Source of the DNA: Acidobacteriota bacterium
GTDB lineage: Bacteria > Acidobacteriota > Terriglobia > Acidiferrales > UBA7541
Assembly (NCBI GenBank): GCA_003223215.1
Contig: QHYH01000092.1
Location: 1-64,000, forward strand
Reading direction: 5' to 3'
DNA: 64,000 nt
Numbering within the stretch: the first letter of the stretch is position 1; each line of letters starts with the position of its first letter. Shown piece after piece: positions 1 through 64,000 of the stretch. Under the pieces are notes generated by a model. That model saw nothing but the letters and a program-made list of their open reading frames with translations, searched no databases and was not told where the DNA came from. Made by a program: the position numbers and the translations under genes.

Positions 1-1
1 T

Positions 2-877
2 GTGGCGCACGGGTTTCTGGGTGTGCCGGGAATTCGCGTGGTGATTCTCTATCCTTCGAGGCGCATCAGCGAAGCGCAGGAAAAACAATTCACGACGCTC
101 GGCGAAAACATCACGGCGCTCGAAGTGGCGGGCACGTTTGACGATTGCCAGCGGCTGGTGAAGCAGGCGTTTTCCGATGTCGAGCTCAACAAGACGGCGT
201 TTCTGACTTCGGCCAATTCCATCAACGTCGGACGGCTGCTGCCGCAGATGTTCTATCACGTGGCGGCGTACCGGCAGTTGCCGGTGGCGTCGGTGCCGCT
301 GATTGTGTCGGTGCCCAGCGGAAACTTCGGCAATTTGACGGCGGGGATTTTTGCGAAGCGCATCGGTCTTCCGGTGGCAAGGTTTATTGCTTCGACGAAC
401 ATCAACGACGTGGTGGTGCAGTATTTGAGAAGCGGGCAATTTGCCCCGCGGCCGGCCAAGGCCACCTATTCGAATGCCATGGACGTAGGCAATCCCAACA
501 ATTTCCCGCGGTTGCTGGACTTGTGCCGGGGGCGGCTCGAATACGTGCAAAAAGAAATCTGGGGCCGCCGAGCGACCGACGAAGAAACGCTGTGCGAGAT
601 GAAAAACGTTCATGAACGGTTCGGTTACCTCGCGGACCCGCACACCGCGGTCGGGGTTTTCTGCTGGGAGGCGTACAAGCTGGAGCATTCAGAGCCCGCG
701 CAGGGCTTGGTGTTGGCGACGGCGCATCCAGCAAAATTTGCGGACGTAGTGAGGAAGGCGATCGGCAGCGCTCCGCCACTGCCGGAGCGGCTGGCGGCGT
801 GTTTGAAACGCGAGAAGCTATCGCTGCCGATGTCGAGTAACTACGAGGACCTCAAGCAATTTCTCTTAGCGCCTTAA
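2..877 (+). CDS. thrC: Threonine synthase, 5'-truncated by window edge
   Basis: This is the C-terminal two thirds (about 290 residues) of a PLP-dependent threonine synthase, which converts O-phosphohomoserine to threonine in the cytoplasm. The reading frame is already open at the first base, and the family is usually 410-490 residues, so the N-terminus with the PLP-binding lysine lies outside the window. Visible family signatures are SVPSGNFGNLTAG, the glycine/asparagine loop that holds the PLP phosphate, and the late FGYLADPHTAVGV motif. The gene ends in TAA at 875-877 and converges on mreD. The first GTG in the window is not the real start. Confidence 0.93.
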   Translation: MAHGFLGVPGIRVVILYPSRRISEAQEKQFTTLGENITALEVAGTFDDCQRLVKQAFSDVELNKTAFLTSANSINVGRLLPQMFYHVAAYRQLPVASVPLIVSVPSGNFGNLTAGIFAKRIGLPVARFIASTNINDVVVQYLRSGQFAPRPAKATYSNAMDVGNPNNFPRLLDLCRGRLEYVQKEIWGRRATDEETLCEMKNVHERFGYLADPHTAVGVFCWEAYKLEHSEPAQGLVLATAHPAKFADVVRKAIGSAPPLPERLAACLKREKLSLPMSSNYEDLKQFLLAP

Positions 878-984
878 GGTCGTTTGCCTCGGTTTTGCGG
901 ATGGCGCGGTCGAAACCCGCCTCTCCAGGGAAAACGGGCGGCCACATTTCTGGCAAGGCAAGAATAGCGGTGAACGGAAGCAAA

Positions 985-1005
985 GCGAGCCTGGATTGGG
1001 CTCGC
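985..1005. terminator. Stem-loop between convergent thrC and mreD
   Basis: A perfect 7-bp inverted repeat (GCGAGCC at 985-991, GGCTCGC at 999-1005) with a 7-nt loop lies in the 265-bp gap between the convergent thrC and mreD genes. There is no T-tract, so a rho-independent terminator is only a guess. I see no gene in the rest of this gap. Confidence 0.3.
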
Positions 1006-1142
1006 GGCAACCGAGCCCCGCACTGACGCGTGTCCACGCCACGAGATCTCGCAAGGCCGTTGGTCGGTGGACGTCGAGCCTTGGCGAAATGTTCCGCACG
1101 GTGGCGTCGTGCTCGGCAAACCTAGTACGCGCACCGCTCCGT

Positions 1143-1676
1143 TCAGGACGGTCGGCGGAGGCGGTCGAGCAGGACAAAGAGGAACATGGCGACGAGGGCG
1201 TTGACGAGCGCGGCGGCGAACAGGTGCAGAGTGAACCAGGGTTCCGGCTGCGCCAGCAGGATGCGGCGGGTCAAAGCAACCGCCGCCTGATGAATAACGA
1301 AAAACCCTGCGGTGAGGGCAAATCGCGCCGCGGGATGTTCGGTGTCCAGTCGCGCGCCGAGGGAGGAAGCCAGGTAGCCGATGACGGTCTTTGCGATTCC
1401 GAACAAGCCAAGCGGAACGGTGGGGCCGCTGAGACTGTCTTGCATGAGGCCGACCGCCGTGCCCAGCAAGAGTCCCGTAGAAGGGTTTCGGCGGCTGAGG
1501 CCGAGATAAATCACCACAAGCAATGGCAAATCGAGCAGAGCGGCCCTCGTAAAATGCAGCGGGAGCCAGGCCTGAATCACCAGCGCGAGCAGCGTGGCAA
1601 TGGGAATCGCGCCGGTGCGGAACTTGTACACCTCGATGTGGGACTCGCCCATGCGGAGGTCAAAGGCGCGGTTCAT
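1143..1676 (-). CDS. mreD: Rod shape-determining membrane protein MreD
   Basis: A 177-residue, mostly hydrophobic protein with about five membrane segments, the usual size and topology of MreD, the integral-membrane partner of MreC and MreB in the elongasome. Recognisable features are the alternation of hydrophobic stretches with short basic loops and the segment GLLLGTAVGLMQDSLSG, typical of MreD. The start codon overlaps the stop of mreC by 4 bp (ATGA), so the two are translationally coupled. Sequence identity in this family is low; the call rests largely on its place behind mreB and mreC. The mrdA (PBP2) and rodA genes that often follow are absent; the next gene is the convergent thrC. Confidence 0.85.
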   Translation of the reverse strand: MNRAFDLRMGESHIEVYKFRTGAIPIATLLALVIQAWLPLHFTRAALLDLPLLVVIYLGLSRRNPSTGLLLGTAVGLMQDSLSGPTVPLGLFGIAKTVIGYLASSLGARLDTEHPAARFALTAGFFVIHQAAVALTRRILLAQPEPWFTLHLFAAALVNALVAMFLFVLLDRLRRPS

Positions 1677-2590
1677 GGGTTAGCCACCTGGGGAGGCGCA
1701 GGATTCGATGCAACCGGCGCGGGAGGCTTGGCCTCGGGGGCATCGTTTCCCTTCAGCGGATGCAGGGTCAGCAGAACGAGCACTTCCTCGAGCTTTTCAA
1801 GATTTGCGGCGGGTTTGATGCGAATCTGCTTGAAGTTAACGCCGGGCTGGATGGCCGTGATGGTTCCGACAGGCAGGTCGCGCGGAAAGATGCGGTCCAT
1901 GCCGCTGGTGATGACGCGCTCGCCGACGCTCACGTCGTCGTCGTTCGGAACGTACTTCATGGTAATGAGCGGCTCCCCCACTCCGCCCACCGGGCTTTGG
2001 ATGCGGGAGTCGGCAAGCATGGCCCCGACACCGCTCTCCCTGTCGGTGAGCAGAAGCACTTGCGAGGTATTGGCGTAGGCCTCAATCACTTTTCCGACGA
2101 CCCCATCGGGAGTGATGACACCCATGTTTCGGCGGATGCCGTCGCGCTCGCCGCGGTCGATCTCGATGGTCAGGCTGGCCGTGCCCGCACTCCCGCCAAT
2201 GACACGGGCGGCCAGCATGGGCACGTCGGACTGCGCCTGCCGGAAACCAAGCAGCCCGGCGAGGCGGTCCGCTTCGGCGGCTTTTCCTTCGAGCTGGGCG
2301 ATGCGCAGTTTCAGCGTGTCATTCTCGCGACGCAACTCCTCGTTATCTTTCCTGGTACCCCTCAGCGCAAAGTAGTTGCGCCAGGCGTCGCGGAACCAGC
2401 CAAATCCGTAGGAGCCCACGCGTTCAAAGGGAGAGACCGCTCCCACGGTCCAGGTGCGAATCAGGCGCCCCTGCGAATCACGCTTGATTTGCACCGCGAG
2501 CAGGAGCACCTGGAGCAGGATGACCCCCGCGAGCAGAACTAGCGATTTGTGACGAGGAGGCATGGTGGCCAAAAGAAAATGGATCGTCAA
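1673..2590 (-). CDS. mreC: Rod shape-determining protein MreC
   Basis: A 305-residue bitopic membrane protein that links cytoplasmic MreB to periplasmic cell-wall synthases. One hydrophobic segment lies near residues 15-30. It is followed by a coiled coil of about 40 residues (EELRRENDTLKLRIAQLEGK) and then the beta-rich MreC core, with DRGERDGIRRNMGVITPDGVVGKV and LLLTDRESGVGAML. The C-terminal tail is proline/alanine-rich. It sits 141 bp downstream of mreB and overlaps mreD by 4 bp. Length and domain order are normal for the family. Confidence 0.93.
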   Translation of the reverse strand: MTIHFLLATMPPRHKSLVLLAGVILLQVLLLAVQIKRDSQGRLIRTWTVGAVSPFERVGSYGFGWFRDAWRNYFALRGTRKDNEELRRENDTLKLRIAQLEGKAAEADRLAGLLGFRQAQSDVPMLAARVIGGSAGTASLTIEIDRGERDGIRRNMGVITPDGVVGKVIEAYANTSQVLLLTDRESGVGAMLADSRIQSPVGGVGEPLITMKYVPNDDDVSVGERVITSGMDRIFPRDLPVGTITAIQPGVNFKQIRIKPAANLEKLEEVLVLLTLHPLKGNDAPEAKPPAPVASNPAPPQVANP

Positions 2591-2731
2591 CGGTTCCTAG
2601 TTGAGAGGGCAGAGTTCAAGATGATCTGCCCTGGAGAGTCCGTGCTGGGGAGAAGAACCCTCGCGCTTCCTCTCCTGCTGAAAATCGGTTCCTGCTGATG
2701 ATGGGACACGGAGCTCTCACTAGGGAAACTT

Positions 2732-3772
2732 TCAATCGATGCAGACCATGCGCAGCAACTTGAAGTCGCTGAGCATTTTTCCCGTTCCGAGCACCACCGA
2801 CGCCAGAGGATCATCGGCAATGGAAACGGGCAAGCCGGTCTCTTCGCGAATGCGCTTGTCGAGATTCTTGAGCAGCGCGCCGCCGCCGGTCAACACGATG
2901 CCACGGTCGCTGATATCCGCGGATAGTTCCGGTGGCGTGCGCTCGAGGGCCACGCGCACGGCGTTCAAAATGGTCGCCACACATTCGCTGAGCGCCTCGC
3001 GAATTTCGCTGTCGTCGATGGTTACGGTACGCGGCACGCCTTCGATAAGGTTGCGGCCTTTGACTTCCATGGTCAGCGGCTTTTCCAGCGGGTAAGCGGA
3101 GCCAATCTCCATTTTAATCTGTTCGGCAGTGCGCTCGCCGACGAGCAGGTTGTATTTGCGCTTGAGGTACTGCATGACCGCTTCGTCCATCTCGTTGCCC
3201 GCCACACGAACGGAACGTGAATAAACGATGCCGCTCATGGATATCACGGCGATGTCGGTGGTGCCGCCACCGATGTCGACGACCATGTTTCCGGAAGGTT
3301 CTTCGATGGGCAGACCCGCGCCGATGGCCGCGGCCATGGCCTGCTCCACCAGATAAACTTCGCTGGCGCGCGCACGATACGCGGAGTCCTGCACGGCGCG
3401 CTTTTCGACCGGCGTGATTTCGCTGGGCACGCCGATGACGATGCGCGGATGCACCAGCACGCGGCGGTTGTGCGCCTTCTGAATGAAATACGTAAGCATC
3501 TTTTCGGTGACTTTGAAGTCGGCGATGACGCCGTCTTTCATCGGCTTGATGGCCACCACGTTGCCGGGAGTGCGGCCCAGCATTTCCTTGGCTTCGCGGC
3601 CGACGGCGACCACCTCGCCGGTGGCTTTATTGATGGCCACGATCGAAGGTTCGTTCACGACGATGCCTTTGCCGTGCGAGAACACCAGAGTGTTGGCCGT
3701 CCCGAGGTCAATGGCGAGGTCGGAAGAAAACAGACTAAACACCGACCTCATGTTGTAACCGTTCTTATTCAT
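2732..3772 (-). CDS. mreB: Rod shape-determining actin homologue MreB
   Basis: Bacterial actin that forms membrane-associated filaments directing lateral wall synthesis. The nucleotide-binding motifs are intact: phosphate loop 1 [10 protein letters not shown] near residue 22, phosphate loop 2 [13 protein letters not shown] near residue 167, and the adenosine motif [12 protein letters not shown] near residue 295. The longest frame starts at 3772 (346 residues). An internal ATG at residue 8 ([12 protein letters not shown]) matches the usual MreB N-terminus and could be the true start. It is the first gene of mreBCD on the minus strand. Confidence 0.97.
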
Positions 3773-3908
3773 CCTTACTTCCCCCCGCGGAGAAAGACTC
3801 CCCGCCGTCCGGCCGGCAAGGCGCTGAGGGCTGCGCGATCAGCCTTGCTGCTATTGTCTCCGGGCACCCCGACCTGCGCAAATCGCTATGGTCTGTCGTT
3901 CGAAAACT

Positions 3909-5204
3909 TCACTTGGGCACGACGATGGAAACTTGCGCATGCCCGGTCCCGCCACGGCGGTTCTGCCCAACCACCACGATACTATGCTGTCCCGGCTCAA
4001 GCGGCTCAGTGAAATGACGGAACGTGCCGTCAGCCGCAATATTCGGAACCGGCTGCCCGTTCACAATCAGGGCCGCGCCCGGTTCCGTTTTCCCGATGAC
4101 TTCCGCGACGCGTCCGTGAAGCTGGTAGCCGGTGATTTCCAGAATCATATCCTGAGACTTGCCTTGCGCCACCAAGGAGAACTTGGAAACTTCACCGAGT
4201 TCGCTCGATTCTTTCTTGGCGTCGGTAGCCATGACGTTCCAGAAATAGTCGCCGGTATCGAGCCCGGTGACCTCCACGCTGGTTCCCTTAATGTCCTTTT
4301 TGTCCACGACCGTTCTCGTGAACATGGACGTGGTGCTGACGCGTAATCGATAAGAAACCGCTTCCTGAACCGGTTTCCACTCAAAGTGCACCGTGGCAGT
4401 CTTGGGGTTTTCCGCGATGATGGGCGCGAGGTTCAGCGGTTCGACCAGCTCCGGCGGCTTGAGCACGGCGGATTTTTGAATCGCGCCAGTGCTGGGGATG
4501 GTGGCCTTTTCGTATTGCACCAGATCAATCTTTTCCTGGCCGCGCTCGACTTGCGCTGTGCCGCTGGAAACCACGACCTCGCTTTCCTTCTTCTCGGGAT
4601 CAAACTTTACAGCCGCACGGCTGTTTGAATGCAATTGCGTTGTGGCATCTTCCGACTTGACCGCCGCTTTGGAATCCGGAGACCGCAAGTACGGGGTGGC
4701 CAAATCGACCGCGCCCGTTTGAATGCTCACGGTTACGCTCGAGGGCCGGTTGCTTTCGGTGGAGTTTTCTTCCACGGTAATCAGCGTGTCCGGCTTGATG
4801 GTATAAGACGTGCCGTCTGCAAAGCTGATGCGCGCGTCGCTGTCGGAGCCAGTTTGCACGAGGTCGCCTTTGTCGAGTGATGTACTCAGGGTAGCATCCA
4901 CCCACTGCACGGAATTATATTTTTTTACTTGCACCCGTCCGTCGAGATTCACGAATCTCGCGTGCTTTTGATCGGCGTTGATCGGGTCAACATCAGGATT
5001 GCCCACGGTCTTGTCGATTTTGTTGATGACCGCAGTGTACAGCTCAGGTTTGGCGACATAGATTCCGCCAAAAACGACGCCCAAGGCCAGCAGGCTGTAT
5101 AGGATCACCGTCTTGTAAGTGACCGTTGTCCAATACACTTCGACGCGCGGAACCTTTTGATGGTGTTGCGTGTGTCTCGGGTCGATGGGCGTTTGTGTTG
5201 GCAC
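3909..5204 (-). CDS. FecR-domain membrane-anchored surface protein
   Basis: A 431-residue protein with a short cytoplasmic N-terminus, one membrane segment at about residues 33-52, and a long extracytoplasmic part. Residues about 85-200 resemble the FecR domain (GRVQVKKYNSVQWVDA, KGDLVQTGSDSDARISFADGT, TLITVEENS). Then comes a fibronectin type III-like domain (about 255-345, with HFEWKPVQEAVSYRLRVS) and a C-terminal Ig-like beta domain (about 350-431). FecR domains are best known from iron-siderophore signalling, but stand-alone FecR proteins like this one, without a partner sigma factor nearby, have no assigned role. I infer an envelope or ligand-binding function. Confidence 0.8.
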   Translation of the reverse strand: MPTQTPIDPRHTQHHQKVPRVEVYWTTVTYKTVILYSLLALGVVFGGIYVAKPELYTAVINKIDKTVGNPDVDPINADQKHARFVNLDGRVQVKKYNSVQWVDATLSTSLDKGDLVQTGSDSDARISFADGTSYTIKPDTLITVEENSTESNRPSSVTVSIQTGAVDLATPYLRSPDSKAAVKSEDATTQLHSNSRAAVKFDPEKKESEVVVSSGTAQVERGQEKIDLVQYEKATIPSTGAIQKSAVLKPPELVEPLNLAPIIAENPKTATVHFEWKPVQEAVSYRLRVSTTSMFTRTVVDKKDIKGTSVEVTGLDTGDYFWNVMATDAKKESSELGEVSKFSLVAQGKSQDMILEITGYQLHGRVAEVIGKTEPGAALIVNGQPVPNIAADGTFRHFTEPLEPGQHSIVVVGQNRRGGTGHAQVSIVVPK

Positions 5205-5319
5205 GGGTCGAATCGCTCGCTAAGGCTGCAAATTTGGAATGTAACACAGCGAGCTCGGCACTCCCCAAACGGAGAGGCGGCTCGGTAGTCAAATTGCAAA
5301 TAGCGCGTAAGCACCTCGT

Positions 5320-6867
5320 TCACTGGACTTTCGGCGTGGCGGACCCGCAGAGGCGGGCAGGCGGCAAGTTGCGAGTCGGCCTGGAGCTCTTTGGCCTGAT
5401 GAAAAACCGCTGTTTGTCCATCGCGGCGGGCACGGCCACATCGAAAAAACCGACCATCATTTCGTCGTAAGTCTGCTCGCCCCAGCGCGCGGCTTGGCCG
5501 GGGTCCGGGTTGTGCGGATTGCTCGGAGAGTTGTCGTACCACGCCACCGCCTGCAACTCCGTGCCGGCCTTCAGAAATCGCAGGTGAGCCAGGCGGTAGC
5601 TCATCTGCCAGTGAAAGTGGTAGTTGACGCGAAGGAGAGGCTCGATTTCATAAATCGGCTTGCCGGAGGAATCCTTGATCCCATGAATGATGTTGTATTC
5701 GAAGCGCGTTCCGCGCAAATGCATGTGCGGCATGAACCCAAGCAGGGTCGCGTCATTTGGCAAAGTTCCGCGCGCCTCGACGCGAAAATCGGGGGCGCCT
5801 GGTGGAATCAAAAAGTGATCGTTGGTGAGTTGCAACGTCAAGACGCGCCGGGACGGCGGGTGCCGGGAAAAAACCAGGCCGATGCGAGTGCGGTCCGAGC
5901 CGGGGTGGCCGTTGGTGGTGTAATGCATTTGAAAGACGAGGTCGGAGCCTGCGGGGATGAACTTGGCCATGTCTTCGGGCCATGCGTCGGGCGAACTCCC
6001 GGGCGCATAAACCAGCAAGATATCGCTATCGGTCCAATGCGCGCCGCGGCGGTCGTCCGGATCGCGCAAGGTAGAGGCGCTGAAGGGAACCCCCACGGGC
6101 GCGTGACGCAGCCACGCGGAATCCGGTGGACGTATATAGACCACCGCGTGGTGCACATTCGAACGCAAGCTCGGCAGGACGTCGGACATTTGCACCCAGC
6201 GGTCTTCCGCGAAACCTGTGGGCACAACTTCATAGGTGTAGGGAACGTCGCCGTTGGCGGGAAGGGACACGGCCTGCGGCATGGAGAGAACCAAATCCGG
6301 TTCCGGAATGCTCCAGCTTTCTACCCAATGCCGCGCCGGCGCCGCATCTTTTTTGTCGCCGGCCGGCGCGTTGGCTTCTGACCACGCCGCGAGAGTCGAG
6401 ATTTCCGCCGCGCTCAGCGAGGGATCGTTTGCAAACTGGCCGATCCGGGGATCGGCAAACCACGGCGGCATGGTTTTTTGCTCTACGGCGCAGCGTATCG
6501 CGCCCGAGAAAGGCCATGCTTGTTCGTACGATTCGAACGGCATGGGGGCAATCGAGCCTGGACGATGGCAGCTTTGGCAGTGTTGCTCGAGGATGGGAAG
6601 AACGTCGCGATAAAATGGTGGGGGGAGGCGGCGTCTGGCCGCGCCGGCGAACTTTGGAACGGCAAACTTAGGCAGAGCGAGCTTAGGCCCGCCGCGAGAG
6701 AGTCGAGGATGGGCCCGGCGATTCGGAACCGCAGCAGGCGGACTCGGAGCATTGCGATTTAAGTTAGATGCGGCACGGGTGTACGGCACTCCCTCGGGCA
6801 CGGATACCGTTTGACCGAGAATCCGCCCGGCAAGGTCCGAGGAGGTTGTACGATCCGGCGACCGCAC
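5320..6867 (-). CDS. c-type cytochrome / Cu-dependent monooxygenase-like secreted protein, probable frameshift near N-terminus
   Basis: The body has an N-terminal mono-heme cytochrome c segment (FYRDVLPILEQHCQSCHRPG, then MPPW as a candidate distal methionine) followed by a beta-rich, His-containing region that resembles the copper type II ascorbate-dependent monooxygenase fold (SNVHHAVVYIRPP, FQMHYTTNG, GFMPHMHLRGTRF). These His motifs fit copper sites. The uninterrupted frame from 6867 gives a 515-residue protein with no signal peptide and an odd low-complexity N-terminus. A second minus-strand frame starting at 6752 encodes a convincing signal peptide (MLRVRLLRFRIAGPILDS onward), and the two frames would join at a run of six G at 6620-6625. 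The true product is therefore probably secreted and starts at 6752. Substrate unknown. Confidence 0.75.
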   Translation of the reverse strand: MRSPDRTTSSDLAGRILGQTVSVPEGVPYTRAASNLNRNAPSPPAAVPNRRAHPRLSRGGPKLALPKFAVPKFAGAARRRLPPPFYRDVLPILEQHCQSCHRPGSIAPMPFESYEQAWPFSGAIRCAVEQKTMPPWFADPRIGQFANDPSLSAAEISTLAAWSEANAPAGDKKDAAPARHWVESWSIPEPDLVLSMPQAVSLPANGDVPYTYEVVPTGFAEDRWVQMSDVLPSLRSNVHHAVVYIRPPDSAWLRHAPVGVPFSASTLRDPDDRRGAHWTDSDILLVYAPGSSPDAWPEDMAKFIPAGSDLVFQMHYTTNGHPGSDRTRIGLVFSRHPPSRRVLTLQLTNDHFLIPPGAPDFRVEARGTLPNDATLLGFMPHMHLRGTRFEYNIIHGIKDSSGKPIYEIEPLLRVNYHFHWQMSYRLAHLRFLKAGTELQAVAWYDNSPSNPHNPDPGQAARWGEQTYDEMMVGFFDVAVPAAMDKQRFFIRPKSSRPTRNLPPARLCGSATPKVQ

Positions 6868-6878
6868 TTCGATTCTAT

Positions 6879-6907
6879 TTGAGGCCGATGCCGCTATCTC
6901 CTATAAT
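6879..6907 (+). promoter_or_regulatory. Sigma-70-type promoter of the ppiD-like gene
   Basis: TTGAGG (6879-6884) and a perfect TATAAT (6902-6907) are separated by 17 bp. They lie 36 bp upstream of the start codon, in a locally AT-rich stretch. A ribosome-binding site AGGGGAA follows at about 6929-6935. Confidence 0.75.
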
Positions 6908-6942
6908 ATTAAGTTTATCTAACAATCTAGGGGAATCATTGG

Positions 6943-8865
6943 ATGGCTGGAGCAAAAGACCATAGCACACTGATGAAGCGCATCCTGTTCGGCGTAGCGG
7001 GTGTGGTGCTCGGCGGCAGCATGCTGTTGTACCTGGTTCCGCAAGGGCCTGCGACCGGAGAAGTCTCTACCGACACCGTGGCCAAGGTTGGGGATGAGTC
7101 CGTCACCGTGAACGATATCCGCCAGCAGCTCAACCAGATTGAGCGCAACAACCAAGTTCCCAGGCAGTTGGAGAGTTTCTACGCGCAGCAAATTCTACAG
7201 AACCTGGTTTTTCAAAGGGAGCTGGAATACGAAGCCAAGCGCCTGGGAATCACGGTTTCCGACCAGGAACGCGCCGACCGCATCCGCCTGTATCTTCCGA
7301 TGGCTTTCAACGGCGGGTCCTTCATCGGAATGGATCAATACGCCGCCCTGGTCCAACAGCGCTTCCAGCTTACCGTTCCCGCTTTCGAAGAGCTGATCCG
7401 GCAAGGGCTGCTCGAGGAGAAATTCAGGAAGCTCGTGACGGATGGGATCAGCGTCGGCCCGGCCGAGCTCGAGCAAGAGTACCGCTACAAAAACGAAAAG
7501 ATAAAACTCGATTATGCGTTGATCAAGCCGGAAGATCTGGAAGCCAAAATCACGCCCGCCGACGCGGAAATCAAGGCGGAGTACGAGAAAAACAAATCGA
7601 AGTACCAGGTGCCGGAACGGCACGCGGTGCGCTACGCGCTTTTGGACACCAACCAGCTTCGCCAAACCGTCCAGATTCCCGAGGATGTGCTCAAGAAGCA
7701 GTATCAGGACAACATCCACCAGTATGAGGTGCCCAATCAGGTTCACGTCCAACACATTCTCTTCAAGACGGTTGGTCAGAGCGACGCGGAAGTGGCGGAG
7801 ACAAAGAAGAAAGCCGAGGATGTTCTAAAGCAGGCTCGTAAAGGGGTGAAGTTCGACGAGTTGGCCAAGAAGTATTCGGAAGACCCCGGCTCCAAGGACA
7901 AGGGAGGGGACCTCGGGTGGATCCGCCAGGGACAAACCGTCCCTGAATTTGAGAAAGAGGCGTTTTCCTTAGCTCCGGACCAAATCTCCGATCTGGTCAG
8001 GACGCAATACGGCTTTCACATTATCAAAGTCCTCGACAAGCAAACGGCCCACACCAAGCCCTTCGATGAGGTCAGGGATGCCCTTCGCGCGCAGGCGGCG
8101 CTCAATCAGGCGGAAAAGCAGGCCACGGATACGGTTGACCAAGTTTCCAAAGCGATTCGTCAATCGAGCAAGATCTCTCTGGACGACCTCGCCAAGCAGT
8201 ATCACTTGACGCTCGGGGAAACCCGCCCAGTAAGCGCCAGCGACCCGCTTCTTGAGCTGGCCAACTCGCAGGAGGTCAAGGACGAGATCTTTCGCTTGCG
8301 CCTCGGCGAGCTGAGCATGCCCATTCGCACCGACCGCGGCTACGTGGTGCTCGCGTTGAAGGCTTCTTTCCCCGCCCATCAGGGTACGCTCGACGAAGTG
8401 CAGGACCGCGTCACGAGCGACCTCAAGAAGGAACTGTCTGTCGAGCAGGCGAAGAGCAAGGCGGACGAGTTGGTGCGGCGCATCAAGGGAGGCGAAAAGT
8501 TCGCCGCCGCCGCCAAAGCCCTGGGATTGGACCCGAAAACCAGCGATTCCATCTCGCAAGACGGCTCGATTTCCGGCGCGGCCAGCGGGAAGCAGCTCAG
8601 CACAGCCTTCAAGTTGAAGCAAGGAGATGTTGGCCCACCTTTGAACCTGGGGCAGAACTGGTTTGTCTATCGGGTTGCGGAGAAAGTCGAGGCCGATCCG
8701 GCCAATTTTGAAGCCCAGAAGAAGCAATTGACCCAAGAATTGCTGCAGTCCAAGCGCGAAGTAGCCTTTGAAGCCTTCCGTTCTGCGTTGTCCGACCGCC
8801 TGGTGAAGGAAGGCAAGCTGAAGCTGATGCCCGACAAGCTGAAGAGTTTCGGCAGCTTGACCTAA
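6943..8865 (+). CDS. PpiD/SurA-like peptidyl-prolyl isomerase foldase
   Basis: A 640-residue membrane-anchored periplasmic chaperone. One membrane segment at about residues 11-30 is followed by a SurA_N/PpiD-like helical chaperone region (about 45-200) and one clear parvulin domain at about residues 268-360 (VHVQHILFK, FDELAKKYSEDPGSKDKGGDLGW, GFHIIKVLDK). A long helical C-terminal chaperone region with a second, weaker PPIC-like segment completes it, the PpiD layout. It would help fold exported and outer-membrane proteins, which fits a genome with very large TonB-dependent receptors. It is a single gene behind its own promoter, divergent from the cytochrome-like gene. Confidence 0.9.
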   Translation: MAGAKDHSTLMKRILFGVAGVVLGGSMLLYLVPQGPATGEVSTDTVAKVGDESVTVNDIRQQLNQIERNNQVPRQLESFYAQQILQNLVFQRELEYEAKRLGITVSDQERADRIRLYLPMAFNGGSFIGMDQYAALVQQRFQLTVPAFEELIRQGLLEEKFRKLVTDGISVGPAELEQEYRYKNEKIKLDYALIKPEDLEAKITPADAEIKAEYEKNKSKYQVPERHAVRYALLDTNQLRQTVQIPEDVLKKQYQDNIHQYEVPNQVHVQHILFKTVGQSDAEVAETKKKAEDVLKQARKGVKFDELAKKYSEDPGSKDKGGDLGWIRQGQTVPEFEKEAFSLAPDQISDLVRTQYGFHIIKVLDKQTAHTKPFDEVRDALRAQAALNQAEKQATDTVDQVSKAIRQSSKISLDDLAKQYHLTLGETRPVSASDPLLELANSQEVKDEIFRLRLGELSMPIRTDRGYVVLALKASFPAHQGTLDEVQDRVTSDLKKELSVEQAKSKADELVRRIKGGEKFAAAAKALGLDPKTSDSISQDGSISGAASGKQLSTAFKLKQGDVGPPLNLGQNWFVYRVAEKVEADPANFEAQKKQLTQELLQSKREVAFEAFRSALSDRLVKEGKLKLMPDKLKSFGSLT

Positions 8866-9039
8866 TCATAACTAACACAAAATAAATAGCTTAATTAAGA
8901 ATGGGCGGCCCCTTGCCTTTCTCGTCGCAGCCCGCTAGGCTATTGGTGGTTTCCATTCGGGTTCGGTTTTACCGTTAGTTGTTCTCGAAACACAGATCGG
9001 GCTGTTTCGACCACATGTGGACCCCTGAGCAGTTTCAGA

Positions 9040-9060
9040 GAGTCATCCAGCCGATGACTC
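9040..9060. other. Perfect 8-bp inverted repeat upstream of a hypothetical gene
   Basis: GAGTCATC (9040-9047) and GATGACTC (9053-9060) form a perfect stem with loop CAGCC, 21 bp before the first possible start of the downstream gene. It could be a protein-binding palindrome or an RNA hairpin; there is no T-tract. The rest of the 216-bp gap is AT-rich just after the ppiD-like gene and includes the palindrome CTTAATTAAG (8890-8899). Confidence 0.35.
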
Positions 9061-9081
9061 CTCAAGATCGGTGAAACTTCA

Positions 9082-9507
9082 ATGTCGACTCGGATTACCA
9101 GCTCGCGGAACGAATATCGTTGCAGTATGGAACGCAATCAGTCGGGAAAGTATTGCGTCCGTCTCCGGGTGTACTACCCCCGGCATGCCTGGACGCTGAA
9201 CGTCTACTTTCTGGCTGGGTCGTTTGACCGTGCCATGAAAAGGCTTGAGGAGGCCCTGGATTTCCTGCAAAGGCAGGAGGAGAAGCTGTGGTTCTGGGGC
9301 GTGGACCGGGCCGATGACATGGGCTTTTCCGCGGAATTTCTGAAGGACGCCGGGATGCGGCTGGACCGCAGAACGGATTTTCCCAAGAGGGCCACCAGCG
9401 TTACGCTGGCTCCGGAAAGAGAAGTGCCTGCTTCGGTGCTCGGACCGATGCGGCGAGGACTGGCAGAATCGGTGGATTTTGTTCGCGCCGCCGCTGCGGG
9501 AGACTGA
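9082..9507 (+). CDS. Hypothetical protein, 141 residues
   Basis: Not recognised. It is a soluble, basic-to-neutral protein with no signal peptide and no membrane segment. The middle (RAMKRLEEALDFLQRQEEKL) is predicted helical and amphipathic, and the region before it (KYCVRLRVYYPRHAWTLNVYF) looks like beta strands. An internal ATG at 9127 (MERNQSGKY) is an alternative start, since neither site has a strong ribosome-binding sequence. Normal GC-rich codon use supports it as a real gene. It converges on the VWFA gene. Confidence 0.6.
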   Translation: MSTRITSSRNEYRCSMERNQSGKYCVRLRVYYPRHAWTLNVYFLAGSFDRAMKRLEEALDFLQRQEEKLWFWGVDRADDMGFSAEFLKDAGMRLDRRTDFPKRATSVTLAPEREVPASVLGPMRRGLAESVDFVRAAAAGD

Positions 9508-9548
9508 CGCTTCCGCCGCCCCACAGGGCGTCCGGCCTTTGCAAGACT

Positions 9549-11720
9549 TTAGCTTCCCGCCTTTACCCCCGCGGAAGTCGCCGCTTCGCGGATCAATACC
9601 GGAAACCGCGGAAAGGCAAAGTTTCCTGACACGTCGTCGATGACATTCACCTGGCATAGGTAAAGGCCCGGCTTCAGGGACCCGAGCGGCACGTCGATCT
9701 GCAGGACTACCGCCTTGCGCTCGGGAGCAGCCACTTCCTTGGTCACGACGGGCTTGGATTCGTAGACCTTCACCCCCCCTTGGAGAAACTCGATGCTAGT
9801 CAGTACGCGGACGCTGTCCCGCGGCACCTTCGCGGCTTCGGCCTTTGCGGCATCAGCCTGGCTGTTTGTGGCTGCCCGGGCGGGATTCTTGCCTTTCGCG
9901 GCATCGTAAACCTCGTACTGCAGATAGAGATGTTGGTCCGCTGTGAAAACATGGGTAATGTTCGGAACCGTCTCCATCTGATCGCGAACCAGGGGATTTG
10001 GCCCAGTTTTCTTGCCGGCTACCGGGGTGCGGAGGCTGCTGAGAACGACGGAACTCATCTTCAACGGCGCTTTGCGCAGGTCCGGGATCTTGGCCTCCAT
10101 TTCAAAGGCGCCCATCCGCCCGGTCTGGTTCTCGCGCACGACGAATTTCAGGTGATAGCTGCCCGGAGCGAGGACAAAGCCGGTGTTGTACTGCACGTTC
10201 TTGCGGCGCACTTGGCGCGTGGCGTCGACTGTCAGCTTCACGGTGTCTCTCAAGTGGCCCACGGGGAATTTGCCGCTCTCGAGAACCTGGCCGATGATGT
10301 CGATGGTGGCGTTGTCTTTGTCTTTTTCGGTGACAAAGGGAATCTGCGAGCCCGGGATGACCAGAGAAACGGCAAGGTAATAGTGGGAATCATCCTGACG
10401 GAAATACGCCGCGCCGGCGTAAAGCGGAACGTCCACTTGCGAAAGTTGCGCCGCCAGTTCGTCCTCAAGTTGCTGCTCGCGGTCGGCTTTGTTCAAATGC
10501 TCGAAATCGCGATCCGCGTAATATCCGGACCGGTAGTCAAGCTTCAAATCCGGGCGGTTCACCTGAACTTTCAGATGGCGGTATCTCCCGTCCTTTGCCG
10601 GGTTGTTGCTGACGAAACCCAGAACGTAGTACGCCGAAGTGTCCTTCTGGACCTGAGAAAAGACTCCGCTGAAGTCGTTCGAATCAAAAAAGGACTTGCC
10701 GCCAGTGTCGGAGGAAAGCGTCGCGAGCGTTTCCTGGGAGGCGGCGTTGTCGTTCAAATCGTTCAATACGGATTGCCCGGAATAGGCGGACTGCCCGTGC
10801 AGGCTCGCCGATTGCGCCTCGCCGCCCGGGGGAAATGCCTGCAAGCCGCGGAGGTCCATCGCATAGATGGACACGTTCGCCTTGACCGCCGCGGCGGTGG
10901 CGGCGCGCAAAGCCGCTTGATTGTCCGTGCCGGACTGGCTGATGCCGTTGCTGAAGCAGATGAGGCTTTTCTTCTGCGAGAGTTTGCCGAGCCCCTGCAT
11001 GATGGATTCGAGCGCCAGCAGTTTTCGGTCGGCGCTAAAGGTGTTGTAGTCGGTATCATCCGCCGTGAACGAACCGCCGGTTTCCGCCGTTCCTTCGGCG
11101 CTGCCGGTGCTGCCGTTGTCAAATCCCTGGCCTTCGCCGGAGGTGTAGGAGGAAAGAGCCGCCAGCAGCTTTCGCTTGTCGTCGGTAAAATCCAGATCGA
11201 CGCGCAGATTCGTGGCCAGGGACACCAGGGCGATCAGGTCCGCCGGCTGCATCTTGGTGGAAACGAAGCTCTTGGCCGCGTCGACGGCGCGATCGATTTG
11301 CTCCGGATCCATGGACGAAAAGTCGAAGAAGAAGAGCATTAACCGCCGGTCGCGAGCATCCAGCGACGCCGGCCCCTTTTTAGGGGCTCTCAGAAGGTTT
11401 CCTCCGGGAGCAGAGCCGGAAACCGTGGCTTCCGCAGCTCCGGCGGTTAAAGGCTCGTCCACATTCTCGAAATCAAATGTGGAGATTCCCTGTTTCTTCC
11501 CGTCCTCGAGCAGGGCGAAGTCTTCCTTTTTCAAATCCCGGATAAGATTTCCTTTTTTGTCCCGCGCGACTACGTTCACGAGCACCAGTTCCGTGGTTAC
11601 GCTGATGCGGCTCGGAGCTGCCGGCATTTGCGGGGCCTGCTGCCCTGTCAACGACGGGGCCGTTTCGAAAAGCAGGCCAGCCATGAGGAACGCCGCAAGA
11701 TTTTTCTCGATCCTCTGCAT
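9549..11720 (-). CDS. VWFA-related secreted protein of the acidobacterial type
   Basis: A 723-residue exported protein. Residues 1-27 form a signal peptide ending near LTGQ. The next part (about 40-90: TELVLVNVVARDKKGNLIRDLKKEDF, LLEDGKKQGI) is the standard opening of the acidobacterial VWFA-related family (TIGR03436). A von Willebrand A fold follows, with a variant metal site (LMLFFFDFSSMDPEQI near residue 130 in place of a classical DxSxS) and the strand KSLICFSNG. The C-terminal half is beta-rich. The family is abundant in Acidobacteriota and has no established function; an adhesive or protein-binding role is inferred from the fold. It starts 12 bp downstream of the TonB-dependent receptor and is the last gene of that operon. 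Confidence 0.88.
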   Translation of the reverse strand: MQRIEKNLAAFLMAGLLFETAPSLTGQQAPQMPAAPSRISVTTELVLVNVVARDKKGNLIRDLKKEDFALLEDGKKQGISTFDFENVDEPLTAGAAEATVSGSAPGGNLLRAPKKGPASLDARDRRLMLFFFDFSSMDPEQIDRAVDAAKSFVSTKMQPADLIALVSLATNLRVDLDFTDDKRKLLAALSSYTSGEGQGFDNGSTGSAEGTAETGGSFTADDTDYNTFSADRKLLALESIMQGLGKLSQKKSLICFSNGISQSGTDNQAALRAATAAAVKANVSIYAMDLRGLQAFPPGGEAQSASLHGQSAYSGQSVLNDLNDNAASQETLATLSSDTGGKSFFDSNDFSGVFSQVQKDTSAYYVLGFVSNNPAKDGRYRHLKVQVNRPDLKLDYRSGYYADRDFEHLNKADREQQLEDELAAQLSQVDVPLYAGAAYFRQDDSHYYLAVSLVIPGSQIPFVTEKDKDNATIDIIGQVLESGKFPVGHLRDTVKLTVDATRQVRRKNVQYNTGFVLAPGSYHLKFVVRENQTGRMGAFEMEAKIPDLRKAPLKMSSVVLSSLRTPVAGKKTGPNPLVRDQMETVPNITHVFTADQHLYLQYEVYDAAKGKNPARAATNSQADAAKAEAAKVPRDSVRVLTSIEFLQGGVKVYESKPVVTKEVAAPERKAVVLQIDVPLGSLKPGLYLCQVNVIDDVSGNFAFPRFPVLIREAATSAGVKAGS

Positions 11721-11732
11721 GGTCGTCGCCCC

Positions 11733-14700
11733 TCAGAAGCGGAAGCGCGCGGTCATGGTTACGCGCCGCATGCTGCCTGTCCCCGTGACCTCGCCAAAGG
11801 CGAGGGAGTTCACTACGGTATTGATGGAAGTGAAATGGGCGTTGTTGAAAACGTTGCTGGCGGACAGACGCAGGTCCAAGGCCCGGGATTCCCGGATGGT
11901 AATGGTCTTGTTTATGGCCATGTCGAGGGTGACTTGCCCCGGCCCTTCGATGATGTTGCGCCCAGCGTCTCCGAAGGCCGAGCCTGCGGGGTTCGCACAA
12001 GTGGGACCGGGGGCGCAAAACGCGGCGGTATTGAACCATTCAAGCGTTGTGGGCTTGCCGAGCGCGACGGTCTGACCTGCTACCGCGTTGGCGCGCAGCG
12101 AGCCGCTCACGCCACGGCTGATGTCCAATCCACCGCCCAGTACGCGGGGCGTAAAGTAAAGCCCCGAACCAATCGTAAAATCGCCACTCCATTGCCACGC
12201 GTCAAACAGGTGGCCCCAAGCTCCCTTCGGCGAAAAGCGCCGGTTTTCTCCAATCGGCAAATCGTAAATCCAGTTCCCCGTAAACTTGTGCCGCTGGTCG
12301 AAGCTCGAAAGGCCGCGGTCGGCGGAGAGGTCGAAGGGGTCTTGCGCCACCACGGTGCCGCCGCCGCCAATCGAGGAGGCGTCGTCAATCGACTCGGAAT
12401 AGACGTACTGCGCGCTTAGACCGATCCCTTTGGCCATACGCTTGCGAATCCGCACGGTACCAGCGTGGAGGATCGAGTTGCCCTCCGAGGATTCGTAGAC
12501 AAAAGGCTGGTTTCCCGCGACTAACAAGGCGCGCTCTGTGTCCGGTCGCGTGCCCTTCGCTCCGTTGTATCCCGTGCTTAGGATCCAGCCGCCCGGCAGT
12601 TCTCGTTGAATATCAAGATTCCAGATTTGCACGTAGGCCTGGCGGTAGTTGGGATTGACGGCAAAATTGTTGGTCACGGTTCCCGATGGCGCGTCCGGAA
12701 AGCCGTTCGCCAGCGTCAGCGGGCTTCCGCCGACAAGCCCGGTGACGTCGGTCGTGTTGGTGGCGGTGTTGGCAAACGGCGGCTGAAATGCGAAATTTTG
12801 AATCATCGCGCTGTACTGCGCGAGATTGTAGTTTATGCCGTACCCGGCGCGCACCACCGTCTTTTTTTGTGGCTTCCAGGCGATGCCCACGCGCGGCGCC
12901 CAATTGTTGCGGTCCGGCCGAATCAAAGAGGCGGGAAAGGCGCCGTTGTAGGGCCCGGATTGGCCGGGCAGAACCGGCACGGCGGCGGTAAATCCAGGCG
13001 CGACGTCCAGGTTTGCAATGCGGTTATTCGCTTCCGTGTAGGGGCCGTAGAATTCGTAACGCAGCCCGAGGTTGAAAGACAGGTCCGACCGGAACCGCCA
13101 GTCATCCTGGACAAAGAAATCGTAGGAGTTTGCGCGGAAATTGTAGGCGTCGGTCCCGAATTGCAGCGACGTTTGCTGCGGATATCCCAACAGAAAGTCC
13201 GCGAAGTCATATCCGGTGTCCGCTACCTGGCACGCCTGCGTCCCCGGGCAGGACGCACTGCCTACCGGCGCGTATTGCGACGTCGCATATCCCGTAAATA
13301 CGAAGCTGCCTTCCGCGTTTCTGGCGGAATGGAAGCTTTGCAGAATGCGGTGGTAGTCTCCGCCGAAGCGCCAATTGTGCTTGGCGTGGTTCCAGGAAAT
13401 GGTGTCGGAAAGCGTGTACGCCTGATCGAGTTGGCGGCGCGGCGTCGGGCCATTCAAGCCGCCAAAAGATGTGAAGCTGATTCCCGGCAAACCCCAGTTA
13501 AACGGGTCCGTGGAAACCCCGGTGATGCCGGCGAGCCCGGCCACGTTCGTCACGTTCGAATAGAGATTCGTGGTCGAAACATGGTTGTGGTTGTAATTCA
13601 CGCGCAAGCTGTTGGTGGTCCGCCCTTTGCCGTAAACCCATCCCGCGCTGGCGTTCAGCCCTTGCGTGCTGTTGCCCCCGGCCAGGGAGGGAAACGGATT
13701 CACAATGTCGCTCGAGCTGCGCGCCCAGTTCAGCCCGAAATTAATATTGTTGTGCGTGTGCCGGCGACCCCCGCCGCCGCCTTCCATTCCACCGGGTCCT
13801 CCAAGGATGACGCGGCCCCCGCCAGGCCCTGGCATCGCACCAAAATTGTGGACCAGACGGAACGAGACGGCATCGGAGCTGCTGTTTGCCGAAGTCACAT
13901 AATGAAAGTTCTGGCCAAATGCATTGGTCGGGATATTTGGGAGCGGAATGTAAGTCAGCAACGCTTGCGCCGAGCTGGGAATGAGCGACGGATCCAGCAC
14001 ATTGGCATTGCCGCTAAATTGATAGCTCTGGCCGGTGTGCGGATTGAAGATTTGGACCGGGTTGCCGTTGTTGTAGGTGGCCTGGCGGAAATCGCCGCCG
14101 CGCTCGGCCTGGGTCGGCACGGTGGAGAATGCGTCGTAGGGGTTGCTGCCTCGCGACCCGTTCCACCCGCCAAAGAAGAACCACTTGTTGCCGCCCTTGA
14201 AGACCTTCGGAATGTTCAACGGACCGCCGACGTTCGCCCCGAACCGCGCCTGGTTGTAGTAAGCCTGCTGTGTTGGAACACCTGTCAACGAATAAGGCCG
14301 AGCGTCCAGTCCAGAGTTGTCATCCGTGTAGTAGAGCACGCCGTGGGGTTGATTGATATTGAAGCCGCGCGGCATCCGCGCGATCATGACCACTCCAGGC
14401 CCGGCAAACCCGCCCCCGCCTGGCGGCATGCCAAAGGCGCCGCCTTCCCGCTGCATACGATCGCGAAATTCCTGGATGCGCTGCTGCAGCTCCTCTTCGT
14501 TGCCCATGCCGAAATCCTGCGTGCGTCCCTGCGCGCCGCTCACGCTGACCGATTCCGTGGGCCCTTCCGCTCCCGCTCCGTTCAGAGGCAGGCTCGGGAC
14601 GTCTCCGTTGTTCTGGCCGCCGGCGTTCCCGTTCACCCCACCTGAGTCGCCATTTCCGCCTCCGAGCGCGGAAAGCGTGCTTTCCATTGCCAAACTTTGG

Positions 14701-15188
14701 AAGCCCCGCCCCGCTAGGGCCATCGCGGCCAGGGCATTGTCGGATGACTCCTGCTGTCGGGATGCCAGAATCAACTCGGCGTCGACCTTGGCCGCAGGAT
14801 TGTCCGGATTCAGCACCACCTCCTGTGTGAACGTGGCGAAACCCATGAACTCGATGCGCACGACATATCTGCCGCGCGCCATTCCGGTGAGACTGAACTT
14901 GCCCTCGGAATTCGACGCAGCTAGATATTTTTTCCCGGTCAACGTGTTCGCGGCGGTAACCGTGACTCCCGGCAATGGGGTCTTGCCGCTGCGCGCCGAT
15001 CCGGCGATTTCAAAAGTGACCGGCGCCGGCGTGGACGCCTGCGGCGTTGCTGGTGGCGGTGCCGGAGAAGATGCTGTCGCCGACTGCGGCGAAGGTGCGG
15101 GGGGCGCTGCCTCCTGCGAGCGTAACGCGACAGGCGACAAGATCACCATCAAACTGAAAAGAAGAATATGGCCCTTGCTGACCGTCAC
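11733..15188 (-). CDS. Oar-like TonB-dependent outer-membrane receptor
   Basis: A very large receptor (about 1150 residues) for active uptake or surface display across the outer membrane. I place the start at the GTG at 15188, because it is followed directly by a signal peptide (TVSKGHILLFSLMVILSPVA) and preceded by a GGGGGG ribosome-binding tract. The same frame upstream lacks coding character and overlaps the preceding gene. A proline/alanine linker leads to a carboxypeptidase-regulatory-like domain (TFEIAGSARSGKTPLPGVTV). Plug and beta-barrel strands follow, ending in MTARFRF with the terminal aromatic residue used by barrel proteins. A glycine-rich stretch near the plug (GGPGGMEGGGGG) is unusual. 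Substrate not predictable. Confidence 0.9.
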   Translation of the reverse strand: MTVSKGHILLFSLMVILSPVALRSQEAAPPAPSPQSATASSPAPPPATPQASTPAPVTFEIAGSARSGKTPLPGVTVTAANTLTGKKYLAASNSEGKFSLTGMARGRYVVRIEFMGFATFTQEVVLNPDNPAAKVDAELILASRQQESSDNALAAMALAGRGFQSLAMESTLSALGGGNGDSGGVNGNAGGQNNGDVPSLPLNGAGAEGPTESVSVSGAQGRTQDFGMGNEEELQQRIQEFRDRMQREGGAFGMPPGGGGFAGPGVVMIARMPRGFNINQPHGVLYYTDDNSGLDARPYSLTGVPTQQAYYNQARFGANVGGPLNIPKVFKGGNKWFFFGGWNGSRGSNPYDAFSTVPTQAERGGDFRQATYNNGNPVQIFNPHTGQSYQFSGNANVLDPSLIPSSAQALLTYIPLPNIPTNAFGQNFHYVTSANSSSDAVSFRLVHNFGAMPGPGGGRVILGGPGGMEGGGGGRRHTHNNINFGLNWARSSSDIVNPFPSLAGGNSTQGLNASAGWVYGKGRTTNSLRVNYNHNHVSTTNLYSNVTNVAGLAGITGVSTDPFNWGLPGISFTSFGGLNGPTPRRQLDQAYTLSDTISWNHAKHNWRFGGDYHRILQSFHSARNAEGSFVFTGYATSQYAPVGSASCPGTQACQVADTGYDFADFLLGYPQQTSLQFGTDAYNFRANSYDFFVQDDWRFRSDLSFNLGLRYEFYGPYTEANNRIANLDVAPGFTAAVPVLPGQSGPYNGAFPASLIRPDRNNWAPRVGIAWKPQKKTVVRAGYGINYNLAQYSAMIQNFAFQPPFANTATNTTDVTGLVGGSPLTLANGFPDAPSGTVTNNFAVNPNYRQAYVQIWNLDIQRELPGGWILSTGYNGAKGTRPDTERALLVAGNQPFVYESSEGNSILHAGTVRIRKRMAKGIGLSAQYVYSESIDDASSIGGGGTVVAQDPFDLSADRGLSSFDQRHKFTGNWIYDLPIGENRRFSPKGAWGHLFDAWQWSGDFTIGSGLYFTPRVLGGGLDISRGVSGSLRANAVAGQTVALGKPTTLEWFNTAAFCAPGPTCANPAGSAFGDAGRNIIEGPGQVTLDMAINKTITIRESRALDLRLSASNVFNNAHFTSINTVVNSLAFGEVTGTGSMRRVTMTARFRF

Positions 15189-15219
15189 ATCGACGACCCC
15201 CCGGCTAATGGAATGCTGG

Positions 15220-15972
15220 CTAGAGCTGCGGCGGATTGGGTTTGGAATCGGCCGGAGGTTTGGAGGCTCCCGGCGGCATGCCCATTTCCTGCATGCGTTT
15301 CCATTGCTCGGGCCCGATAACCACCACCATCTTCGCCACGAACGCGTTGTTTTGCATTCCGCCGCGCACAAAGATGTGATCTCCGACCTGGATATCCGCC
15401 ATGGTCACGCTCTCGCGCCCCTTGCGCAGCGAAGTCTCTTCGTTCAGTTCAAGCGTTTGTGTTACATCGTCCGGCCGCAACACGGTGATCTTCGGCGCAT
15501 CCACCGACTTCACTTCGCCAAAGACGAAGTCTTTTCCAAGCTCGCCCCCGCCCATCATCGTCAAGCCGCCACCGGAACCGCCCATTCCGGGGCCACCGGG
15601 GCCGTTCCCGGTGCGCCCGGCAACCACCAACGCAGTTAGATCCTGAGTGCCTTCCGTGCGGACAAAGACCATGTCTCCAACCTTGAAGTCTTGAAGCTTG
15701 GCGCTTTGCCGGTCTTTGCGATATTCGGTCTTGTCCGTAAGCTTGACGGTGACCTTGGCACCGTCCATCCTCTCGAGCTCGAACGCGCCGTCTTTGATCG
15801 CGGTGATTTTGCCAGCCACGCCTCGGCCTCGCCCTTCTTGCGGACCCTGCCTCAGTTCGGTTTCCGTGCGTGAGCTTTGCTGGGGCGGCGGCGTCACTGA
15901 ATCCTGCGCCAAAACTGGGGTTGCCCCGAGTAAGAGCAACAAACTCAATCGAAAGGATTGTTTCCCGCGCAT
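15220..15972 (-). CDS. DUF5666-like secreted protein
   Basis: A 250-residue exported protein. The start at 15972 is chosen because it opens a clear signal peptide (MRGKQSFRLSLLLLLGATPV) and has a GGAGAG ribosome-binding site; the frame extends further upstream without support. Two DUF5666-like beta repeats are visible: GKITAIKDGAFELERMDGAK with VGDMVFVRTEG, and GEVKSVDAPKITVLRPDD with VGDHIFVRGG. A Gly/Met-rich linker (about residues 140-165) separates them. The function of the family is unknown. It is the first gene of the operon with the TonB-dependent receptor (31-bp gap) and the VWFA protein, so a role in receptor surface function is plausible. Confidence 0.8.
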   Translation of the reverse strand: MRGKQSFRLSLLLLLGATPVLAQDSVTPPPQQSSRTETELRQGPQEGRGRGVAGKITAIKDGAFELERMDGAKVTVKLTDKTEYRKDRQSAKLQDFKVGDMVFVRTEGTQDLTALVVAGRTGNGPGGPGMGGSGGGLTMMGGGELGKDFVFGEVKSVDAPKITVLRPDDVTQTLELNEETSLRKGRESVTMADIQVGDHIFVRGGMQNNAFVAKMVVVIGPEQWKRMQEMGMPPGASKPPADSKPNPPQL

Positions 15973-16368
15973 CTTGCGACTCTCCTTTTGCAGGCCTGTG
16001 CTTTTTGAGACGTACCCGCAGGGGTAAAAGTAACCGCGCCTGAGCATGACTGGCAGGGAAAAATAACCCCTGTTTCTATTCCTACCGAATCGCCGTAAGG
16101 TTCCCGGCCCATCGTGTCTCTCTAATCCTTCATCGTTGACTTTCCCCCCTGGTCCGACATTATCGCGTTATTTTCACCGGGAAGTAACCAGGAAGCCAAT
16201 GGTCCAAAACGATGGGTGGGAATCAACGAGACGAAAAGCGAAGCAGAGGGCGGGCGTCTTTCGAATGCCAAGGACAATACCAGGCTGCTCAATAGTACGC
16301 TGGTCTTTTTCCGGGGTTCGTCAAAGCGTCGCCAACCGCTAAGGTATGGCGAGAGTGAACCGGCGTTT
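15973..16368. other. 396-bp intergenic region upstream of the receptor operon
   Basis: No convincing gene on either strand. It must hold the promoter of the DUF5666-receptor-VWFA operon on the minus strand, but I cannot pick a clear one. On the plus strand TTGACT (16136-16141) and CATTAT (16158-16163) with 16-bp spacing could form a promoter with no gene behind it. Confidence 0.4.
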
Positions 16369-16656
16369 CTACTTCTCGCGGAGGATCACTTCGCCTTGGC
16401 CCACCAGTTGGTCGTTGAGCCAGAGGCGGTATTTGTAGGTCGTGGCTTTGCTGCCGGGGCGCGCCGGTCCGCTGAGCAGGCGGACTCCCGCGGGCGCCTG
16501 AAAAACGTTCGAGGAAAAAGGGCAGCGGTTCACGTCAAACTCGACACGCAAGTTTCCCGCGTCGGAAATCCAAGAAACCTGGTCGCCGGGATCCAACACC
16601 ACGGTTTGCGGAATCAATCCAACCAGTACCGGGCGTTCTGCCATTTTGTATTTCAT
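16369..16656 (-). CDS. Small cupredoxin-like beta-barrel protein
   Basis: A 95-residue protein (start at ATG 16656, MKYKMAERPVLV; the frame extends to 16731). The pattern LIPQTVVLDPGDQVSWISD, then LRVEFDVNRCPF and TYKYRLWL, resembles the small plastocyanin-like cupredoxin fold. No full set of type 1 copper ligands is present, so copper binding is doubtful. No signal peptide. Followed on the other strand by the desaturase gene. Function unknown. Confidence 0.65.
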   Translation of the reverse strand: MKYKMAERPVLVGLIPQTVVLDPGDQVSWISDAGNLRVEFDVNRCPFSSNVFQAPAGVRLLSGPARPGSKATTYKYRLWLNDQLVGQGEVILREK

Positions 16657-16985
16657 CCGGATGGCCGCATCCGGACGATCTCTCCTCGAAGATCGAACCC
16701 GCAGTGACAATAGCACATTCTCTCGGGCCATTTCTGGCGACGTTGGTTTGCCCGGGCCCTAGGAAATCACAAAAAAAGCGCCGGTTTAACAACCCGACTG
16801 TCCTTCCGTACACTCAACTTCTGTAACCTGCACCTCGTTGTGCTTGACCCCATTCCGAGCGCAACCGTAGACTGAATCTGTTACGCAGTTGTTCCTTTAA
16901 GGCGCGAAGTTCTGGCTGGATCTCGGCGTTTGCGGAATGACGCGATTCAAAAGCGCCTTTATCTCGACGCGGAGGATTCTGCCGG
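16657..16985. other. Divergent intergenic region, about 330 bp
   Basis: Separates the cupredoxin-like gene (minus) from the desaturase gene (plus). No supported gene; short open frames here have no coding character. It holds a GGAGG ribosome-binding site at about 16971-16975 for the desaturase. Confidence 0.4.
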
Positions 16986-17843
16986 ATGGCTTCGATTCCA
17001 CGGTATTTAACTGTCCCGCTGCCCAATGGCTCGCGGATTTCGGCTCTGCACTCCCTGCCTTTTATTCTCGTGCATCTCGCGGCGTTTCTGATTTTTTTCA
17101 TGCCATTTCATTGGTATGACCTGGTGGCCTGCCTGGCGCTGCTGGTAGTGCGTATGTTCTTCGTCACCGCCGGCTATCATCGCTACTTTTCGCACCGGTC
17201 GTTTAAAACCAGCCGAGTCTTCCAGTTCATCATCGCATTCATGGCCATGTCTTCCTCGCAGAAGGGCGTGTTGTGGTGGGCCGCGCATCATCGCCACCAT
17301 CACCGCTTTTCCGACCAGGAATTGGACCTGCATTCGCCCACGCTCTTCGGCTTCTTCTGGTCGCACATCGGATGGATCCTCTCCGACAAATACAACGACA
17401 CGCGCATGGATTACATCGGCGACTTTGCGAAATTCCCCGAGCTGCGCTGGCTGAACAAATACCACATTGTGCCGCCAGCCCTGCTCGGCGCGGTACTGTG
17501 GCTCGCCGGCGGATGGCCGCTGTTTGTCTGGGCTTTCTGTCTCGGCACCGTGCTGCTCTGGCACGACACTTTCACCATCAATTCGCTCTCGCACCTGTTT
17601 GGCTCGCGGCGCTATCAGACGAGCGACACCAGCCGCAACAACTGGCTGCTCGCGCTGCTCACGCTAGGCGAAGGCTGGCACAACAATCATCATCACTATA
17701 TGGCTTCGGCGCGACAGGGTTTCTACTGGTGGGAGATTGACATTACCTTTTATACGCTGAAATGCATGTCTTGGCTGGGCATCGTGTGGGACCTCCGCAA
17801 AGTCCCCGCCCACATCCTCGAGGTGCAGCCCGCCGCCGCGTAA
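16986..17843 (+). CDS. Acyl-CoA/acyl-lipid delta-9-type fatty acid desaturase
   Basis: A 285-residue membrane di-iron desaturase that introduces a double bond into acyl chains, adjusting membrane fluidity. All three histidine boxes are present: HRYFSHRSF (box 1, about residue 62), HHRHHHRF (box 2, about residue 100) and HNNHHHY (box 3, about residue 235). Four hydrophobic segments have the usual spacing, with a conserved WHDTFTINSLSHLFG stretch between boxes 2 and 3. Length is typical of bacterial stearoyl-CoA-desaturase-like enzymes. The ATG at 16986 follows a strong ribosome-binding site. No desaturase-specific regulator or reductase is adjacent. Confidence 0.93.
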   Translation: MASIPRYLTVPLPNGSRISALHSLPFILVHLAAFLIFFMPFHWYDLVACLALLVVRMFFVTAGYHRYFSHRSFKTSRVFQFIIAFMAMSSSQKGVLWWAAHHRHHHRFSDQELDLHSPTLFGFFWSHIGWILSDKYNDTRMDYIGDFAKFPELRWLNKYHIVPPALLGAVLWLAGGWPLFVWAFCLGTVLLWHDTFTINSLSHLFGSRRYQTSDTSRNNWLLALLTLGEGWHNNHHHYMASARQGFYWWEIDITFYTLKCMSWLGIVWDLRKVPAHILEVQPAAA

Positions 17844-17984
17844 TCTCCCGCGGTCGCCGCGGTCCGCGGAGAGACCATGCTCAGCCCGGTTGGTTGCAGC
17901 GGGACAGGCTGCTTGCCCTTTGCGGGCGTACAGCGGTACGGGCGAGCCGCACCAGCGGGGCCTTAATGCCTCGGTGGGCTGTAT

Positions 17985-18185
17985 CTAACGGCGGATGCTG
18001 AGCTCTACATCCGGCTCATAACCTTCCTCTTGAACGGTCTTCTTAGCCGCGGAGCGAAGGGTTTGTTCGTCCGCATCCTTTGGTGCCTTGCAGTGGCGGC
18101 GAATCACCTCTTCGCCAGTCACGATCCGTACCAGCCAGTTGGATTTGGCAGCGTCCCAGGAGACTTCCACTCGGTCGGCATGCAT
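17985..18185 (-). CDS. Small hypothetical protein, 66 residues
   Basis: Not recognised. A small soluble protein (MHADRVEVSWDAAKSNWLVR, then EEVIRRHCKAPKDADEQTLR) with an alternating beta-alpha pattern. Its start overlaps the 3' end of the preceding membrane-protein gene by 67 bp. Normal codon use and a well-formed N-terminus support it. Confidence 0.55.
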   Translation of the reverse strand: MHADRVEVSWDAAKSNWLVRIVTGEEVIRRHCKAPKDADEQTLRSAAKKTVQEEGYEPDVELSIRR

Positions 18186-18472
18186 CGATTTCCTCCATGC
18201 CCCTGATTCCTCAAGATTCTACTCCTTGAACCCCCCGGAATAAATACGGCTGGATCCGACGCGGCTCGTGGCCACGGCGAGAGTGCAAACCTTCCGTGCG
18301 GCAGGCCGAAGAGCGTCCGGAAGCCCCAGAAGGCAGCCGCACCCAAAAGGACCATGAACGCTATCCCGGTTAGCCGTCCCGAAGCAGGAGTGTTGCCCCA
18401 AGACTGGAGCACGGCCACCACGCTAACGATGAATAGCAGAATCGCAGCCGTGCCAAGAACCTTCAGCCACAT
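18119..18472 (-). CDS. Small membrane protein with two predicted membrane segments
   Basis: A 117-residue protein with hydrophobic segments at about residues 4-24 and 34-54 and a basic, low-complexity tail. The tail overlaps the next gene out of frame and does not look conserved, so the natural protein may be shorter or the 3' end may carry a frame slip. It lies 45 bp downstream of the LuxR-type regulator gene and may belong to that operon. Function unknown. Confidence 0.5.
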   Translation of the reverse strand: MWLKVLGTAAILLFIVSVVAVLQSWGNTPASGRLTGIAFMVLLGAAAFWGFRTLFGLPHGRFALSPWPRAASDPAVFIPGGSRSRILRNQGHGGNRCMPTEWKSPGTLPNPTGWYGS

Positions 18473-18517
18473 GGTCGAACCCTCCGTGAATCGCGGAGGC
18501 TGTTTACTTCGAGCACG

Positions 18518-19171
18518 CTAGAAAAGAACCAGACCGCGGCGGATGCCAAGCGATACGGCTTCGGTTCGGCTGCTGGCGCCTAGCTTGCCCAGAATGGATG
18601 CGACGTGAAATTTGACGGTGTGCTCAGAGATGGCGAGCTTCGCCGCGATTTCTTTGTTGCCGAGTCCGCTTGCCAGCATTTGCAGAACTTCGCTCTCGCG
18701 CGGAGTAAGCGCTTCCCTAAGTTCTTCGAGCCCTGGCGACCGCGTTGGCCACAGAGCGAAGCCATTGACATTGACCTGCGAAGAAACCTGCGTGGGATGT
18801 AGCACCACCAGGCCGCTTTGAGCCGCTTCGAGTGCGGCAACGAGTTGGTCGGCAGAGATATCGTTGGGCAAAACCGCGCGAACTCCCGCGCCGAGCGCCG
18901 TTGACGAAGCGGCGAGCGATGCGGGTTCCACCATCAGGATCACGGTGAAATCGGACGCCAAGCCCGAGGCCATGACCGAGTCGAGGAAGGACTCGAACGG
19001 CTGGCCGGTGGTATCAACGAGAATCGCGTCCACCGGAGTATCGTCGAGGGAGCCGGCGAGGTCATCGAGGCGCGCGAAGCTGCCGGCGACCTCGAGTTGT
19101 CGCTCCGCAAGGAGATTCTCCAGGCTTGCGCGCGCCAGCGGCGAAGCCGCGACAATGAAAACGGAGATCAC
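18518..19171 (-). CDS. LuxR/NarL-type regulator with degenerate receiver domain
   Basis: A 217-residue DNA-binding regulator. The C-terminal helix-turn-helix is classical: LTPRESEVLQMLASGLGNKE, then IAAKLAISEHTVKFHVASIL. The N-terminal 125 residues have the receiver fold but lack key residues. The acidic pair after the first strand is replaced (VFIVAASPLA), an aspartate remains at about residue 52 (AILVDTTG), and the conserved lysine is asparagine (VLPNDIS). Phosphorylation-dependent switching is therefore doubtful. No histidine kinase is adjacent; instead the start overlaps the stop of an HtrA-like protease gene by 4 bp. It probably controls transcription in response to a signal linked to the two protease-like proteins. 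Confidence 0.88.
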   Translation of the reverse strand: MISVFIVAASPLARASLENLLAERQLEVAGSFARLDDLAGSLDDTPVDAILVDTTGQPFESFLDSVMASGLASDFTVILMVEPASLAASSTALGAGVRAVLPNDISADQLVAALEAAQSGLVVLHPTQVSSQVNVNGFALWPTRSPGLEELREALTPRESEVLQMLASGLGNKEIAAKLAISEHTVKFHVASILGKLGASSRTEAVSLGIRRGLVLF

Positions 19172-20037
19172 GCCGCGACGGGGCTCCTTCGAGGGAGTTG
19201 CTCTCCTAATTGAACGGCGACGCGCCGGACCCGCTGGTAATCGCCGCGGAGAAACTCGAGCAGCAACAAGCGCGGACCGCTGCCTTTAAGCGCGCGCGCC
19301 AGATCTTCGGGCGAGGCAAACCGCTGTTCTTCACTGCCCAGCAGAATATCGCCGGGCAGAAGAGATGCCCGGCCCGCCGGGCTTTTCGGTTCGACTTCGA
19401 GAACGACAAGGCCGAAAGTTTTGGCACGAGAAACGGGGCTCGGGATGAACGCCGGATGAACTGTGACGCCGAGGCGGCCGTCGCTCGGAATTGCCGAAAG
19501 AAAATCGCGCACCGCGTTGCTGGGAATGGCGAGCGCCAGGCGGCCCGCGACCATAGTATTGATGCCCACGATTTTGCCGCGCGCGTCGGCCAGTGGCCCG
19601 CCGGAATTTCCCGGCGCGAGAAGTACTTCCGCCTGCACCCAGTTCTGCGAGCCCAGCCCGCGAAGCGGGCCAACGCCGTGAATTACGCCCGTCGCAAGCG
19701 CGCCGACAAAGCCCATGGGATTGCCGATGGCAATGGCCAGTTCGCCGGGGCGCACCTGCGAAGAATCGGCGACGGAAGCCGCCGGGAGATTCACTGCATC
19801 GATGCGAAGCTCGGCGAGATCGCGCCAAGGATCGCGCGATTGGACCGAGGCCTCGAATTCGCGTCCATCCCACAGTTGGACGGCGGGGCGCGTGCTGCGT
19901 ACCACGTGGGCGTTGGTCACGAGCACGCCGTTACTGGAGCAAATCACACCAGAGCCCAAGCCGCGGCCGCCGGAGTGAATGAGAACCGTCGAACGCCGCA
20001 GTTGTTCGGCGATTTCGCCAAATCCCGGGATGGCCAT
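19168..20037 (-). CDS. HtrA/DegP-like trypsin-fold serine protease with PDZ domain, no export signal
   Basis: A 289-residue S1C-family protease. The start at ATG 20037 (MAIPGFGEIAEQLRRSTVLI) is 1 nt after the stop of the upstream gene; a longer frame to 20199 lies inside that gene. The catalytic triad is complete: His in VTNAHVVRS, Asp in DLAELRIDA, Ser in APGNSGGPL. A PDZ-like domain follows (LVVLEVEPKSPAGRASLLPG, GDILLGSEEQRF). No signal peptide or membrane segment is visible, so it probably acts in the cytoplasm, unlike classical DegP. It is flanked in one operon by an inactive paralogue and a LuxR-type regulator. Confidence 0.9.
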   Translation of the reverse strand: MAIPGFGEIAEQLRRSTVLIHSGGRGLGSGVICSSNGVLVTNAHVVRSTRPAVQLWDGREFEASVQSRDPWRDLAELRIDAVNLPAASVADSSQVRPGELAIAIGNPMGFVGALATGVIHGVGPLRGLGSQNWVQAEVLLAPGNSGGPLADARGKIVGINTMVAGRLALAIPSNAVRDFLSAIPSDGRLGVTVHPAFIPSPVSRAKTFGLVVLEVEPKSPAGRASLLPGDILLGSEEQRFASPEDLARALKGSGPRLLLLEFLRGDYQRVRRVAVQLGEQLPRRSPVAA

Positions 20038-20038
20038 G

Positions 20039-20953
20039 TCATGCAGCTCCCTGTGCGCGCTCGCCAACGACAATGCTGGCTTCCTGAAGTGCTCCTCCGC
20101 GAAGGAACTTGAGGGGCAGCGATTTGCCGATCGATTCTGCGCCGAGCTGCCCATGAACATCTTCGAGCCGGGTGACTGCCTGGCCGGCGAGCGCCACAAA
20201 AATGTCGCCGATCAGGATGCCGGCTTTGTGCGCGGGACCTTCGGGTTCGACTTCGAGGACGATGGCCGCAGTCTTGTCGTCGCGTTTCAGGGTTCGGCGC
20301 AGCGCATCGGGCAAGCGCACGGGTTGCAAGCCGACCCCAAGATAGCCGCGGGGGATGCGTCCTTTTTGCAGAAGCACATCGACAACGCGGTTCACTGTCG
20401 TTGCGGGAACCGCGATCGAGCCGAAGCGTGCAAAACGCGGCGTGGCAATGCCGATCACGCGGCCTTGCGCCTCGATGACCGCGCCACCGATGGCCGTGGG
20501 TTGCACGCCGATGTCGAGCCGAATGTACGGAGCGAGGGCCGCGCCGGTCCAGGCGCGGCCCTCGGCGACAACCAAACTGACGGCGCCAAGCGCGGCCACC
20601 GGGCCGCTTGCGCGCGTGCGCCCGACCACAAGGGCGAGACTGCCGGGTTTTATCGAAGCGGCGTCAGTCGCTTCCGCGCCTGGCGAAGTTGCTTCGGCGC
20701 ATTTCAACACGGCCAAATCAGTGGATGCGTCGCGACCTGCAAGAGATGCGGCCACAACACGGCCATCGGGCAGGGTGACTTGAATATCCTCGTCACGACG
20801 AAGCGCGTGCTCGGCGGTAACAATGACGCCGCGGCGCCAGATGACCCCGCTCGAAGAGCCGCGAGGCTCGGTGTGAACGGCAACCGCGCTTGCCGCGGCG
20901 CGATCAGTGGCGAGCGCCAGGGCGTTGGACAAAGCAACGAGTTCTGCTGACAT
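20039..20953 (-). CDS. HtrA-like pseudoprotease (catalytic serine lost) with PDZ domain
   Basis: A 304-residue paralogue of the next gene. The ATG at 20953 (MSAELVALSNALALATDRAA) has a GGAGG ribosome-binding site; the frame extends to 21256 without coding character. The trypsin fold is recognisable, with His (VIVTAEHALR) and Asp (STDLAVLK) kept. The loop that should read GNSGGP reads PTAIGGAV, so the nucleophilic serine is isoleucine and the oxyanion glycine-asparagine is also changed. The PDZ domain is intact (GYLGVGLQPVRLP, IVLEVEPEGPAHKAGILIGD). No signal peptide. I infer a binding or regulatory partner of the active protease 1 nt downstream. Confidence 0.88.
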   Translation of the reverse strand: MSAELVALSNALALATDRAAASAVAVHTEPRGSSSGVIWRRGVIVTAEHALRRDEDIQVTLPDGRVVAASLAGRDASTDLAVLKCAEATSPGAEATDAASIKPGSLALVVGRTRASGPVAALGAVSLVVAEGRAWTGAALAPYIRLDIGVQPTAIGGAVIEAQGRVIGIATPRFARFGSIAVPATTVNRVVDVLLQKGRIPRGYLGVGLQPVRLPDALRRTLKRDDKTAAIVLEVEPEGPAHKAGILIGDIFVALAGQAVTRLEDVHGQLGAESIGKSLPLKFLRGGALQEASIVVGERAQGAA

Positions 20954-21276
20954 TTTCGGAAACCTCCATGAACAAGATGCCGCAGTCGCTGCGGCGTTTA
21001 CATCCGCCAAATGGCTAGGTGGAACTTCGAAGAAAGGAATAGGCAATGCATAGCGGCCTCGCCGCAACTTTAGCGACGTGACTCCAGGCGCCGTTTGGTT
21101 ATCAACCAACGCATAATGAGTGGGATAGGAGACGGCGCAAAGTGAAAGACGCTGGGGATCGCGCGAAGAGTTTGCCGTCCTTTGCCGGATAGAAAAACCT
21201 CGAAACGCTGGCGCAGAATCTCCCCGAGCGCGACCATATGGCTCTCGGCAGACCAACCTAAGGGGTTCAGAAAATC
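20954..21276. promoter_or_regulatory. Divergent intergenic region with hairpin and palindrome upstream of the protease operon
   Basis: No gene supported in these 323 bp. A strong hairpin lies at 20979-20995 (GCCGCAG, loop TCG, CTGCGGC, extendable by two more pairs), 25 bp before the pseudoprotease start and so within its likely 5' untranslated region. A second inverted repeat, TTGGTT-ATC-AACCAA, lies at 21095-21109 and could be an operator. Confidence 0.4.
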
Positions 21277-21780
21277 ATGATTATGATTCCCATTCGAATG
21301 GTGGCGATTCCGACCGAAGTCGTCGAAAAAGTGCGGAGAACGATGCGCGCTCCGTTTCACGGTTTTCCAGCTCATGCGGAGTTGGCCACCGACGATGCCC
21401 CTTGCCGCCATTGCTTGCGCACGTTCGTGGCCGGCAGGGATCGCCGGATCCTGTTCACTTACGACCGGTTCGCAGGCGTCGAAACTTTGCCACAGCCGGG
21501 GCCGGTGTATGTTCACGAAGAGGTCTGTCCGCGCTACGAGGGCGATTCGGGTTTTCCCGAAGAATTGCGCCGCGGCCCTCGCACGCTGGAAGCCTATGGC
21601 CGGGGCCGCCATCTTCTGGGGCTGCAATATGTAACCAACGGAAAATTCGAACCGGCCGTGGAAAGACTCTTTGGGCAGGAACAAGTTGACTACATCCAAG
21701 TGCACAGCACGACGGCCGGTTGCTTTACGTTTCGGATTGAACGGGCCGATCGGCCAGTAACGGCTGGCCCGCAAAACTAA
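21277..21780 (+). CDS. DUF1203 family protein
   Basis: A 167-residue soluble protein. The segment APCRHCLRTF (about residues 40-50) and the later PVYVHEEVCPRYEGDSGFPE match the conserved cysteine/histidine pattern of DUF1203, and the C-terminus YIQVHSTTAGCFTFRIER is also typical. The function of this family is unknown; the conserved Cys and His residues suggest metal binding, which is inference. Stand-alone gene, divergent from the protease operon. Confidence 0.8.
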   Translation: MIMIPIRMVAIPTEVVEKVRRTMRAPFHGFPAHAELATDDAPCRHCLRTFVAGRDRRILFTYDRFAGVETLPQPGPVYVHEEVCPRYEGDSGFPEELRRGPRTLEAYGRGRHLLGLQYVTNGKFEPAVERLFGQEQVDYIQVHSTTAGCFTFRIERADRPVTAGPQN

Positions 21781-21919
21781 AGACTTCCGGGATTGCAAAC
21801 CACACTTGTTGGGAGTAGGCTCGGTCGAGCCTCACTCCCACCCCATTCCAAACCTGGATGCCGTGAGGCGGAATCCATCTCTGAGGCGACCGAAGAGAAG
21901 CCTGGAGAAAGAGCCTGCT

Positions 21920-22369
21920 ATGCCCACCGATAATAAGACCCTTGTGCGGCGCATGTATGAAGAAGTGTGGAACATGCGGAGGCTGGAAGTCGCTCGAGAA
22001 TTGATTTCCCCGAGCCACGCCGTCCAGCTCACGGATGCCACAGATCCAGGAATAGGACCGGAAGCCTACGCGCGAAATGTGACCGAGTTTGTGAGGGCGT
22101 TTCCAGATTTCAAGTTCACGGTGTTGGACTTGATCGCAGAAAACGACAAGGTGGTGGCCTGTTGGAACATTTCAGGAACGCACCAAGGGGAGTACCGGGG
22201 AGTCGCTCCCACGGGCAAAAAGATTTCGGTGGACGGAATTACCATCAATCAACTGGCCAACGGAAAGATCATGGACTCCTATGTGAGCTGGGATCTTTGG
22301 GGCCTGATGCAACAGCTCGGCGCAGTTCCCGCCGCCCTTGGGCAACCTTGGAAGGCTTCGGCACGGTAG
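21920..22369 (+). CDS. SnoaL-like ester cyclase family protein
   Basis: A 149-residue protein of the NTF2-like SnoaL/polyketide-cyclase superfamily. The ATG at 21920 (MPTDNKTLVRRMYEEVWNMR) gives the standard N-terminus; the frame extends upstream to 21806 without support. Conserved features include RRMYEEVWNMRRLE, FVRAFPDFKFTVLDLIAE, and GTHQGEYRGVAPTGKKISVDG. Stand-alone members of this family are common in soil bacteria and their substrates are mostly unknown. Confidence 0.85.
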   Translation: MPTDNKTLVRRMYEEVWNMRRLEVARELISPSHAVQLTDATDPGIGPEAYARNVTEFVRAFPDFKFTVLDLIAENDKVVACWNISGTHQGEYRGVAPTGKKISVDGITINQLANGKIMDSYVSWDLWGLMQQLGAVPAALGQPWKASAR

Positions 22370-22463
22370 ACGGAACCTAGATTCTGCCAGTCAGACACCA
22401 ACAAGCAACTCGATTGAAACGATTGGCTGCGCGAAGTCACTATCTCCTGAAGGAGGCCGGGTC

Positions 22464-22673
22464 ATGAGGGGACAGGTTTTTCTCGTCCGGAATGCCGTCT
22501 ATGACATTGTGATCCGCGACGCGGACGGACGGCACCTTCAACTGGAAAGTTTTTCGGATTTGGAAAGCGCGCGCCGCCGGCTCCCATCGATCGCCGCCCA
22601 GTATCCAGGCGTGAAAGTCACTTTATGGAACCGACAAACGCGGGACATCGTGGCGGAAACGGAGGGCTATTAA
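22464..22673 (+). CDS. Small hypothetical protein, 69 residues
   Basis: Not recognised. Start at ATG 22464 with a perfect AGGAGG ribosome-binding site at 22451-22456. The sequence alternates beta strands and one helix (MRGQVFLVRNAVYDIVIRDA, DLESARRRLPSIAAQYPG, VKVTLWNRQTRDIVAE), like a small alpha-beta fold. No signal peptide. Free-standing between the SnoaL-like gene and a DUF2934 gene. Confidence 0.65.
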   Translation: MRGQVFLVRNAVYDIVIRDADGRHLQLESFSDLESARRRLPSIAAQYPGVKVTLWNRQTRDIVAETEGY

Positions 22674-22943
22674 TTCTGTTCTGCAGCTTCACAACCATTC
22701 CCTGGCCCGGAAGATTTTTCCGGGGCAAAGCTGCCCTCGATAGGCTCATACCACGCGAGCAGGCCGCCACTTGAAGCGGCGTCAGAAATAAGCCCTAGGG
22801 GCGCGCCGTGCTAGATGGTTTCCCGTCCTCTTGTTTTCTTGATGCAAAGGATTCAAATTTTCAAAGCGGTTTCCGCAAAATCTTCGCCGGCCAACTCTCT
22901 TGAGCGTTAGAATGAAAGGAGCTTGGGAGAAAGGGGAAGAGTT

Positions 22944-23168
22944 ATGTACAAGACAGCGAAAAGCTCCTCATTGGCTTTGAAAAAAGAGCGGGCCGCCAAG
23001 AGCGCTCCGACCCAGGAGGATATTGCCCAGCGTGCGTACGAGATTTATCTCGAACGCGGCGGGGCCCCCGGGCATGAGTTGGACGATTGGACTCGCGCGG
23101 AGCGAGAACTCGGCCAAAATAACGGACACGGGCGGCGCAAAAGCGAATCGAAGTCTGTTGCCGCCTGA
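22944..23168 (+). CDS. DUF2934 domain protein
   Basis: A 74-residue soluble protein. The core IAQRAYEIYLERGGAPGHEL followed by DDWTRAERELGQ matches the DUF2934 consensus, and the rest is a lysine/alanine-rich head and tail. The ATG at 22944 follows a GGGGAAGAG ribosome-binding site. DUF2934 proteins are frequent in Acidobacteriota and Proteobacteria and have no known role. The 270 bp upstream hold no gene I can support. Confidence 0.82.
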   Translation: MYKTAKSSSLALKKERAAKSAPTQEDIAQRAYEIYLERGGAPGHELDDWTRAERELGQNNGHGRRKSESKSVAA

Positions 23169-23251
23169 CCTCAGATAAACACAAAGGTTGGGTCACCCGA
23201 ACTCGAGCGCCCCACCTTGCTCCGTCTAAACCTGTCCTTAAATGGCTCTTG

Positions 23252-24157
23252 TTACTGACTCAGCACGAAAGTAACCGTCACGATCAGCTGCACAGCGATC
23301 GGCTGGTCATTCAGATAAGTCGGCTCGTATTTCCATTTTTTCAGGGCCTCCAGGGCAGCCTGGTAGAGAAGAGCTGGGCCGGAAACCACCTTCATCTCTA
23401 CAACGCTGCCGTTCTCGTCCAGCACGGCATCGATCTGCACCTGCCCTTCAATTCGGGCCTGCCGCGCCAGAGGCGGGTATGCCGGTGGCACTTGAAAAAT
23501 CGCTCGGGGGGCTTTCACACGGCCACCAACTCGGATCGGAGCGGATTTTACTGGTGGGGGCGCCGCCACCGGCTTGGCTGCCGTGCTCAATACTCCACCA
23601 AGCACACCGCCAATCACTCCACCCATCTGGCCGCCCGGCACGCCGCCCGGGACGCCACCCACGACACCACCGTCGCTTTCCGGCTCCAGTGGCGCTTCTT
23701 TGATTTCGGCGATGTGCCTGGGAATCACGGTTGGCGCAAGCAGTTTGCCGCTGCTGATAAACCTGGGGCGTGCGGCCGCGGCCCGAATCATCCCGCCAGT
23801 CGCCGGCGGCGGTGGGGGAGGTGGTGGCGCCACCAGCATCGCCGCCGCATACTGCTTGATGTTGATTGTATCCGTGAAAAACAGGCCGATCAGGATTGGA
23901 ACGGTGATCACCGTGACGTGCAGCAATATAGATACGGCCAGCCTCAGCGCGCGCGAGCCGCTCTTGAAGCGATTTTCGTCGAGAAGGACGGCTTTTGAAA
24001 ATGGGAACGCCGGCTGGATTTCGCCGTGATCCTCAAGCGGGCGGGCTTTTCCCTTCGCCTCGAGCTTCGGAAGGGGAATCCTTTCGATGGGCTTGGGGAC
24101 AACAACCTTGTTTTGGACCTCTGCGACCGCGTGTTCGGCGATGGCGGACGGAGCCAT
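23252..24157 (-). CDS. TonB-family energy transducer
   Basis: A 301-residue inner-membrane protein that would couple the proton-motive force to TonB-dependent receptors. It has an unusually long cytoplasmic N-terminus (about 75 residues), one membrane segment at about residues 78-95, a proline run (MLVAPPPPPPPP), a Gly/Val repeat region (GGVPGGVPGGQMGGVIGG) and a C-terminal TonB domain (PAYPPLARQARIEGQVQIDA, then ALEALKKWKYEPTYLNDQP). No exbB or exbD is adjacent. It could serve receptors such as the one at 11.7-15.2 kb. Confidence 0.9.
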   Translation of the reverse strand: MAPSAIAEHAVAEVQNKVVVPKPIERIPLPKLEAKGKARPLEDHGEIQPAFPFSKAVLLDENRFKSGSRALRLAVSILLHVTVITVPILIGLFFTDTINIKQYAAAMLVAPPPPPPPPATGGMIRAAAARPRFISSGKLLAPTVIPRHIAEIKEAPLEPESDGGVVGGVPGGVPGGQMGGVIGGVLGGVLSTAAKPVAAPPPVKSAPIRVGGRVKAPRAIFQVPPAYPPLARQARIEGQVQIDAVLDENGSVVEMKVVSGPALLYQAALEALKKWKYEPTYLNDQPIAVQLIVTVTFVLSQ

Positions 24158-24348
24158 GGCGGATACCTCCTAGACCCTTGATCGGGCATGCCAGGTGCCA
24201 AGTTGGTGGGGCGATGTATTCCTCAAGACATTGAAACTAAGACATTTAGTTTGCCTCGGAAGGGGAGTTCTATTCTGGCCTGGGCCATGAGGCGCAGGTG
24301 AGATAAGGGTGGTGGGTCTCTTGGCGCACACGGTCCCCTCCGACACGG

Positions 24349-24723
24349 CTAGCGAGCGCGCTCGGGAAAATACCGGGTGAAGGAATAAAAGGCGATCAAC
24401 AGGACCGCGAAAACGATCGCCCACGCGTTTCGTCCGCGACTGGCCTTTCCTCTCTCGATCAAGTCGGCGAGCGCGGAGCTAAAGAAAAAGACTTGCAAAG
24501 CCGTGCCGAGACTCGCCGCAATCTCAACGAGCGCAAGCTGATCGACGAGGGAAATGAGGAAGATTGCGCCGCTGATCACGGAGGCTGCCAGGCTCAATCC
24601 GATGGAGAAGATGTGCTGGCCCCTGCTCGATGCTTGCGCCTGTTCGCCCACCCTGTTATGCTCCGGTTCCTTTCCCTTCACCGCGGATGCTTGGTCTACA
24701 ACGATTTCATTGTAGCGTTTCAT
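24349..24723 (-). CDS. Small membrane protein, two to three predicted membrane segments
   Basis: A protein of 124 residues from ATG 24723 (MKRYNEIVVDQASAVKG); the frame can be extended to 24795 (148 residues), but that would overlap the promoter of the divergent aldo/keto reductase. Hydrophobic segments lie at IFSIGLSLAASVISGAIFLI, LVEIAASLGTALQVFFF and AIVFAVLLIAFYSF. A short basic tail ends in FPERAR. Not recognised; function unknown. Confidence 0.6.
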   Translation of the reverse strand: MKRYNEIVVDQASAVKGKEPEHNRVGEQAQASSRGQHIFSIGLSLAASVISGAIFLISLVDQLALVEIAASLGTALQVFFFSSALADLIERGKASRGRNAWAIVFAVLLIAFYSFTRYFPERAR

Positions 24724-24805
24724 GGTAGCGAATTTTCTCGGAGCTAAGGTATCCGAAGCCAGGAAATTTTCATCCAACCAGTGATCTGCCGACAAGGAGA
24801 CGGTG

Positions 24806-25804
<999 letters not shown>

Positions 25805-25876
25805 TTCGTTTTGAGACTCCAGGCAGCAATCTCTCGGCATGCTTCTCCTGCAGACAGCGCGAACTGTGACGGGTCT

Positions 25877-27253
25877 TTATTGGCCGCCCGTCGCTAGCGC
25901 AGGGAGCATGAATTTCGGCGTGACTTCCCTGCGTTTGGACCAGTCGTGATAGGTGTGGCATTCCGAACAACGCGAATCGGCGTGATCGGGGCCGCGCCCG
26001 TGACAGGTCTTACAAACTGCAATTCCCGGCAGCAAGATGTCGCTTGCTTCCGTGCTCGTAAGAGCTTTGGCATGGCAGCTCACACAGGAGAATCCCCGAT
26101 GCGCGTCGTGGTCGAACCTCGCGTGCGGCATCCACTGTGTCTTTACGTTGGCAGCGGCCACCTGGGGAAGGGCACTACCGCGTGAAATGGTAAGCGCGTG
26201 GCACTGCCTGCAGGTTTTGCGCCACAACAATTCTTCGGCTTCGGCCGTTCGTTCGGTTACCCATTGCGACACCGTGAGTGCGCGAAACCGCGTCGGAATA
26301 GGCTTGCCGCCAAGTTCCTGAGCTGGCTCAGGCGTCGCTCGGAGTTCATTGGGGTGCGCGGCAATGTATTGCTCGAATTTCTTTAGCAAGAACGCGTGAA
26401 CGAGGTCTGGTTTGTCGTGGGGAACGCCTTCGTCAAAGCGCTTGTCAAACGTGAGGAGATGGCACGCCGCGCACGCATTGGCAAATTTCACGGGGGCCAT
26501 CAGTTCGCGTCCGGTAATGGGCTTGGGTCGCCTGAGGCTGCCGGCGCTCAGCGCAAGCATTTCATCGCTGGCGTTAGAACTGACCGTGGCAGCGCGGTAG
26601 CTTGCGTCTGAATAGGTCAGGTCGGCTTCGACACCCGCGGGACGATGACAATTGCCGCACTCAAGATTCACGAGGACGCCGTTTGGCCCTCGTCGAATCG
26701 GTTTCATGTGTATGGAGTGATTCAGCTCGATGGTAGCCGAATCGCCGGCCTTCCGTCCGAGAGCCGCGAATTCCGGATGGCCGTCCGGGAGGCTGTGGAT
26801 GCGCGAGGCGTATCGCGTGTCGGGCCGGCTATTCCGTAAGTCAGCGTGACAAGTGGCGCAGGCTTGGTCGCTCGCGGCGGCGAGACTGACGCGGCCGCGA
26901 TGCTCGGAGTGACAAGCGGCGCAGGCCGGTGAAGCGATCTTGGAGGCGTGGTGGGCAGGCCCATCGTGGCAGCCGAGGCACGCGTTATCGGCGGCTTTCG
27001 CCGCAAAGGCGCCGGCTTGACGCACGTGGCAGGCAGCGCATTCTTTGTCAAGCACGGCGTGCGCTCGCGATAAGCTGCCGCTCGAGTAGACGCGATGGTC
27101 GCTCGAAACGCCGCGGCCGACGATCCACAGAAGCGCGAGAAGCGGCACGAGGAAGCTGAGCCAGAGTTTCGCGCACTTGAGCGGCGTCGGCCTCTTGAAG
27201 TAATGGAGGTCGATGCGCTGCGCGAGCTTCTTGGTTGTCCTTGTTCTTGCCAC
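25877..27253 (-). CDS. Membrane-anchored decaheme cytochrome c
   Basis: A 458-residue protein with a single uncleaved membrane segment at about residues 30-48 and then ten CxxCH heme-binding motifs: CAACH, CLGCH, CAACH, CATCH, CGNCH, CAACH, CRQCH, CVSCH, CKTCH and CSECH. The first four lie close together (residues about 72-145); the others are spread through the C-terminal half. The heme domain would be periplasmic. It is the last gene of a four-gene operon, 24 bp after the membrane cytochrome-b-like gene, and would be the periplasmic electron acceptor or donor of the complex. It does not obviously match NapC, NrfH or OmcA-type families. Confidence 0.9.
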   Translation of the reverse strand: MARTRTTKKLAQRIDLHYFKRPTPLKCAKLWLSFLVPLLALLWIVGRGVSSDHRVYSSGSLSRAHAVLDKECAACHVRQAGAFAAKAADNACLGCHDGPAHHASKIASPACAACHSEHRGRVSLAAASDQACATCHADLRNSRPDTRYASRIHSLPDGHPEFAALGRKAGDSATIELNHSIHMKPIRRGPNGVLVNLECGNCHRPAGVEADLTYSDASYRAATVSSNASDEMLALSAGSLRRPKPITGRELMAPVKFANACAACHLLTFDKRFDEGVPHDKPDLVHAFLLKKFEQYIAAHPNELRATPEPAQELGGKPIPTRFRALTVSQWVTERTAEAEELLWRKTCRQCHALTISRGSALPQVAAANVKTQWMPHARFDHDAHRGFSCVSCHAKALTSTEASDILLPGIAVCKTCHGRGPDHADSRCSECHTYHDWSKRREVTPKFMLPALATGGQ

Positions 27254-27277
27254 TCGTTAGCCACCCTGGCCGCTTCT

Positions 27278-28255
27278 TCAGTAGCGCAACGCCATGACGG
27301 CATGCACGGCGCCGAGCAAAACGAGCGCGAGCGAAAGCGGAATGTGCACCAGCAGCCAGCCGTGCAGCCAGTGGTGTAACCTCTCTTGGCGTGCCAGTTG
27401 GCGGGCTTCATCGCAAATGTCTTCGAGGTCAGCGACCGCCCCGTGCGCTCGGCCCGGCAGCAAGGTGCGCAGTGCGGCAAAGCTGCTGCTCGCTGTTGCC
27501 GGATGGGCTAACCGGTGGGGGTGTTTTCCCGGATATTCGAGAAACTGGCGCATCTCGTTCAAATAAAAAATGCGCAGCGGCGCACCTTCTTCTTGGCTGA
27601 GACGAATATTCTCGCGTGCCGCGGCAACGGCCGCGCTCGCGCCAGCACTGACGGCTGCAGAGGTTCGCAAGGGAACAGCGCCGGCTATAGGCCGTAGCGC
27701 GGTGAACCCGCCGGCGCGCTCGATTCCCTCGGTCGAAGATTTGGCCAAGCCGAGGTCTCCGCACAGCGCTTCAACGGTTCGGTCCGCCTCCTCGCGTAAC
27801 AGCGCTCGAACGTGGTCGATCTCGTCGTAGATGGTTTCGAGCGGCACTTCCGCAGTCAGGACGCGCGGGATGTAATGCTGCAGCGCGGCTCCGAACGCGC
27901 CGCTAGCGACGGTAATGATCAGCAGCCACATCAACACGCGCGTGAGCGTGCCGCCAAAATGAAAACCGGCGTGAAAGAGAATGGTCGGCAGCGCCAGAAG
28001 ACCGAGCCAGAGGTGGCCGCGCATCCAGGCTTGCGCGCGGCCAACACGCCAGGTAGGCACGCGTTTTCGTGCGCCCAGCAACGCGGCAAAAATCACGCAG
28101 CCGAACCCGAGGATTCCAAACAAGAGACCAACAACGCTTCCGCCGCGTGGCCCTTGCGGTGCGTTGAGCGTATCGCTGAGATACACGATCGCCGCGGCGG
28201 CAAGCATGACGAACGCCGCGATGGCCCAGGCGCGGTGTGTTCGGTCAATTCTCAT
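27278..28255 (-). CDS. His-rich integral membrane protein, cytochrome-b-like
   Basis: A 325-residue protein starting at ATG 28255, which overlaps the stop of the upstream gene by 4 bp (ATGA). Four hydrophobic segments lie in the first 130 residues and one at the C-terminus (LLVHIPLSLALVLLGAVHAV). A charged helical cytoplasmic or periplasmic domain of about 160 residues lies between them. Histidines sit inside or beside membrane segments (RGHLWLG, LFHAGFHFG, LQHYIPR, RLHHWLHGWLLVH, AVHAV), the arrangement expected for one or two b-hemes. I infer that it carries electrons from the iron-sulphur protein to the decaheme cytochrome or to quinone. No close family recognised. Confidence 0.8.
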   Translation of the reverse strand: MRIDRTHRAWAIAAFVMLAAAAIVYLSDTLNAPQGPRGGSVVGLLFGILGFGCVIFAALLGARKRVPTWRVGRAQAWMRGHLWLGLLALPTILFHAGFHFGGTLTRVLMWLLIITVASGAFGAALQHYIPRVLTAEVPLETIYDEIDHVRALLREEADRTVEALCGDLGLAKSSTEGIERAGGFTALRPIAGAVPLRTSAAVSAGASAAVAAARENIRLSQEEGAPLRIFYLNEMRQFLEYPGKHPHRLAHPATASSSFAALRTLLPGRAHGAVADLEDICDEARQLARQERLHHWLHGWLLVHIPLSLALVLLGAVHAVMALRY

Positions 28256-30429
28256 TTCGCACCACTGCCCCCCAGCATTTCGGCGAAAAATGATTTTGGA
28301 TCCACGCGATGCGCTGCGTCGTGTGGACAGGCGTATACGCAGCTGGGTTCCTTCAAGTGCGTGCAAAGATCGCAGGAGGTTGCCTTTTGCTTGATGACCG
28401 CCTTCTTGCGGCCGGGATTTTGCGGATCGTCCGAAAGAACTTCGAAGGGATGCAGATTGATATTGCCGTAGGGGCAATTCCGCGCGCAGAGCCCGCAGCC
28501 GATGCACCAATCCTCGATGATGACTTCGAGCGAATTGCGGCGACGGATGGAGCCAACGGGGCACCCGACCATGCAAAGCGGGTCGCGGCACTGGCGGCAA
28601 CTCGTGGCCACGAGATAGCCCTCAAAGCGCAACCCGTCGCGCACCAAACGTGTGACGCCGTCATGCGCTTCGGCGCAGGCGTTTACGCAAGCATCGCAGC
28701 GTGTGCAGTTTTGCAGATCGAGGACGAGCAGGCTTTGCGCTTCCATCAAACCCTGCGAAAGGAATTGGTCAATGGGGACGCTGTCGACCCTTTGCAAGCG
28801 CTGCTGATTAGCCGCGCGGCGTTCGGCAGCGACGGCTTCAAGACCGGCTCGCACGCCCGGAAATTTCGCAACCATGTCTCGGAAATCGTCGCCGGCGATG
28901 CGCACGAGCTCGACATGGTCGAGCGCCGTGCACGTTGCCGTCCGATCGCCGCCCCCGAGCAAACCGATTTCGCCGAAATAATCGCCCCGGGACAAGTACG
29001 CGAGCACCATTTCTCCGCCGGGATAGTTCTCCAAAACCTTCACGAACCCGATCCGCACAAGATAGAAACTGTCTGCCGTGTCGCCTTGTTGGACGATCAC
29101 CTGCCCCGGCGCGAACCCTTGAAGCTCGACACGCTCTTTGAGATGCCCGATAAACTCCGGCGGCAGATCCGCGAACATGGGCACGCCGCGAAGGTGGTTT
29201 TCAAGCGCGCGGCGGCGGTAAGTTTCATCTAGCTGCGCGCGGAAGGCCTTGTTCTTCAGCATGATGTCGAGCACATTGCGCAGCATCTCGTAAGCGACGA
29301 TATCGGATTCCGCCACGACCGTGGCGGAGCGCGGATAGAAATTCATGCAGGTCATTTCGCCGAACAGGTCTCCGGGACCGAGTTCGGCAACCGGGTTGCC
29401 GTAGGAAAGATCGACGGAAGCATCGATTGGAATCGTGCGGTCGCGCGTTTCTTCGCCGCGCCGGTCTTCTTCGCGACCCACCAGCGTGCTGGTCAGCCGC
29501 TTAAAAAACCCCTTAGCGCCGCCTTGCGTTTTAACGTGCGCGATAGGAGCTGAAAGGGAAACTTTGGCCCGGCCCTCGACCATGTAGAACGCCGTGGAAC
29601 CAAACTCGCCCTCGCGGCAGATCACTTCGCCCTTGCGAAAGCGGCGCTTGACGATGGCGCCGCGATTCAGTTCCAGAAACGTCCCGGAAACGCCCCTAAA
29701 AACCGGGATTTGCAACAGCTCTTCGGCTTCAAAAATCTCCGTGCCCGGCCCGGCACAGATCGCTGTTCCGGCAGGTCCTTTGTTGGTCAGCGCTCCGGTG
29801 GGGCAGGAAACCATGCATTCGCCGCAGGAAATGCAGGTGGAAGCGCCCATCGGCGCGTTGAGATCGAAAGCGATGCCCGCCGAATAACCCTTTCCCATGC
29901 GCCCGAGAACGAAATTGTCTTTCACTTCGTCGCAGCCACGAATGCAGCGGTCGCAAAGGATGCAGGCGTCATGATCGACGGCGATGGCCAGAGACGAATC
30001 GTCCTCCCCACGGGCGATCGATCGCTTTGCAAAGCGAGCCTCGGCGATACCTGCGGCCTTTGCCAACCCTTCGAGTTCGCAATCTCCCGATTGTTCCTGT
30101 CGCGCGCACGGCGAGGGATGATCGGACATCAGCAGCTCGAGCAGGGTCTTGCGCGCATGCAAGATTTTGTCCGAATGGGTGACGACTTTCATGCCGGGTT
30201 CGACCGCGCGCACGCACGAAGCAGAAAGGACGCGTGCGCCGGTGTCCACAACACACAGGCGGCAAACGCCCACCGGCGTCTGGTTTTGCAAGTGGCACAA
30301 CGTGGGAATGTGGATGCCGCCCATCCCAGCCGCCTCGAAGACCGTCGTGCCGTTTGGCACGCGCATGGGTTTCCCATCGATCGTGAGGTCAACCATCCCC
30401 GGCGGTGTGGCAGGACTGGTCCTATTCAC
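28252..30429 (-). CDS. Multi-cluster iron-sulphur protein with two cyclic-nucleotide-binding domains (NuoG/HoxU-like head, HybA-like tail)
   Basis: A 725-residue fusion. The GTG start at 30429 overlaps the upstream stop by 4 bp (GTGA); ATG 30396 is an alternative. Order: a [2Fe-2S] domain (C45, C56, C59, C72) as in NuoG/HoxU; a His-Cys motif (H104, C108, C117) in which the expected middle cysteine is Gln111; two [4Fe-4S] sites (C156-C166, C199-C209); cyclic-nucleotide-binding domain 1 (about 240-392, FGE and PRSATV present, with a 50-residue insert); domain 2 (about 415-537, FGE and DRTATC present); and a tail with four [4Fe-4S] motifs (CTRCDACVNAC, CRQCRDPLCMVGCP, CIGCGLCARNCP, CDLCTHLKEPSCVYACP). 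It is probably cytoplasmic, receiving electrons from the NuoEF subunit and passing them to the membrane partner. Nucleotide binding is inferred from the kept motifs. Confidence 0.9.
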   Translation of the reverse strand: MNRTSPATPPGMVDLTIDGKPMRVPNGTTVFEAAGMGGIHIPTLCHLQNQTPVGVCRLCVVDTGARVLSASCVRAVEPGMKVVTHSDKILHARKTLLELLMSDHPSPCARQEQSGDCELEGLAKAAGIAEARFAKRSIARGEDDSSLAIAVDHDACILCDRCIRGCDEVKDNFVLGRMGKGYSAGIAFDLNAPMGASTCISCGECMVSCPTGALTNKGPAGTAICAGPGTEIFEAEELLQIPVFRGVSGTFLELNRGAIVKRRFRKGEVICREGEFGSTAFYMVEGRAKVSLSAPIAHVKTQGGAKGFFKRLTSTLVGREEDRRGEETRDRTIPIDASVDLSYGNPVAELGPGDLFGEMTCMNFYPRSATVVAESDIVAYEMLRNVLDIMLKNKAFRAQLDETYRRRALENHLRGVPMFADLPPEFIGHLKERVELQGFAPGQVIVQQGDTADSFYLVRIGFVKVLENYPGGEMVLAYLSRGDYFGEIGLLGGGDRTATCTALDHVELVRIAGDDFRDMVAKFPGVRAGLEAVAAERRAANQQRLQRVDSVPIDQFLSQGLMEAQSLLVLDLQNCTRCDACVNACAEAHDGVTRLVRDGLRFEGYLVATSCRQCRDPLCMVGCPVGSIRRRNSLEVIIEDWCIGCGLCARNCPYGNINLHPFEVLSDDPQNPGRKKAVIKQKATSCDLCTHLKEPSCVYACPHDAAHRVDPKSFFAEMLGGSGAK

Positions 30430-32171
30430 GGTCGAATTCCCACGCGCTGGGCTTCTCCGGCGCACGATCGAGCGGTGAAGCACACCCCGCTCGGGCACTG
30501 TCCGTGCAGCACGTGCGCATCGACTTCCGCGCGAAAATGCTTCAGCACGGACTGAATCGGCGCCGGCGCAATCTGGCCAAGGCCGCAGATCGACGTTTGG
30601 CTCATGGCCAGGGCGAGATCATCGAGCAGGGCCAGGTCGGCGCGGTACTGCGGCTCGAGGACGGCCCCTTCTGTCCAGCGAACCAGGAGGTCGGTCATCT
30701 TTTGCGAGCCGAGGCGGCACGGCACGCACTTCCCGCAAGACTCGTTGCGATAAAAACGCACCGCGTTCAACGCCATATCCAGCATGCAGGTGGTATCGTC
30801 GCAAACGACGATGGCGCCCGAGCCAAGCATGGAGCCGGCGTCGGCCAGCGCTTTGAAGTCCAGGGGCACGTCAATCAGGGAAGCCGGCAGGTAGCCGGAC
30901 GAAGGGCCGGAAGGTGCGAAGGCCTTGAGCGAGCGGCCTCCCCGAATGCCACCCGCATGCTTGAAGATCACTTCTCGGATGGGAGTGCCCATGGGCAGTT
31001 CGAAAACGCCGGGACGCTCCACGTGGCCGCTGACCCCGACAAATTTCAGCCCGCGCGAACCGTTGACGCCTTGCGCGACAAACCAATCGACGCCGCGCGC
31101 CAGAATCTGCGGGACGTTGATGAACGTTTCCACGTTGTTGATCACCGTCGGCTTCTGCCACAAACCGATCTGGCCCGGGAATGGCGGCTTGTTGCGCGGT
31201 TCGGCGCGATGGCCTTCGATGGCCTCGAGAAGCGCGCTCTCTTCCCCGCAGATGTAGCCACCGGGGCTCACAAAAACTTCGAGATCAAAGTCGAACTCGC
31301 TGGAGAGAATTCTCTTTCCCAGCAAGCCTAGGCGGTAGCACCGGCCGATTTCTCCGCCGAGTATTTCTTCCTCGCGAGCGTATTCGTGGCGGATATAGAG
31401 GATGCCGCGCTTCGCCCCGGTCACAACGCCGGCGATCATCATGCCTTCGATCACCAGGTGAGGCAGATGGGTCATGATGAAGCGGTCTTTGATCGTGCCC
31501 GGCTCGCTTTCATCGGCATTGCATACGACATACTTCACGGGATCGGGCTGCTTCCGCACCAGATCCCACTTCATGCTCGTAGGAAAGCCGGCGCCGCCCA
31601 TTCCGCGAAGTTCGGCGGCTTTGAGCTGTGCGAGGACGTCGTCCCATGCGCGGGACTCGACGAGCTTGCGCACGACGCCGTATTTCTGGTCGTCACCGTC
31701 GCCATAAGGGTCGGCTTTGCACGCGATGCGCGCCTGCTCGGGATGCGGCTGGTCGACTTCTTCGCCGCGAAGGGCGCGGCGAGCCATTTGCTCGGCGCTC
31801 GCGGCACTAACCTCGGTAAGAATCTGATCGTTGATCGATATTGCCGGCGCGCGCTCGCACCGGCCGAGGCAGGAAACGTCACGAATCTGCACGTCTTCGG
31901 GGCGGGAGCCGGCAAAGCGACGTTGCAGCTCCATGCGCAACTCGCAAGCGCCGTTGAGATGGCAACTCATGTCCGCGCAGACGCGAATTTCGGCTTTGGC
32001 CGGCGGCGCGAGGTGAAAATGCGGGTAGAAACTCGCGACGCTGTGAAGCTGGTAGAGCGGAGTGTGCGTGCGCTGGGAAAGTCCTTCCAGCTCCGCCGTG
32101 GGCAGAAAGCCGTAGCGCAGCTGGATGGCCCGAAGGTCGTCGAAGATCACGTCGTTCGGTCTCGCGCACAA
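30426..32171 (-). CDS. NuoE-NuoF fusion: NADH-oxidising flavoprotein (diaphorase) subunit
   Basis: A 581-residue fusion of the thioredoxin-like NuoE (residues 1-150) and NuoF (165-545). NuoE keeps its [2Fe-2S] cysteines C65, C70, C101 and C105. NuoF has the NADH/FMN glycine loop GMGGAGFPT (190-198), CNADESEPGTIKDR, PGGYICGEESALLEAIEG, and the [4Fe-4S] cysteines C479, C482, C485 and C529. The tail adds three more cysteines (C559, C564, C570). It should oxidise NADH, or reduce NAD+, in the cytoplasm. No hydrogenase, formate dehydrogenase or other Nuo gene is near, so it belongs to the dedicated complex with the three genes downstream. First gene of the operon. Confidence 0.92.
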   Translation of the reverse strand: MCARPNDVIFDDLRAIQLRYGFLPTAELEGLSQRTHTPLYQLHSVASFYPHFHLAPPAKAEIRVCADMSCHLNGACELRMELQRRFAGSRPEDVQIRDVSCLGRCERAPAISINDQILTEVSAASAEQMARRALRGEEVDQPHPEQARIACKADPYGDGDDQKYGVVRKLVESRAWDDVLAQLKAAELRGMGGAGFPTSMKWDLVRKQPDPVKYVVCNADESEPGTIKDRFIMTHLPHLVIEGMMIAGVVTGAKRGILYIRHEYAREEEILGGEIGRCYRLGLLGKRILSSEFDFDLEVFVSPGGYICGEESALLEAIEGHRAEPRNKPPFPGQIGLWQKPTVINNVETFINVPQILARGVDWFVAQGVNGSRGLKFVGVSGHVERPGVFELPMGTPIREVIFKHAGGIRGGRSLKAFAPSGPSSGYLPASLIDVPLDFKALADAGSMLGSGAIVVCDDTTCMLDMALNAVRFYRNESCGKCVPCRLGSQKMTDLLVRWTEGAVLEPQYRADLALLDDLALAMSQTSICGLGQIAPAPIQSVLKHFRAEVDAHVLHGQCPSGVCFTARSCAGEAQRVGIRP

Positions 32172-32272
32172 ATCGCCGCGCAGGCTTCGTGGAATACGCG
32201 GCGCGGGTCGGGTTGTTGAATCTCCTGCATACTACTGAGCGTAAACCGAGGTCGCCATAGCGCCCCGTTTGC

Positions 32273-32294
32273 TTTTCGCGGCGCGTCGCGAAAA
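32273..32294. promoter_or_regulatory. 22-bp perfect inverted repeat (8-N6-8), candidate operator
   Basis: TTTTCGCG (32273-32280) and CGCGAAAA (32287-32294) are separated by 6 bp. It lies between the divergent NADH-dehydrogenase-like operon and the pentaheme cytochrome gene, 15 bp upstream of the cytochrome gene's -35 box. The 8-6-8 geometry is that of CRP/FNR-family sites, although the half-site differs from known consensus sequences. Confidence 0.55.
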
Positions 32295-32309
32295 AGGCAA
32301 CGCAATCCG

Positions 32310-32339
32310 TTGACTTCCCCGCGACGCAAACGATATAAG
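32310..32339 (+). promoter_or_regulatory. Sigma-70-type promoter of the pentaheme cytochrome gene
   Basis: TTGACT (32310-32315) and TATAAG (32334-32339) with an 18-bp spacer, 26 bp before the start codon; a GCAGGAGCG ribosome-binding site follows at about 32355-32363. Confidence 0.7.
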
Positions 32340-32365
32340 CGAACAGGTTCCTCCGGCAGGAGCGA

Positions 32366-33727
32366 ATGCGCAAGACGAAAAATTCATTCCTACTGCGATT
32401 CATGATCAGCCTGCAGTTCTCAGCCCCCGGCGCGTTGGCCGGACAGGAAAAGGAGCCCGTTAAATACATTGGCCCGGGATCGTGTGCCGCCACGAGCTGC
32501 CACGGAAGCGTTAAGCCAATCGCCGGAAGCCGCATCCTGCAAAATGAGTATTCGACCTGGATCCTTCAGGACAAGCACAGCCGCGCCTACCAGGCGCTGA
32601 CCGGTGAGGTCGGCGAACGTATGGCGCGCATCCTTAAGTTGGATGCGAAGGCCGAGGAATCCTCAAAATGCCTCGCCTGCCACGGGCTTTACACCGCGCC
32701 GGAGCAGCGCGGTCGCGCCTTTGCAATCTCCGAAGGCGTGTCCTGCGAAAACTGCCACGGACCCGCTTCGGCTTGGCTTGGTCCGCATACGACACGTTCC
32801 TGGTCCCATGAAAAATCGCTAGCGCTGGGAATGACCGACACGCGCAACGTGATTCATCGCACGGAGAAATGCCTGGAATGCCATCTCGGGACAAAAAACA
32901 AGTTTGTTGACCACGAAATGATCGCGGCCGGACATCCGGATCTGTATTTTGAGCTGGATTCTTTCTCGGCGGTGATGCCGCGCCACTGGAAGGTTCCTCG
33001 CGAGTCCGAGCCGGGGAAGCCCGCAGAAGATGCCGCCTGGGTGGGCGTGCGCGAATGGAGCGTCGGCCAGGCGGTGCAACTTGGCGCGGAGATCGCGCGT
33101 CTGAGCTGGCGCGCGAGGAACGAGCGGGCCGACAAAAAAGATATCTGGCCCGAATACTCGGAGCTTTCCTGTTTCGCGTGTCACCACGCCTTAGGCCCGG
33201 CCAAAGACAGTTGGCGCCAGGAACACGGTTACGCTGGGCGACGCCCCGGCGATCCGGCGTGGAACGCTTCCCGCTACGCCGTGTTTCGTTTGCTTGCGAA
33301 ACAGATGGACACCGCAAACGCGCAAGAGCTGGACCGGCAAATGCTCCACGTCTCCGAGGAGATGAGCAAGCTCAATCCCGACCGCAGCGCCGTGGCGGCT
33401 GCGGCTTCCCTGGCAGTGCCCTTGGCGCAGCGTATCGCGGAGCGGCTCGCCGCCCTGCCGTACGATCAGGCCCTGGTGTTGCGCATGCTCGAGCGCATTC
33501 CCGAGGACGCCGAAAATATTGCGCTGGCCGATGAGCGCGGCGCGGAGCAAGCCGCCATGGCCATGGATTCGCTCTACATCGCTTACAGCCGAGCCGCGAA
33601 GCCGGCCAATGCCGCTGAAGTCCGCACCGCCATCAACGGCCTCTTCCAGCAACTCGAGAATCCCTCGGCGTATAACGCCGACCAGTTCGCATCCGCGCTC
33701 CGGCGAATTCGCCCTTTGCTACAATGA
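32366..33727 (+). CDS. Pentaheme c-type cytochrome, cytochrome c554-like
   Basis: A 453-residue periplasmic protein with a signal peptide (about residues 1-26, ending GALAGQ). Heme motifs are one CX4CH (SCAATSCHGS) and four CXXCH (CLACH, CENCH, CLECH, CFACH). The CX4CH first site with a following multiheme core resembles the cytochrome c554/c552-like family of periplasmic multiheme proteins. A helical C-terminal domain of about 150 residues has no heme motif. It is divergent from the NADH-dehydrogenase-like operon and shares its intergenic operator, so it is a likely redox partner of the decaheme cytochrome. Confidence 0.88.
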   Translation: MRKTKNSFLLRFMISLQFSAPGALAGQEKEPVKYIGPGSCAATSCHGSVKPIAGSRILQNEYSTWILQDKHSRAYQALTGEVGERMARILKLDAKAEESSKCLACHGLYTAPEQRGRAFAISEGVSCENCHGPASAWLGPHTTRSWSHEKSLALGMTDTRNVIHRTEKCLECHLGTKNKFVDHEMIAAGHPDLYFELDSFSAVMPRHWKVPRESEPGKPAEDAAWVGVREWSVGQAVQLGAEIARLSWRARNERADKKDIWPEYSELSCFACHHALGPAKDSWRQEHGYAGRRPGDPAWNASRYAVFRLLAKQMDTANAQELDRQMLHVSEEMSKLNPDRSAVAAAASLAVPLAQRIAERLAALPYDQALVLRMLERIPEDAENIALADERGAEQAAMAMDSLYIAYSRAAKPANAAEVRTAINGLFQQLENPSAYNADQFASALRRIRPLLQ

Positions 33728-33736
33728 GGGGCGGCC

Positions 33737-33994
33737 ATGGGTTTAGACGCTACCGTAGACCGCAATCCGAAGCATCTCCCGGATCATTTGCGTGAAAGAG
33801 TAATCGTCGACTCTGCATCCGGCGTAATGGACTTGCGCGATCCCGCTGATGACCGGATCTTTGGCAAGGCAAAACGAGAGGCATGGCAAAAGATAACCGC
33901 CGCCGCCCGCTCCCGAGAGCCGGCTCACTTCATTTCGCAAATGCCAAGTCTCATCGCAGCAGCAAATCGAGACGGCAACGGTATCGTGTTCTGA
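33737..33994 (+). CDS. Possible small protein, 85 residues
   Basis: Not recognised. The ATG at 33737 has a GAGGGG ribosome-binding sequence 7 bp upstream and lies 9 bp after the pentaheme cytochrome gene, so it could be the last gene of that transcript. It is polar, with no membrane segment or known motif. Codon use is less convincing than that of its neighbours, and the frame overlaps the long upstream extension of the methyltransferase. It may be spurious. Confidence 0.35.
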   Translation: MGLDATVDRNPKHLPDHLRERVIVDSASGVMDLRDPADDRIFGKAKREAWQKITAAARSREPAHFISQMPSLIAAANRDGNGIVF

Positions 33995-34008
33995 CATTCC
34001 CGTGGCGA

Positions 34009-34575
34009 ATGAACTCTTTCGAAAAATGGTGTTGCGGTTCGGCGCTGTGGCGTTATCTCACGCGCGGGCAGTTGTTGCCCTGGATGCTTCGCGACTCCCA
34101 TTTGGGTGACCATCTGTTGGAGCTTGGCGCCGGCCCAGGAGCGGCAACCATCGAGTTAGCGCACCGTGCGCCTCGCGTCACTAGCCTCGAATACGACCAC
34201 GCTCTGGCCTTGAAGCTTCGCCGAAGGGTGAATCTTTCAAGCGTTACCGTCATTCAGGGAGATGCGGCAGCCCTCCCTTTCCCTGACGGCACATTCTCAT
34301 CCGTGATCTCCATCCTTATGCTGCATCATCTGAAATCCATCGAGTTACAGGACCGCACGTTTGCGGAAGTAAGGCGTGTGCTTCGGCCGGGCGGCATTTT
34401 CCTTGCTTTCGATATTCCCGACGGCTGGATTCACCGGGTCAGCCACATCAAAAGTACGTTTGTGCCTATGGATCCATCGACCGCGCCCCAAAGGCTGCTC
34501 GGCGCGGGACTTTCCCATGTCAGGATGGAATCACGGAGCGGCGCCTTCCTCCTTCGCGCAGTCCTCCCGGAGTAA
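34009..34575 (+). CDS. Class I SAM-dependent methyltransferase
   Basis: A protein of 188 residues from ATG 34009 (MNSFEKWCCGSALWRYLTRG). The methyltransferase Rossmann fold is clear: motif I LLELGAGPGAATIELA, an acidic residue after strand 2 (LEYDHALALK), GDAAALPFPDGTFSSVI (motif II region) and LRPGGIFLAFD (motif III). It belongs to the Methyltransf_11 type. Length is at the short end for the family, and the acceptor substrate cannot be told. An in-frame extension to 33883 is possible but lacks coding character. Confidence 0.87.
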   Translation: MNSFEKWCCGSALWRYLTRGQLLPWMLRDSHLGDHLLELGAGPGAATIELAHRAPRVTSLEYDHALALKLRRRVNLSSVTVIQGDAAALPFPDGTFSSVISILMLHHLKSIELQDRTFAEVRRVLRPGGIFLAFDIPDGWIHRVSHIKSTFVPMDPSTAPQRLLGAGLSHVRMESRSGAFLLRAVLPE

Positions 34576-34654
34576 TCCTTACCCTGCAGCCTTTATGCAG
34601 CATTCACCCGCACCCGCGTTGACCCCTGGGAAGGCCGCGGCTTAGCATGTTCGT

Positions 34655-36058
34655 ATGTGGCGCCGCGACAAATTCAAATTCCCCCCGGGCCCGTACCGAG
34701 GGCTCAAAGGCTGGTCTTTCCGCGCGTTGCGTCAAAACCCGCTGGAGATGTTCAGCGAATTGGCGCGCTGCGGCGATATCGTCGGCATCCGCGTGGTCAA
34801 TTTTCGTAATATTTTTGTCAATCACCCCGACCTCATCGAGGAAGTTTTGGTCGGCCACCCGCGCCGCTACATCAAAGGGCGCGTTTTGCGGGCGAACCGG
34901 CACGTTTTTGGGGAAGGACTGCTCACGAGCGAAGGCGATTTCTGGCTGCGGCAGCGGCGGTTGGTGCAGCCGGGGTTCCATCGGGCGCGCATCGCCGCTT
35001 ATGCAGTGACCATGGTGCAATACGCGCAACGCATGCTGGAGGGCTGGCGCGACGGGGAAGAACGCGATGTGCACCAGGAAATGATACGGCTCACTCTCCA
35101 GATCGTGGCCAAAACCTTGTTTGACGCCGATGTCGCGGGCGACGCCCGGGACGTCGGAAAATCTCTTGAGCTGCTGCTCGAACTCGGCGCCGATTTCCGG
35201 CGCACCCTTTTTGTTCCACATTGGGTGCCCACGCCCACCAACCTTCGCATCAAGCGCGAAATCGCCTTCATCGAGGGCATTCTCCACCGTATCATCAGCG
35301 AACGCCGCGCTTGCGGCCGCGACACCGGTGATCTTCTCTCGATGCTTCTTCACGCGCAGGACGAAGACGGCTCGCGCATGACCGACCAACAGCTGCGCGA
35401 CGAGGCGATCACGCTTTTTCTCGCCGGGCATGAGACCACGGCCAGCTCGCTCTCATGGACGTGGTGGCTGCTCGCGCAAAATCCAGCCGCGGAAGCGAAA
35501 CTGCACGCCGAACTCGACGAAGTGCTCGTCGGCCGCGCACCTTCTATCGACGACCTCGCGCGCCTCCCGTATACCGCAAATGTAATCACGGAATCCATGC
35601 GCCTCTATCCGCCCGCGTGGGGCTTGGCCCGTGTTGCGATTGAGGACCACGAGCTCGGCGGTTATCCCGTGAGAAAAGGGATGGGTGTTGCAATGGCGCA
35701 GTGGGTTGTTCAACGCGACACGCGCTGGTACGACAAGCCCGAAGAATTCCGCCCAGAACGCTGGGAAGGGGATTTCGCGAAGCGCATCCCGCGGTTTGCG
35801 TATTTCCCATTCGGCGGCGGCCCGCGCCAATGCATCGGCAACTCTTTTGCCTTAATGGAAGCGAGGCTAATCTTGGCGACCATCGCGCAAAAGTACCGGC
35901 TGCACCTGGTGCCGGATCATCCCGTGGTCCCGCTAGCGTCCATTACGCTGCGGCCTCGCTATGGAGTGCGCGTGGTGCTGGAGTCACGCCAGCCGCGCGT
36001 CATTAGGAATCTTTCACAAACAAGCCAAACCACAGCGCAAACCTTGAGCGCTGACTAA
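34655..36058 (+). CDS. Cytochrome P450
   Basis: A 467-residue soluble heme-thiolate monooxygenase. Signatures: I-helix LFLAGHETTASSLSWTWWLL (about residues 255-275), K-helix ExxR in ITESMRLYPPAWG, the meander FRPERW, and the heme-binding loop FPFGGGPRQCIGNSFA with the thiolate cysteine. The N-terminus has no membrane anchor. Its sequence style (ETT motif, RLYPP, EFRPERW) resembles the bacterial CYP102-tail/CYP4-like class of fatty-acid or terpenoid hydroxylases. No ferredoxin or reductase gene is adjacent, so the electron donor is unknown. Confidence 0.95.
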   Translation: MWRRDKFKFPPGPYRGLKGWSFRALRQNPLEMFSELARCGDIVGIRVVNFRNIFVNHPDLIEEVLVGHPRRYIKGRVLRANRHVFGEGLLTSEGDFWLRQRRLVQPGFHRARIAAYAVTMVQYAQRMLEGWRDGEERDVHQEMIRLTLQIVAKTLFDADVAGDARDVGKSLELLLELGADFRRTLFVPHWVPTPTNLRIKREIAFIEGILHRIISERRACGRDTGDLLSMLLHAQDEDGSRMTDQQLRDEAITLFLAGHETTASSLSWTWWLLAQNPAAEAKLHAELDEVLVGRAPSIDDLARLPYTANVITESMRLYPPAWGLARVAIEDHELGGYPVRKGMGVAMAQWVVQRDTRWYDKPEEFRPERWEGDFAKRIPRFAYFPFGGGPRQCIGNSFALMEARLILATIAQKYRLHLVPDHPVVPLASITLRPRYGVRVVLESRQPRVIRNLSQTSQTTAQTLSAD

Positions 36059-36130
36059 CCCCTTGCAGTCCAAGTGGTGGGCGATGCGGGGAGTTCGATC
36101 TGCCGTATACCGCGCTAGGATGATCGATCG

Positions 36131-37234
36131 CTATTGTAAGGACCCCTTTTGGATCTCCAGAGTGAGGGGTCCGTGCCTGCCCAGAAAAACGAAATCGGAC
36201 CTTGAGACGCCCACCAGTCCGCCAGTATCTGCAGGTGGAATTGCTTCCCGCACCGTCTCGAGCGTTTCCCCGTTCAAGACCGTCAAGACGCGGATGCGAT
36301 TCTCGGGCCTGGGCTCACCTGCCTTACGCATTGTAGTTCGCTCCAATATTAGGCGCCCTTGCTCGTCGAGAATCGCTTGCGTGACCATGGTACCAGACAG
36401 CCTGGGAAGCGTGCGCTCGGCGGTTGTCACGCCATCAGGCCCGACGCGCAGGATTCTCGGTTCGTCCAACGGCTGAATTAGATAAAGATTGTCCGCTGAG
36501 TCCACAAGAAGATGCGATAGGGACGTCATCACCGCGAATTTTTCCGGGTCATTAAACGCGGAGCCGTCTCCGTTTTTTTCTTTTTTGGAGAGGAGATTGA
36601 TTTCTCGTATGAAATCGCCATTGGCCTTGAATTCAAATAGGGCCTGACGCCTATGTGCCGTGCCTTCCGGCCCCGTTTCTACCGAGGGCCCCGCAACGAC
36701 CAAGTTGCCCGAATTCGTAATCGCAAGTTGACGTGGCTCGATATTCTTCGAGAGTGTTATGGCCTTGTCGAATGTGCCGCCTTGGCGAAACACGTAAATG
36801 CCGGGCAAGAGTCGGTTTTGGGAAACTGTGGACGCCGCTTTTTGCTCTCCCTGGTCCGGAGGCTTTACGAAGTAGACGTTTCCAGACGAGTCCACGGCGA
36901 AACTCAAGACGCTTCCAGCGTCGGCACCTGCTTGGGTGAGGTCATAAGTGGCTGCCACACTTCCATCTGGGTGCACCTCCCAGACCACTGAGCGAAACCC
37001 CGACTCAACCTGCCATTCAACTTGGGCATAGACATTGCCGCTTGGTCCTGGGACGCGTCTAAGGACACTAAACGGTCGCTGAAATGGCAAGTGAACCGGG
37101 GTTATGGCCGTCCTTGTCATCTGTGCATACGGCTGATCCGGATCCGAAATGCACATTGGGTAGGCCCAAGCCACTACCGTAGTCATGGCCACACAAATGC
37201 AAACCATGGTCGTCGTATGCTTTTTGGTTTGCAT
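36131..37234 (-). CDS. Secreted NHL/six-bladed beta-propeller-like protein
   Basis: A 367-residue exported protein with a signal peptide (residues 1-24). Repeated blades with the pattern DSSGNVYFVKPP, NSGNLVVAGPS and DSADNLYLIQPLDEPRILRV match NHL-like propellers, which usually bind proteins or ligands. It lies 2 bp downstream of the cysteine-rich gene and shares its promoter. Base composition is visibly more AT-rich than the flanking P450 and protease genes, which suggests recent acquisition. Function unknown. Confidence 0.72.
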   Translation of the reverse strand: MQTKKHTTTMVCICVAMTTVVAWAYPMCISDPDQPYAQMTRTAITPVHLPFQRPFSVLRRVPGPSGNVYAQVEWQVESGFRSVVWEVHPDGSVAATYDLTQAGADAGSVLSFAVDSSGNVYFVKPPDQGEQKAASTVSQNRLLPGIYVFRQGGTFDKAITLSKNIEPRQLAITNSGNLVVAGPSVETGPEGTAHRRQALFEFKANGDFIREINLLSKKEKNGDGSAFNDPEKFAVMTSLSHLLVDSADNLYLIQPLDEPRILRVGPDGVTTAERTLPRLSGTMVTQAILDEQGRLILERTTMRKAGEPRPENRIRVLTVLNGETLETVREAIPPADTGGLVGVSRSDFVFLGRHGPLTLEIQKGSLQ

Positions 37235-37236
37235 CG

Positions 37237-37722
37237 CTACCGACCTCCTTGGCCTTTCTTCTCCGAGGAGGGTGGAGGGTCTGGGGCCGCAGGTTTCTTC
37301 ACGCCATCGTTCTTTTTGTCTGGTCGCTGACCCTGTCCCTGAGAGCCAAGGTTGTTAATGGGTTTGAACGCTTTCCCTTGATCGGGAAGCAGTTTGGGAG
37401 CACCTTTCCTAGGGTCGCAAGGGGCACCATTGGACGCAACACAACAGCACCCCGAGCAAATGTCGGCCTGAGTGAGACACTCGAAGGGACAACAATAGTC
37501 GCAAAGGTCCATATTACAGCCGTCGCAGGGCTCGCCGGACGACGTGCACGTGGGCCAAAGGACATCCGGTTGGCCGTCACAATCACAGTCCCTTGCAACA
37601 TAAGCGATTCCATGCTTCCCGGGGCAAGTCTGTGCGCTTGCTTTGCTCGCTCCTAGGATTAGCAGTGTTCCCAGAGTGACTAATAACGGCAACAAGGTGC
37701 GTCTTAAAAATGAAGCCGACAT
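37237..37722 (-). CDS. Secreted cysteine-rich protein, 161 residues
   Basis: Not recognised. A strong signal peptide (residues 1-30, cleavage near KASAQ) is followed by a domain of about 75 residues holding 15 cysteines (DCDCDG, EPCDGC, LCDYCCPFEC, ICSGCCC). A tail rich in Lys, Pro and Gly ends the protein. The cysteine spacing suggests a small disulphide-rich or metal-binding domain. A near-perfect AAGGAGG ribosome-binding site precedes the ATG at 37722. It is the first gene of a two-gene operon with the propeller protein, so the two may interact outside the cell. Upstream direct repeats suggest specific regulation. Confidence 0.7.
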   Translation of the reverse strand: MSASFLRRTLLPLLVTLGTLLILGASKASAQTCPGKHGIAYVARDCDCDGQPDVLWPTCTSSGEPCDGCNMDLCDYCCPFECLTQADICSGCCCVASNGAPCDPRKGAPKLLPDQGKAFKPINNLGSQGQGQRPDKKNDGVKKPAAPDPPPSSEKKGQGGR

Positions 37723-37821
37723 GAGTATCCTCCTTCTTTATTGGGGACTCCTGAGTGGGGGGTAAATCAAGAGGTCCAGAATCAGCGGAAGCTTCGCTTC
37801 CTAACTCCTTTCTGTTTTTTT

Positions 37822-37827
37822 TGTCAA
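37822..37827 (-). promoter_or_regulatory. -35 box of the cysteine-rich operon
   Basis: On the minus strand this reads a perfect TTGACA, 100 bp before the start codon. No good -10 box follows (TTAGGA at 17-bp or TAGGAA at 18-bp spacing), as expected for a promoter that needs an activator. Direct repeats lie immediately upstream. Confidence 0.5.
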
Positions 37828-37862
37828 GTCGGGTATATCCCTTATGTCGGGTATATCCCTTA
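37828..37862. repeat. Two 17-bp direct repeats, candidate activator sites
   Basis: The 17-bp unit GTCGGGTATATCCCTTA occurs at 37828-37844 and again at 37846-37862, one base apart (18-bp period). On the minus strand the pair abuts the TTGACA box of the cysteine-rich operon. Each unit contains a GGGTATATCCC palindrome, suggesting two dimer sites side by side. Confidence 0.75.
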
Positions 37863-37870
37863 GGGACATT

Positions 37871-37884
37871 CTAGCTATAGCTAG
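37871..37884. other. 14-bp perfect palindrome
   Basis: CTAGCTATAGCTAG at 37871-37884 reads the same on both strands; a second palindrome GAACGTTC follows at 37891-37898. Both lie upstream of the direct repeats, in the gap between the cysteine-rich gene and the downstream end of the site-2 protease gene. Confidence 0.45.
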
Positions 37885-37950
37885 TCCTCCGAACGTTCCT
37901 TTCTAGGGAGGAATCAACAAAACCAGCTCATGTGCTTGCGAAGGCAGAAG

Positions 37951-39102
37951 CTATTTGCCGGAAAATTGCGAAGCCAGTTCGGAATGTGTTTGCATCACCC
38001 GCAGAATCGAATCCCGCGTGACCATTCCCACGATTTGCGGCGCTTGGTCCGCCGCGCCGCTGACCACCGGCATCTGGTTGATGTCCGCGGTCAGCAGCCG
38101 TTCGAGGAGCTTCAGCAGCGGCTCATCCGGTGAGGTCCACTGAATTTTGTCGCGCGGAATCATCGCCGACTGGACCGAGTTATTTGCCCATTGCTCCCGC
38201 GGCACGGAGTTGAGCGTGTGGACGTTCATCATGCCCACCAGCCGGTCACCTGAGAGCACCAGGTGGCAGCGCCGTCCGGTCCGCAGCACCTCCGCGCCAT
38301 ATTCTTCGAGCGTGATGTGCCCCTCGATGGTGGGAACTTCGTGGCTCATCACGTCCGATGCATGCAGACCAGCAAGAGCGTCGCGGATGGTCATTTGCGC
38401 GATGCTTTGTTGCGCGGCGTTCAGCAGGTAAAGCCCGATCACTCCCAGCCACAGCCCGGAGTACCAGTCATTTTTGTAGAAAGCCTCGTAACCGCCGATC
38501 GCCATCAGCGCATAGGCAACGACCCTGCCGCTTGAGCCCGCGATCAGCGTGGCGCGGGAAAAATCCTTGGTGATTCCCCAGACGATAGCGCGAAAGATTC
38601 TTCCGCCGTCCAGGGGAAATCCCGGCGCCAGATTGAAGACCGCGAGAATGAAGTTGCTCCCACCAAGAATCTTGGCAAGCGCCCCCACCATTTGCGCCGA
38701 TGGGAAGAGCAACGTCATCGCCCCGAATGCGCCAGCAAGCAAAATGCTGGCAAGCGGCCCGGCGACGGCGATGTTGAATTCCTGAATGGGCTTCGACGGC
38801 TCCCTCCCAATGCGAGCTATGCCGCCAAACAGGAATAAAGTGATGGAGTGAACGGGAATCTGGTAATGCAGCGCTACCACGCTGTGCGCCAACTCGTGAA
38901 AAAGCACGGAGGCGAAGAAAAGAAGACTGGTCAGGATTCCTAAAGACCAGTGCTCGGTAGGAGTCCACTGGGGATGCATCTGCCGAAAGTCCATGGCCAG
39001 CGTATAGGTAATCAGGCCAAAAATGAGCAGCCACGTGGCATCCAGATAAATCGGAATGCCCAGGATTTTAGCGATTCGAAAACCGGCAGTTCGAATGGGC
39101 AT
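37951..39102 (-). CDS. Site-2 protease-like M50 metalloprotease with CBS domains
   Basis: A 383-residue membrane zinc protease that cleaves substrates within the membrane. Start at ATG 39102 (MPIRTAGFRIAKILGIPIYL), giving the standard N-terminus; the frame extends to 39165. The zinc-binding HELAH motif lies at about residue 68 and the third ligand in NLAPGFPLDGGR at about residue 156. Six or so hydrophobic segments occupy the first 220 residues. The C-terminal part has two CBS domains (ASDVMSHEVPTIEGHITLEE, SAMIPRDKIQWTSPDEPLLK), which often bind adenine nucleotides. Substrate unknown. Confidence 0.92.
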   Translation of the reverse strand: MPIRTAGFRIAKILGIPIYLDATWLLIFGLITYTLAMDFRQMHPQWTPTEHWSLGILTSLLFFASVLFHELAHSVVALHYQIPVHSITLFLFGGIARIGREPSKPIQEFNIAVAGPLASILLAGAFGAMTLLFPSAQMVGALAKILGGSNFILAVFNLAPGFPLDGGRIFRAIVWGITKDFSRATLIAGSSGRVVAYALMAIGGYEAFYKNDWYSGLWLGVIGLYLLNAAQQSIAQMTIRDALAGLHASDVMSHEVPTIEGHITLEEYGAEVLRTGRRCHLVLSGDRLVGMMNVHTLNSVPREQWANNSVQSAMIPRDKIQWTSPDEPLLKLLERLLTADINQMPVVSGAADQAPQIVGMVTRDSILRVMQTHSELASQFSGK

Positions 39103-39364
39103 TAGCCAAAGTTTCCCGAAGGGAGAAGGCCGGCCCCTGAGCTTGCGATGGACGGCCAAACCCACAATCTACACTAGCGCGAATTCGCCCGGTAGCAAAA
39201 CGGCGCGCACGGCGCGCACGAAAATTTCGCGTCCCTCCCGACACAACGTGTTGTCTCATCCACAGCTTCGCGTCCCTTCGATCGAGATAACGTTTTTGCT
39301 TTCAATGAATTGAGATTGGCTCGCGAGCTGCCCTGCGCAAGTTCGCACTTTGCGGAGGAACGCC

Positions 39365-39562
39365 ATGATGACCCTACAAAACTTAGCCCTGGTCGCCGTC
39401 CTAACGATGTTCGCCGTCGCTGCTGCGGCGGCTCTTGGCTGGATGTCCCTTCGCATCGCCTTGCTGCTGATCGAGCCTGCCACGGCCCGGCGTGTTCCCG
39501 ACCGCACGCCGCTCGAGCACGGCCGAGCGCGACTGGCCCGCGCTTTCTCGGCGAATCGCTGA
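39365..39562 (+). CDS. Small single-pass membrane protein, 65 residues
   Basis: From ATG 39365, with a strong GGAGG ribosome-binding site at about 39355-39360. One long hydrophobic segment (LALVAVLTMFAVAAAAALGW onward) is followed by a short basic tail (ATARRVPDRTPLEHGRARLA). Not recognised. It is followed 29 bp later by a second tiny membrane protein; the pair probably forms an operon. Confidence 0.6.
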   Translation: MMTLQNLALVAVLTMFAVAAAAALGWMSLRIALLLIEPATARRVPDRTPLEHGRARLARAFSANR

Positions 39563-39591
39563 GCTCGCCGGACAGGGAGGGGAGTAACACC

Positions 39592-39747
39592 ATGGTTGTA
39601 TTGAGATACGTGCTGATGATTCTTGGGCTCGGACTTTTTGGTAGTGCCGGCGCCCTGGCTGCCTACGACATCTTTCTCGCTGCGCAGCTCCGCCGGTTAC
39701 TCCACGGGCACTCGCCACGCCCTCGCGTGTGGACGGTGACCTACTAG
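39592..39747 (+). CDS. Small single-pass membrane protein, 51 residues
   Basis: ATG 39592 has a GGAGGGG ribosome-binding site. MVVLRYVLMILGLGLFGSAG and the following residues form one membrane segment with a short cytoplasmic or external tail (LRRLLHGHSPRPRVWTVTY). Not recognised. The product is complete but very short and could be the remnant N-terminal anchor of a longer protein. Confidence 0.6.
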   Translation: MVVLRYVLMILGLGLFGSAGALAAYDIFLAAQLRRLLHGHSPRPRVWTVTY

Positions 39748-40014
39748 GTGGGATTCCCCGGTTCCACGGCCGGGCAAGGGCTCCGCTAGCCAAAACCCCT
39801 GCGGGTGGCAGGGAACGCCACTCCGGAAAAGAGCAGCCATGAACAGAAAGGCAAGCACCGCCGCGCTTCGCCCTATCCTTCAGAGCCGCCCTTCTTTCGG
39901 TAAAGGCTCACCGTGCCACCCGGCTAGCGGTCGTCTCCAGCCGAGGGCGGGTCTTCGAGCACCGCGGCCTTTTCTGTGGGTCGTAGGGTCACGCCCACAA
40001 TTTGCCGAGAGTTT

Positions 40015-43000
40015 TTATTCCTTGACCGACGGGTATTTCGGCCGCGGCGGAAGCCCCCGGTAATTTTTTAAGGCATCTTTCGCGAGCTCGATGGCCTTTT
40101 CCAGTTGCGGATCGTGCCCGCTGACCACCAAGTCCGGCCGCTCCGGCACAACATAGTCGGGGTCGACGCCGTGCTGTTCGACTATCCATTCACCGCCATG
40201 GTCCGCGCTCCAGAAGCCGAAGCCCGGCGCCGTCACGAATCCGCCATCGCGCAGCGGCTGTACGTTGCCGATGCCTACCAATCCGCCCCACGTGCGCGTT
40301 CCCACGATAGGTCCGATTTTTTCGCCGTGGAAGAACCACGGAAACGCGTCGCCGCCTGAGCCGGCAAGCTCATTTACGATCATGATCTTGGGTCCGTAGA
40401 TCGCCACCGGCGGCCAGGGAATGTCTGCGGTATCGCGCGGCGCAACCACGGCAAGCAACTCCCGCTTCAATTTTTCCGTGTAAAAGTCGGGAATCTGTCC
40501 GCCGGAATTGTCGCGTTCATCGACGATGATGCCGTCCTTGTCGAGTTGGGCGGTGAACTGCTTGTCGAACGCGATGATGCCGGCGAAGCTGGTGTCCGGC
40601 ACGTGCATGTAGCCGATGCGCCCGCCGGTAGCCTCCTCGACTTTCCGGCGATTGGTCTGGATCCAGTCGAGATAGCGTACGCCTGCTTCGCTCGCGGTCG
40701 GCTTGACGGTAATTTCCCAGGCCCCTTGCCGCGTCGCCTTGCTGTTGATTTCGAGCGTGACCAGTTTCCCCGCAAGATCCTGGAAATACGCATAGACGTC
40801 GCGGTCGGTGCGCGCTTCCTGGCCGTTCACGGCAATCAGGTAGTCTCCCGCTTTGACCTTCAAGCCCGGCTCGGTGAGCGGCGAGCGCGTGGACTCGTTC
40901 CAGTTTTCGCCCGGATAAATCTTGGTGATGCGGTAGTAGGCGCCGTCCGGTTCGAAATCCGCCCCGAGCATCCCCACGTTGACGTGCGTCCACTGCGGCT
41001 GGTCGCCGCCGCCGACGTACGTGTGCGAGGTGCTCAGTTCCGAAATCATTTCGCCAATCAGGTAATTCAAATCGCTGCGGTCGACGACCCACGGAAGCAG
41101 CGCTTCGTAACGCGCCCCGATCTTTTTCCAGTCGTGACCGGTCATCGCCGGGTCCCAGTAGAAATCGCGCTCGATGCGCCAGGCCTCGCGGAAAACCTGC
41201 CGCCATTCTTCGCGCGGGTCCACCTTCACCTGCATTTCGGCGAGATTCAATTTGCCGTCACCGACCTTGGCCTTACCGGGCGTCGCCTCCACGATGCCGT
41301 AAACCTGGCCGGCCTTGTAGAGGACCTTCTTGCCTTCTTTGTCCAGATCGTAGCCGTCCAGGCCATCCAGCAGAACCTGGTCCTCGCGCTTGGTCATGTC
41401 AAACAGGTGAAGAACGTTCCTGGGCCGTGGGGGAGTGTTGGGGACGAATTCGAGCGCCTCTTGCGGGGTGTCCACATAGAACAGCTTGTCCTTGCGCGCC
41501 GCCAAGCCGCTCAAAATCCCGGGGTGCATCGGCACGGCAACGATGCGCGCGCTCAGGCCCTCCAGATCGATTTGCATGGGCTTGGCCGGTTCTTCCTTCC
41601 TTTCCTCCTTTTTCTCCTCTTTCTTTTCTTCGGGTTTTTGTTCGCCGCTCCTCGAGTCAGCGGATTTTTTTTCGTCTTTCTTTTCTTCCGCTTTTTCCTC
41701 ATCGCTCTCGGGCTTGAACGGAGAAGCTTCGTCCGCCTTCAGAGTAACGGCGAAAATCCCATCGGTGGTGTAGTAGTTGTAACGCTGGTCCAGCTGCCCG
41801 CGGCTCGGATAAAAATACCGCGTGGAAAGAAAGAACAGATATTTCCCGGCGGGTTCAAAGACCGGGTTGCTATCGTTGTAGAAACCTTCGGAAACTTTCG
41901 TGGTTCTCCTGGTATTGAGGGAATAAAGAAATGCATCGTTGCTGCCGCGCCGGTGCGGTTTCGAATAGGTGAGCCACAGGCTGTCCGGCGACCAACTTGC
42001 GTCCGAAATGTCCCCATACGCGGCTTTGTCCACCAGCACCGGTTTCTTTTCTTCGATTCCCACGTACCAGAGTTGATGCAATTTGTCCCAATACGCGAGT
42101 TTCTTGCTGTCCGGAGACCACGTCGGCCCATAGCGATAGATCCCGCCATCCGTGGTGAGGCGGGTCTCTTCGCCGCCCATTTGTGGACGGCAGTAGACTT
42201 CGTATTCGCCGGACTTGTCGGAGAGGTAGGCAACCCACTTGCCGTCGGGTGACCATGCCGGATTCAGCTCGTGAGTGCCGGACTGTTCCGAGCTCAGCGT
42301 GCGGATGCTTCCGTGCTCTGCGGGAACCGTGAAAATGTTTCCGCGTGCTTCCATGACCGCGCGCGCCGCCGAAGGCGAAAGCGCGAAGCTCCCGATATTC
42401 TGCGAACCATTTTTGAACTCCGGCCGCGCTTGGGTATCTTCGGCGTGCACCGCGATGGGAATTTCCCGCGCTTTGTTGTTTGCCAGGTTGTATTCGTAAA
42501 GCAGCCCGCCATTTTCATAGACGATGGCGTCCGGTCCCAGGCTGGGCCACTTGATGTCATATTCTTTGTAATCGGTGAGCTTCGTGGTTTGCTTCGAGCC
42601 AAGATCGTAGCTGTAGAGATTCATCACGCCATCGCGGTCGCTGATGAAATAAATGGCGTTGCCGTGCCACATGGGGAACATGTCCATGCCGCTAGATTTG
42701 GGCAGTTCTTCGTAGGTGTTGTTTTTCAAGTCATAGATGGCCATGGGCAGATTCCAGCCGCCGTGGTAACGCTTCCAGGTACGGAATTCCTGTGCTGTTT
42801 CGATGTAAGCGATCTTGGTGCCGTCCGGCGAAAACGAAGTCAGGTCGCCTCGCGGAACCGGCAACATCTTGGGCATTCCCCCCTGCGGGGACACCAGAAA
42901 AAGCCTCGTGAAGCGTGCCGGCGGGGCGCTCGAGCGGTCCGAACGGAAGAGAATGTTCTTGCCGTCGGGTGTCCATCCGAGCACGATGTCGTTCGAAGGA

Positions 43001-43368
43001 TGAAAGGTCAGCCGCTTCGGCTCGCCGCCTTCCGAAGAAATGAGATAAACGTCCGGGTTGCCGTCGTATTCGCCGGTGAAGGCAATCCACTTGCCGTCCG
43101 GCGAGAACTTCGGGTAAAGCTCATCACCGACATGAGACGTTAACCGGCTCGCCGCGCCGCCTTCGCGCGGGGCAATCCATAAGTCGCCCCCATAAACGAA
43201 GACGACTCTATCCCTGGAAATATCCGCGTACCGCAGAAGCTTGGTTGGCCCCGCGGGAACCTCATCGGCGGATTCCGCCGGCGCTTTTTGGGGCGCCGCC
43301 ATGAGCCACAGCGCCGCGGCGACACCTACCCACAACAAGCCCTTCCTTCCGTGGGACATCGGCTTCAT
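40015..43368 (-). CDS. Tricorn-type S41 protease, exported
   Basis: A 1117-residue protease starting at ATG 43368, which has an AGGAGCG ribosome-binding site; a signal peptide follows (GLLWVGVAAALWLMAAPQKA). Residues about 40-540 are TolB/WD40-like propeller repeats (FSPDGKWIAFTGEYDGNPDV, AWSPDGKWVAYLSDKSGEYE, SWSPDSLWLTYS). Residues about 560-610 are a Glu/Lys-rich linker. Then come the tricorn C1 region with the catalytic histidine (ELSTSHTYVGGG), a PDZ domain (LKVKAGDYLIAVNGQEARTD) and the S41 core with the serine in LAGSGGDAFPWF. Tricorn proteases degrade oligopeptides; this one would act in the periplasm. Confidence 0.93.
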   Translation of the reverse strand: MKPMSHGRKGLLWVGVAAALWLMAAPQKAPAESADEVPAGPTKLLRYADISRDRVVFVYGGDLWIAPREGGAASRLTSHVGDELYPKFSPDGKWIAFTGEYDGNPDVYLISSEGGEPKRLTFHPSNDIVLGWTPDGKNILFRSDRSSAPPARFTRLFLVSPQGGMPKMLPVPRGDLTSFSPDGTKIAYIETAQEFRTWKRYHGGWNLPMAIYDLKNNTYEELPKSSGMDMFPMWHGNAIYFISDRDGVMNLYSYDLGSKQTTKLTDYKEYDIKWPSLGPDAIVYENGGLLYEYNLANNKAREIPIAVHAEDTQARPEFKNGSQNIGSFALSPSAARAVMEARGNIFTVPAEHGSIRTLSSEQSGTHELNPAWSPDGKWVAYLSDKSGEYEVYCRPQMGGEETRLTTDGGIYRYGPTWSPDSKKLAYWDKLHQLWYVGIEEKKPVLVDKAAYGDISDASWSPDSLWLTYSKPHRRGSNDAFLYSLNTRRTTKVSEGFYNDSNPVFEPAGKYLFFLSTRYFYPSRGQLDQRYNYYTTDGIFAVTLKADEASPFKPESDEEKAEEKKDEKKSADSRSGEQKPEEKKEEKKEERKEEPAKPMQIDLEGLSARIVAVPMHPGILSGLAARKDKLFYVDTPQEALEFVPNTPPRPRNVLHLFDMTKREDQVLLDGLDGYDLDKEGKKVLYKAGQVYGIVEATPGKAKVGDGKLNLAEMQVKVDPREEWRQVFREAWRIERDFYWDPAMTGHDWKKIGARYEALLPWVVDRSDLNYLIGEMISELSTSHTYVGGGDQPQWTHVNVGMLGADFEPDGAYYRITKIYPGENWNESTRSPLTEPGLKVKAGDYLIAVNGQEARTDRDVYAYFQDLAGKLVTLEINSKATRQGAWEITVKPTASEAGVRYLDWIQTNRRKVEEATGGRIGYMHVPDTSFAGIIAFDKQFTAQLDKDGIIVDERDNSGGQIPDFYTEKLKRELLAVVAPRDTADIPWPPVAIYGPKIMIVNELAGSGGDAFPWFFHGEKIGPIVGTRTWGGLVGIGNVQPLRDGGFVTAPGFGFWSADHGGEWIVEQHGVDPDYVVPERPDLVVSGHDPQLEKAIELAKDALKNYRGLPPRPKYPSVKE

Positions 43369-43816
43369 CGGAACGCTCCTGAAGATTCGTTTTTTTTGTG
43401 TGGGACACACGCCCTCTTACATGGACGTGCAATCCAGCAAAGAGTTTCCGTCCTGCTGCGGCCGGAGCCGGCTTCGCGCCTGGTGCTCCATCCAACGCTT
43501 GCCGCCGTGGTATCATCTCATTCAGATTGCCGTGTTCGCCACAGAAAAACGTCCCCTCAGCGTTCCGCGAAGCGATTCTTTTCCGCGTTTGGCTCGGAGA
43601 TGGCGGCGAGCGTATTGCTATCAAGGCAAGGAGCCCGCAACAGTCCTTTTGCGGCAGTAGCCCTTCGGGATATGCTTTTCTTTTCACCATGGACACGAAG
43701 ATCCATCGAGCAAAAATAGCTCGCGAAACGCACTCTCGGAACCTCGCCGATGGAACTGAGAACCTTCCGCGAAGGAATGCCGCTCGGCCGTTTGTGGTTT
43801 TTCCCAGGGCAAAACG
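43369..43816. other. 448-bp divergent intergenic region
   Basis: Lies between the tricorn protease (minus) and the sensor kinase (plus). Open frames here, including one of 140 codons on the plus strand at 43398-43820, lack recognisable features and ribosome-binding sites. I see nothing else but the expected promoters, which I cannot place with confidence. Confidence 0.45.
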
Positions 43817-45685
43817 ATGAGCTTCCGTACGAAACTCCTGCTCGTCGTGTTGCTGACCATCTTTGCGTCGGTGTCCGTGGTGGCTTACGCGGTGACGTAT
43901 TACACGCGCTCGGAGTTCGAAGCCATGGATGCGCAGCGCACCGAAGCGCTGGTAGCGCAGTTCCGTAAAGAATACGCACAACGTGGCGAAGAAATTGTTC
44001 GCCAAGTCGAAAACATCGCCAACGCAGAAATTACACTGCATACGGCGCTGGACGCCGAGCGGCCCAACGCGGATCTCTCGATTTATGTCAACGACGCGAA
44101 TGGGGCCGCCCAGGACCATGCCCTCGATTTAGTCGAGTTAGTCAATTATGACGGGACGGTAATTTCTTCGGCGCAAAACCCCTCACGGGTAGGCTACAAG
44201 AACGAGTGGGTCACTGCGAAGAGCGACTGGAGCGATGTCCCGGCTTTCTTGAAACGGGAAGAGACACCCACGGAAGTGGCGCTTTCGCTCTGCGCGGTAC
44301 GCATCCAGCCCAACGTTCCCAAGCCTTTCTACATCATTGGCGGCCGCCGCTTGGACAAAAATTTCCTGGCCTCGCTGGTTCTTCCCGCCGGAATGCGCGC
44401 GCTCATCTATACCAATCTCGATCCGTCTTTCGCGGCCGCTTCCCTGCTCGGAGAAAACATGGATACCGACCAGGCCGAACGATTCGCTCCACTGGTCCAG
44501 CACCTGCAAAAGGAGTCTCAACCGCAGCCCCTGGTCCGCACCATTGAGTGGTCCAGCAATCCGGCCGATGCCGAAACCTTTCACGCCATTCCCTTGCCGG
44601 GACAAAACAACGAACTGCTGGGCGTTTTTTTCGTGGGCAGCTCGAGAAAAGGGTTGGTGCTGCTGACCGAGCGAATCCTGAAAAGCGCTGCTGCGGTTGC
44701 CGCGGCCGCTCTTTTTGTCGGGCTCATCGTCAGTTTCTGGATTTCCGCGCGCATCACCAAGCCCGTCGAGGAACTTGCCGAAGGCGCCCGCGAAGTGGCT
44801 ACCGGTAGGTGGGACACGCGCATCGAAGTCCGCGGAATCGATGAAATTGGCCAGTTGGCCATCGCCTTTAACGACATGACGCGAACGCTGGCCTCGCAGA
44901 AAGAACGCTTGCTGCAGACCGAGCGGGTGGCCGCCTGGCGCGAGCTCGCGCGCCGCCTCGCCCATGAACTGCGGAATCCTCTCTTCCCCATGCAAATCAC
45001 GGTCGAGAATCTGCAGAAAGCCCGCCGGCTAGATGCCAGGCAATTCCTCGAAGTGTTCAACGAGTCCACCGCCACCCTGAAGGCGGAGCTCGCCAACCTG
45101 AACACCATCGTCGGCCGCTTTAGCGATTTCTCCAAAATGCCTGCGCCGAAATTCGTGCGCGTGAACGTGAACGAAGTCCTGCGCAACGCGTTACGCCTGT
45201 TCGAGCCGCAATTCACCGCGGTCGGCAAACCCACGATCACCAAAGAACCGTTCCTTGCCGATCCACTTCCTGAGATTGATGCTGATCCTGATCTGCTCCA
45301 TCGCGCCTTTCAAAATCTGGTGCTGAACGCCATGGACGCCATGCCTGCGGGCGGGACGCTCACGCTGCGCACTTCGGAACACAGCGGCAACGTGCGCATT
45401 GAGGTTGCCGACACGGGCAAAGGCCTGGCTCCGGAAGAATGCTCCCGCTTGTTCACCCCGTATTACACGACAAAACAAATGGGGACGGGTTTGGGCCTGG
45501 CGATCATTCAGTCCGTGGTCAGCGATCACCACGGAACCATTTCCGTGACCAGCGAGGAAGGCCGGGGCACCACGTTTCGCATCGAGCTTCCCCAGCGCCA
45601 GCCCGGCCAGAAAGGGAAGCCTCGCGAACCGGCTCCAGAACCCAAAAAAGACACGCCTTCCACTCTGGCTGCCGCTTCCGACTAG
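43817..45685 (+). CDS. NtrY-like membrane sensor histidine kinase
   Basis: A 622-residue kinase. Membrane segments at about residues 6-26 and 286-307 enclose an extracytoplasmic sensor of about 260 residues. A HAMP domain follows (ITKPVEELAEGAREVATG), then the dimerisation helix with the phospho-accepting histidine in LARRLAHELRNPLFPMQI (about residue 383). The ATP-binding domain has an N-box (FQNLVLNAMDAMPAGG), G1 (VADTGKGLAPEE) and G2 (GTGLGLAIIQSV). It phosphorylates the response regulator encoded 21 bp downstream. No PAS domain is evident, unlike canonical NtrY. Confidence 0.95.
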   Translation: MSFRTKLLLVVLLTIFASVSVVAYAVTYYTRSEFEAMDAQRTEALVAQFRKEYAQRGEEIVRQVENIANAEITLHTALDAERPNADLSIYVNDANGAAQDHALDLVELVNYDGTVISSAQNPSRVGYKNEWVTAKSDWSDVPAFLKREETPTEVALSLCAVRIQPNVPKPFYIIGGRRLDKNFLASLVLPAGMRALIYTNLDPSFAAASLLGENMDTDQAERFAPLVQHLQKESQPQPLVRTIEWSSNPADAETFHAIPLPGQNNELLGVFFVGSSRKGLVLLTERILKSAAAVAAAALFVGLIVSFWISARITKPVEELAEGAREVATGRWDTRIEVRGIDEIGQLAIAFNDMTRTLASQKERLLQTERVAAWRELARRLAHELRNPLFPMQITVENLQKARRLDARQFLEVFNESTATLKAELANLNTIVGRFSDFSKMPAPKFVRVNVNEVLRNALRLFEPQFTAVGKPTITKEPFLADPLPEIDADPDLLHRAFQNLVLNAMDAMPAGGTLTLRTSEHSGNVRIEVADTGKGLAPEECSRLFTPYYTTKQMGTGLGLAIIQSVVSDHHGTISVTSEEGRGTTFRIELPQRQPGQKGKPREPAPEPKKDTPSTLAAASD

Positions 45686-45706
45686 TGCGCCCAAAGGGAC
45701 CGACGC

Positions 45707-47095
45707 TTGCCCCGCAAAGCCCATCTCCTTGTGGTTGACGATGACCCGAACACGCTGGCATCGCTTTCGCGGGCCTTCCGGCTGGCCGGGCACGAAGCCA
45801 CGGTCTGCGACAACGCCAGCCGTGCCGTCGAGCTGCTTCGCGCCGAAAATTTCGACCTGATCCTTTCCGATGTCGTCATGCCCGGCAAGAGCGGAATGGA
45901 ACTGCTCGACGAGCTGAAGAAAGCGGGCGTGAAGACGCCCGTCGTCTTAATCTCCGGCCAAGCCAATATCGAAATGGCAGTAAAAGCCACACGGCTTGGC
46001 GCGCTCGACTTTCTGGAGAAGCCGCTCTCTACCGACAAGTTGCTCGTTACCGTCGAAAATGCTTTGCGCTTGACGCGCTTGGAAGACGAAAACCGCGAGC
46101 TGCGCCAGCGCCTCGGAAAACACGAATTGGTCGGCTCGAGTCCGGCCATGAAAAAGTTGCTGGCGCAAATCGCGCGCGTCGCGGCCAGCGAAACGCGCGT
46201 TTGCATCTTGGGCGAGACGGGCACCGGGAAAGAACTTGTCGCGCGCGCCATTCACGAAAAGTCGCCGCGCCGCGCCCATCCGTTCATCACCCTGAATTGC
46301 GCGGCCGTTCCCGCCGAGCTGATTGAATCCGAGCTTTTCGGCCACGAAAAGGGCTCGTTCACCGGGGCCGCTTCTCGCCATCTCGGCAAATTCGAACAAG
46401 CCGAAGCGGGCACGCTTTTCCTCGACGAAATCGGCGACATGCCCCTGGCCATGCAGGCGAAATTGCTGCGCGTGCTCGAGGAAAGCGAAGTTGAGCGCGT
46501 GGGCGGCGACAAACCGATCAAAGTCAACGTGCGCGTGCTGGTGGCCACGCATCGCCATCTCGAGGAACTGGTCAAGCAAAATGCCTTTCGCAGCGATCTG
46601 TTCCACCGCGTCTATGTGTTTCCCTTGGCGGTTGCTCCGCTGCGGGAGCGGCCGGAGGATTTTCCGGAGCTTGTCGCGCATTTCGCGCGGCAGCTGGCCG
46701 CGCAAAACGGCTGGAAGGAGAAAGGGTTCACTCCCGAAGCGATCGCGGAATTACGAACCTACGCGTGGCCGGGAAATCTGCGCGAATTGCGCAACGTGGT
46801 CGAGCGTCTGGTTTTGCTCGCATCCGAGCCGACCATTGGCGCCGCCGATGTTCGCCTGGCCCTGCCTTCCGCCGCTTCCCGCACCGGAGGCGGATCGCTA
46901 CGAGCAGCCACCGGTGCGGGAACTTTAGCCGAGCGCACCGAAGCGTTTGAAAGGGAAGTGCTGCTTGCGGAAATCCGCACTCATAATTTCCACATGACCA
47001 ACGTGGCGCGGGCGCTGGGGTTGGAACGTAGCCATCTCTACAAGAAATGCCAGCAGCTCGGCATTGACCTGCAAACCCTGCGCAAACCCGACTAG
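45707..47095 (+). CDS. NtrC-family sigma-54-dependent response regulator
   Basis: A 462-residue activator starting with TTG at 45707 behind an AAAGGGA ribosome-binding site. Receiver domain: acidic pair in VVDDDP, phospho-acceptor Asp in LILSDVVMPG (about residue 54), Lys in FLEKPLS. AAA+ domain: Walker A GETGTGKE, the sigma-54 contact loop as GSFTGA in place of GAFTGA, Walker B GTLFLDEIGD, and arginine finger region FRSDLFHRVYVF. A Fis-type helix-turn-helix ends it (MTNVARALGLERSHLYKKCQ). It pairs with the kinase upstream. I could not locate a matching -24/-12 promoter in the window. Confidence 0.95.
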   Translation: MPRKAHLLVVDDDPNTLASLSRAFRLAGHEATVCDNASRAVELLRAENFDLILSDVVMPGKSGMELLDELKKAGVKTPVVLISGQANIEMAVKATRLGALDFLEKPLSTDKLLVTVENALRLTRLEDENRELRQRLGKHELVGSSPAMKKLLAQIARVAASETRVCILGETGTGKELVARAIHEKSPRRAHPFITLNCAAVPAELIESELFGHEKGSFTGAASRHLGKFEQAEAGTLFLDEIGDMPLAMQAKLLRVLEESEVERVGGDKPIKVNVRVLVATHRHLEELVKQNAFRSDLFHRVYVFPLAVAPLRERPEDFPELVAHFARQLAAQNGWKEKGFTPEAIAELRTYAWPGNLRELRNVVERLVLLASEPTIGAADVRLALPSAASRTGGGSLRAATGAGTLAERTEAFEREVLLAEIRTHNFHMTNVARALGLERSHLYKKCQQLGIDLQTLRKPD

Positions 47096-47179
47096 ACAAC
47101 TTCCGGTGTAAAGGCGATGGCGCCTTGAACCAGAGCGTGCACCAGGCTCGTTAGGCTCGCCTCCGCGTCGAGCAGCACC

Positions 47180-47210
47180 CTGTAACTTATTCAACTAAAG
47201 TTAGTTACAG
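47180..47210. other. Nested dyad between the two-component operon and the xre gene
   Basis: CTGTAACT (47180-47187) and AGTTACAG (47203-47210) form an 8-bp stem around a 15-nt loop, which itself contains AACT-AA-AGTT (47193-47202). No T-tract follows, so it may be an operator or a weak terminator. It lies 85 bp after the response-regulator stop and 29 bp before the xre -35 box. Confidence 0.35.
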
Positions 47211-47238
47211 TACGTTCGAAAAGCCATAGCGATTTTGC

Positions 47239-47267
47239 TTGACACATAACAAATTGCAATACAGTAT
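47239..47267 (+). promoter_or_regulatory. Promoter of the xre / envelope-stress gene cluster
   Basis: Perfect TTGACA (47239-47244), a 17-bp spacer and CAGTAT (47262-47267, weak). The promoter sits in an AT-rich stretch and is interleaved with two ATTGCAAT palindromes. A CGGAG ribosome-binding site precedes the ATG at 47297. Confidence 0.6.
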
Positions 47268-47283
47268 TTGCATATTGCAATAT
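47253..47283. promoter_or_regulatory. Twin ATTGCAAT palindromes, candidate autoregulatory operators
   Basis: ATTGCAAT occurs at 47253-47260 (inside the promoter spacer) and at 47274-47281, where it extends to the 12-bp palindrome ATATTGCAATAT (47272-47283). The centres are 21 bp apart, about two helical turns, and they flank the -10 box. This is a typical layout for repression by the XRE protein encoded directly downstream. Confidence 0.6.
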
Positions 47284-47296
47284 CACGGAGTCCCCC

Positions 47297-47818
47297 ATGA
47301 AACTCGGCGACAAACTTCGCTCCCTGCGTGCGGTCGAGGGTTCGCTGCGCGGTTTGGGCCGCCCGCTCACCCAGCAGGAACTGGCTTCCGCCATGAAGAG
47401 GGAGATTGGGCGCGGCTTGAGCCAGGCGTACCTCTCGCAGATCGAAAGCGGCGCCCGGCCGCACCTGACGCACAAGACGCGCGATCTGCTGGCGCGCTTC
47501 TTCCGCGTCTATCCGGGATTTCTTGTGGACGATCCCGAGGGTTACACGCCGGGATTGCAATCGGAATTGCGGGCCATAGACGCGAAAGTGGATTCTTGGC
47601 TGTTTGCCGGGGCGGGGCAGTTTACCGCCGATCCGCAATTGCAGCGCGCGCTCATGACCATTGCCGAGGCGCCGGACTCGCGCAGGCCGCTCTTGCTGCT
47701 GGCCGAGATTCTTCGGACGCCGGGGCTCGTTGACCGCCTCGCGGAAGTGCTGCGGCCTGAAAACGAGGCAGGCGGCGGGCGGGATGGTGGCAGCCAGTCG
47801 TCCGAGCTTCGCAATTGA
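47297..47818 (+). CDS. XRE-family transcriptional regulator
   Basis: A 173-residue DNA-binding protein. The N-terminal helix-turn-helix (residues about 5-65: LGDKLRSLRA, LTQQELASAM, GLSQAYLSQIESGARPHLTH) is of the Cro/CI type but has an insertion before the first helix-turn-helix helix. The C-terminal part is helical without a known ligand domain. It heads a run of NfeD-like, flotillin, PspA and small membrane protein genes, and is likely to control that cluster and itself through the palindromes over its promoter. Confidence 0.85.
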   Translation: MKLGDKLRSLRAVEGSLRGLGRPLTQQELASAMKREIGRGLSQAYLSQIESGARPHLTHKTRDLLARFFRVYPGFLVDDPEGYTPGLQSELRAIDAKVDSWLFAGAGQFTADPQLQRALMTIAEAPDSRRPLLLLAEILRTPGLVDRLAEVLRPENEAGGGRDGGSQSSELRN

Positions 47819-47910
47819 GCCGGGGCGGTGTAAGGAGGATGTGCTGCTCGCATTCCAGCCCGCGCGGCGCAACGGAACGTTGCGGAAAAATGCCGCGTGC
47901 GAGGTGAGTT

Positions 47911-48507
47911 ATGACCTGGTCTGATTTTTATCTTTTCTGTTTTCTCGTGGGCTTTTCGCTGAGCGTCGTTTCGTTTCTCGCGGGCGCAGTCCACATCCAT
48001 CTGCCGGTCAAATGGCACCTGCCGTTTCATCTCGGACACCATTGGGGCGGCGGCCATGGCGGCGTGCGCGGAGCTTTCAAGGGAGCTGCCGAAATCTCCT
48101 GGTTCAACGCCTCCACGATCATGGCGTTTCTTGCCTGGTTTGGCGGGACGGGCTACTTGTTGACGCGCCACGCGCGTCTTCTCGCTTTGGCATCTCTCGG
48201 GATTTCCGTCGTCGCGGGGCTGTTCGCAGGCTGGGTGGTCTTTCGCTTCATGGTCAAGCTGGTGCAAAGGGACGACGCACCCATGACCACCGAAGACCGC
48301 CGCGTCGAGGGCGCCCTGGGAACCGTCAGCTTGCCCATCCGTGAAAACGGCACCGGCGAAATCATTTTCTCTCTTGGCGAAACGCGGCGCTGCGCCGGCG
48401 CGCGCAGTGGAGATGGCCGGCCTATCGAGAAAGGCGCGGAAATCGTCATCGAGCGCTACGAAAAGGGAATCGCGTACGTGAGAAGGTGGGAAGAGTTCTC
48501 GAAGTGA
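47911..48507 (+). CDS. NfeD-like membrane protein
   Basis: A 198-residue membrane protein with an N-terminal membrane segment (FYLFCFLVGFSLSVVSFLAG), a His/Gly-rich loop (HLPVKWHLPFHLGHHWGGGH), two more membrane segments (about residues 68-112), and a C-terminal OB-fold-like domain of the NfeD type (EGALGTVSLPIRENGTGEII, IERYEKGIAYVRRWEEF). NfeD proteins typically pair with flotillins in bacteria, and a flotillin gene follows here 73 bp downstream. Probable role: assembly or stabilisation of flotillin membrane domains. The histidine-rich loop is unusual. Confidence 0.8.
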   Translation: MTWSDFYLFCFLVGFSLSVVSFLAGAVHIHLPVKWHLPFHLGHHWGGGHGGVRGAFKGAAEISWFNASTIMAFLAWFGGTGYLLTRHARLLALASLGISVVAGLFAGWVVFRFMVKLVQRDDAPMTTEDRRVEGALGTVSLPIRENGTGEIIFSLGETRRCAGARSGDGRPIEKGAEIVIERYEKGIAYVRRWEEFSK

Positions 48508-48580
48508 CGAGCGAAGCGCGAGTTTGTCGGACTGAAGTACGACGCGATCGGTCCGTAAGGGTCAAATAAGGGAGGCGGTT

Positions 48581-50029
48581 ATGTTTGGGTTGCCAACAGA
48601 AGTGGTGGTCATGGCCGGATCACTGGTTCTCGGGCTCTTGATGATCATGATCGTCATCGCCCGCATGTACCGGAAAGTCGGCCCCAACGAGGCGCTCATT
48701 CGATACGGGATGGGCGGCACCGAAGTCTACTGCGGAAGAGGCGCGCTCATTTTCCCGATGGTACAGACGTGCCGGGATTTGTCGCTCGAACTCATGTCGT
48801 TCGATGTGGCGCCGCAGCAAAACCTGTACACCAAGCAGGGTGTCGCCGTCACCGTCGAAGCGGTGGCGCAAATCAAGGTGAAGTCCGATAAGGAATCGAT
48901 CCTCACCGCTGCCGAACAGTTCCTCAGCAAAGAACCGAACCAGCGGGAAGGCTTGATTCGCCTGGTGATGGAAGGCCATCTCCGCGGCATCATCGGCCAG
49001 CTCACCGTCGAGCAAATCGTCAAGGAGCCGGAAATGGTGGGCGACCGTATGCGCTCCACCTGCGCAGACGACATGAGCAAGATGGGGCTCGAGGTGGTCA
49101 GCTTCACCATCAAGGAAGTGCGCGACAAAAATGAATACATCACCAACATGGGGCGCCCGGACGTGGCGCGCATTAAGCGCGACGCGGAAGTTGCCACCGC
49201 GGAAGCCGAGCGCGACATTGCCATCAAACGCGCTGAAGCGCAACGCGCCGCGGCCGTCGCCAAAGCGTTGGCCGACCAGGAACGCGTCGCCGCGGAAACC
49301 GCTTCGCTTGCCAAGCAAGCCGAAGCGCAACGCGACCTGGACGTCAAAAAGGCCGCATTCCTCGAGGCCACCAAGAAAGTCCAGGCGCAAGCCGATAAGG
49401 CCTACGAAATCGAGACCAACGTCCAGCAGCAGCACGCCATTGCCGAGGCCGTGAAGGTTCAGCAAGTGGAGCGCGAAGCCCAGGTAAAAGTGCAGGAAGC
49501 GGAAATCGCGCGCCGCGAACGCGAACTCATCGCCACCGTGCTGAAGCAGGCGGAAATCGAGCGCCAGCGCATCGAGACGCTGGCCAACGCCGAACGCCAG
49601 CGGCTGATGAGCGAGGCCGAAGGCCGCGCCGCGTCCATCCGCGCGCAGGGCGAAGCCGAAGCCGAAATCATCTTCAAGAAGGGCGAAGCGGAAGCCAAGG
49701 CCATGAACATCAAGGCCGAGGCCTTCCAGGAATACAACCAGGCGGCCGTGTTCGACAAACTGATCACTGGCTTGCCGGATGTGGTGCGGGCGCTCAGCGA
49801 ACCGCTCAGCAAAGTGGACAAGGTGACCATCGTTTCTACGGGCGGCGATGGCGCAGCGGGCGCATACAAACTGACCGGCGACGTGACCAAGATCGTCGCT
49901 CAAGTGCCGGCGCTCTTTGAAGCGCTCTCCGGCATGCAGATGTCGGACCTGCTTAGCAAGGTGCGGTTGATTGGCGACAAGGCCCCGAGGCCGGAGCAGC
50001 CGCCGCTGCCCGCGCCCAAGAAGCAGTAG
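48581..50029 (+). CDS. Flotillin-family SPFH protein
   Basis: A 482-residue membrane-scaffold protein. One membrane anchor at about residues 8-27 (MAGSLVLGLLMIMIVIARMY) is followed by the SPFH/band-7 domain (KVGPNEALIRYGMGG through RPDVARIKRDAEVATAEAER, residues about 30-210). A long Ala/Glu-rich coiled coil (about 210-390) and a C-terminal oligomerisation region follow (ITGLPDVVRALSEPLSK). This is the YuaG/FloT layout. With the neighbouring NfeD-like and PspA genes it forms a membrane-integrity module. An AGGGAGG ribosome-binding site precedes the ATG. Confidence 0.93.
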   Translation: MFGLPTEVVVMAGSLVLGLLMIMIVIARMYRKVGPNEALIRYGMGGTEVYCGRGALIFPMVQTCRDLSLELMSFDVAPQQNLYTKQGVAVTVEAVAQIKVKSDKESILTAAEQFLSKEPNQREGLIRLVMEGHLRGIIGQLTVEQIVKEPEMVGDRMRSTCADDMSKMGLEVVSFTIKEVRDKNEYITNMGRPDVARIKRDAEVATAEAERDIAIKRAEAQRAAAVAKALADQERVAAETASLAKQAEAQRDLDVKKAAFLEATKKVQAQADKAYEIETNVQQQHAIAEAVKVQQVEREAQVKVQEAEIARRERELIATVLKQAEIERQRIETLANAERQRLMSEAEGRAASIRAQGEAEAEIIFKKGEAEAKAMNIKAEAFQEYNQAAVFDKLITGLPDVVRALSEPLSKVDKVTIVSTGGDGAAGAYKLTGDVTKIVAQVPALFEALSGMQMSDLLSKVRLIGDKAPRPEQPPLPAPKKQ

Positions 50030-50100
50030 GTCGAACTTCCGTCCCCCGGTGGGCCCGCGGGGGCCCAGCCGGGGACGCCAAGTGTTTCGGGGGGATGGAC

Positions 50101-50280
50101 ATGAACGGCAAGAAGAAGTTCCTGATCTTTGCGCTCCCCTTGGTGGTCGCATGGAGTGGGTTGCTGGGCCACTTTTGGAGCTACACGGTCTGCGCGTTAG
50201 GGAAAGCGGTCGCGGCCGGACTGTTGCTGGTCTTTTCAAAGTTTCTGGCGGGAATCACCGGTGTGCACTTTTTGTTTTGA
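50101..50280 (+). CDS. Small membrane protein, about 59 residues
   Basis: Two hydrophobic segments (KFLIFALPLVVAWSGLLGHF and AAGLLLVFSKFLAGITGVHF) make up nearly the whole protein. ATG 50101 or ATG 50095 is the start, behind a G-rich ribosome-binding sequence. Not recognised; its place between flotillin and PspA suggests a partner in the same membrane-stress module. Confidence 0.55.
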   Translation: MNGKKKFLIFALPLVVAWSGLLGHFWSYTVCALGKAVAAGLLLVFSKFLAGITGVHFLF

Positions 50281-50414
50281 ACCAGTAAGGGTTGGCGTGT
50301 TTACCTTGACCGCAAGCGAGCGACTTGGCCGTGCTGACCCGGCAGGCCAAGGTGGGAACGGGTGAACGACATTCGAGTGGTTGGGCAATGCAAGTCATCG
50401 AAAGGAGCTTCATC

Positions 50415-51089
50415 ATGGGACTCTTGGAACGAGTAAGCACTTTAATTCGCGCGAACATCAATGACCTGGTGGACCGCGCCGAAGATCCGGAGAAGCTGAT
50501 CAAGCAGGTGATCCTGGACATGGAGAATCAATATCTTCAGGTGAAAACCCAGGTCGCTGTCTCCATCGCCGACCAGCACATGCTCGAGAAAAGGCTGCGC
50601 GAGAACGAAGACATCGCCCGGGACTGGATGCGCAAAGCCGAAATCGCCGTGGATAAGCTCGAGGACGATCTGGCGCGCGCGGCCCTTGACCGCTTCCAGA
50701 CCTCGCAACGGCTGGCGCCGAGCTACCGCGAACAGGTGGAGGACCAGAAAGCGCAGGTGGAAGCCCTGAAAGGAGCGCTGATGAAACTGGAACAGAAACT
50801 CGAAGAAGCGAAGTCCAAGCGCGATTTGTTGCTGGCGCGGCATCGCCGCAGTTTGTCGCTCGGCAAAGCGGCGCACGCACAAACCATGCTGGGCGACGAT
50901 TCGAAGAGCGCCACGTTCGACCGTCTGAAACAGCGCGTGGCTCACAGCGAAGCCGTGGCCACCGCCGAGGTCGAGCTGCTCACCGACGACGTGGGCGACC
51001 GTCTGACGCGCCTCGACCGCGACGCCGAAGTGGACCGCCTCCTGGCTGAGCTAAAGGCCCGCCGCGGCTTGCCCGAAAAAGTCGACTGA
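50415..51089 (+). CDS. PspA/IM30-family membrane-stress protein
   Basis: A 224-residue, almost entirely helical protein starting at ATG 50415 with an AAAGGAG ribosome-binding site (the frame extends upstream without support). The N-terminus MGLLERVSTLIRANINDLVD followed by DPEKLIKQVILDMENQ is diagnostic of PspA/Vipp1. Coiled-coil helices run to about residue 185. PspA oligomerises on stressed membranes and limits proton leakage. No pspB, pspC or pspF homologue is seen; regulation probably falls to the XRE protein at the start of the cluster. Confidence 0.93.
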   Translation: MGLLERVSTLIRANINDLVDRAEDPEKLIKQVILDMENQYLQVKTQVAVSIADQHMLEKRLRENEDIARDWMRKAEIAVDKLEDDLARAALDRFQTSQRLAPSYREQVEDQKAQVEALKGALMKLEQKLEEAKSKRDLLLARHRRSLSLGKAAHAQTMLGDDSKSATFDRLKQRVAHSEAVATAEVELLTDDVGDRLTRLDRDAEVDRLLAELKARRGLPEKVD

Positions 51090-51275
51090 CCAATCCGCGG
51101 AAAGACGGCTGCTGGGACGCAACATGGCCGCTTGGTGCCGGGACCCGGCATCATTGTCGGCGTCTAATTCGGTAGCGCTCGGGGGACGCCCTAGATTTGT
51201 ATGCGGCCGTTGCCCCGCGCTGCGCAACTCCGTTCCCCTTTTTGATCGACTCTGTCAACGAAGGGAGAGAAAGCC

Positions 51276-51542
51276 ATGAAAGCGTACGCTACGTTTCCTC
51301 GCCACCGGTTCGGCGAAGTGGTTGCTCGCACCAATGAGGACCGCCATCCATTGCAAGTGGTTCCCTATGGCAGGTTTGGCGCGGGCGTGTGGACCGGCCA
51401 TCCCATTGAATTGGTAATCGTCTTGGGTATCTTGCTTGTCGGGCTGATCGGCATTCCCGCGTGGCGATGGTTCTTTGGTGCCACGCTTCTGGTGGGCGGC
51501 CTGGTCGGCTATTTCCTCCGGCGCCGCGACCGCGCGGTGTAA
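51276..51542 (+). CDS. Small membrane protein, 88 residues
   Basis: ATG 51276 has an AAGGGAGAG ribosome-binding site. A polar N-terminal half (about 40 residues) is followed by two hydrophobic segments (IELVIVLGILLVGLIGIPAW and FFGATLLVGGLVGYFL) and a basic end (RRRDRAV). Not recognised. It lies 186 bp downstream of pspA and may be the last member of the membrane-stress cluster. Confidence 0.65.
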   Translation: MKAYATFPRHRFGEVVARTNEDRHPLQVVPYGRFGAGVWTGHPIELVIVLGILLVGLIGIPAWRWFFGATLLVGGLVGYFLRRRDRAV

Positions 51543-51803
51543 CACGCCTAGCGTGATTGCAGAAGCATGTACTGCAGCGGAAGGAAGCAGACCTCGATGC
51601 CATCGGAAATGCCGAAGGCCTCGAGGCGATGCCATCGACCTCAAAAACCCATCAGCGCCGCGGTCCACCCACCTGCTCTCGATTCCGGCACCTCGCGGAA
51701 CGCGACCGAGTTCCGGAGACTGTAGCACGCCCACGCGGCAGGAGGCGGGCTCCCGGTGCGGAAAAAGTAGGCATCGATTCTCCCATCGTGCGAAAATAGC
51801 CGC

Positions 51804-52568
51804 GTGAATCCCTTGCTGATTTCCGCGCCGGCAGCCTTCCTTGTGACGGGAGGCGTTGCCGCCTACGGCGCGGTGTTTCCACGCTCGCAACTGTTTGGGC
51901 CGACGATTTACCGGACCAATTCTCCGCGCAAGCTGGCGATCACCTTCGACGACGGGCCCAATCCCGCCATCACGCCGCAGTTGCTCGATTTGCTGGACCG
52001 CTATCAGGCCAAGGCCACTTTTTTTCTGATTGGTCGCTTCGTCCGCGAATGCCCCGACCTGGCGAAAGAAACCGTCGCCCGAGGGCACGCCGTCGGCAAC
52101 CACACGGAATCGCACCGGAACCTCTTCAAGCTCGGTCCTGCTCAAGTTACCGTCGAATTGCGGCTCTGCCACAACGCCATTGCGAATACCCTCGGCGCTC
52201 CCGCGAAGTGGTTTCGTCCGCCCTATGGCTTTCGCAATCCGTGGGTGATACCTGCAGCCCAAGCGCTCGGCTGCAAAACGGTCATGTGGACGCTGATTCC
52301 CGGCGATTGGCTGGAGCGGCCCGCGGAATGGCTGATTCGTCGCATGCGGCCCATCACCGAACACGCCGAGCGTAACGCGACCGGCGGCCGGGCAGCCAGC
52401 ACTCGCGGCACTGGCGACGTTCTCTGCTTGCACGACGGCTCATACCGCGAGCTCAATGCCGACCGCACCCGGACGCTCGCCGCGCTCGAGCATTGGCTCC
52501 CTCGCTGGCGAGACCTGGGCCTCGAGTTTGTTACAATGAATGAAGCAGTGAGTACTTCTGCTGCTTAG
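51804..52568 (+). CDS. Polysaccharide deacetylase (NodB homology domain), membrane-anchored
   Basis: A 254-residue enzyme of carbohydrate esterase family 4, which removes N-acetyl groups from peptidoglycan, chitin-like or other glycans. The N-terminus has a membrane anchor or signal (LLISAPAAFLVTGGVAAYGA). The five motifs are present: TFDDGP (metal and base Asp), HTESH (metal His pair), RPPYG, a downstream tryptophan segment (VMWTLIPGDWLER) and CLHDG near the C-terminus. The start is GTG at 51804. It is followed after 2 bp by a zinc-ribbon gene. Confidence 0.92.
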   Translation: MNPLLISAPAAFLVTGGVAAYGAVFPRSQLFGPTIYRTNSPRKLAITFDDGPNPAITPQLLDLLDRYQAKATFFLIGRFVRECPDLAKETVARGHAVGNHTESHRNLFKLGPAQVTVELRLCHNAIANTLGAPAKWFRPPYGFRNPWVIPAAQALGCKTVMWTLIPGDWLERPAEWLIRRMRPITEHAERNATGGRAASTRGTGDVLCLHDGSYRELNADRTRTLAALEHWLPRWRDLGLEFVTMNEAVSTSAA

Positions 52569-52570
52569 CC

Positions 52571-52885
52571 ATGGACGAGCGCTCATTCTATACGGAAAAA
52601 GAGGAAGTCAGGAAGGCGCAGCTTGTTTGTCCAAGCTGCCACAAAGATTTCGAGTTTCCCGTCCGCTGGAAAGTCTGCCGCAAGAAAAAGGAGCTTCCGC
52701 GCGGCGCCAGCCCGGAAGACCGCAAGAAATTCGACCACGCCACGTCCTACATGGTTCGGCTGGACGACCTCGTTGCCTGCTACAAATGCCGCAAACGCTT
52801 CGAAATCACCGGCCAATCCACAGTGCTCATCAACGACAATCTCGGCGATCCCGTCTCCGACCCCGAAAATTTCGGAAATCGGTGA
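52571..52885 (+). CDS. Zinc-ribbon protein, 104 residues
   Basis: A small protein with two CxxC pairs (VCPSCHKDFEF and ACYKCRKRFEI) that together can bind one zinc, separated by a lysine-rich linker. It starts 2 bp after the deacetylase stop and is surely co-transcribed. Family not recognised; it resembles stand-alone zinc ribbons that mediate protein or nucleic-acid contacts. Confidence 0.75.
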   Translation: MDERSFYTEKEEVRKAQLVCPSCHKDFEFPVRWKVCRKKKELPRGASPEDRKKFDHATSYMVRLDDLVACYKCRKRFEITGQSTVLINDNLGDPVSDPENFGNR

Positions 52886-52891
52886 CCTAAT

Positions 52892-52910
52892 GCTCTCGAG
52901 CTCAGAGAGC
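52892..52910. terminator. Stem-loop between convergent genes
   Basis: GCTCTC (52892-52897) pairs with GAGAGC (52905-52910) around a 7-nt loop, just after the zinc-ribbon stop codon. There is no U-tract; termination is only a possibility. Confidence 0.3.
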
Positions 52911-52971
52911 GGAGAGCGCAGATCAGAATGCAAACCTTCCTGCGATCTCTCCGCATCACCGTTCGCTCTTC

Positions 52972-53172
52972 TCAAATCTCCGGATACATCTCAAAAAACG
53001 CTTCGATCGACTGCCGAAACGTGTTTTCAATCTCTTCCTTGCTGCCTTCGATCAAGTGCATGGTGACACGCGCGCTCTTGCCATTCTTCAGCACTACCGT
53101 CGCATCTTTCACTTCGCTCAAGTCTTCTTCCGGCAGCAGCCTCATTCCGTAAACCAACGCCAGCTTTGCCAT
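52972..53172 (-). CDS. Small hypothetical protein, 66 residues
   Basis: ATG 53172 (MAKLALVYGMRLLPEEDLSE) has a GAGGAGAACG ribosome-binding site. The sequence shows a beta-alpha pattern with a central strand (DATVVLKNGKSARVTMHLIE) and a C-terminal helix (EEIENTFRQSIEAFFEMYPE). No known motif. Coding character is good. Convergent with the zinc-ribbon gene. Confidence 0.65.
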   Translation of the reverse strand: MAKLALVYGMRLLPEEDLSEVKDATVVLKNGKSARVTMHLIEGSKEEIENTFRQSIEAFFEMYPEI

Positions 53173-53429
53173 TTTCGTTCTCCTCAATCCAACCCGAGGG
53201 TAGCCCCCGCGCCGCTGCCGGTCAAACCGCCTGAAGCTCGGCCGAAGCCGGTTTCAAAAACCGCTTGGGAAGAGAACGGAGATCGGCAGAGGTGGGTAAA
53301 CCGCGGCGTTGCTGCGTATCCCGGTCTCCGCTCTTGCATCTTTGACTTCCGTACTTGACGCCGCCGGAGAACCGGAGCATCTTTACTCCGAAAATTCGCA
53401 TCGCAGTCTGTGATACCAGGGAGCATCCC

Positions 53430-54215
53430 ATGACCAGGAGACACTTCCCAGCGATAGGTCCCTGCGCCGCTTGTTTTCTGATGGCTATATCTGCCACAGG
53501 TCTGTTGTCTGCGCAACAGCCTCAGGGGCCGCAAACCGACGCCCCGTCTCCTGTGCTTCCGAAACCGGCACCGGCGCGCGCCGGTTCGAGCGAAAGGGTC
53601 ATCGTTCCCACCGGCACACGCATCGGCGTCGTCCTCCAGAACGGCATTACCACGCGCAGCGCCAAGCCCGGCGATTCCGTTTACCTGCAAACGTCGTTTC
53701 CCGTCACGATCGGCAACCGCATTGTCATCCCGGTCGGCTCGTATCTTCGCGGGGAACTCGTCGAATCCAAGCGCCCGGGCCGCGTGAAGGGCCGCGGCGA
53801 ATTCCGCATGCGCCTGAACACGCTGATTCTGCCTACCGGCTACACCGTGGATTTGAACGCCGCCCCGCGCAGCGCAGATTCCGGCGGCAAGGAAACCATG
53901 GACTCGGAAGGCAAAATTACTGGTGGCAGCGACAAGGGCAAGGATGTGGGCACGGTTGCCGAGACCACCGCAACAGGAGCAGGCATCGGCGCCATTGCGG
54001 GCCACGGCAAAGGCGCCGGGATCGGCGCTGGCATCGGCGCGGTCGCAGGCCTCGCCGCCGTTCTTCTTACGCGCGGACCCGAAGCCGAACTGCCGCGTGG
54101 CTCCACGATGGACATTGTCCTGGACCACGACCTCACTCTCGACGGCAGCCAAATCCAGTTCACCAATCTTGGGCAATTCCAACCCGCGGTGCAGTCGCCG
54201 CCCCGGCAGCCATAA
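53430..54215 (+). CDS. Secreted TrbI/VirB10-like protein with glycine zipper
   Basis: A 261-residue exported protein (ATG 53430, preceded by CAGGGAG; signal peptide about residues 1-28, ending LLSAQ). The central part (VIVPTGTRIGVVLQNGITTR, RIVIPVGSYLRGELVESKRP, RLNTLILPTGYTVDLNA) resembles the beta-barrel of TrbI/VirB10 secretion proteins. No other conjugation or type IV secretion gene is near, so it is a stand-alone homologue. A glycine-zipper stretch follows (GAGIGAIAGHGKGAGIGAGI), of the kind that inserts into membranes. Function unknown; possibly an envelope pore or scaffold. Confidence 0.7.
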   Translation: MTRRHFPAIGPCAACFLMAISATGLLSAQQPQGPQTDAPSPVLPKPAPARAGSSERVIVPTGTRIGVVLQNGITTRSAKPGDSVYLQTSFPVTIGNRIVIPVGSYLRGELVESKRPGRVKGRGEFRMRLNTLILPTGYTVDLNAAPRSADSGGKETMDSEGKITGGSDKGKDVGTVAETTATGAGIGAIAGHGKGAGIGAGIGAVAGLAAVLLTRGPEAELPRGSTMDIVLDHDLTLDGSQIQFTNLGQFQPAVQSPPRQP

Positions 54216-54421
54216 CATCCAGCGTCAATTCGACTCGTTCGGTCACGCCTTTTTCGGCGCGAGGGACGCCTTTTTGCCGCTTCTGTTCCTCCCGCTGTTG
54301 CGGTAGCTGCGCCTGCATTTTTTCGACTCAAACCAAGCATGGCGACCGAGTCATAGGGAGTGACCGGCGCACGCCGCGGCGCGTCCGGAGAACGCTGTTC
54401 ACAGAACAGACCACAAGCAGC

Positions 54422-55561
54422 TCACGCGGGAGTGCGGTGCGAAGTACGCGCTGCAGCCGAGAGAAACCGCAGCGGGCTGAAGCGCTCCCAATCCACGCTG
54501 ACTTTTTGCTCGGTGATCCATTCGCGGATGAGCCGCGCGGTGACAGGCGTCAGCAGGATGCCGCTGCGAAAATGTCCGGTGGCCACGAGCAAGCCTTCGA
54601 GGTCGGTTGGCCCCAGGATCGGAAGATGGTCCGCGGAGTCGGGTCGCAAGCCAGCCCAGGTTTCCTCGATGCGTGCATCCTTCAATCCGGGAGCCAGCTC
54701 GATGGCTGCGGCAAGAATCTTCTCGATGCCGCCCGCGGTGACGCGCTTGTCGAAACCGACGTACTCCACCGTGGCGCCCGCAAGAATCCGTCCGTCGTTT
54801 CGCGGCACCAGGTAGACTTTCTCCGACCACAGCACGCGTTCGATGTTCAAATTGTCGGCGCGCAACGCAATCATTTGCCCCTTCGCGGGCTTTACCGGCG
54901 CGTACGCGGAGACTCCTTCAATCATCCCTGAGAAACAGCCTGCGGCGATGACCGTCCGTGGCGCTTCCACTTTTTCATTCCCGACAAGCAGGCCGCGGCA
55001 GCGCGCGCCGTCGCGCCAGATGCCTTTTACGCGCCTCGCCGGAAGAATTTCCGCGCCGCTGCGCTGCGCTGCCTCAAAGACCGCGGCTGTCAGCAAACGG
55101 TTGTCAATCGACGCTTCTCCCGGCCGGAGCACCGCAGCTTCGAGCTCGTCGCTGAGCGCCGGCTCGAGTTCGCGCGCGTCTTCGGCGCGCAGCGGCTCCG
55201 CCTCGAGCCCCAGGCCGTGATGCAGGGCAATAATCGTGCTGAGTTCCGCCTTGGCGTCGTGCGAAAAGATCGTCTCGAGCGTTCCCTTGCGGCGGTAGCC
55301 CGTGCTCTGGCCGGAAATTTCTTCCACCAGCGCGACAAACTCCGGATACAGCGCCGCGCTCCGCTTTCCCAGCTCCACCGTGGCGATCATCCCGGGATTT
55401 TCCGGCGCCGGCGAAATGATTCCCGCGCTGGCCCACGAAGCTTCCTGCCCTGGTTTCTGCCGGTCAAAAACGCAGACGCGCAAGCCCGCGCGCGCCAACT
55501 CCAACGCGATCGCGCCTCCAATCACGCCGCCACCCGCGATCGCTACGTCGCATTTCTTCAT
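54422..55561 (-). CDS. thiO: FAD-dependent glycine oxidase-like enzyme (ThiO family)
   Basis: A 379-residue flavoprotein starting at ATG 55561 (MKKCDVAIAGGGVIGGAIAL), where the dinucleotide-binding glycines are GGGVIGG. A motif typical of the DAO family follows (ASWASAGIISPAPEN near residue 45). The C-terminal FAD-binding part has EETWAGLRPDSADHLPILGP and VATGHFRSGILLTPVTARLI. In thiamine synthesis ThiO oxidises glycine to the imine that feeds the thiazole ring. No other thi gene is adjacent, so a general D-amino-acid or glycine oxidase role is possible. Length is normal. Confidence 0.83.
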   Translation of the reverse strand: MKKCDVAIAGGGVIGGAIALELARAGLRVCVFDRQKPGQEASWASAGIISPAPENPGMIATVELGKRSAALYPEFVALVEEISGQSTGYRRKGTLETIFSHDAKAELSTIIALHHGLGLEAEPLRAEDARELEPALSDELEAAVLRPGEASIDNRLLTAAVFEAAQRSGAEILPARRVKGIWRDGARCRGLLVGNEKVEAPRTVIAAGCFSGMIEGVSAYAPVKPAKGQMIALRADNLNIERVLWSEKVYLVPRNDGRILAGATVEYVGFDKRVTAGGIEKILAAAIELAPGLKDARIEETWAGLRPDSADHLPILGPTDLEGLLVATGHFRSGILLTPVTARLIREWITEQKVSVDWERFSPLRFLSAAARTSHRTPA

Positions 55562-55905
55562 GCTTGCTGTGCTCGTCCGCAAAACGTTCACGCGTTTCCT
55601 GCTCAAGGCGTTCCTGGCGTCATCTTAGCGCATAGGTCCTTCGACGAGCATCTCTTCCGCCACCAACTGCCAGATCAATCTGCGCCGATTTCTGGGCGCC
55701 GAGGGGAGAAAGTGAAGAGCTAGCCTTGGATTGGGTCTTTGGCCTCAAAGACGAGTTGCTGGCGGGAAAGGTGCTGTCCGCGGACTTTTATACCGCTCTC
55801 CAAGTCCGTCGCCAGCTGCGACCGACAACCAATCGGCGTTCGATCAAGCTCTTATCCCTCTCCGATCGCCGCTCGGGCGAAATCTTGCCCGACGCTTCCA
55901 GCCTA

Positions 55906-55936
55906 TTGCCGTGCGATCCATCCGACATGCTATACT
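55906..55936 (+). promoter_or_regulatory. Promoter of the infC-rpmI-rplT-pheST operon
   Basis: A strong -10 box TATACT (55931-55936) with a TTGCCG -35-like sequence (55906-55911) at a rather long 19-bp spacing. Transcripts would begin just before the leader hairpin at 55946. Confidence 0.5.
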
Positions 55937-55945
55937 TTGAAGTCC

Positions 55946-55972
55946 GTCCCCGGTGGCTTTTGCTCCGGGGAC
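55946..55972 (+). terminator. Leader hairpin, candidate attenuator of the infC operon
   Basis: GTCCCCGG (55946-55953) and CCGGGGAC (55965-55972) form a perfect 8-bp GC-rich stem with an 11-nt loop, followed by a U-rich but interrupted tract (TGTTGTTTGTGT). A second CCGGGG at 56010-56015 could pair with the same left arm as an alternative, antiterminator-type structure. The infC operon is autoregulated in other bacteria by L20 or IF-3. Confidence 0.5.
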
Positions 55973-56048
55973 TGTTGTTTGTGTATTTGGGGGCCGGCTC
56001 CTGGTTGTTCCGGGGAAAGCAGGTGCCTAACGCTCTTGAGGGGGATTT

Positions 56049-56606
56049 ATCGCTGAACGCAACTTCCGGGCGGTTGACCGCACGCGTGTGAACGAGCGCA
56101 TCCGGGCGCGCGAAATCCGGGTGATTGACGAAGAAGGTGCGCAGCTCGGCGTCATGCAGCCTTTCGAGGCCATGAAACTGGCGCGCGAACGGGGGCTCGA
56201 TCTGGTGGAAATTTCGCCCACCGCCGAACCGCCGGTCTGCAAAATCACGGACTACGGGAAATATCAGTACCAGCAGAACAAGAAAGCCCACGAGCAGCGC
56301 AAGAGCAGCCGCGGCTCGCAACTAAAAGAAGTCAAGTTTCGGCCCAACACCGCTGAACACGATTATCAGGTTCGCAAGAATCAGATTATCCGCTTCCTCG
56401 GCGACGGCCACAAAGTGCGCGCCATGATTTTTCACCGCGGTCGGGAGATGGCACACCAGGAAGTGGGGCGTGCCAAAATGGATCGGCTGCTGGTCGAAAT
56501 TGGCGACCAGGGGCAGATCGAGACCATGCCGCGCATGGAAGGCAACGTTCTCGTGACGCTGCTGGCGCCCAAGAAAGGCACGGCGACTCCCAGAGCTGCG
56601 GGGTAA
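56049..56606 (+). CDS. infC: Translation initiation factor IF-3
   Basis: A 185-residue factor that binds the 30S subunit and proofreads start codons. Conserved sequence: VNERIRAREIRVIDEEGAQL, ISPTAEPPVCKITDYGKY, then LKEVKFRPNTAEHDYQVRKN and VRAMIFHRGREMAHQE. I place the start at an in-frame ATC (56049) because it is 4 nt behind a strong GAGGGGG ribosome-binding site (56038-56044). The GTG at 56088 (VNERIRAR) has none. infC is known for rare AUU-type starts that let IF-3 repress its own translation. First gene of the operon with rpmI, rplT, pheS and pheT. Confidence 0.9.
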   Translation: MAERNFRAVDRTRVNERIRAREIRVIDEEGAQLGVMQPFEAMKLARERGLDLVEISPTAEPPVCKITDYGKYQYQQNKKAHEQRKSSRGSQLKEVKFRPNTAEHDYQVRKNQIIRFLGDGHKVRAMIFHRGREMAHQEVGRAKMDRLLVEIGDQGQIETMPRMEGNVLVTLLAPKKGTATPRAAG

Positions 56607-56779
56607 GCGGGTTCCGGAGCCCAGCAGGGCAATAACCCGTGCTTTTCGCGGCGCCATTTGCTTGTTCGGCCTGCGCGTCTTTCCGGAAAGGCTTTCCTAG
56701 GGGCCGCACCGCTCGCGTCCCTGGTCGCCCAAAGTCTGGCAGCAGAGTAACGCGGAACTCGCTCGGGTGCGTGGTCCCG

Positions 56780-56838
56780 TCTGTCATTCGAACCTGTCTG
56801 CGGCAGGCATAGCGAAGTGAGGAATCTCTGTTCAGCTC
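56780..56838. repeat. Possible interspersed repeat fragment between infC and rpmI
   Basis: The stretch starting GTCTGTCATTCGAACC and ending GTGAGGAATCTCTGTTC resembles a short intergenic repeat (GTCATTC...GCGAAG...GAGGAATCTCTG) that I recall from soil-bacterial genomes. It includes a small CCTG...CAGG hairpin. No second copy is in this window, so this is tentative. Confidence 0.3.
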
Positions 56839-56876
56839 TTCTAGAGAGTTGGAGAGGCAAGAGAAAGGTTTTCGAA

Positions 56877-57098
56877 ATGCCAAGAAACGCATCAAAACCC
56901 AAGATGAAGTTGAAGACGCACCGCGGCGTGCGCAAGCGCTTCAAAGTAACCGCCGGCGGCAAGATTCTGCGCGGCCATTCCGCCAAGCGCCACTTTACCG
57001 GCCTCAAGGCCTCCGGGCGCATGCGCAAGCTCAAAAAGGTGACGACGGTCAGCCCGGCCGGCGTAGCCAGCATCAAGCAGATGCTGCCCTACGGCTAG
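56877..57098 (+). CDS. rpmI: Large ribosomal subunit protein bL35
   Basis: A 73-residue basic ribosomal protein. ATG 56877 with an AAAGG ribosome-binding site. Conserved sequence: MKLKTHRGVRKRFKVTAGGK, ILRGHSAKRHFTG and the C-terminal IKQMLPYG. The N-terminus is about 9 residues longer than usual (MPRNASKPK before MKLKTH). It sits 270 bp after infC, a larger gap than is common. Confidence 0.95.
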   Translation: MPRNASKPKMKLKTHRGVRKRFKVTAGGKILRGHSAKRHFTGLKASGRMRKLKKVTTVSPAGVASIKQMLPYG

Positions 57099-57483
57099 AA
57101 TCGCTCCGCGGAGTCGGTCCCGTTCGCGAGTTTCGCTTTTCGTAGTTCGATTTTTGTGCCAGGCAGCGCTTCGCGGGTGCCTGCCGGCCGAATCGCTCTG
57201 GCCTTGCCGGAGCATTGGTAGGGGCCGGGTTCGCGCCCGGCATCGCCTGCGCATCGCGGGCGACCTCGCCGGTTTGACGGCCACACCGTCAAGCCGCGAT
57301 GCCTACTCGCATTACACCGGAAACAAACCCGTTGCGCGACGCGCCCCGCTAGGCGTGCCCGCAACCCGTTTTGTTTCCCCTGAACGAAGGAAACCGCGCC
57401 GGTGCTTTCGAGGACAGAGGTTTGTAGTTTGATCTTTCTGCCTTAATGGATAGACGCGGTCAGCTAATTCAAGGAGCAAACCC
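57099..57483. other. 385-bp structured gap between rpmI and rplT
   Basis: rpmI and rplT are usually separated by a few bases; here 385 bp intervene without a gene I can support. The gap contains two strong hairpins: GCCGGG-TTCGCG-CCCGGC (57224-57241), and a 10-bp stem with one G-U pair (57271-57280 with 57286-57295, loop CCACA). This could be an L20-binding regulatory region, an inserted repeat, or a non-coding RNA. Confidence 0.5.
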
Positions 57484-57846
57484 ATGGCACGCGTAAAACG
57501 CGGCACCAAGCGCCGGGCTCGGCGCAAAAAATATCTCAAGAGGACGAAGGGCTTTTTCCTCACGAAAAGCAAGCTTTACCAGTCCGCACAGGAAGCGGCC
57601 AATCGCGCCGATCGCTATGCTTACCGCGACCGTCGCAACAAGAAGCGGCAGTATCGCCGCCTGTGGATCCAGCGTATCGGCGCGGCTGCAAGGCTGAACG
57701 GCTTGACCTACGGCCAGTTGATTCACGGCCTCAAAGCCGCGGGTGTCGCGCTCGACCGCAAAATCCTCGCGGACATCGCGGTCAAGGACGCTGCCGGCTT
57801 CGCGCAGATCGCGGAAAAAGCCAAGGCCGCCGCGAAAAAATCCTAA
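57484..57846 (+). CDS. rplT: Large ribosomal subunit protein bL20
   Basis: A 120-residue basic protein that binds 23S rRNA early in 50S assembly and, in several bacteria, represses its own operon. Sequence is typical: [40 protein letters not shown], and [27 protein letters not shown] ribosome-binding site; length normal. Follows the structured gap. Confidence 0.97.
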
Positions 57847-57960
57847 TGCTCCTGGCGCAGGGATTTCGCTGCGTCGCCAAGATACCTTTTTGCAAGGTGT
57901 GGAACGCCCTCGGTGGGGGCACGATAGCTCGCGGCGTAAGGTGTAATCTATTTCGCGACC

Positions 57961-58434
57961 ATGACAGCTGACAAGCCGACCGCGAAAACTCTGAGGGCTC
58001 TCGGGGTCAACGACGCCCGAGGCGTCGCGGAAAAGTTCGCCGAAGTGCGCGCTCTCTTTGACGCTCAGGCTCACCAATCGATGGATCGCCAGAATTGGGA
58101 GACACTACGTCAGTCCTGGGTCGGGCGAAAGTCGGGCGTCCTGACGGCTATCGCCGAAAACTGGTTGAAGCCGGAGACTGCACTGAAACGCGTCGTCGGA
58201 GAGGAACTGAACAAATTCAAGGCGCATCTAGAAAAAACCCTTGAAGAGCGCCGCATGGCCATCGAATCGGGCGAAGAAGAAGCGGCTCGTGAGTGCGTGG
58301 ACCTCTCTCTTCCCGGCGTCATTCATCCCATCGGCTCGCATCACTTGATTCGCCAGGTGTTCCAGGAAATCGAAGACATTTTCTTTTCCATCGGCTTCTC
58401 GGTGGTCGAGGGCCCCGAAATCGAAACGCCCTAG
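57961..58434 (+). CDS. pheS: Phenylalanyl-tRNA synthetase alpha chain, N-terminal part ending at in-frame TAG
   Basis: Encodes 157 residues: the N-terminal coiled coil (about 1-100, with WETLRQSWVGRKSGVLTAI) and the start of the catalytic domain including motif 1 (HPIGSHHLIRQVFQEIEDIF and FSVVEGPEIET). The frame is stopped by TAG at 58432-58434, where homologues read on through a tyrosine or tryptophan into YNFEALNIP. The same frame continues without further stops to 59082, so the gene is interrupted by one codon. The residue before the stop is proline where aspartate is usual. Either a sequencing error, a true nonsense mutation, readthrough, or a split subunit. Confidence 0.9.
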   Translation: MTADKPTAKTLRALGVNDARGVAEKFAEVRALFDAQAHQSMDRQNWETLRQSWVGRKSGVLTAIAENWLKPETALKRVVGEELNKFKAHLEKTLEERRMAIESGEEEAARECVDLSLPGVIHPIGSHHLIRQVFQEIEDIFFSIGFSVVEGPEIETP

Positions 58435-59082
58435 TACAATTTTGAGGCGCTCAACATCCCGGAATTTCATCCTGTCCGGGACGACATGGACACGTTCTAC
58501 ATCGAGCTGCCGAAAGGCGCGCCGACACCACTGCTTCTGCGCACCCACACTTCTCCGATGCAAATTCGCACCATGCAGAAGCAGAAGCCGCCCGTGCGCG
58601 TCATCGTTCCCGGCAAGGTCTATCGCCGCGACAATCCCGACGCCACGCACTCCTTCATGTTCCATCAAGTCGAAGGCCTGGCCGTGGACACCGACATCAG
58701 TTTCTGCGATTTCACCGGCACCATCGAATATTTTGTGAAGCAGTTTTTCGGCGCGAGCGTCAAGACGCGCTTCCGGCCCAGCTATTTTCCGTTCACCGAG
58801 CCGTCGGTCGAATTCGATGTCTCCTGCATTTTCTGCGGCGGGAGCGGCACGGCCGCCGGGGGAGGCGTCTGTTCCAAATGCAAGGGCGCGGGCTGGATCG
58901 AGCTTTTTGGCGCGGGCATGGTCGATCCCGCGGTCTATGGCTTCGTTAACTACGACGCCAAAAAAGTCAGCGGCTTCGCCTTCGGGATGGGCATTGACCG
59001 CCTGGCCATGCTGCGCTACGGCATTGATGACATCCAGATCTTTTTTCAAAACGACGTGCGCTTCCTGAAACAATTCCCATGA
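58435..59082 (+). CDS. pheS: Phenylalanyl-tRNA synthetase alpha chain, catalytic part after the TAG
   Basis: In frame with the preceding fragment. It begins [20 protein letters not shown]; the first ATG is at 58486 ([13 protein letters not shown]), giving 198 residues if translated alone. It holds motif 2 ([20 protein letters not shown]), the phenylalanine-binding segment [17 protein letters not shown], a cysteine-rich insert with two CxxC pairs ([16 protein letters not shown]), and motif 3 ([18 protein letters not shown]). All active-site motifs are intact, so selection has kept this part functional. There is no strong ribosome-binding site before 58486, which argues against separate translation. 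Confidence 0.88.
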
Positions 59083-59098
59083 ACCGAAGTGCACAAGT

Positions 59099-59112
59099 CT
59101 CGCAGCTGCGAG
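59099..59112. other. 14-bp palindrome between pheS and pheT
   Basis: CTCGCAGCTGCGAG is a perfect palindrome in the 79-bp pheS-pheT gap. It is followed by three loose repeats of AGTCACC. No clear function; possibly a processing or coupling structure. Confidence 0.3.
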
Positions 59113-59161
59113 GCCGACCGACGCTTCGGCGAGCCACCAGTCACCACTCACGAGTCACCCC

Positions 59162-61261
59162 ATGAAAGTCGTCTACAACTGGCTGAAGGACTTTGTCGAC
59201 GCCACCGCGCCGCCGGAGGAACTCGCCTCGCGGCTCGCGCTTGCCGGAACGAATATCGGAAGTCTCGAAAACGGCCCGCACGGCGCGGTCATCGACGCGG
59301 AAATCGGTTCGAACCGTCCCGATTGCCTCGGCCACTACGGAATCGCGCGCGAAGTCGCCGCCATCTACAAGCTGCCGCTCAAGCACGTCTCACCGAAGCC
59401 TGCGGAGAGCGCCGCCAAATCGAGCGATGCCATCAAAGTCGAAATCCAGGCGCCGGAGCTTTGCGGGCGCTTCACCGCGCGCGTGATTCGCAACGTCAAG
59501 ATTCAGCCCTCGCCCAAGTGGCTCAAGGACCGCCTTGAAGCTTCGGGCGTCTCGAGCATCAGCAACGTCGTGGATGTCTCCAACTACGTGATGCTCGAGC
59601 TGGGCCACGCGCTTCATGCTTTCGACTACGACAAGGTTCGCGACCACAAGATCGTGGTTCGCCCGGCCAAGCCCAAAGAAAAGGTCCGCACTCTTGACGG
59701 CGTCGAGCGTCAGCTCGATCCCGGCATGTGCATGATTTCCGACGGCGACGGCTCGCGTTCGATTGGCATCGGCGGGATCATGGGCGGCGCCGAAACGGAA
59801 ATTTCTTTTTCCACAAAAAATGTACTGATCGAATGCGCCTGGTTTGACCCCGTGGCCGTTCGACGTGCCAGCCGTTCTCTGAAATTGCACACCGAAGCGT
59901 CCCTGCGCTTCGGCCGCGGCGCCGATCCGGAAATGGCCGAACTGGCTTCGCGGCGCTCGGCCGAATTGATTCTCGAACTTGCTGGAGGCGAGCTTCTCGC
60001 AGGTGTCGTCGATGTTTATCCCGGCAAACGCGCGCCGGAGAAGATCCGCGTGACGCGTGCGGAAATTCTGCGCGTCATGGGTGCGGACGTTCCCGATAAG
60101 CAAATTGAAGCCAGCCTGAGCGCGCTCGGCTTTGCTCCGGTTCGCGTCGACCACAACCGCGGCGCGGAAGGCTCGCTCCTCGCGGCGTGGGAGTGCGCGC
60201 AGCCTTCTTGGCGCGCCGAAGTCGAACGCGAAATCGATTTGATCGAGGAAATCGCACGCATCTACGGCCTCGACAAATTTCCTCCGCGCTTGCCGGCGGC
60301 AAGGCAGGGAGCGGCGCGCCTGCCGCAGGGTGAAGCCGAAACTCGTTTGCGCCAACGTCTCATTGGCCTGGGGTATCGGGAAATTGTGACTATTCCGCAC
60401 GTCGCCGAGGAGCGCGACGCGCTTTTCCGGCCTGCGGGAGTCTCGCCTGCGCGGCTGTCCAATCCACTCTCGGAAGAAGCCGGCGTGCTCAAGTCCACCG
60501 GGATCGTGACCATGGCCGCGGCCCTGGAATGGAATCTGAACCACGGCCAGCGCGATGCACGGCTGTTCGAAATCGGCCGCCATTACCGCCTTAAAGAAAA
60601 TCGACCTGTCGAAACAAGCGTCCTCACCATCGGTGCAACGGGAGAGGCCCGGGAAAAAAGTCTCTACGAGTCACCCCGTGACTATTCCTTCGCCGACCTG
60701 AAAGGCGCCCTTGATGAGATTGGTCAACTGGCGGATGGCCGCGACGCGCAGGGATTCCAGTGGCGCGACGAGGGGCCGGAATGGCTGCACCCTGGCAAGC
60801 GCGGCAAAATTCAACTCGGCAACGTCGAACTTGGCATGGCGGGCCAGCTCACGCGCCGTATCGCTGATCTCCTGAAATTACGTCAAGGGGTCTTTCTCGC
60901 CGAGATCGAACTAGCCCCTCTTTATTCTGCAATGCAATCGGCAAAAACCGCGCAGCGCTACGTGCCACTCCCCCGTTTTCCGTCCGTGCAACGCGATTTT
61001 TCCTTGTTGCTCGCCGAGGGGATTTCCTTCGCACAGATTTCGCAATCGATTCGATCGCTTAACATCCAGGAGATTACTTCTATTGAGGCCGTCGACCTGT
61101 TCCGCGGTAAAAATGTTCCGGCCGGGAAGTATTCCTTACTGGTTCGAGTCACTTTCCAAAGCCGCGAAGCCACGCTGACCGACGCGCAAATCAATCATTT
61201 CGAGGACAAAATCATTTCCATTCTCAAACATCGCCAGGGTGCCCAGCTCCGCGCCAGCTGA
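59162..61261 (+). CDS. pheT: Phenylalanyl-tRNA synthetase beta chain, without EMAP-type tRNA-binding domain
   Basis: The 699-residue beta subunit of the (alpha-beta)2 enzyme. Present are the B1 start (MKVVYNWLKDFVDATAPPEE), IGSNRPDCLGHYGIAREVAA, the editing B3/B4 domain (VVDVSNYVMLELGHALHAFD, DGDGSRSIGIGGIMGG), B5 (RVTRAEILRVMGADVPDKQI), the catalytic-like core (EIDLIEEIARIYGLDKFPPR) and the C-terminal anticodon-binding fold (RFPSVQRDFSLLL). The usual N-terminal OB/EMAP-II insertion between residues about 40 and 150 is missing, which accounts for the roughly 100-residue shorter length. Confidence 0.95.
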   Translation: MKVVYNWLKDFVDATAPPEELASRLALAGTNIGSLENGPHGAVIDAEIGSNRPDCLGHYGIAREVAAIYKLPLKHVSPKPAESAAKSSDAIKVEIQAPELCGRFTARVIRNVKIQPSPKWLKDRLEASGVSSISNVVDVSNYVMLELGHALHAFDYDKVRDHKIVVRPAKPKEKVRTLDGVERQLDPGMCMISDGDGSRSIGIGGIMGGAETEISFSTKNVLIECAWFDPVAVRRASRSLKLHTEASLRFGRGADPEMAELASRRSAELILELAGGELLAGVVDVYPGKRAPEKIRVTRAEILRVMGADVPDKQIEASLSALGFAPVRVDHNRGAEGSLLAAWECAQPSWRAEVEREIDLIEEIARIYGLDKFPPRLPAARQGAARLPQGEAETRLRQRLIGLGYREIVTIPHVAEERDALFRPAGVSPARLSNPLSEEAGVLKSTGIVTMAAALEWNLNHGQRDARLFEIGRHYRLKENRPVETSVLTIGATGEAREKSLYESPRDYSFADLKGALDEIGQLADGRDAQGFQWRDEGPEWLHPGKRGKIQLGNVELGMAGQLTRRIADLLKLRQGVFLAEIELAPLYSAMQSAKTAQRYVPLPRFPSVQRDFSLLLAEGISFAQISQSIRSLNIQEITSIEAVDLFRGKNVPAGKYSLLVRVTFQSREATLTDAQINHFEDKIISILKHRQGAQLRAS

Positions 61262-61421
61262 CAGCGGAAGCTCTGCCTCCAGCCTCGAGGCCGCGGCCTT
61301 CCGCAGCCTTGAGCCGGAAGGAGCTCTCGGCAAGTTCGGAATTTGGGAAGCCCGGGGATCCCGCGCATGCAAGAAAAATCCCGGCGAGCTTGACTCTGCG
61401 CTACAATTCCGGGCGATAATC

Positions 61422-61706
61422 GTGCCCGTAAAAGTGCAAATCTTCGGTCAGATTTACTCCATTCGCGGAGAGCTTGAAGAGAAGTACGTCCAGAGGCTTG
61501 CGAAGTTCGTGGACGAGAAAATGCACGCTATCGCGGAGTCCACCGGAATCGTCGATACCCAGAAACTCGCCGTGCTCGCGGCGTTGGCCATCGCCGACGA
61601 ACTTCACAGCCTGAAAACCGAAGTCACCGACGAAGAGCACATGCTTCGCGAGCAAGCCGAGCGCTGCCTCACCCTCGTCGAGCGCGCTCTCAAGCAAACC
61701 GCCTGA
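61422..61706 (+). CDS. zapA: Cell division protein ZapA
   Basis: A 94-residue FtsZ-ring stabiliser. The GTG start at 61422 (VPVKVQIFGQIYSIRGELEE) gives the standard ZapA N-terminus; the open frame back to 61239 overlaps pheT and has no coding character. The conserved EEKYVQRLAKFVDEKMHAIA is followed by LAVLAALAIADELHSLK and a C-terminal coiled coil. It follows pheT by 160 bp, an arrangement common in several phyla. Confidence 0.88.
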   Translation: MPVKVQIFGQIYSIRGELEEKYVQRLAKFVDEKMHAIAESTGIVDTQKLAVLAALAIADELHSLKTEVTDEEHMLREQAERCLTLVERALKQTA

Positions 61707-61750
61707 AAAAGCGTTGTCTGGCTGTCCGGGTGTAGTCCACGCCCGGCCGG

Positions 61751-61756
61751 TATAAT
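61751..61756 (+). promoter_or_regulatory. -10 box of the aldo/keto reductase gene
   Basis: Perfect TATAAT 27 bp upstream of the start codon; no convincing -35 at normal spacing. An AGGAG ribosome-binding site follows at about 61771-61775. Confidence 0.5.
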
Positions 61757-61783
61757 GTTTGTTCGACGTCAGGAGACCACGTC

Positions 61784-62779
61784 ATGCGCTACCGCCGCTT
61801 TGGTCGCACCGGATGGAACGTCAGCGAAATTGGTTACGGCATGTGGGGCATGGCTGGATGGACCGGCTCCGATGACAAGGAATCGCTCGGTTCGCTCCAG
61901 AGCGCCATTGATCTCGGCTGCAATTTCTTTGACACTGCCTGGGCTTACGGGAACGGGCACAGCGAGGAGCTGCTTGGGAAAATCCTTCGCGCGAACAAAA
62001 ACAGCGCCTCGGCCGGCGGCCCTGACAAGAAGCTCTACGTGGCCACTAAGGTTCCTCCGCAAAACCGCAGCTGGCCTGCCCGCCCCGAATTTTCGCTGGA
62101 CGAGAGCTACCCGCCCGACTACATCTTCGAGTACGTCGATAAGAGCCTCAAAAATATCGGGGTCGCTACCCTCGATCTCATTCAACTGCACACCTGGGAA
62201 GACACCTGGCTCGGTGATGAGCGGATCTTGCCCGCCATCGAAAAACTGCGCCGCAGCGGAAAGGTCCGCGCCGTTGGTCTCAGCCTCAACCGCTGGGAAC
62301 CCGCGAACGGCATCCGCGCCGTGCGCACCGGGCTCATCGACGCCGTCCAGGTCATCTACAACATCTTTGACCAGAATCCCGAGGACGAACTTTTTCCCGC
62401 GTGCCGCGAGAAAGACGTCGCTGTCATCGCCCGTGTGCCCTTTGACGAAGGCTCGCTCACAGGTACGCTCACGCTCAACAGCACGTGGCCTAAGAGTGAT
62501 TGGCGCAGCACTTACTTCGTCCCGGAGAATCTCAAAGCCAGTGTGGAGCGAGCCCGTGCCCTCAAACCGCTTTTGCCTGACGGCATGACCTTGCCCGAAA
62601 TGGCCCTGCGGTTCATCCTGAACAACCTCGACGTGCACACTACGATTCCCGGCATGCGCAAGCCGAAACACGTCGCATCGAACCTCGCCGCAAGCGACCA
62701 AGGTCCGCTGCCCGCCCAACTCCATGCCCAACTACGCCCGCATCGTTGGGTTCGCACTCCCACCAAATGGAGCCAGTAA
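61784..62779 (+). CDS. Aldo/keto reductase
   Basis: A 331-residue AKR-superfamily protein with the sequence MRYRRFGRTGWNVSEIGYGM at the N-terminus. Catalytic tetrad: Asp and Tyr in FFDTAWAYGNGHSEE, Lys in VATKVPP, His in DLIQLHTWED. The C-terminal cofactor-binding segment is TIPGMRKPKHVASNL. It differs from the AKR at 24.8 kb in the longer insertion around residues 70-90 (NKNSASAGGPDKK) and is not a recent duplicate. Substrate unknown. Confidence 0.9.
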   Translation: MRYRRFGRTGWNVSEIGYGMWGMAGWTGSDDKESLGSLQSAIDLGCNFFDTAWAYGNGHSEELLGKILRANKNSASAGGPDKKLYVATKVPPQNRSWPARPEFSLDESYPPDYIFEYVDKSLKNIGVATLDLIQLHTWEDTWLGDERILPAIEKLRRSGKVRAVGLSLNRWEPANGIRAVRTGLIDAVQVIYNIFDQNPEDELFPACREKDVAVIARVPFDEGSLTGTLTLNSTWPKSDWRSTYFVPENLKASVERARALKPLLPDGMTLPEMALRFILNNLDVHTTIPGMRKPKHVASNLAASDQGPLPAQLHAQLRPHRWVRTPTKWSQ

Positions 62780-62826
62780 AAATGGCTAAAGCGGCAAATC
62801 TCGACGGGCGGGAAGGGGTTGGGACG

Positions 62827-63456
62827 ATGAACCGGAAGATGAAGAGGAGGCGGTTGTGGGTGCTGCTTTTGGCCGGTGTTGGGGCGGCGGTCCTGGCCGT
62901 CCAGGCGGGAGCGAATGCCGCCGATGAGATCAAGCGGCTCGCATTATTGATGGCATGGAAGCCGGGAACCACCGTGGCGGACATCGGAGCGGGAGACGGG
63001 AAGTATTCGTTTGCGGCAGCGGAACGCCTCGGGGCTTCGGGAAAAGTGTATGCAACGGAGATTGACAAGAAGAAACTCGAGGAGCTGCGGGCGGAGGTTA
63101 GAAAGCGCAAGCTGCAAAACGTTGTTGTGGTGGACAGCAAGGAAGCCGACACCAATTTGCCCGCCGGTTGTTGCGAAGCGATTTTTCTGCGCCACGTTTA
63201 CCATCACCTGACCAAGCCGGCGGAGTTCGATGCCAACTTGGCCAGGTCGTTGAAGCCCGGAGGGCGGCTGGCCATCATTGATTTTCCTCCTCGTTCCGGG
63301 CTCGATCCCGTCGAAGGAGTTCCGAGCAACCGCGGCGGTCACGGCATTCCGCAAAAGATCGTGATCGAGGAACTGACCGCCGCAGGCCTGCAAATGGAAA
63401 AAGTGGTGCACGATTGGCCCGACGACGATTACTGCGTTTTGTTCTTAAAGAAGTGA
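62827..63456 (+). CDS. Exported or membrane-anchored class I methyltransferase-like protein
   Basis: A 209-residue protein from ATG 62827, chosen for its GGAAGGGG ribosome-binding site and because it opens a signal-like segment (MKRRRLWVLLLAGVGAAVLA). ATG 62782 would give 224 residues. The methyltransferase fold follows: motif I VADIGAGDGKYSFAAAERLG, YATEIDKKKLEEL, VVVDSKEADTNLPAG, HVYHHLTKPAEFDANLARSL and GGRLAIIDFPPR. An exported methyltransferase is unusual, since SAM is cytoplasmic, but such proteins are recurrent in soil bacteria with no known role. Confidence 0.78.
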   Translation: MNRKMKRRRLWVLLLAGVGAAVLAVQAGANAADEIKRLALLMAWKPGTTVADIGAGDGKYSFAAAERLGASGKVYATEIDKKKLEELRAEVRKRKLQNVVVVDSKEADTNLPAGCCEAIFLRHVYHHLTKPAEFDANLARSLKPGGRLAIIDFPPRSGLDPVEGVPSNRGGHGIPQKIVIEELTAAGLQMEKVVHDWPDDDYCVLFLKK

Positions 63457-63471
63457 TGCGGCAAGCAGGAA

Positions 63472-64000
63472 TCAGCGCGAGGCCCCGGACTTGCGGATGT
63501 AGATGACGCCGTTGAAATTCGTGAATTGATACTCAGGGCCCCCGCCGTTGATCGTTCCGCGGACGGCTTTGTCGATTCTAACGCGGTATTTGCCGCCTTG
63601 CTTGCGTCCGTCTTCGACGATTTGCTGTACTGGTGCGGCCTGCATTTGAACGTCAAAGTCGGTGAAGATCTCCCCGCGGTCGGACTTCAGCGTGAGGTTG
63701 GCCTTCAAATCAGCGGGAAAGGTAACGTCAATCTCGCCGTTCAAAGAACTGAAGGCCATCGGCTGCTGATTGACCCGCGTGAAAGTAGCCAGCAAGCGCC
63801 CGTTGAGGGCGTGGGCGACCGCGCTGCCGGAGACGTTCGTCAGAGTAACGGCGCCATTGACGTCGTTGACCTCCAATTCGCCGTCCACGCCGGTGACGAC
63901 GATGTTGCCGTCATTCACGGCGCTCAGCTTAAGAGAGCTGTGAACGGGAACGGAAATGGTGAGGTCGATGGGGCGCATGTAGGAATCGGTGTTGATGCGC
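63472..64000 (-). CDS. DUF4097-like beta-strand-repeat protein, 5' end beyond the window
   Basis: The C-terminal part of a protein whose frame stays open to the right edge. It consists of short beta repeats (SLKLSAVNDGNIVVTGVDGE, LEVNDVNGAVTLTNVSGSAV, AFSSLNGEIDVTFPADLKAN, KSDRGEIFTDF), as in DUF4097, which forms a right-handed beta-helix-like fold. The end, GPEYQFTNFNGVIYIRKSGA, is typical of this group in Acidobacteriota. Function unknown; presumably envelope-associated, but the N-terminus is not visible. Confidence 0.75.
   Translation of the reverse strand, partial: RINTDSYMRPIDLTISVPVHSSLKLSAVNDGNIVVTGVDGELEVNDVNGAVTLTNVSGSAVAHALNGRLLATFTRVNQQPMAFSSLNGEIDVTFPADLKANLTLKSDRGEIFTDFDVQMQAAPVQQIVEDGRKQGGKYRVRIDKAVRGTINGGGPEYQFTNFNGVIYIRKSGASR

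Follow-up and report, generated by a model that had tools for sequence, protein, structure and literature searches.

A conserved Acidobacteriota gene unit for a probable NADH-to-periplasm electron conduit with built-in cyclic-nucleotide-binding domains

Known transmembrane redox complexes and the composition of the locus

The Hmc, Tmc and Nhc systems of sulphate reducers are membrane complexes believed to connect the cytoplasm with multihaem cytochromes c of the periplasm by electron transfer across the membrane (PMC4215793). The locus described here resembles Hmc and Tmc in combining a cytoplasmic Fe-S protein, a membrane subunit and a periplasmic multihaem cytochrome c within one operon; this likeness is one of gene composition, and our profile scans covered generic families. 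Unlike Hmc and Tmc, it encodes a predicted dihaem cytochrome b in place of any NrfD subunit, and it has an attached NADH dehydrogenase module and built-in cyclic-nucleotide-binding (CNB) domains; Hmc/Tmc have no known cytoplasmic partner. It also resembles CbcL and CbcBA of Geobacter, bc-type inner-membrane cytochromes that feed periplasmic multihaem cytochromes (PMC12307469), and relatives of its membrane protein weakly match DUF4405 and Ni_hydr_CYTB. However, the donor of CbcL is menaquinol, while this locus encodes an Fe-S/NADH input and has its b and c parts in separate proteins.

The soluble parts consist of NuoE/F and HoxU-type modules, as in the HoxFU(I) diaphorase of NAD-reducing [NiFe]-hydrogenase and in HydB/HydA1 of NADH-dependent [FeFe]-hydrogenase. 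In contrast to these enzymes, no hydrogenase is present, two CNB domains and a HybA-type ferredoxin follow the HoxU-like part in one fused protein, and a His-Cys site lacks its third Cys. NADPH oxidases and ferric reductases (FRD) likewise pass electrons from cytosolic NAD(P)H to two b haems on H-x13-H-type pairs and export them, with activity gated by a regulatory input. Their sequence kinship to the membrane protein is limited to a weak Ferric_reduct match in 4/24 relatives, and the locus differs from them in having an Fe-S hub and a decahaem acceptor rather than O2. The unit is best read as a further version of the known transmembrane redox complexes (Hmc/Tmc/CbcL-like), NADH-driven and probably gated allosterically. 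The preliminary description knew of no complex with this composition, and we found no published description of one either; literature searches returned no paper on a cNMP domain with NuoF, NADH dehydrogenase or ferredoxin (Acidobacteria), on FHA with multihaem proteins, or on Acidobacteria with multihaem proteins and NADH dehydrogenase.

The features of the locus, within a window of 64,000 nucleotides (the whole stretch of DNA analysed), are listed in Table 1. Four minus-strand genes and a divergent pentahaem gene had been reported, and all genes, strands and coordinates proved correct. So did the 4-bp stop/start overlaps (GTGA at 30429-30426 between NuoEF and the hub, ATGA between the hub and the membrane-protein gene) and the 24-bp gap between the membrane-protein gene and the decahaem start. 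The hub gene most likely starts at 30429, rather than at the 30498 of a longer open reading frame. NuoEF starts with TTG, and an upstream ATG (about 32231) is out of frame; a frameshift or assembly error was considered and rejected because a close homologue (L051) has the identical arrangement, leaving TTG or a later codon as the start. Residues of the hub are numbered as in protein P0001. The window's cluster contains no terminal acceptor or outer-membrane partner.

Table 1. Positions of the genes and hub domains in the window
Feature	Position	Strand	Sites or basis
Decahaem cytochrome c, N-terminal membrane anchor	25877..27253	-	10 CXXCH
Membrane protein, 325 aa, predicted dihaem cytochrome b	27278..28255	-	Alignment, His invariance, model, weak family matches of relatives
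Fe-S hub protein, about 725 aa	28252..30429	-	GTG start in 4-bp overlap with NuoEF
C-terminal HybA/HydN-like ferredoxin part of hub	28312..28719	-	Four [4Fe-4S] sites, 16 Cys
CNB-B domain	28864..29115	-	E486/R495
CNB-A domain with 45-aa insert	29272..29661	-	Phosphate-binding cassette E357/R366
HoxU/HydA1-like N-terminal hub part	29782..30393	-	[2Fe-2S], degenerate His-Cys site, two [4Fe-4S]
NuoE-NuoF fusion, 581 aa	30426..32171	-	Pfam; NCBIfam NuoF; conserved N1a and N3 Cys
Pentahaem cytochrome, cytochrome c554-like	32366..33727	+	4 CXXCH + CX4CH; signal peptide (by eye)

Conservation and modularity of the gene unit

The preliminary description proposed searching other genomes for the same gene order. 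All four genes occur together in 71/80 GTDB loci, 70 of them with identical order and strand. As the unit recurs this often while hub identity falls to about 54%, it is far beyond chance; the four-gene unit is real and conserved. It is found mostly in Acidobacteriota and also in some Methylomirabilota and Planctomycetota. The pentahaem gene is divergent in all 61 complete loci that have it, and its product has five haem sites, one of them the CX4CH. The ten CXXCH motifs of the decahaem cytochrome are found in the same number in 72/79 homologues. Homologues belonging to a hydrogenase, formate dehydrogenase (FDH) or Nuo operon would have counted against the preliminary description; no subunit of any of these was seen in the neighbourhoods inspected, and the unit itself contains no HoxYH or hydrogenase catalytic subunit or domain.

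The sequences show the unit's modularity along with its gene content, cofactor ligands and conservation: the NADH input is exchangeable and the core is retained. This core (pentahaem cytochrome, CNB-ferredoxin, cytochrome b and decahaem cytochrome) also occurs without NuoEF/HoxU, in core-only loci, where an NADH module is absent from the site. In FHA-type loci, NuoEF/HoxU gives way to a Pyr_redox_2-FHA-(Fer2) flavoprotein and an FHA protein, and further multihaem cytochromes are encoded together with a protein resembling an outer-membrane barrel. This beta-barrel-like protein has no Pfam or PDB match, and a search of the window's genome, run without a positive control, found no homologue. The HoxU/HydA1-like part is absent from both the core-only and the FHA-type hub homologues. 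At two loci (L109 and L097) an NDH-2 adjoins the cluster, and in L109 this NDH-2 itself includes a separate, canonical CNB domain, again with the Glu/Arg pair. The original term NADH:cytochrome complex therefore fits the NuoEF-type loci but names only one version of a modular system, the NADH module being missing or replaced by FHA/Pyr_redox proteins in other lineages.

Cofactor sites and the candidate electron path

NuoEF contains NuoE-like 2Fe-2S_thioredx, Nuo51, SLBB and NADH_4Fe-4S domains (Pfam). Like NuoF of Complex I, it has an FMN/NADH site and an N3 cluster (PF01512, PF10589), with the FMN/NADH-binding motifs GMGGAGFP and ESEPGT and the N3-type [4Fe-4S] Cys; the N1a and N3 Cys are kept in 76-80/80 homologues. 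Its score against the NCBIfam NuoF equivalog (460 bits) is below the cut-off of 559, and no linked NuoB/C/D/H/I/J-N subunits were found in the syntenic unit or in the window's gene list (by eye). Electron bifurcation was considered and dropped, since the C-terminal ferredoxin domain expected of HydB-type subunits is absent: there is no Fer4 match, and the HydB alignment stops at residue 565 of a protein that ends at 581.

The hub contains Fer2_4, NADH-G_4Fe-4S_3, cNMP_binding and Fer4-type domains (Pfam). The six [4Fe-4S] sites and one [2Fe-2S] site attributed to it were recovered (two plus four, and one), fully conserved in 82-86 of 86 homologues. The reported His-Cys site is present but degenerate; the third Cys of the NuoG motif H-x3-C-x2-C-x5-C is missing, with Q, E, H or S at position 110 wherever this position is present. 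Equivalog scores are 174 bits for HoxU (cut-off 333) and 205 for HydA A6 (cut-off 765), with the match confined to the first 240 residues.

The membrane protein has two H-x13-H pairs (H81-x13-H95 and H304-x13-H318), nearly invariant in 98 homologues; all four His are kept in 79/79 NuoEF-type, at least 6/7 core and 12/12 FHA-type proteins (the last at about 30% identity). A structure model shows helices carrying these pairs, and two helices each with H-x13-H ligands are a feature of dihaem cytochrome b, of which the pairs are the predicted signature. Beyond the weak matches of its relatives (DUF4405, Ni_hydr_CYTB, Ferric_reduct), the protein is without a Pfam match and without a relative of solved structure; a fold search (Foldseek) gave no PDB match at E<=0.001, and profile searches were empty as well.

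On balance, these five genes probably encode an inner-membrane NADH-to-periplasm electron conduit, with the CNB domains most likely its allosteric switch. Conserved cofactor ligands and strict synteny give good support to the route first proposed, from NADH through FMN/Fe-S, ferredoxin and membrane haem b to periplasmic multihaem cytochromes c; a physical complex, the electron direction, the ligand and the gating are our inferences. NuoEF would oxidise NADH at FMN, and the electrons would leave by way of its Fe-S clusters for the HoxU-like end of the hub. They would then traverse the hub's [4Fe-4S] wire to the dihaem cytochrome b, cross the membrane, and on its periplasmic face reach the anchored decahaem first and the pentahaem cytochrome after it. 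Both CNB domains lie in the hub between its Fe-S parts on the NADH side and those on the membrane side, where binding of cAMP/cGMP (or another small nucleotide) would most likely connect or disconnect the two halves.

Gating, quinones and electron direction

The hub matches cNMP_binding (PF00027) with 130 bits, and both domains have the cassette Glu/Arg pair. In CNB-A this pair is invariant in 93/93 homologues (NuoEF-type and close core-only groups). In CNB-B, E486 is kept in 85/86 and R495 in 81/86 NuoEF-type homologues; over NuoEF-type and core proteins together, the Glu is found in 92/93 and the Arg in 88/93. This is weak evidence of binding, as the proteins compared are already 55-90% identical. 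cAMP/cGMP are the ligands known for PF00027 domains that carry such a pair, and the host genome encodes a class III nucleotide cyclase; c-di-AMP, also named in the preliminary description, is an unlikely ligand given the domain type. AlphaFold gave a poor model of the hub (pLDDT 60). Its PADLOC matches were set aside, as they arise from the CNB domains only. Direct cyclic-nucleotide control is plausible, with indirect support from the conserved phosphate-cassette residues. We advance more tentatively the full proposal that cAMP/cGMP on the two CNB domains acts as a direct switch, coupling NADH oxidation to transmembrane export or uncoupling the two, and that phospho-threonine sensing (FHA) would control this core instead in related lineages.

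FHA-type hub homologues keep both CNB folds, but the cassette Arg is lost from both in 13/13, and nucleotide binding is hence not essential to the core. The electron path could be the same, with CNB domains that are structural, serve dimerisation or docking, or have a ligand that is no second messenger (e.g. a dinucleotide), so that no second-messenger control exists. The accessory HoxI dimer on R. eutropha HoxFU, an NADPH activation site of the oxidised enzyme, would be in line with this (PMC3702609). We consider it rather unlikely, as both the Glu/Arg conservation in the NuoEF-type and core proteins and the separate CNB domain of the L109 NDH-2 speak against it.

Returning to the membrane protein, it might instead be a quinone-reactive cytochrome b (CbcL or Ni/Fe-hydrogenase type), making the unit an NADH:quinone or quinol:cytochrome c oxidoreductase and the core-only loci quinol-fed. 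The DUF4405 and Ni_hydr_CYTB matches would fit, as would the core-only loci without an NADH module and the description of CbcL, a bc-type cytochrome complex, as menaquinol-oxidising (PMC12307469). However, in every place where they were found, the membrane and decahaem genes stand alongside the four-[4Fe-4S] ferredoxin, usually with NuoEF added, and since a quinol oxidase needs no Fe-S input, this constant partner makes a quinone-reactive protein unlikely.

An inward path, with periplasmic cytochromes passing electrons from Fe(II) or another outside donor to reduce NAD+, seems very improbable. NuoEF/HoxU-type modules are reversible, HoxFU among them, and the extra multihaem cytochromes and barrel-like protein of FHA-type loci would suit such a path. 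Yet the transfer from c-type cytochromes to NAD+ is uphill, the cluster has no pmf-coupled subunit, and the cultured host of the unit, Granulicella aggregans, is a heterotroph. Finally, although the nearest relatives of the soluble parts are HoxU/HydA1 and HydB/HoxF, a misplaced or degraded hydrogenase, FDH or Complex I operon, or a bifurcating enzyme, is scarcely credible given the missed equivalog cut-offs, the absent HydB-type ferredoxin domain, the lack of such subunits nearby and, above all, the synteny of a unit that recurs by itself, and the degraded hydrogenase operon was dropped.

Little is known of electron disposal at low oxygen in Acidobacteriota, which rank among the most common bacteria of soils. 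The outward conduit proposed here appears to be a conserved, previously undescribed exit route from the NADH pool, and its five-gene signature is now defined for annotators. As electrons would exit without proton pumping, its role may be to vent surplus NADH in a regulated way, or to feed a reductase in the periplasm or outside the cell. A single membrane/multihaem core would accept interchangeable NAD(P)H-oxidising heads that differ in their signalling domains, CNB or FHA. Should the gating prove true, a second messenger would control respiration by acting on the enzyme and not on the gene.

Gene order and distribution

The window comes from contig C49. The genome measures 8.8 Mb, and its closest named relatives are MAGs of subdivision-2 ('gp2') Acidobacteria. 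Coordinates confirmed the succession of four minus-strand genes and a divergent cytochrome gene given in the preliminary description, and the sequence contains its two 4-bp overlaps (GTGA, ATGA) and 24-bp gap. Upstream of the NuoE-NuoF fusion (NuoEF), an ATG (MQEIQQ...; 32229-32171) lies in context yet out of the NuoEF frame; the identical arrangement in locus L051 points to TTG as the start codon.

Genes of the cluster and other genes in the window
Feature	Position	Strand	Domains and motifs
NuoE-NuoF fusion	30426-32171	minus	Pfam Complex1_51K, NADH_4Fe-4S, 2Fe-2S_thioredx, SLBB
Fe-S hub	28252-30429	minus	Pfam Fer2_4, NADH-G_4Fe-4S_3, cNMP_binding (130 bits), several Fer4 types
Membrane protein	27278-28255	minus	no match in Pfam scan
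Decahaem cytochrome	25877-27253	minus	Pfam cytochrome c families; 10 CXXCH
Cytochrome c554-like (pentahaem)	32366-33727	divergent from other four	cytochrome c families; 4 CXXCH, one CX4CH
Tandem trypsin/PDZ protease genes (HtrA-like by eye)	19168-21256	minus	
Tandem sensor-kinase-like and NtrC-like response-regulator genes (by eye)	43817-47092		

The hub occurs in 44 of the 89 genomes of the window's own family. Scanning GTDB genomes with it gave 154 relatives, and we retained the best 80 as loci. These best 80 come from Acidobacteriota, Rokubacteria/Methylomirabilota (L108, L109) and Planctomycetota (L123, L124, L127, L129), and include the cultured Granulicella aggregans (L130). All four operon genes are present in 71/80, with identical order and strand in 70 of these 71, and the c554-like gene is divergent upstream in every four-gene locus that has it (61/61). 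Short contigs underlie several incomplete loci. L129, a Gemmatales locus, has its membrane and decahaem genes upstream of NuoEF; at L123, L124 and L127, NuoEF and the hub were found alone. The preliminary description would have been contradicted by a hydrogenase, formate dehydrogenase or Nuo operon context, and none was seen in the partly annotated flanks.

The cluster, whole or in part, is also present in MAGs labelled Rhodanobacteraceae and Actinobacteria (L116, L117), reflecting either transfer or mis-binned acidobacterial/rokubacterial contigs. Decayed copies also occur. In genome G034 (L050, 8061-9887), hub residues 1-303 continue in frame into the decahaem (from its residue 173), giving a single 609-aa reading frame, and in G004 (C65:18996-19990) just the NuoEF end and hub fragments remain, with the hub broken at the same point (residue 304).

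Redox sites and cyclic-nucleotide-binding domains

NuoEF of the window has the FMN/NADH motifs, and its N1a-type (Cys 65, 70, 101, 105) and N3 (Cys 479, 482, 485, 529) ligands are kept in nearly all of 80 homologues. Of the hub sites proposed as conduit parts, the [2Fe-2S] and six [4Fe-4S] sites (two N-terminal, four C-terminal) held up, being conserved in 82-86 of 86 proteins. The NuoG-type His-Cys site did not: its third Cys is missing in every homologue having that region, so a cluster of the NuoG kind probably does not form there.

Cytochrome b proteins bind two stacked b haems through H-x13-H pairs located on two helices. The membrane protein has two such pairs (H81-x13-H95, H304-x13-H318), invariant in 79/79 NuoEF-type homologues (with NuoEF and the HoxU-like part) and present in at least 6/7 core-only homologues (without both) and 12/12 distant homologues with FHA proteins instead (FHA-type). 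Its AlphaFold model (pLDDT 78) places both pairs within long helices. Its relatives match named cytochrome-b families weakly, and sequence and fold searches found no solved relative.

Canonical cAMP/cGMP domains bind phosphate through an Arg and ribose through a Glu, the two being separated by nine or ten residues. Among 93 NuoEF-type and core-only proteins, both are present in the first domain, CNB-A, of all 93; in the second, CNB-B, 92 have the Glu and 88 the Arg. The window's genome also encodes a class III nucleotide cyclase. Taken together, these observations make cyclic-nucleotide binding by the hub likely in this clade, without showing gating. In FHA-type proteins (13/13) both domains keep Glu and have lost Arg, so the core can live without nucleotide binding. 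The AlphaFold model of the hub (pLDDT 60) is too poor for structural reading. A conserved 45-residue insert (hub residues 293-342; window ~29400-29550), with an amphipathic-looking stretch (GFFKRLTSTL...), divides CNB-A ahead of the phosphate cassette.

Exchangeable input modules

Hub homologues lacking the HoxU-like part turned up in a phylum-wide search and have two kinds of neighbourhood. Core-only loci (L048, L049, L131-L135) group c554-like, CNB-ferredoxin, cytochrome b and decahaem genes without NuoEF or the HoxU part; L132, near a contig end, has no c554-like gene. Genus g12 has NuoEF paralogues (~40-50% identical) only elsewhere in its genomes. Its nesting within the NuoEF group on the tree (branch supports 83-97; the tree does not resolve deeper core-only forms) suggests that the NuoEF/HoxU part was lost there.

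FHA-type loci (L136-L148) have the same core, save that membrane and decahaem genes were not seen in L145, with an FHA-domain protein in 13/13 and a Pyr_redox_2-FHA flavoprotein in 10/13, in some of which a Fer2 domain can be recognised at the C-terminus. Seven (L138, L140, L141, L143, L146-L148) also encode an upstream protein that by eye ends like an outer-membrane beta-barrel, with no database match, and most of these have a further multihaem cytochrome; such clusters are possible extracellular electron conduits.

A type II NADH dehydrogenase (NDH-2) adjoins the cluster in two phyla (L109, 12811-14412; L097, 1882-3462), in L109 with a fused C-terminal cNMP-binding domain carrying the canonical Glu/Arg. 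Several genomes from the same genus contain relatives, but the window's own genome yielded none. Together, these neighbourhoods indicate that a constant membrane/multihaem core takes differing NAD(P)H-oxidising heads. Signalling domains are found repeatedly on the side where electrons enter, and both features support, without proving, the proposed direction of electron flow.

Proposed electron path

With the parts and their conserved ligands established at sequence level, we infer that the assembled wire would run from NADH through FMN and the NuoEF clusters to the HoxU-like clusters, and from the four [4Fe-4S] clusters of the hub through two b haems to the decahaem and pentahaem cytochromes, with the CNB switch between the two cluster sets. 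So assembled, the unit would work like the Hmc/Tmc transmembrane redox complexes (PMC4215793) and, on its periplasmic side, like CbcL (PMC12307469); the architecture of its soluble head is that of HoxFU. On HoxFU, the accessory dimer HoxI is the NADPH activation site (PMC3702609). The features tested ruled out membership of the Complex I, Hox/Hyd or bifurcating families, and we found no description of this combination of parts in the open-access literature. Since electron transfer from NADH to c-type cytochromes releases much energy and no pump is encoded, the unit should be wasteful and hence worth gating. Possible roles are redox balancing or the supply of electrons to a periplasmic/extracellular reductase.
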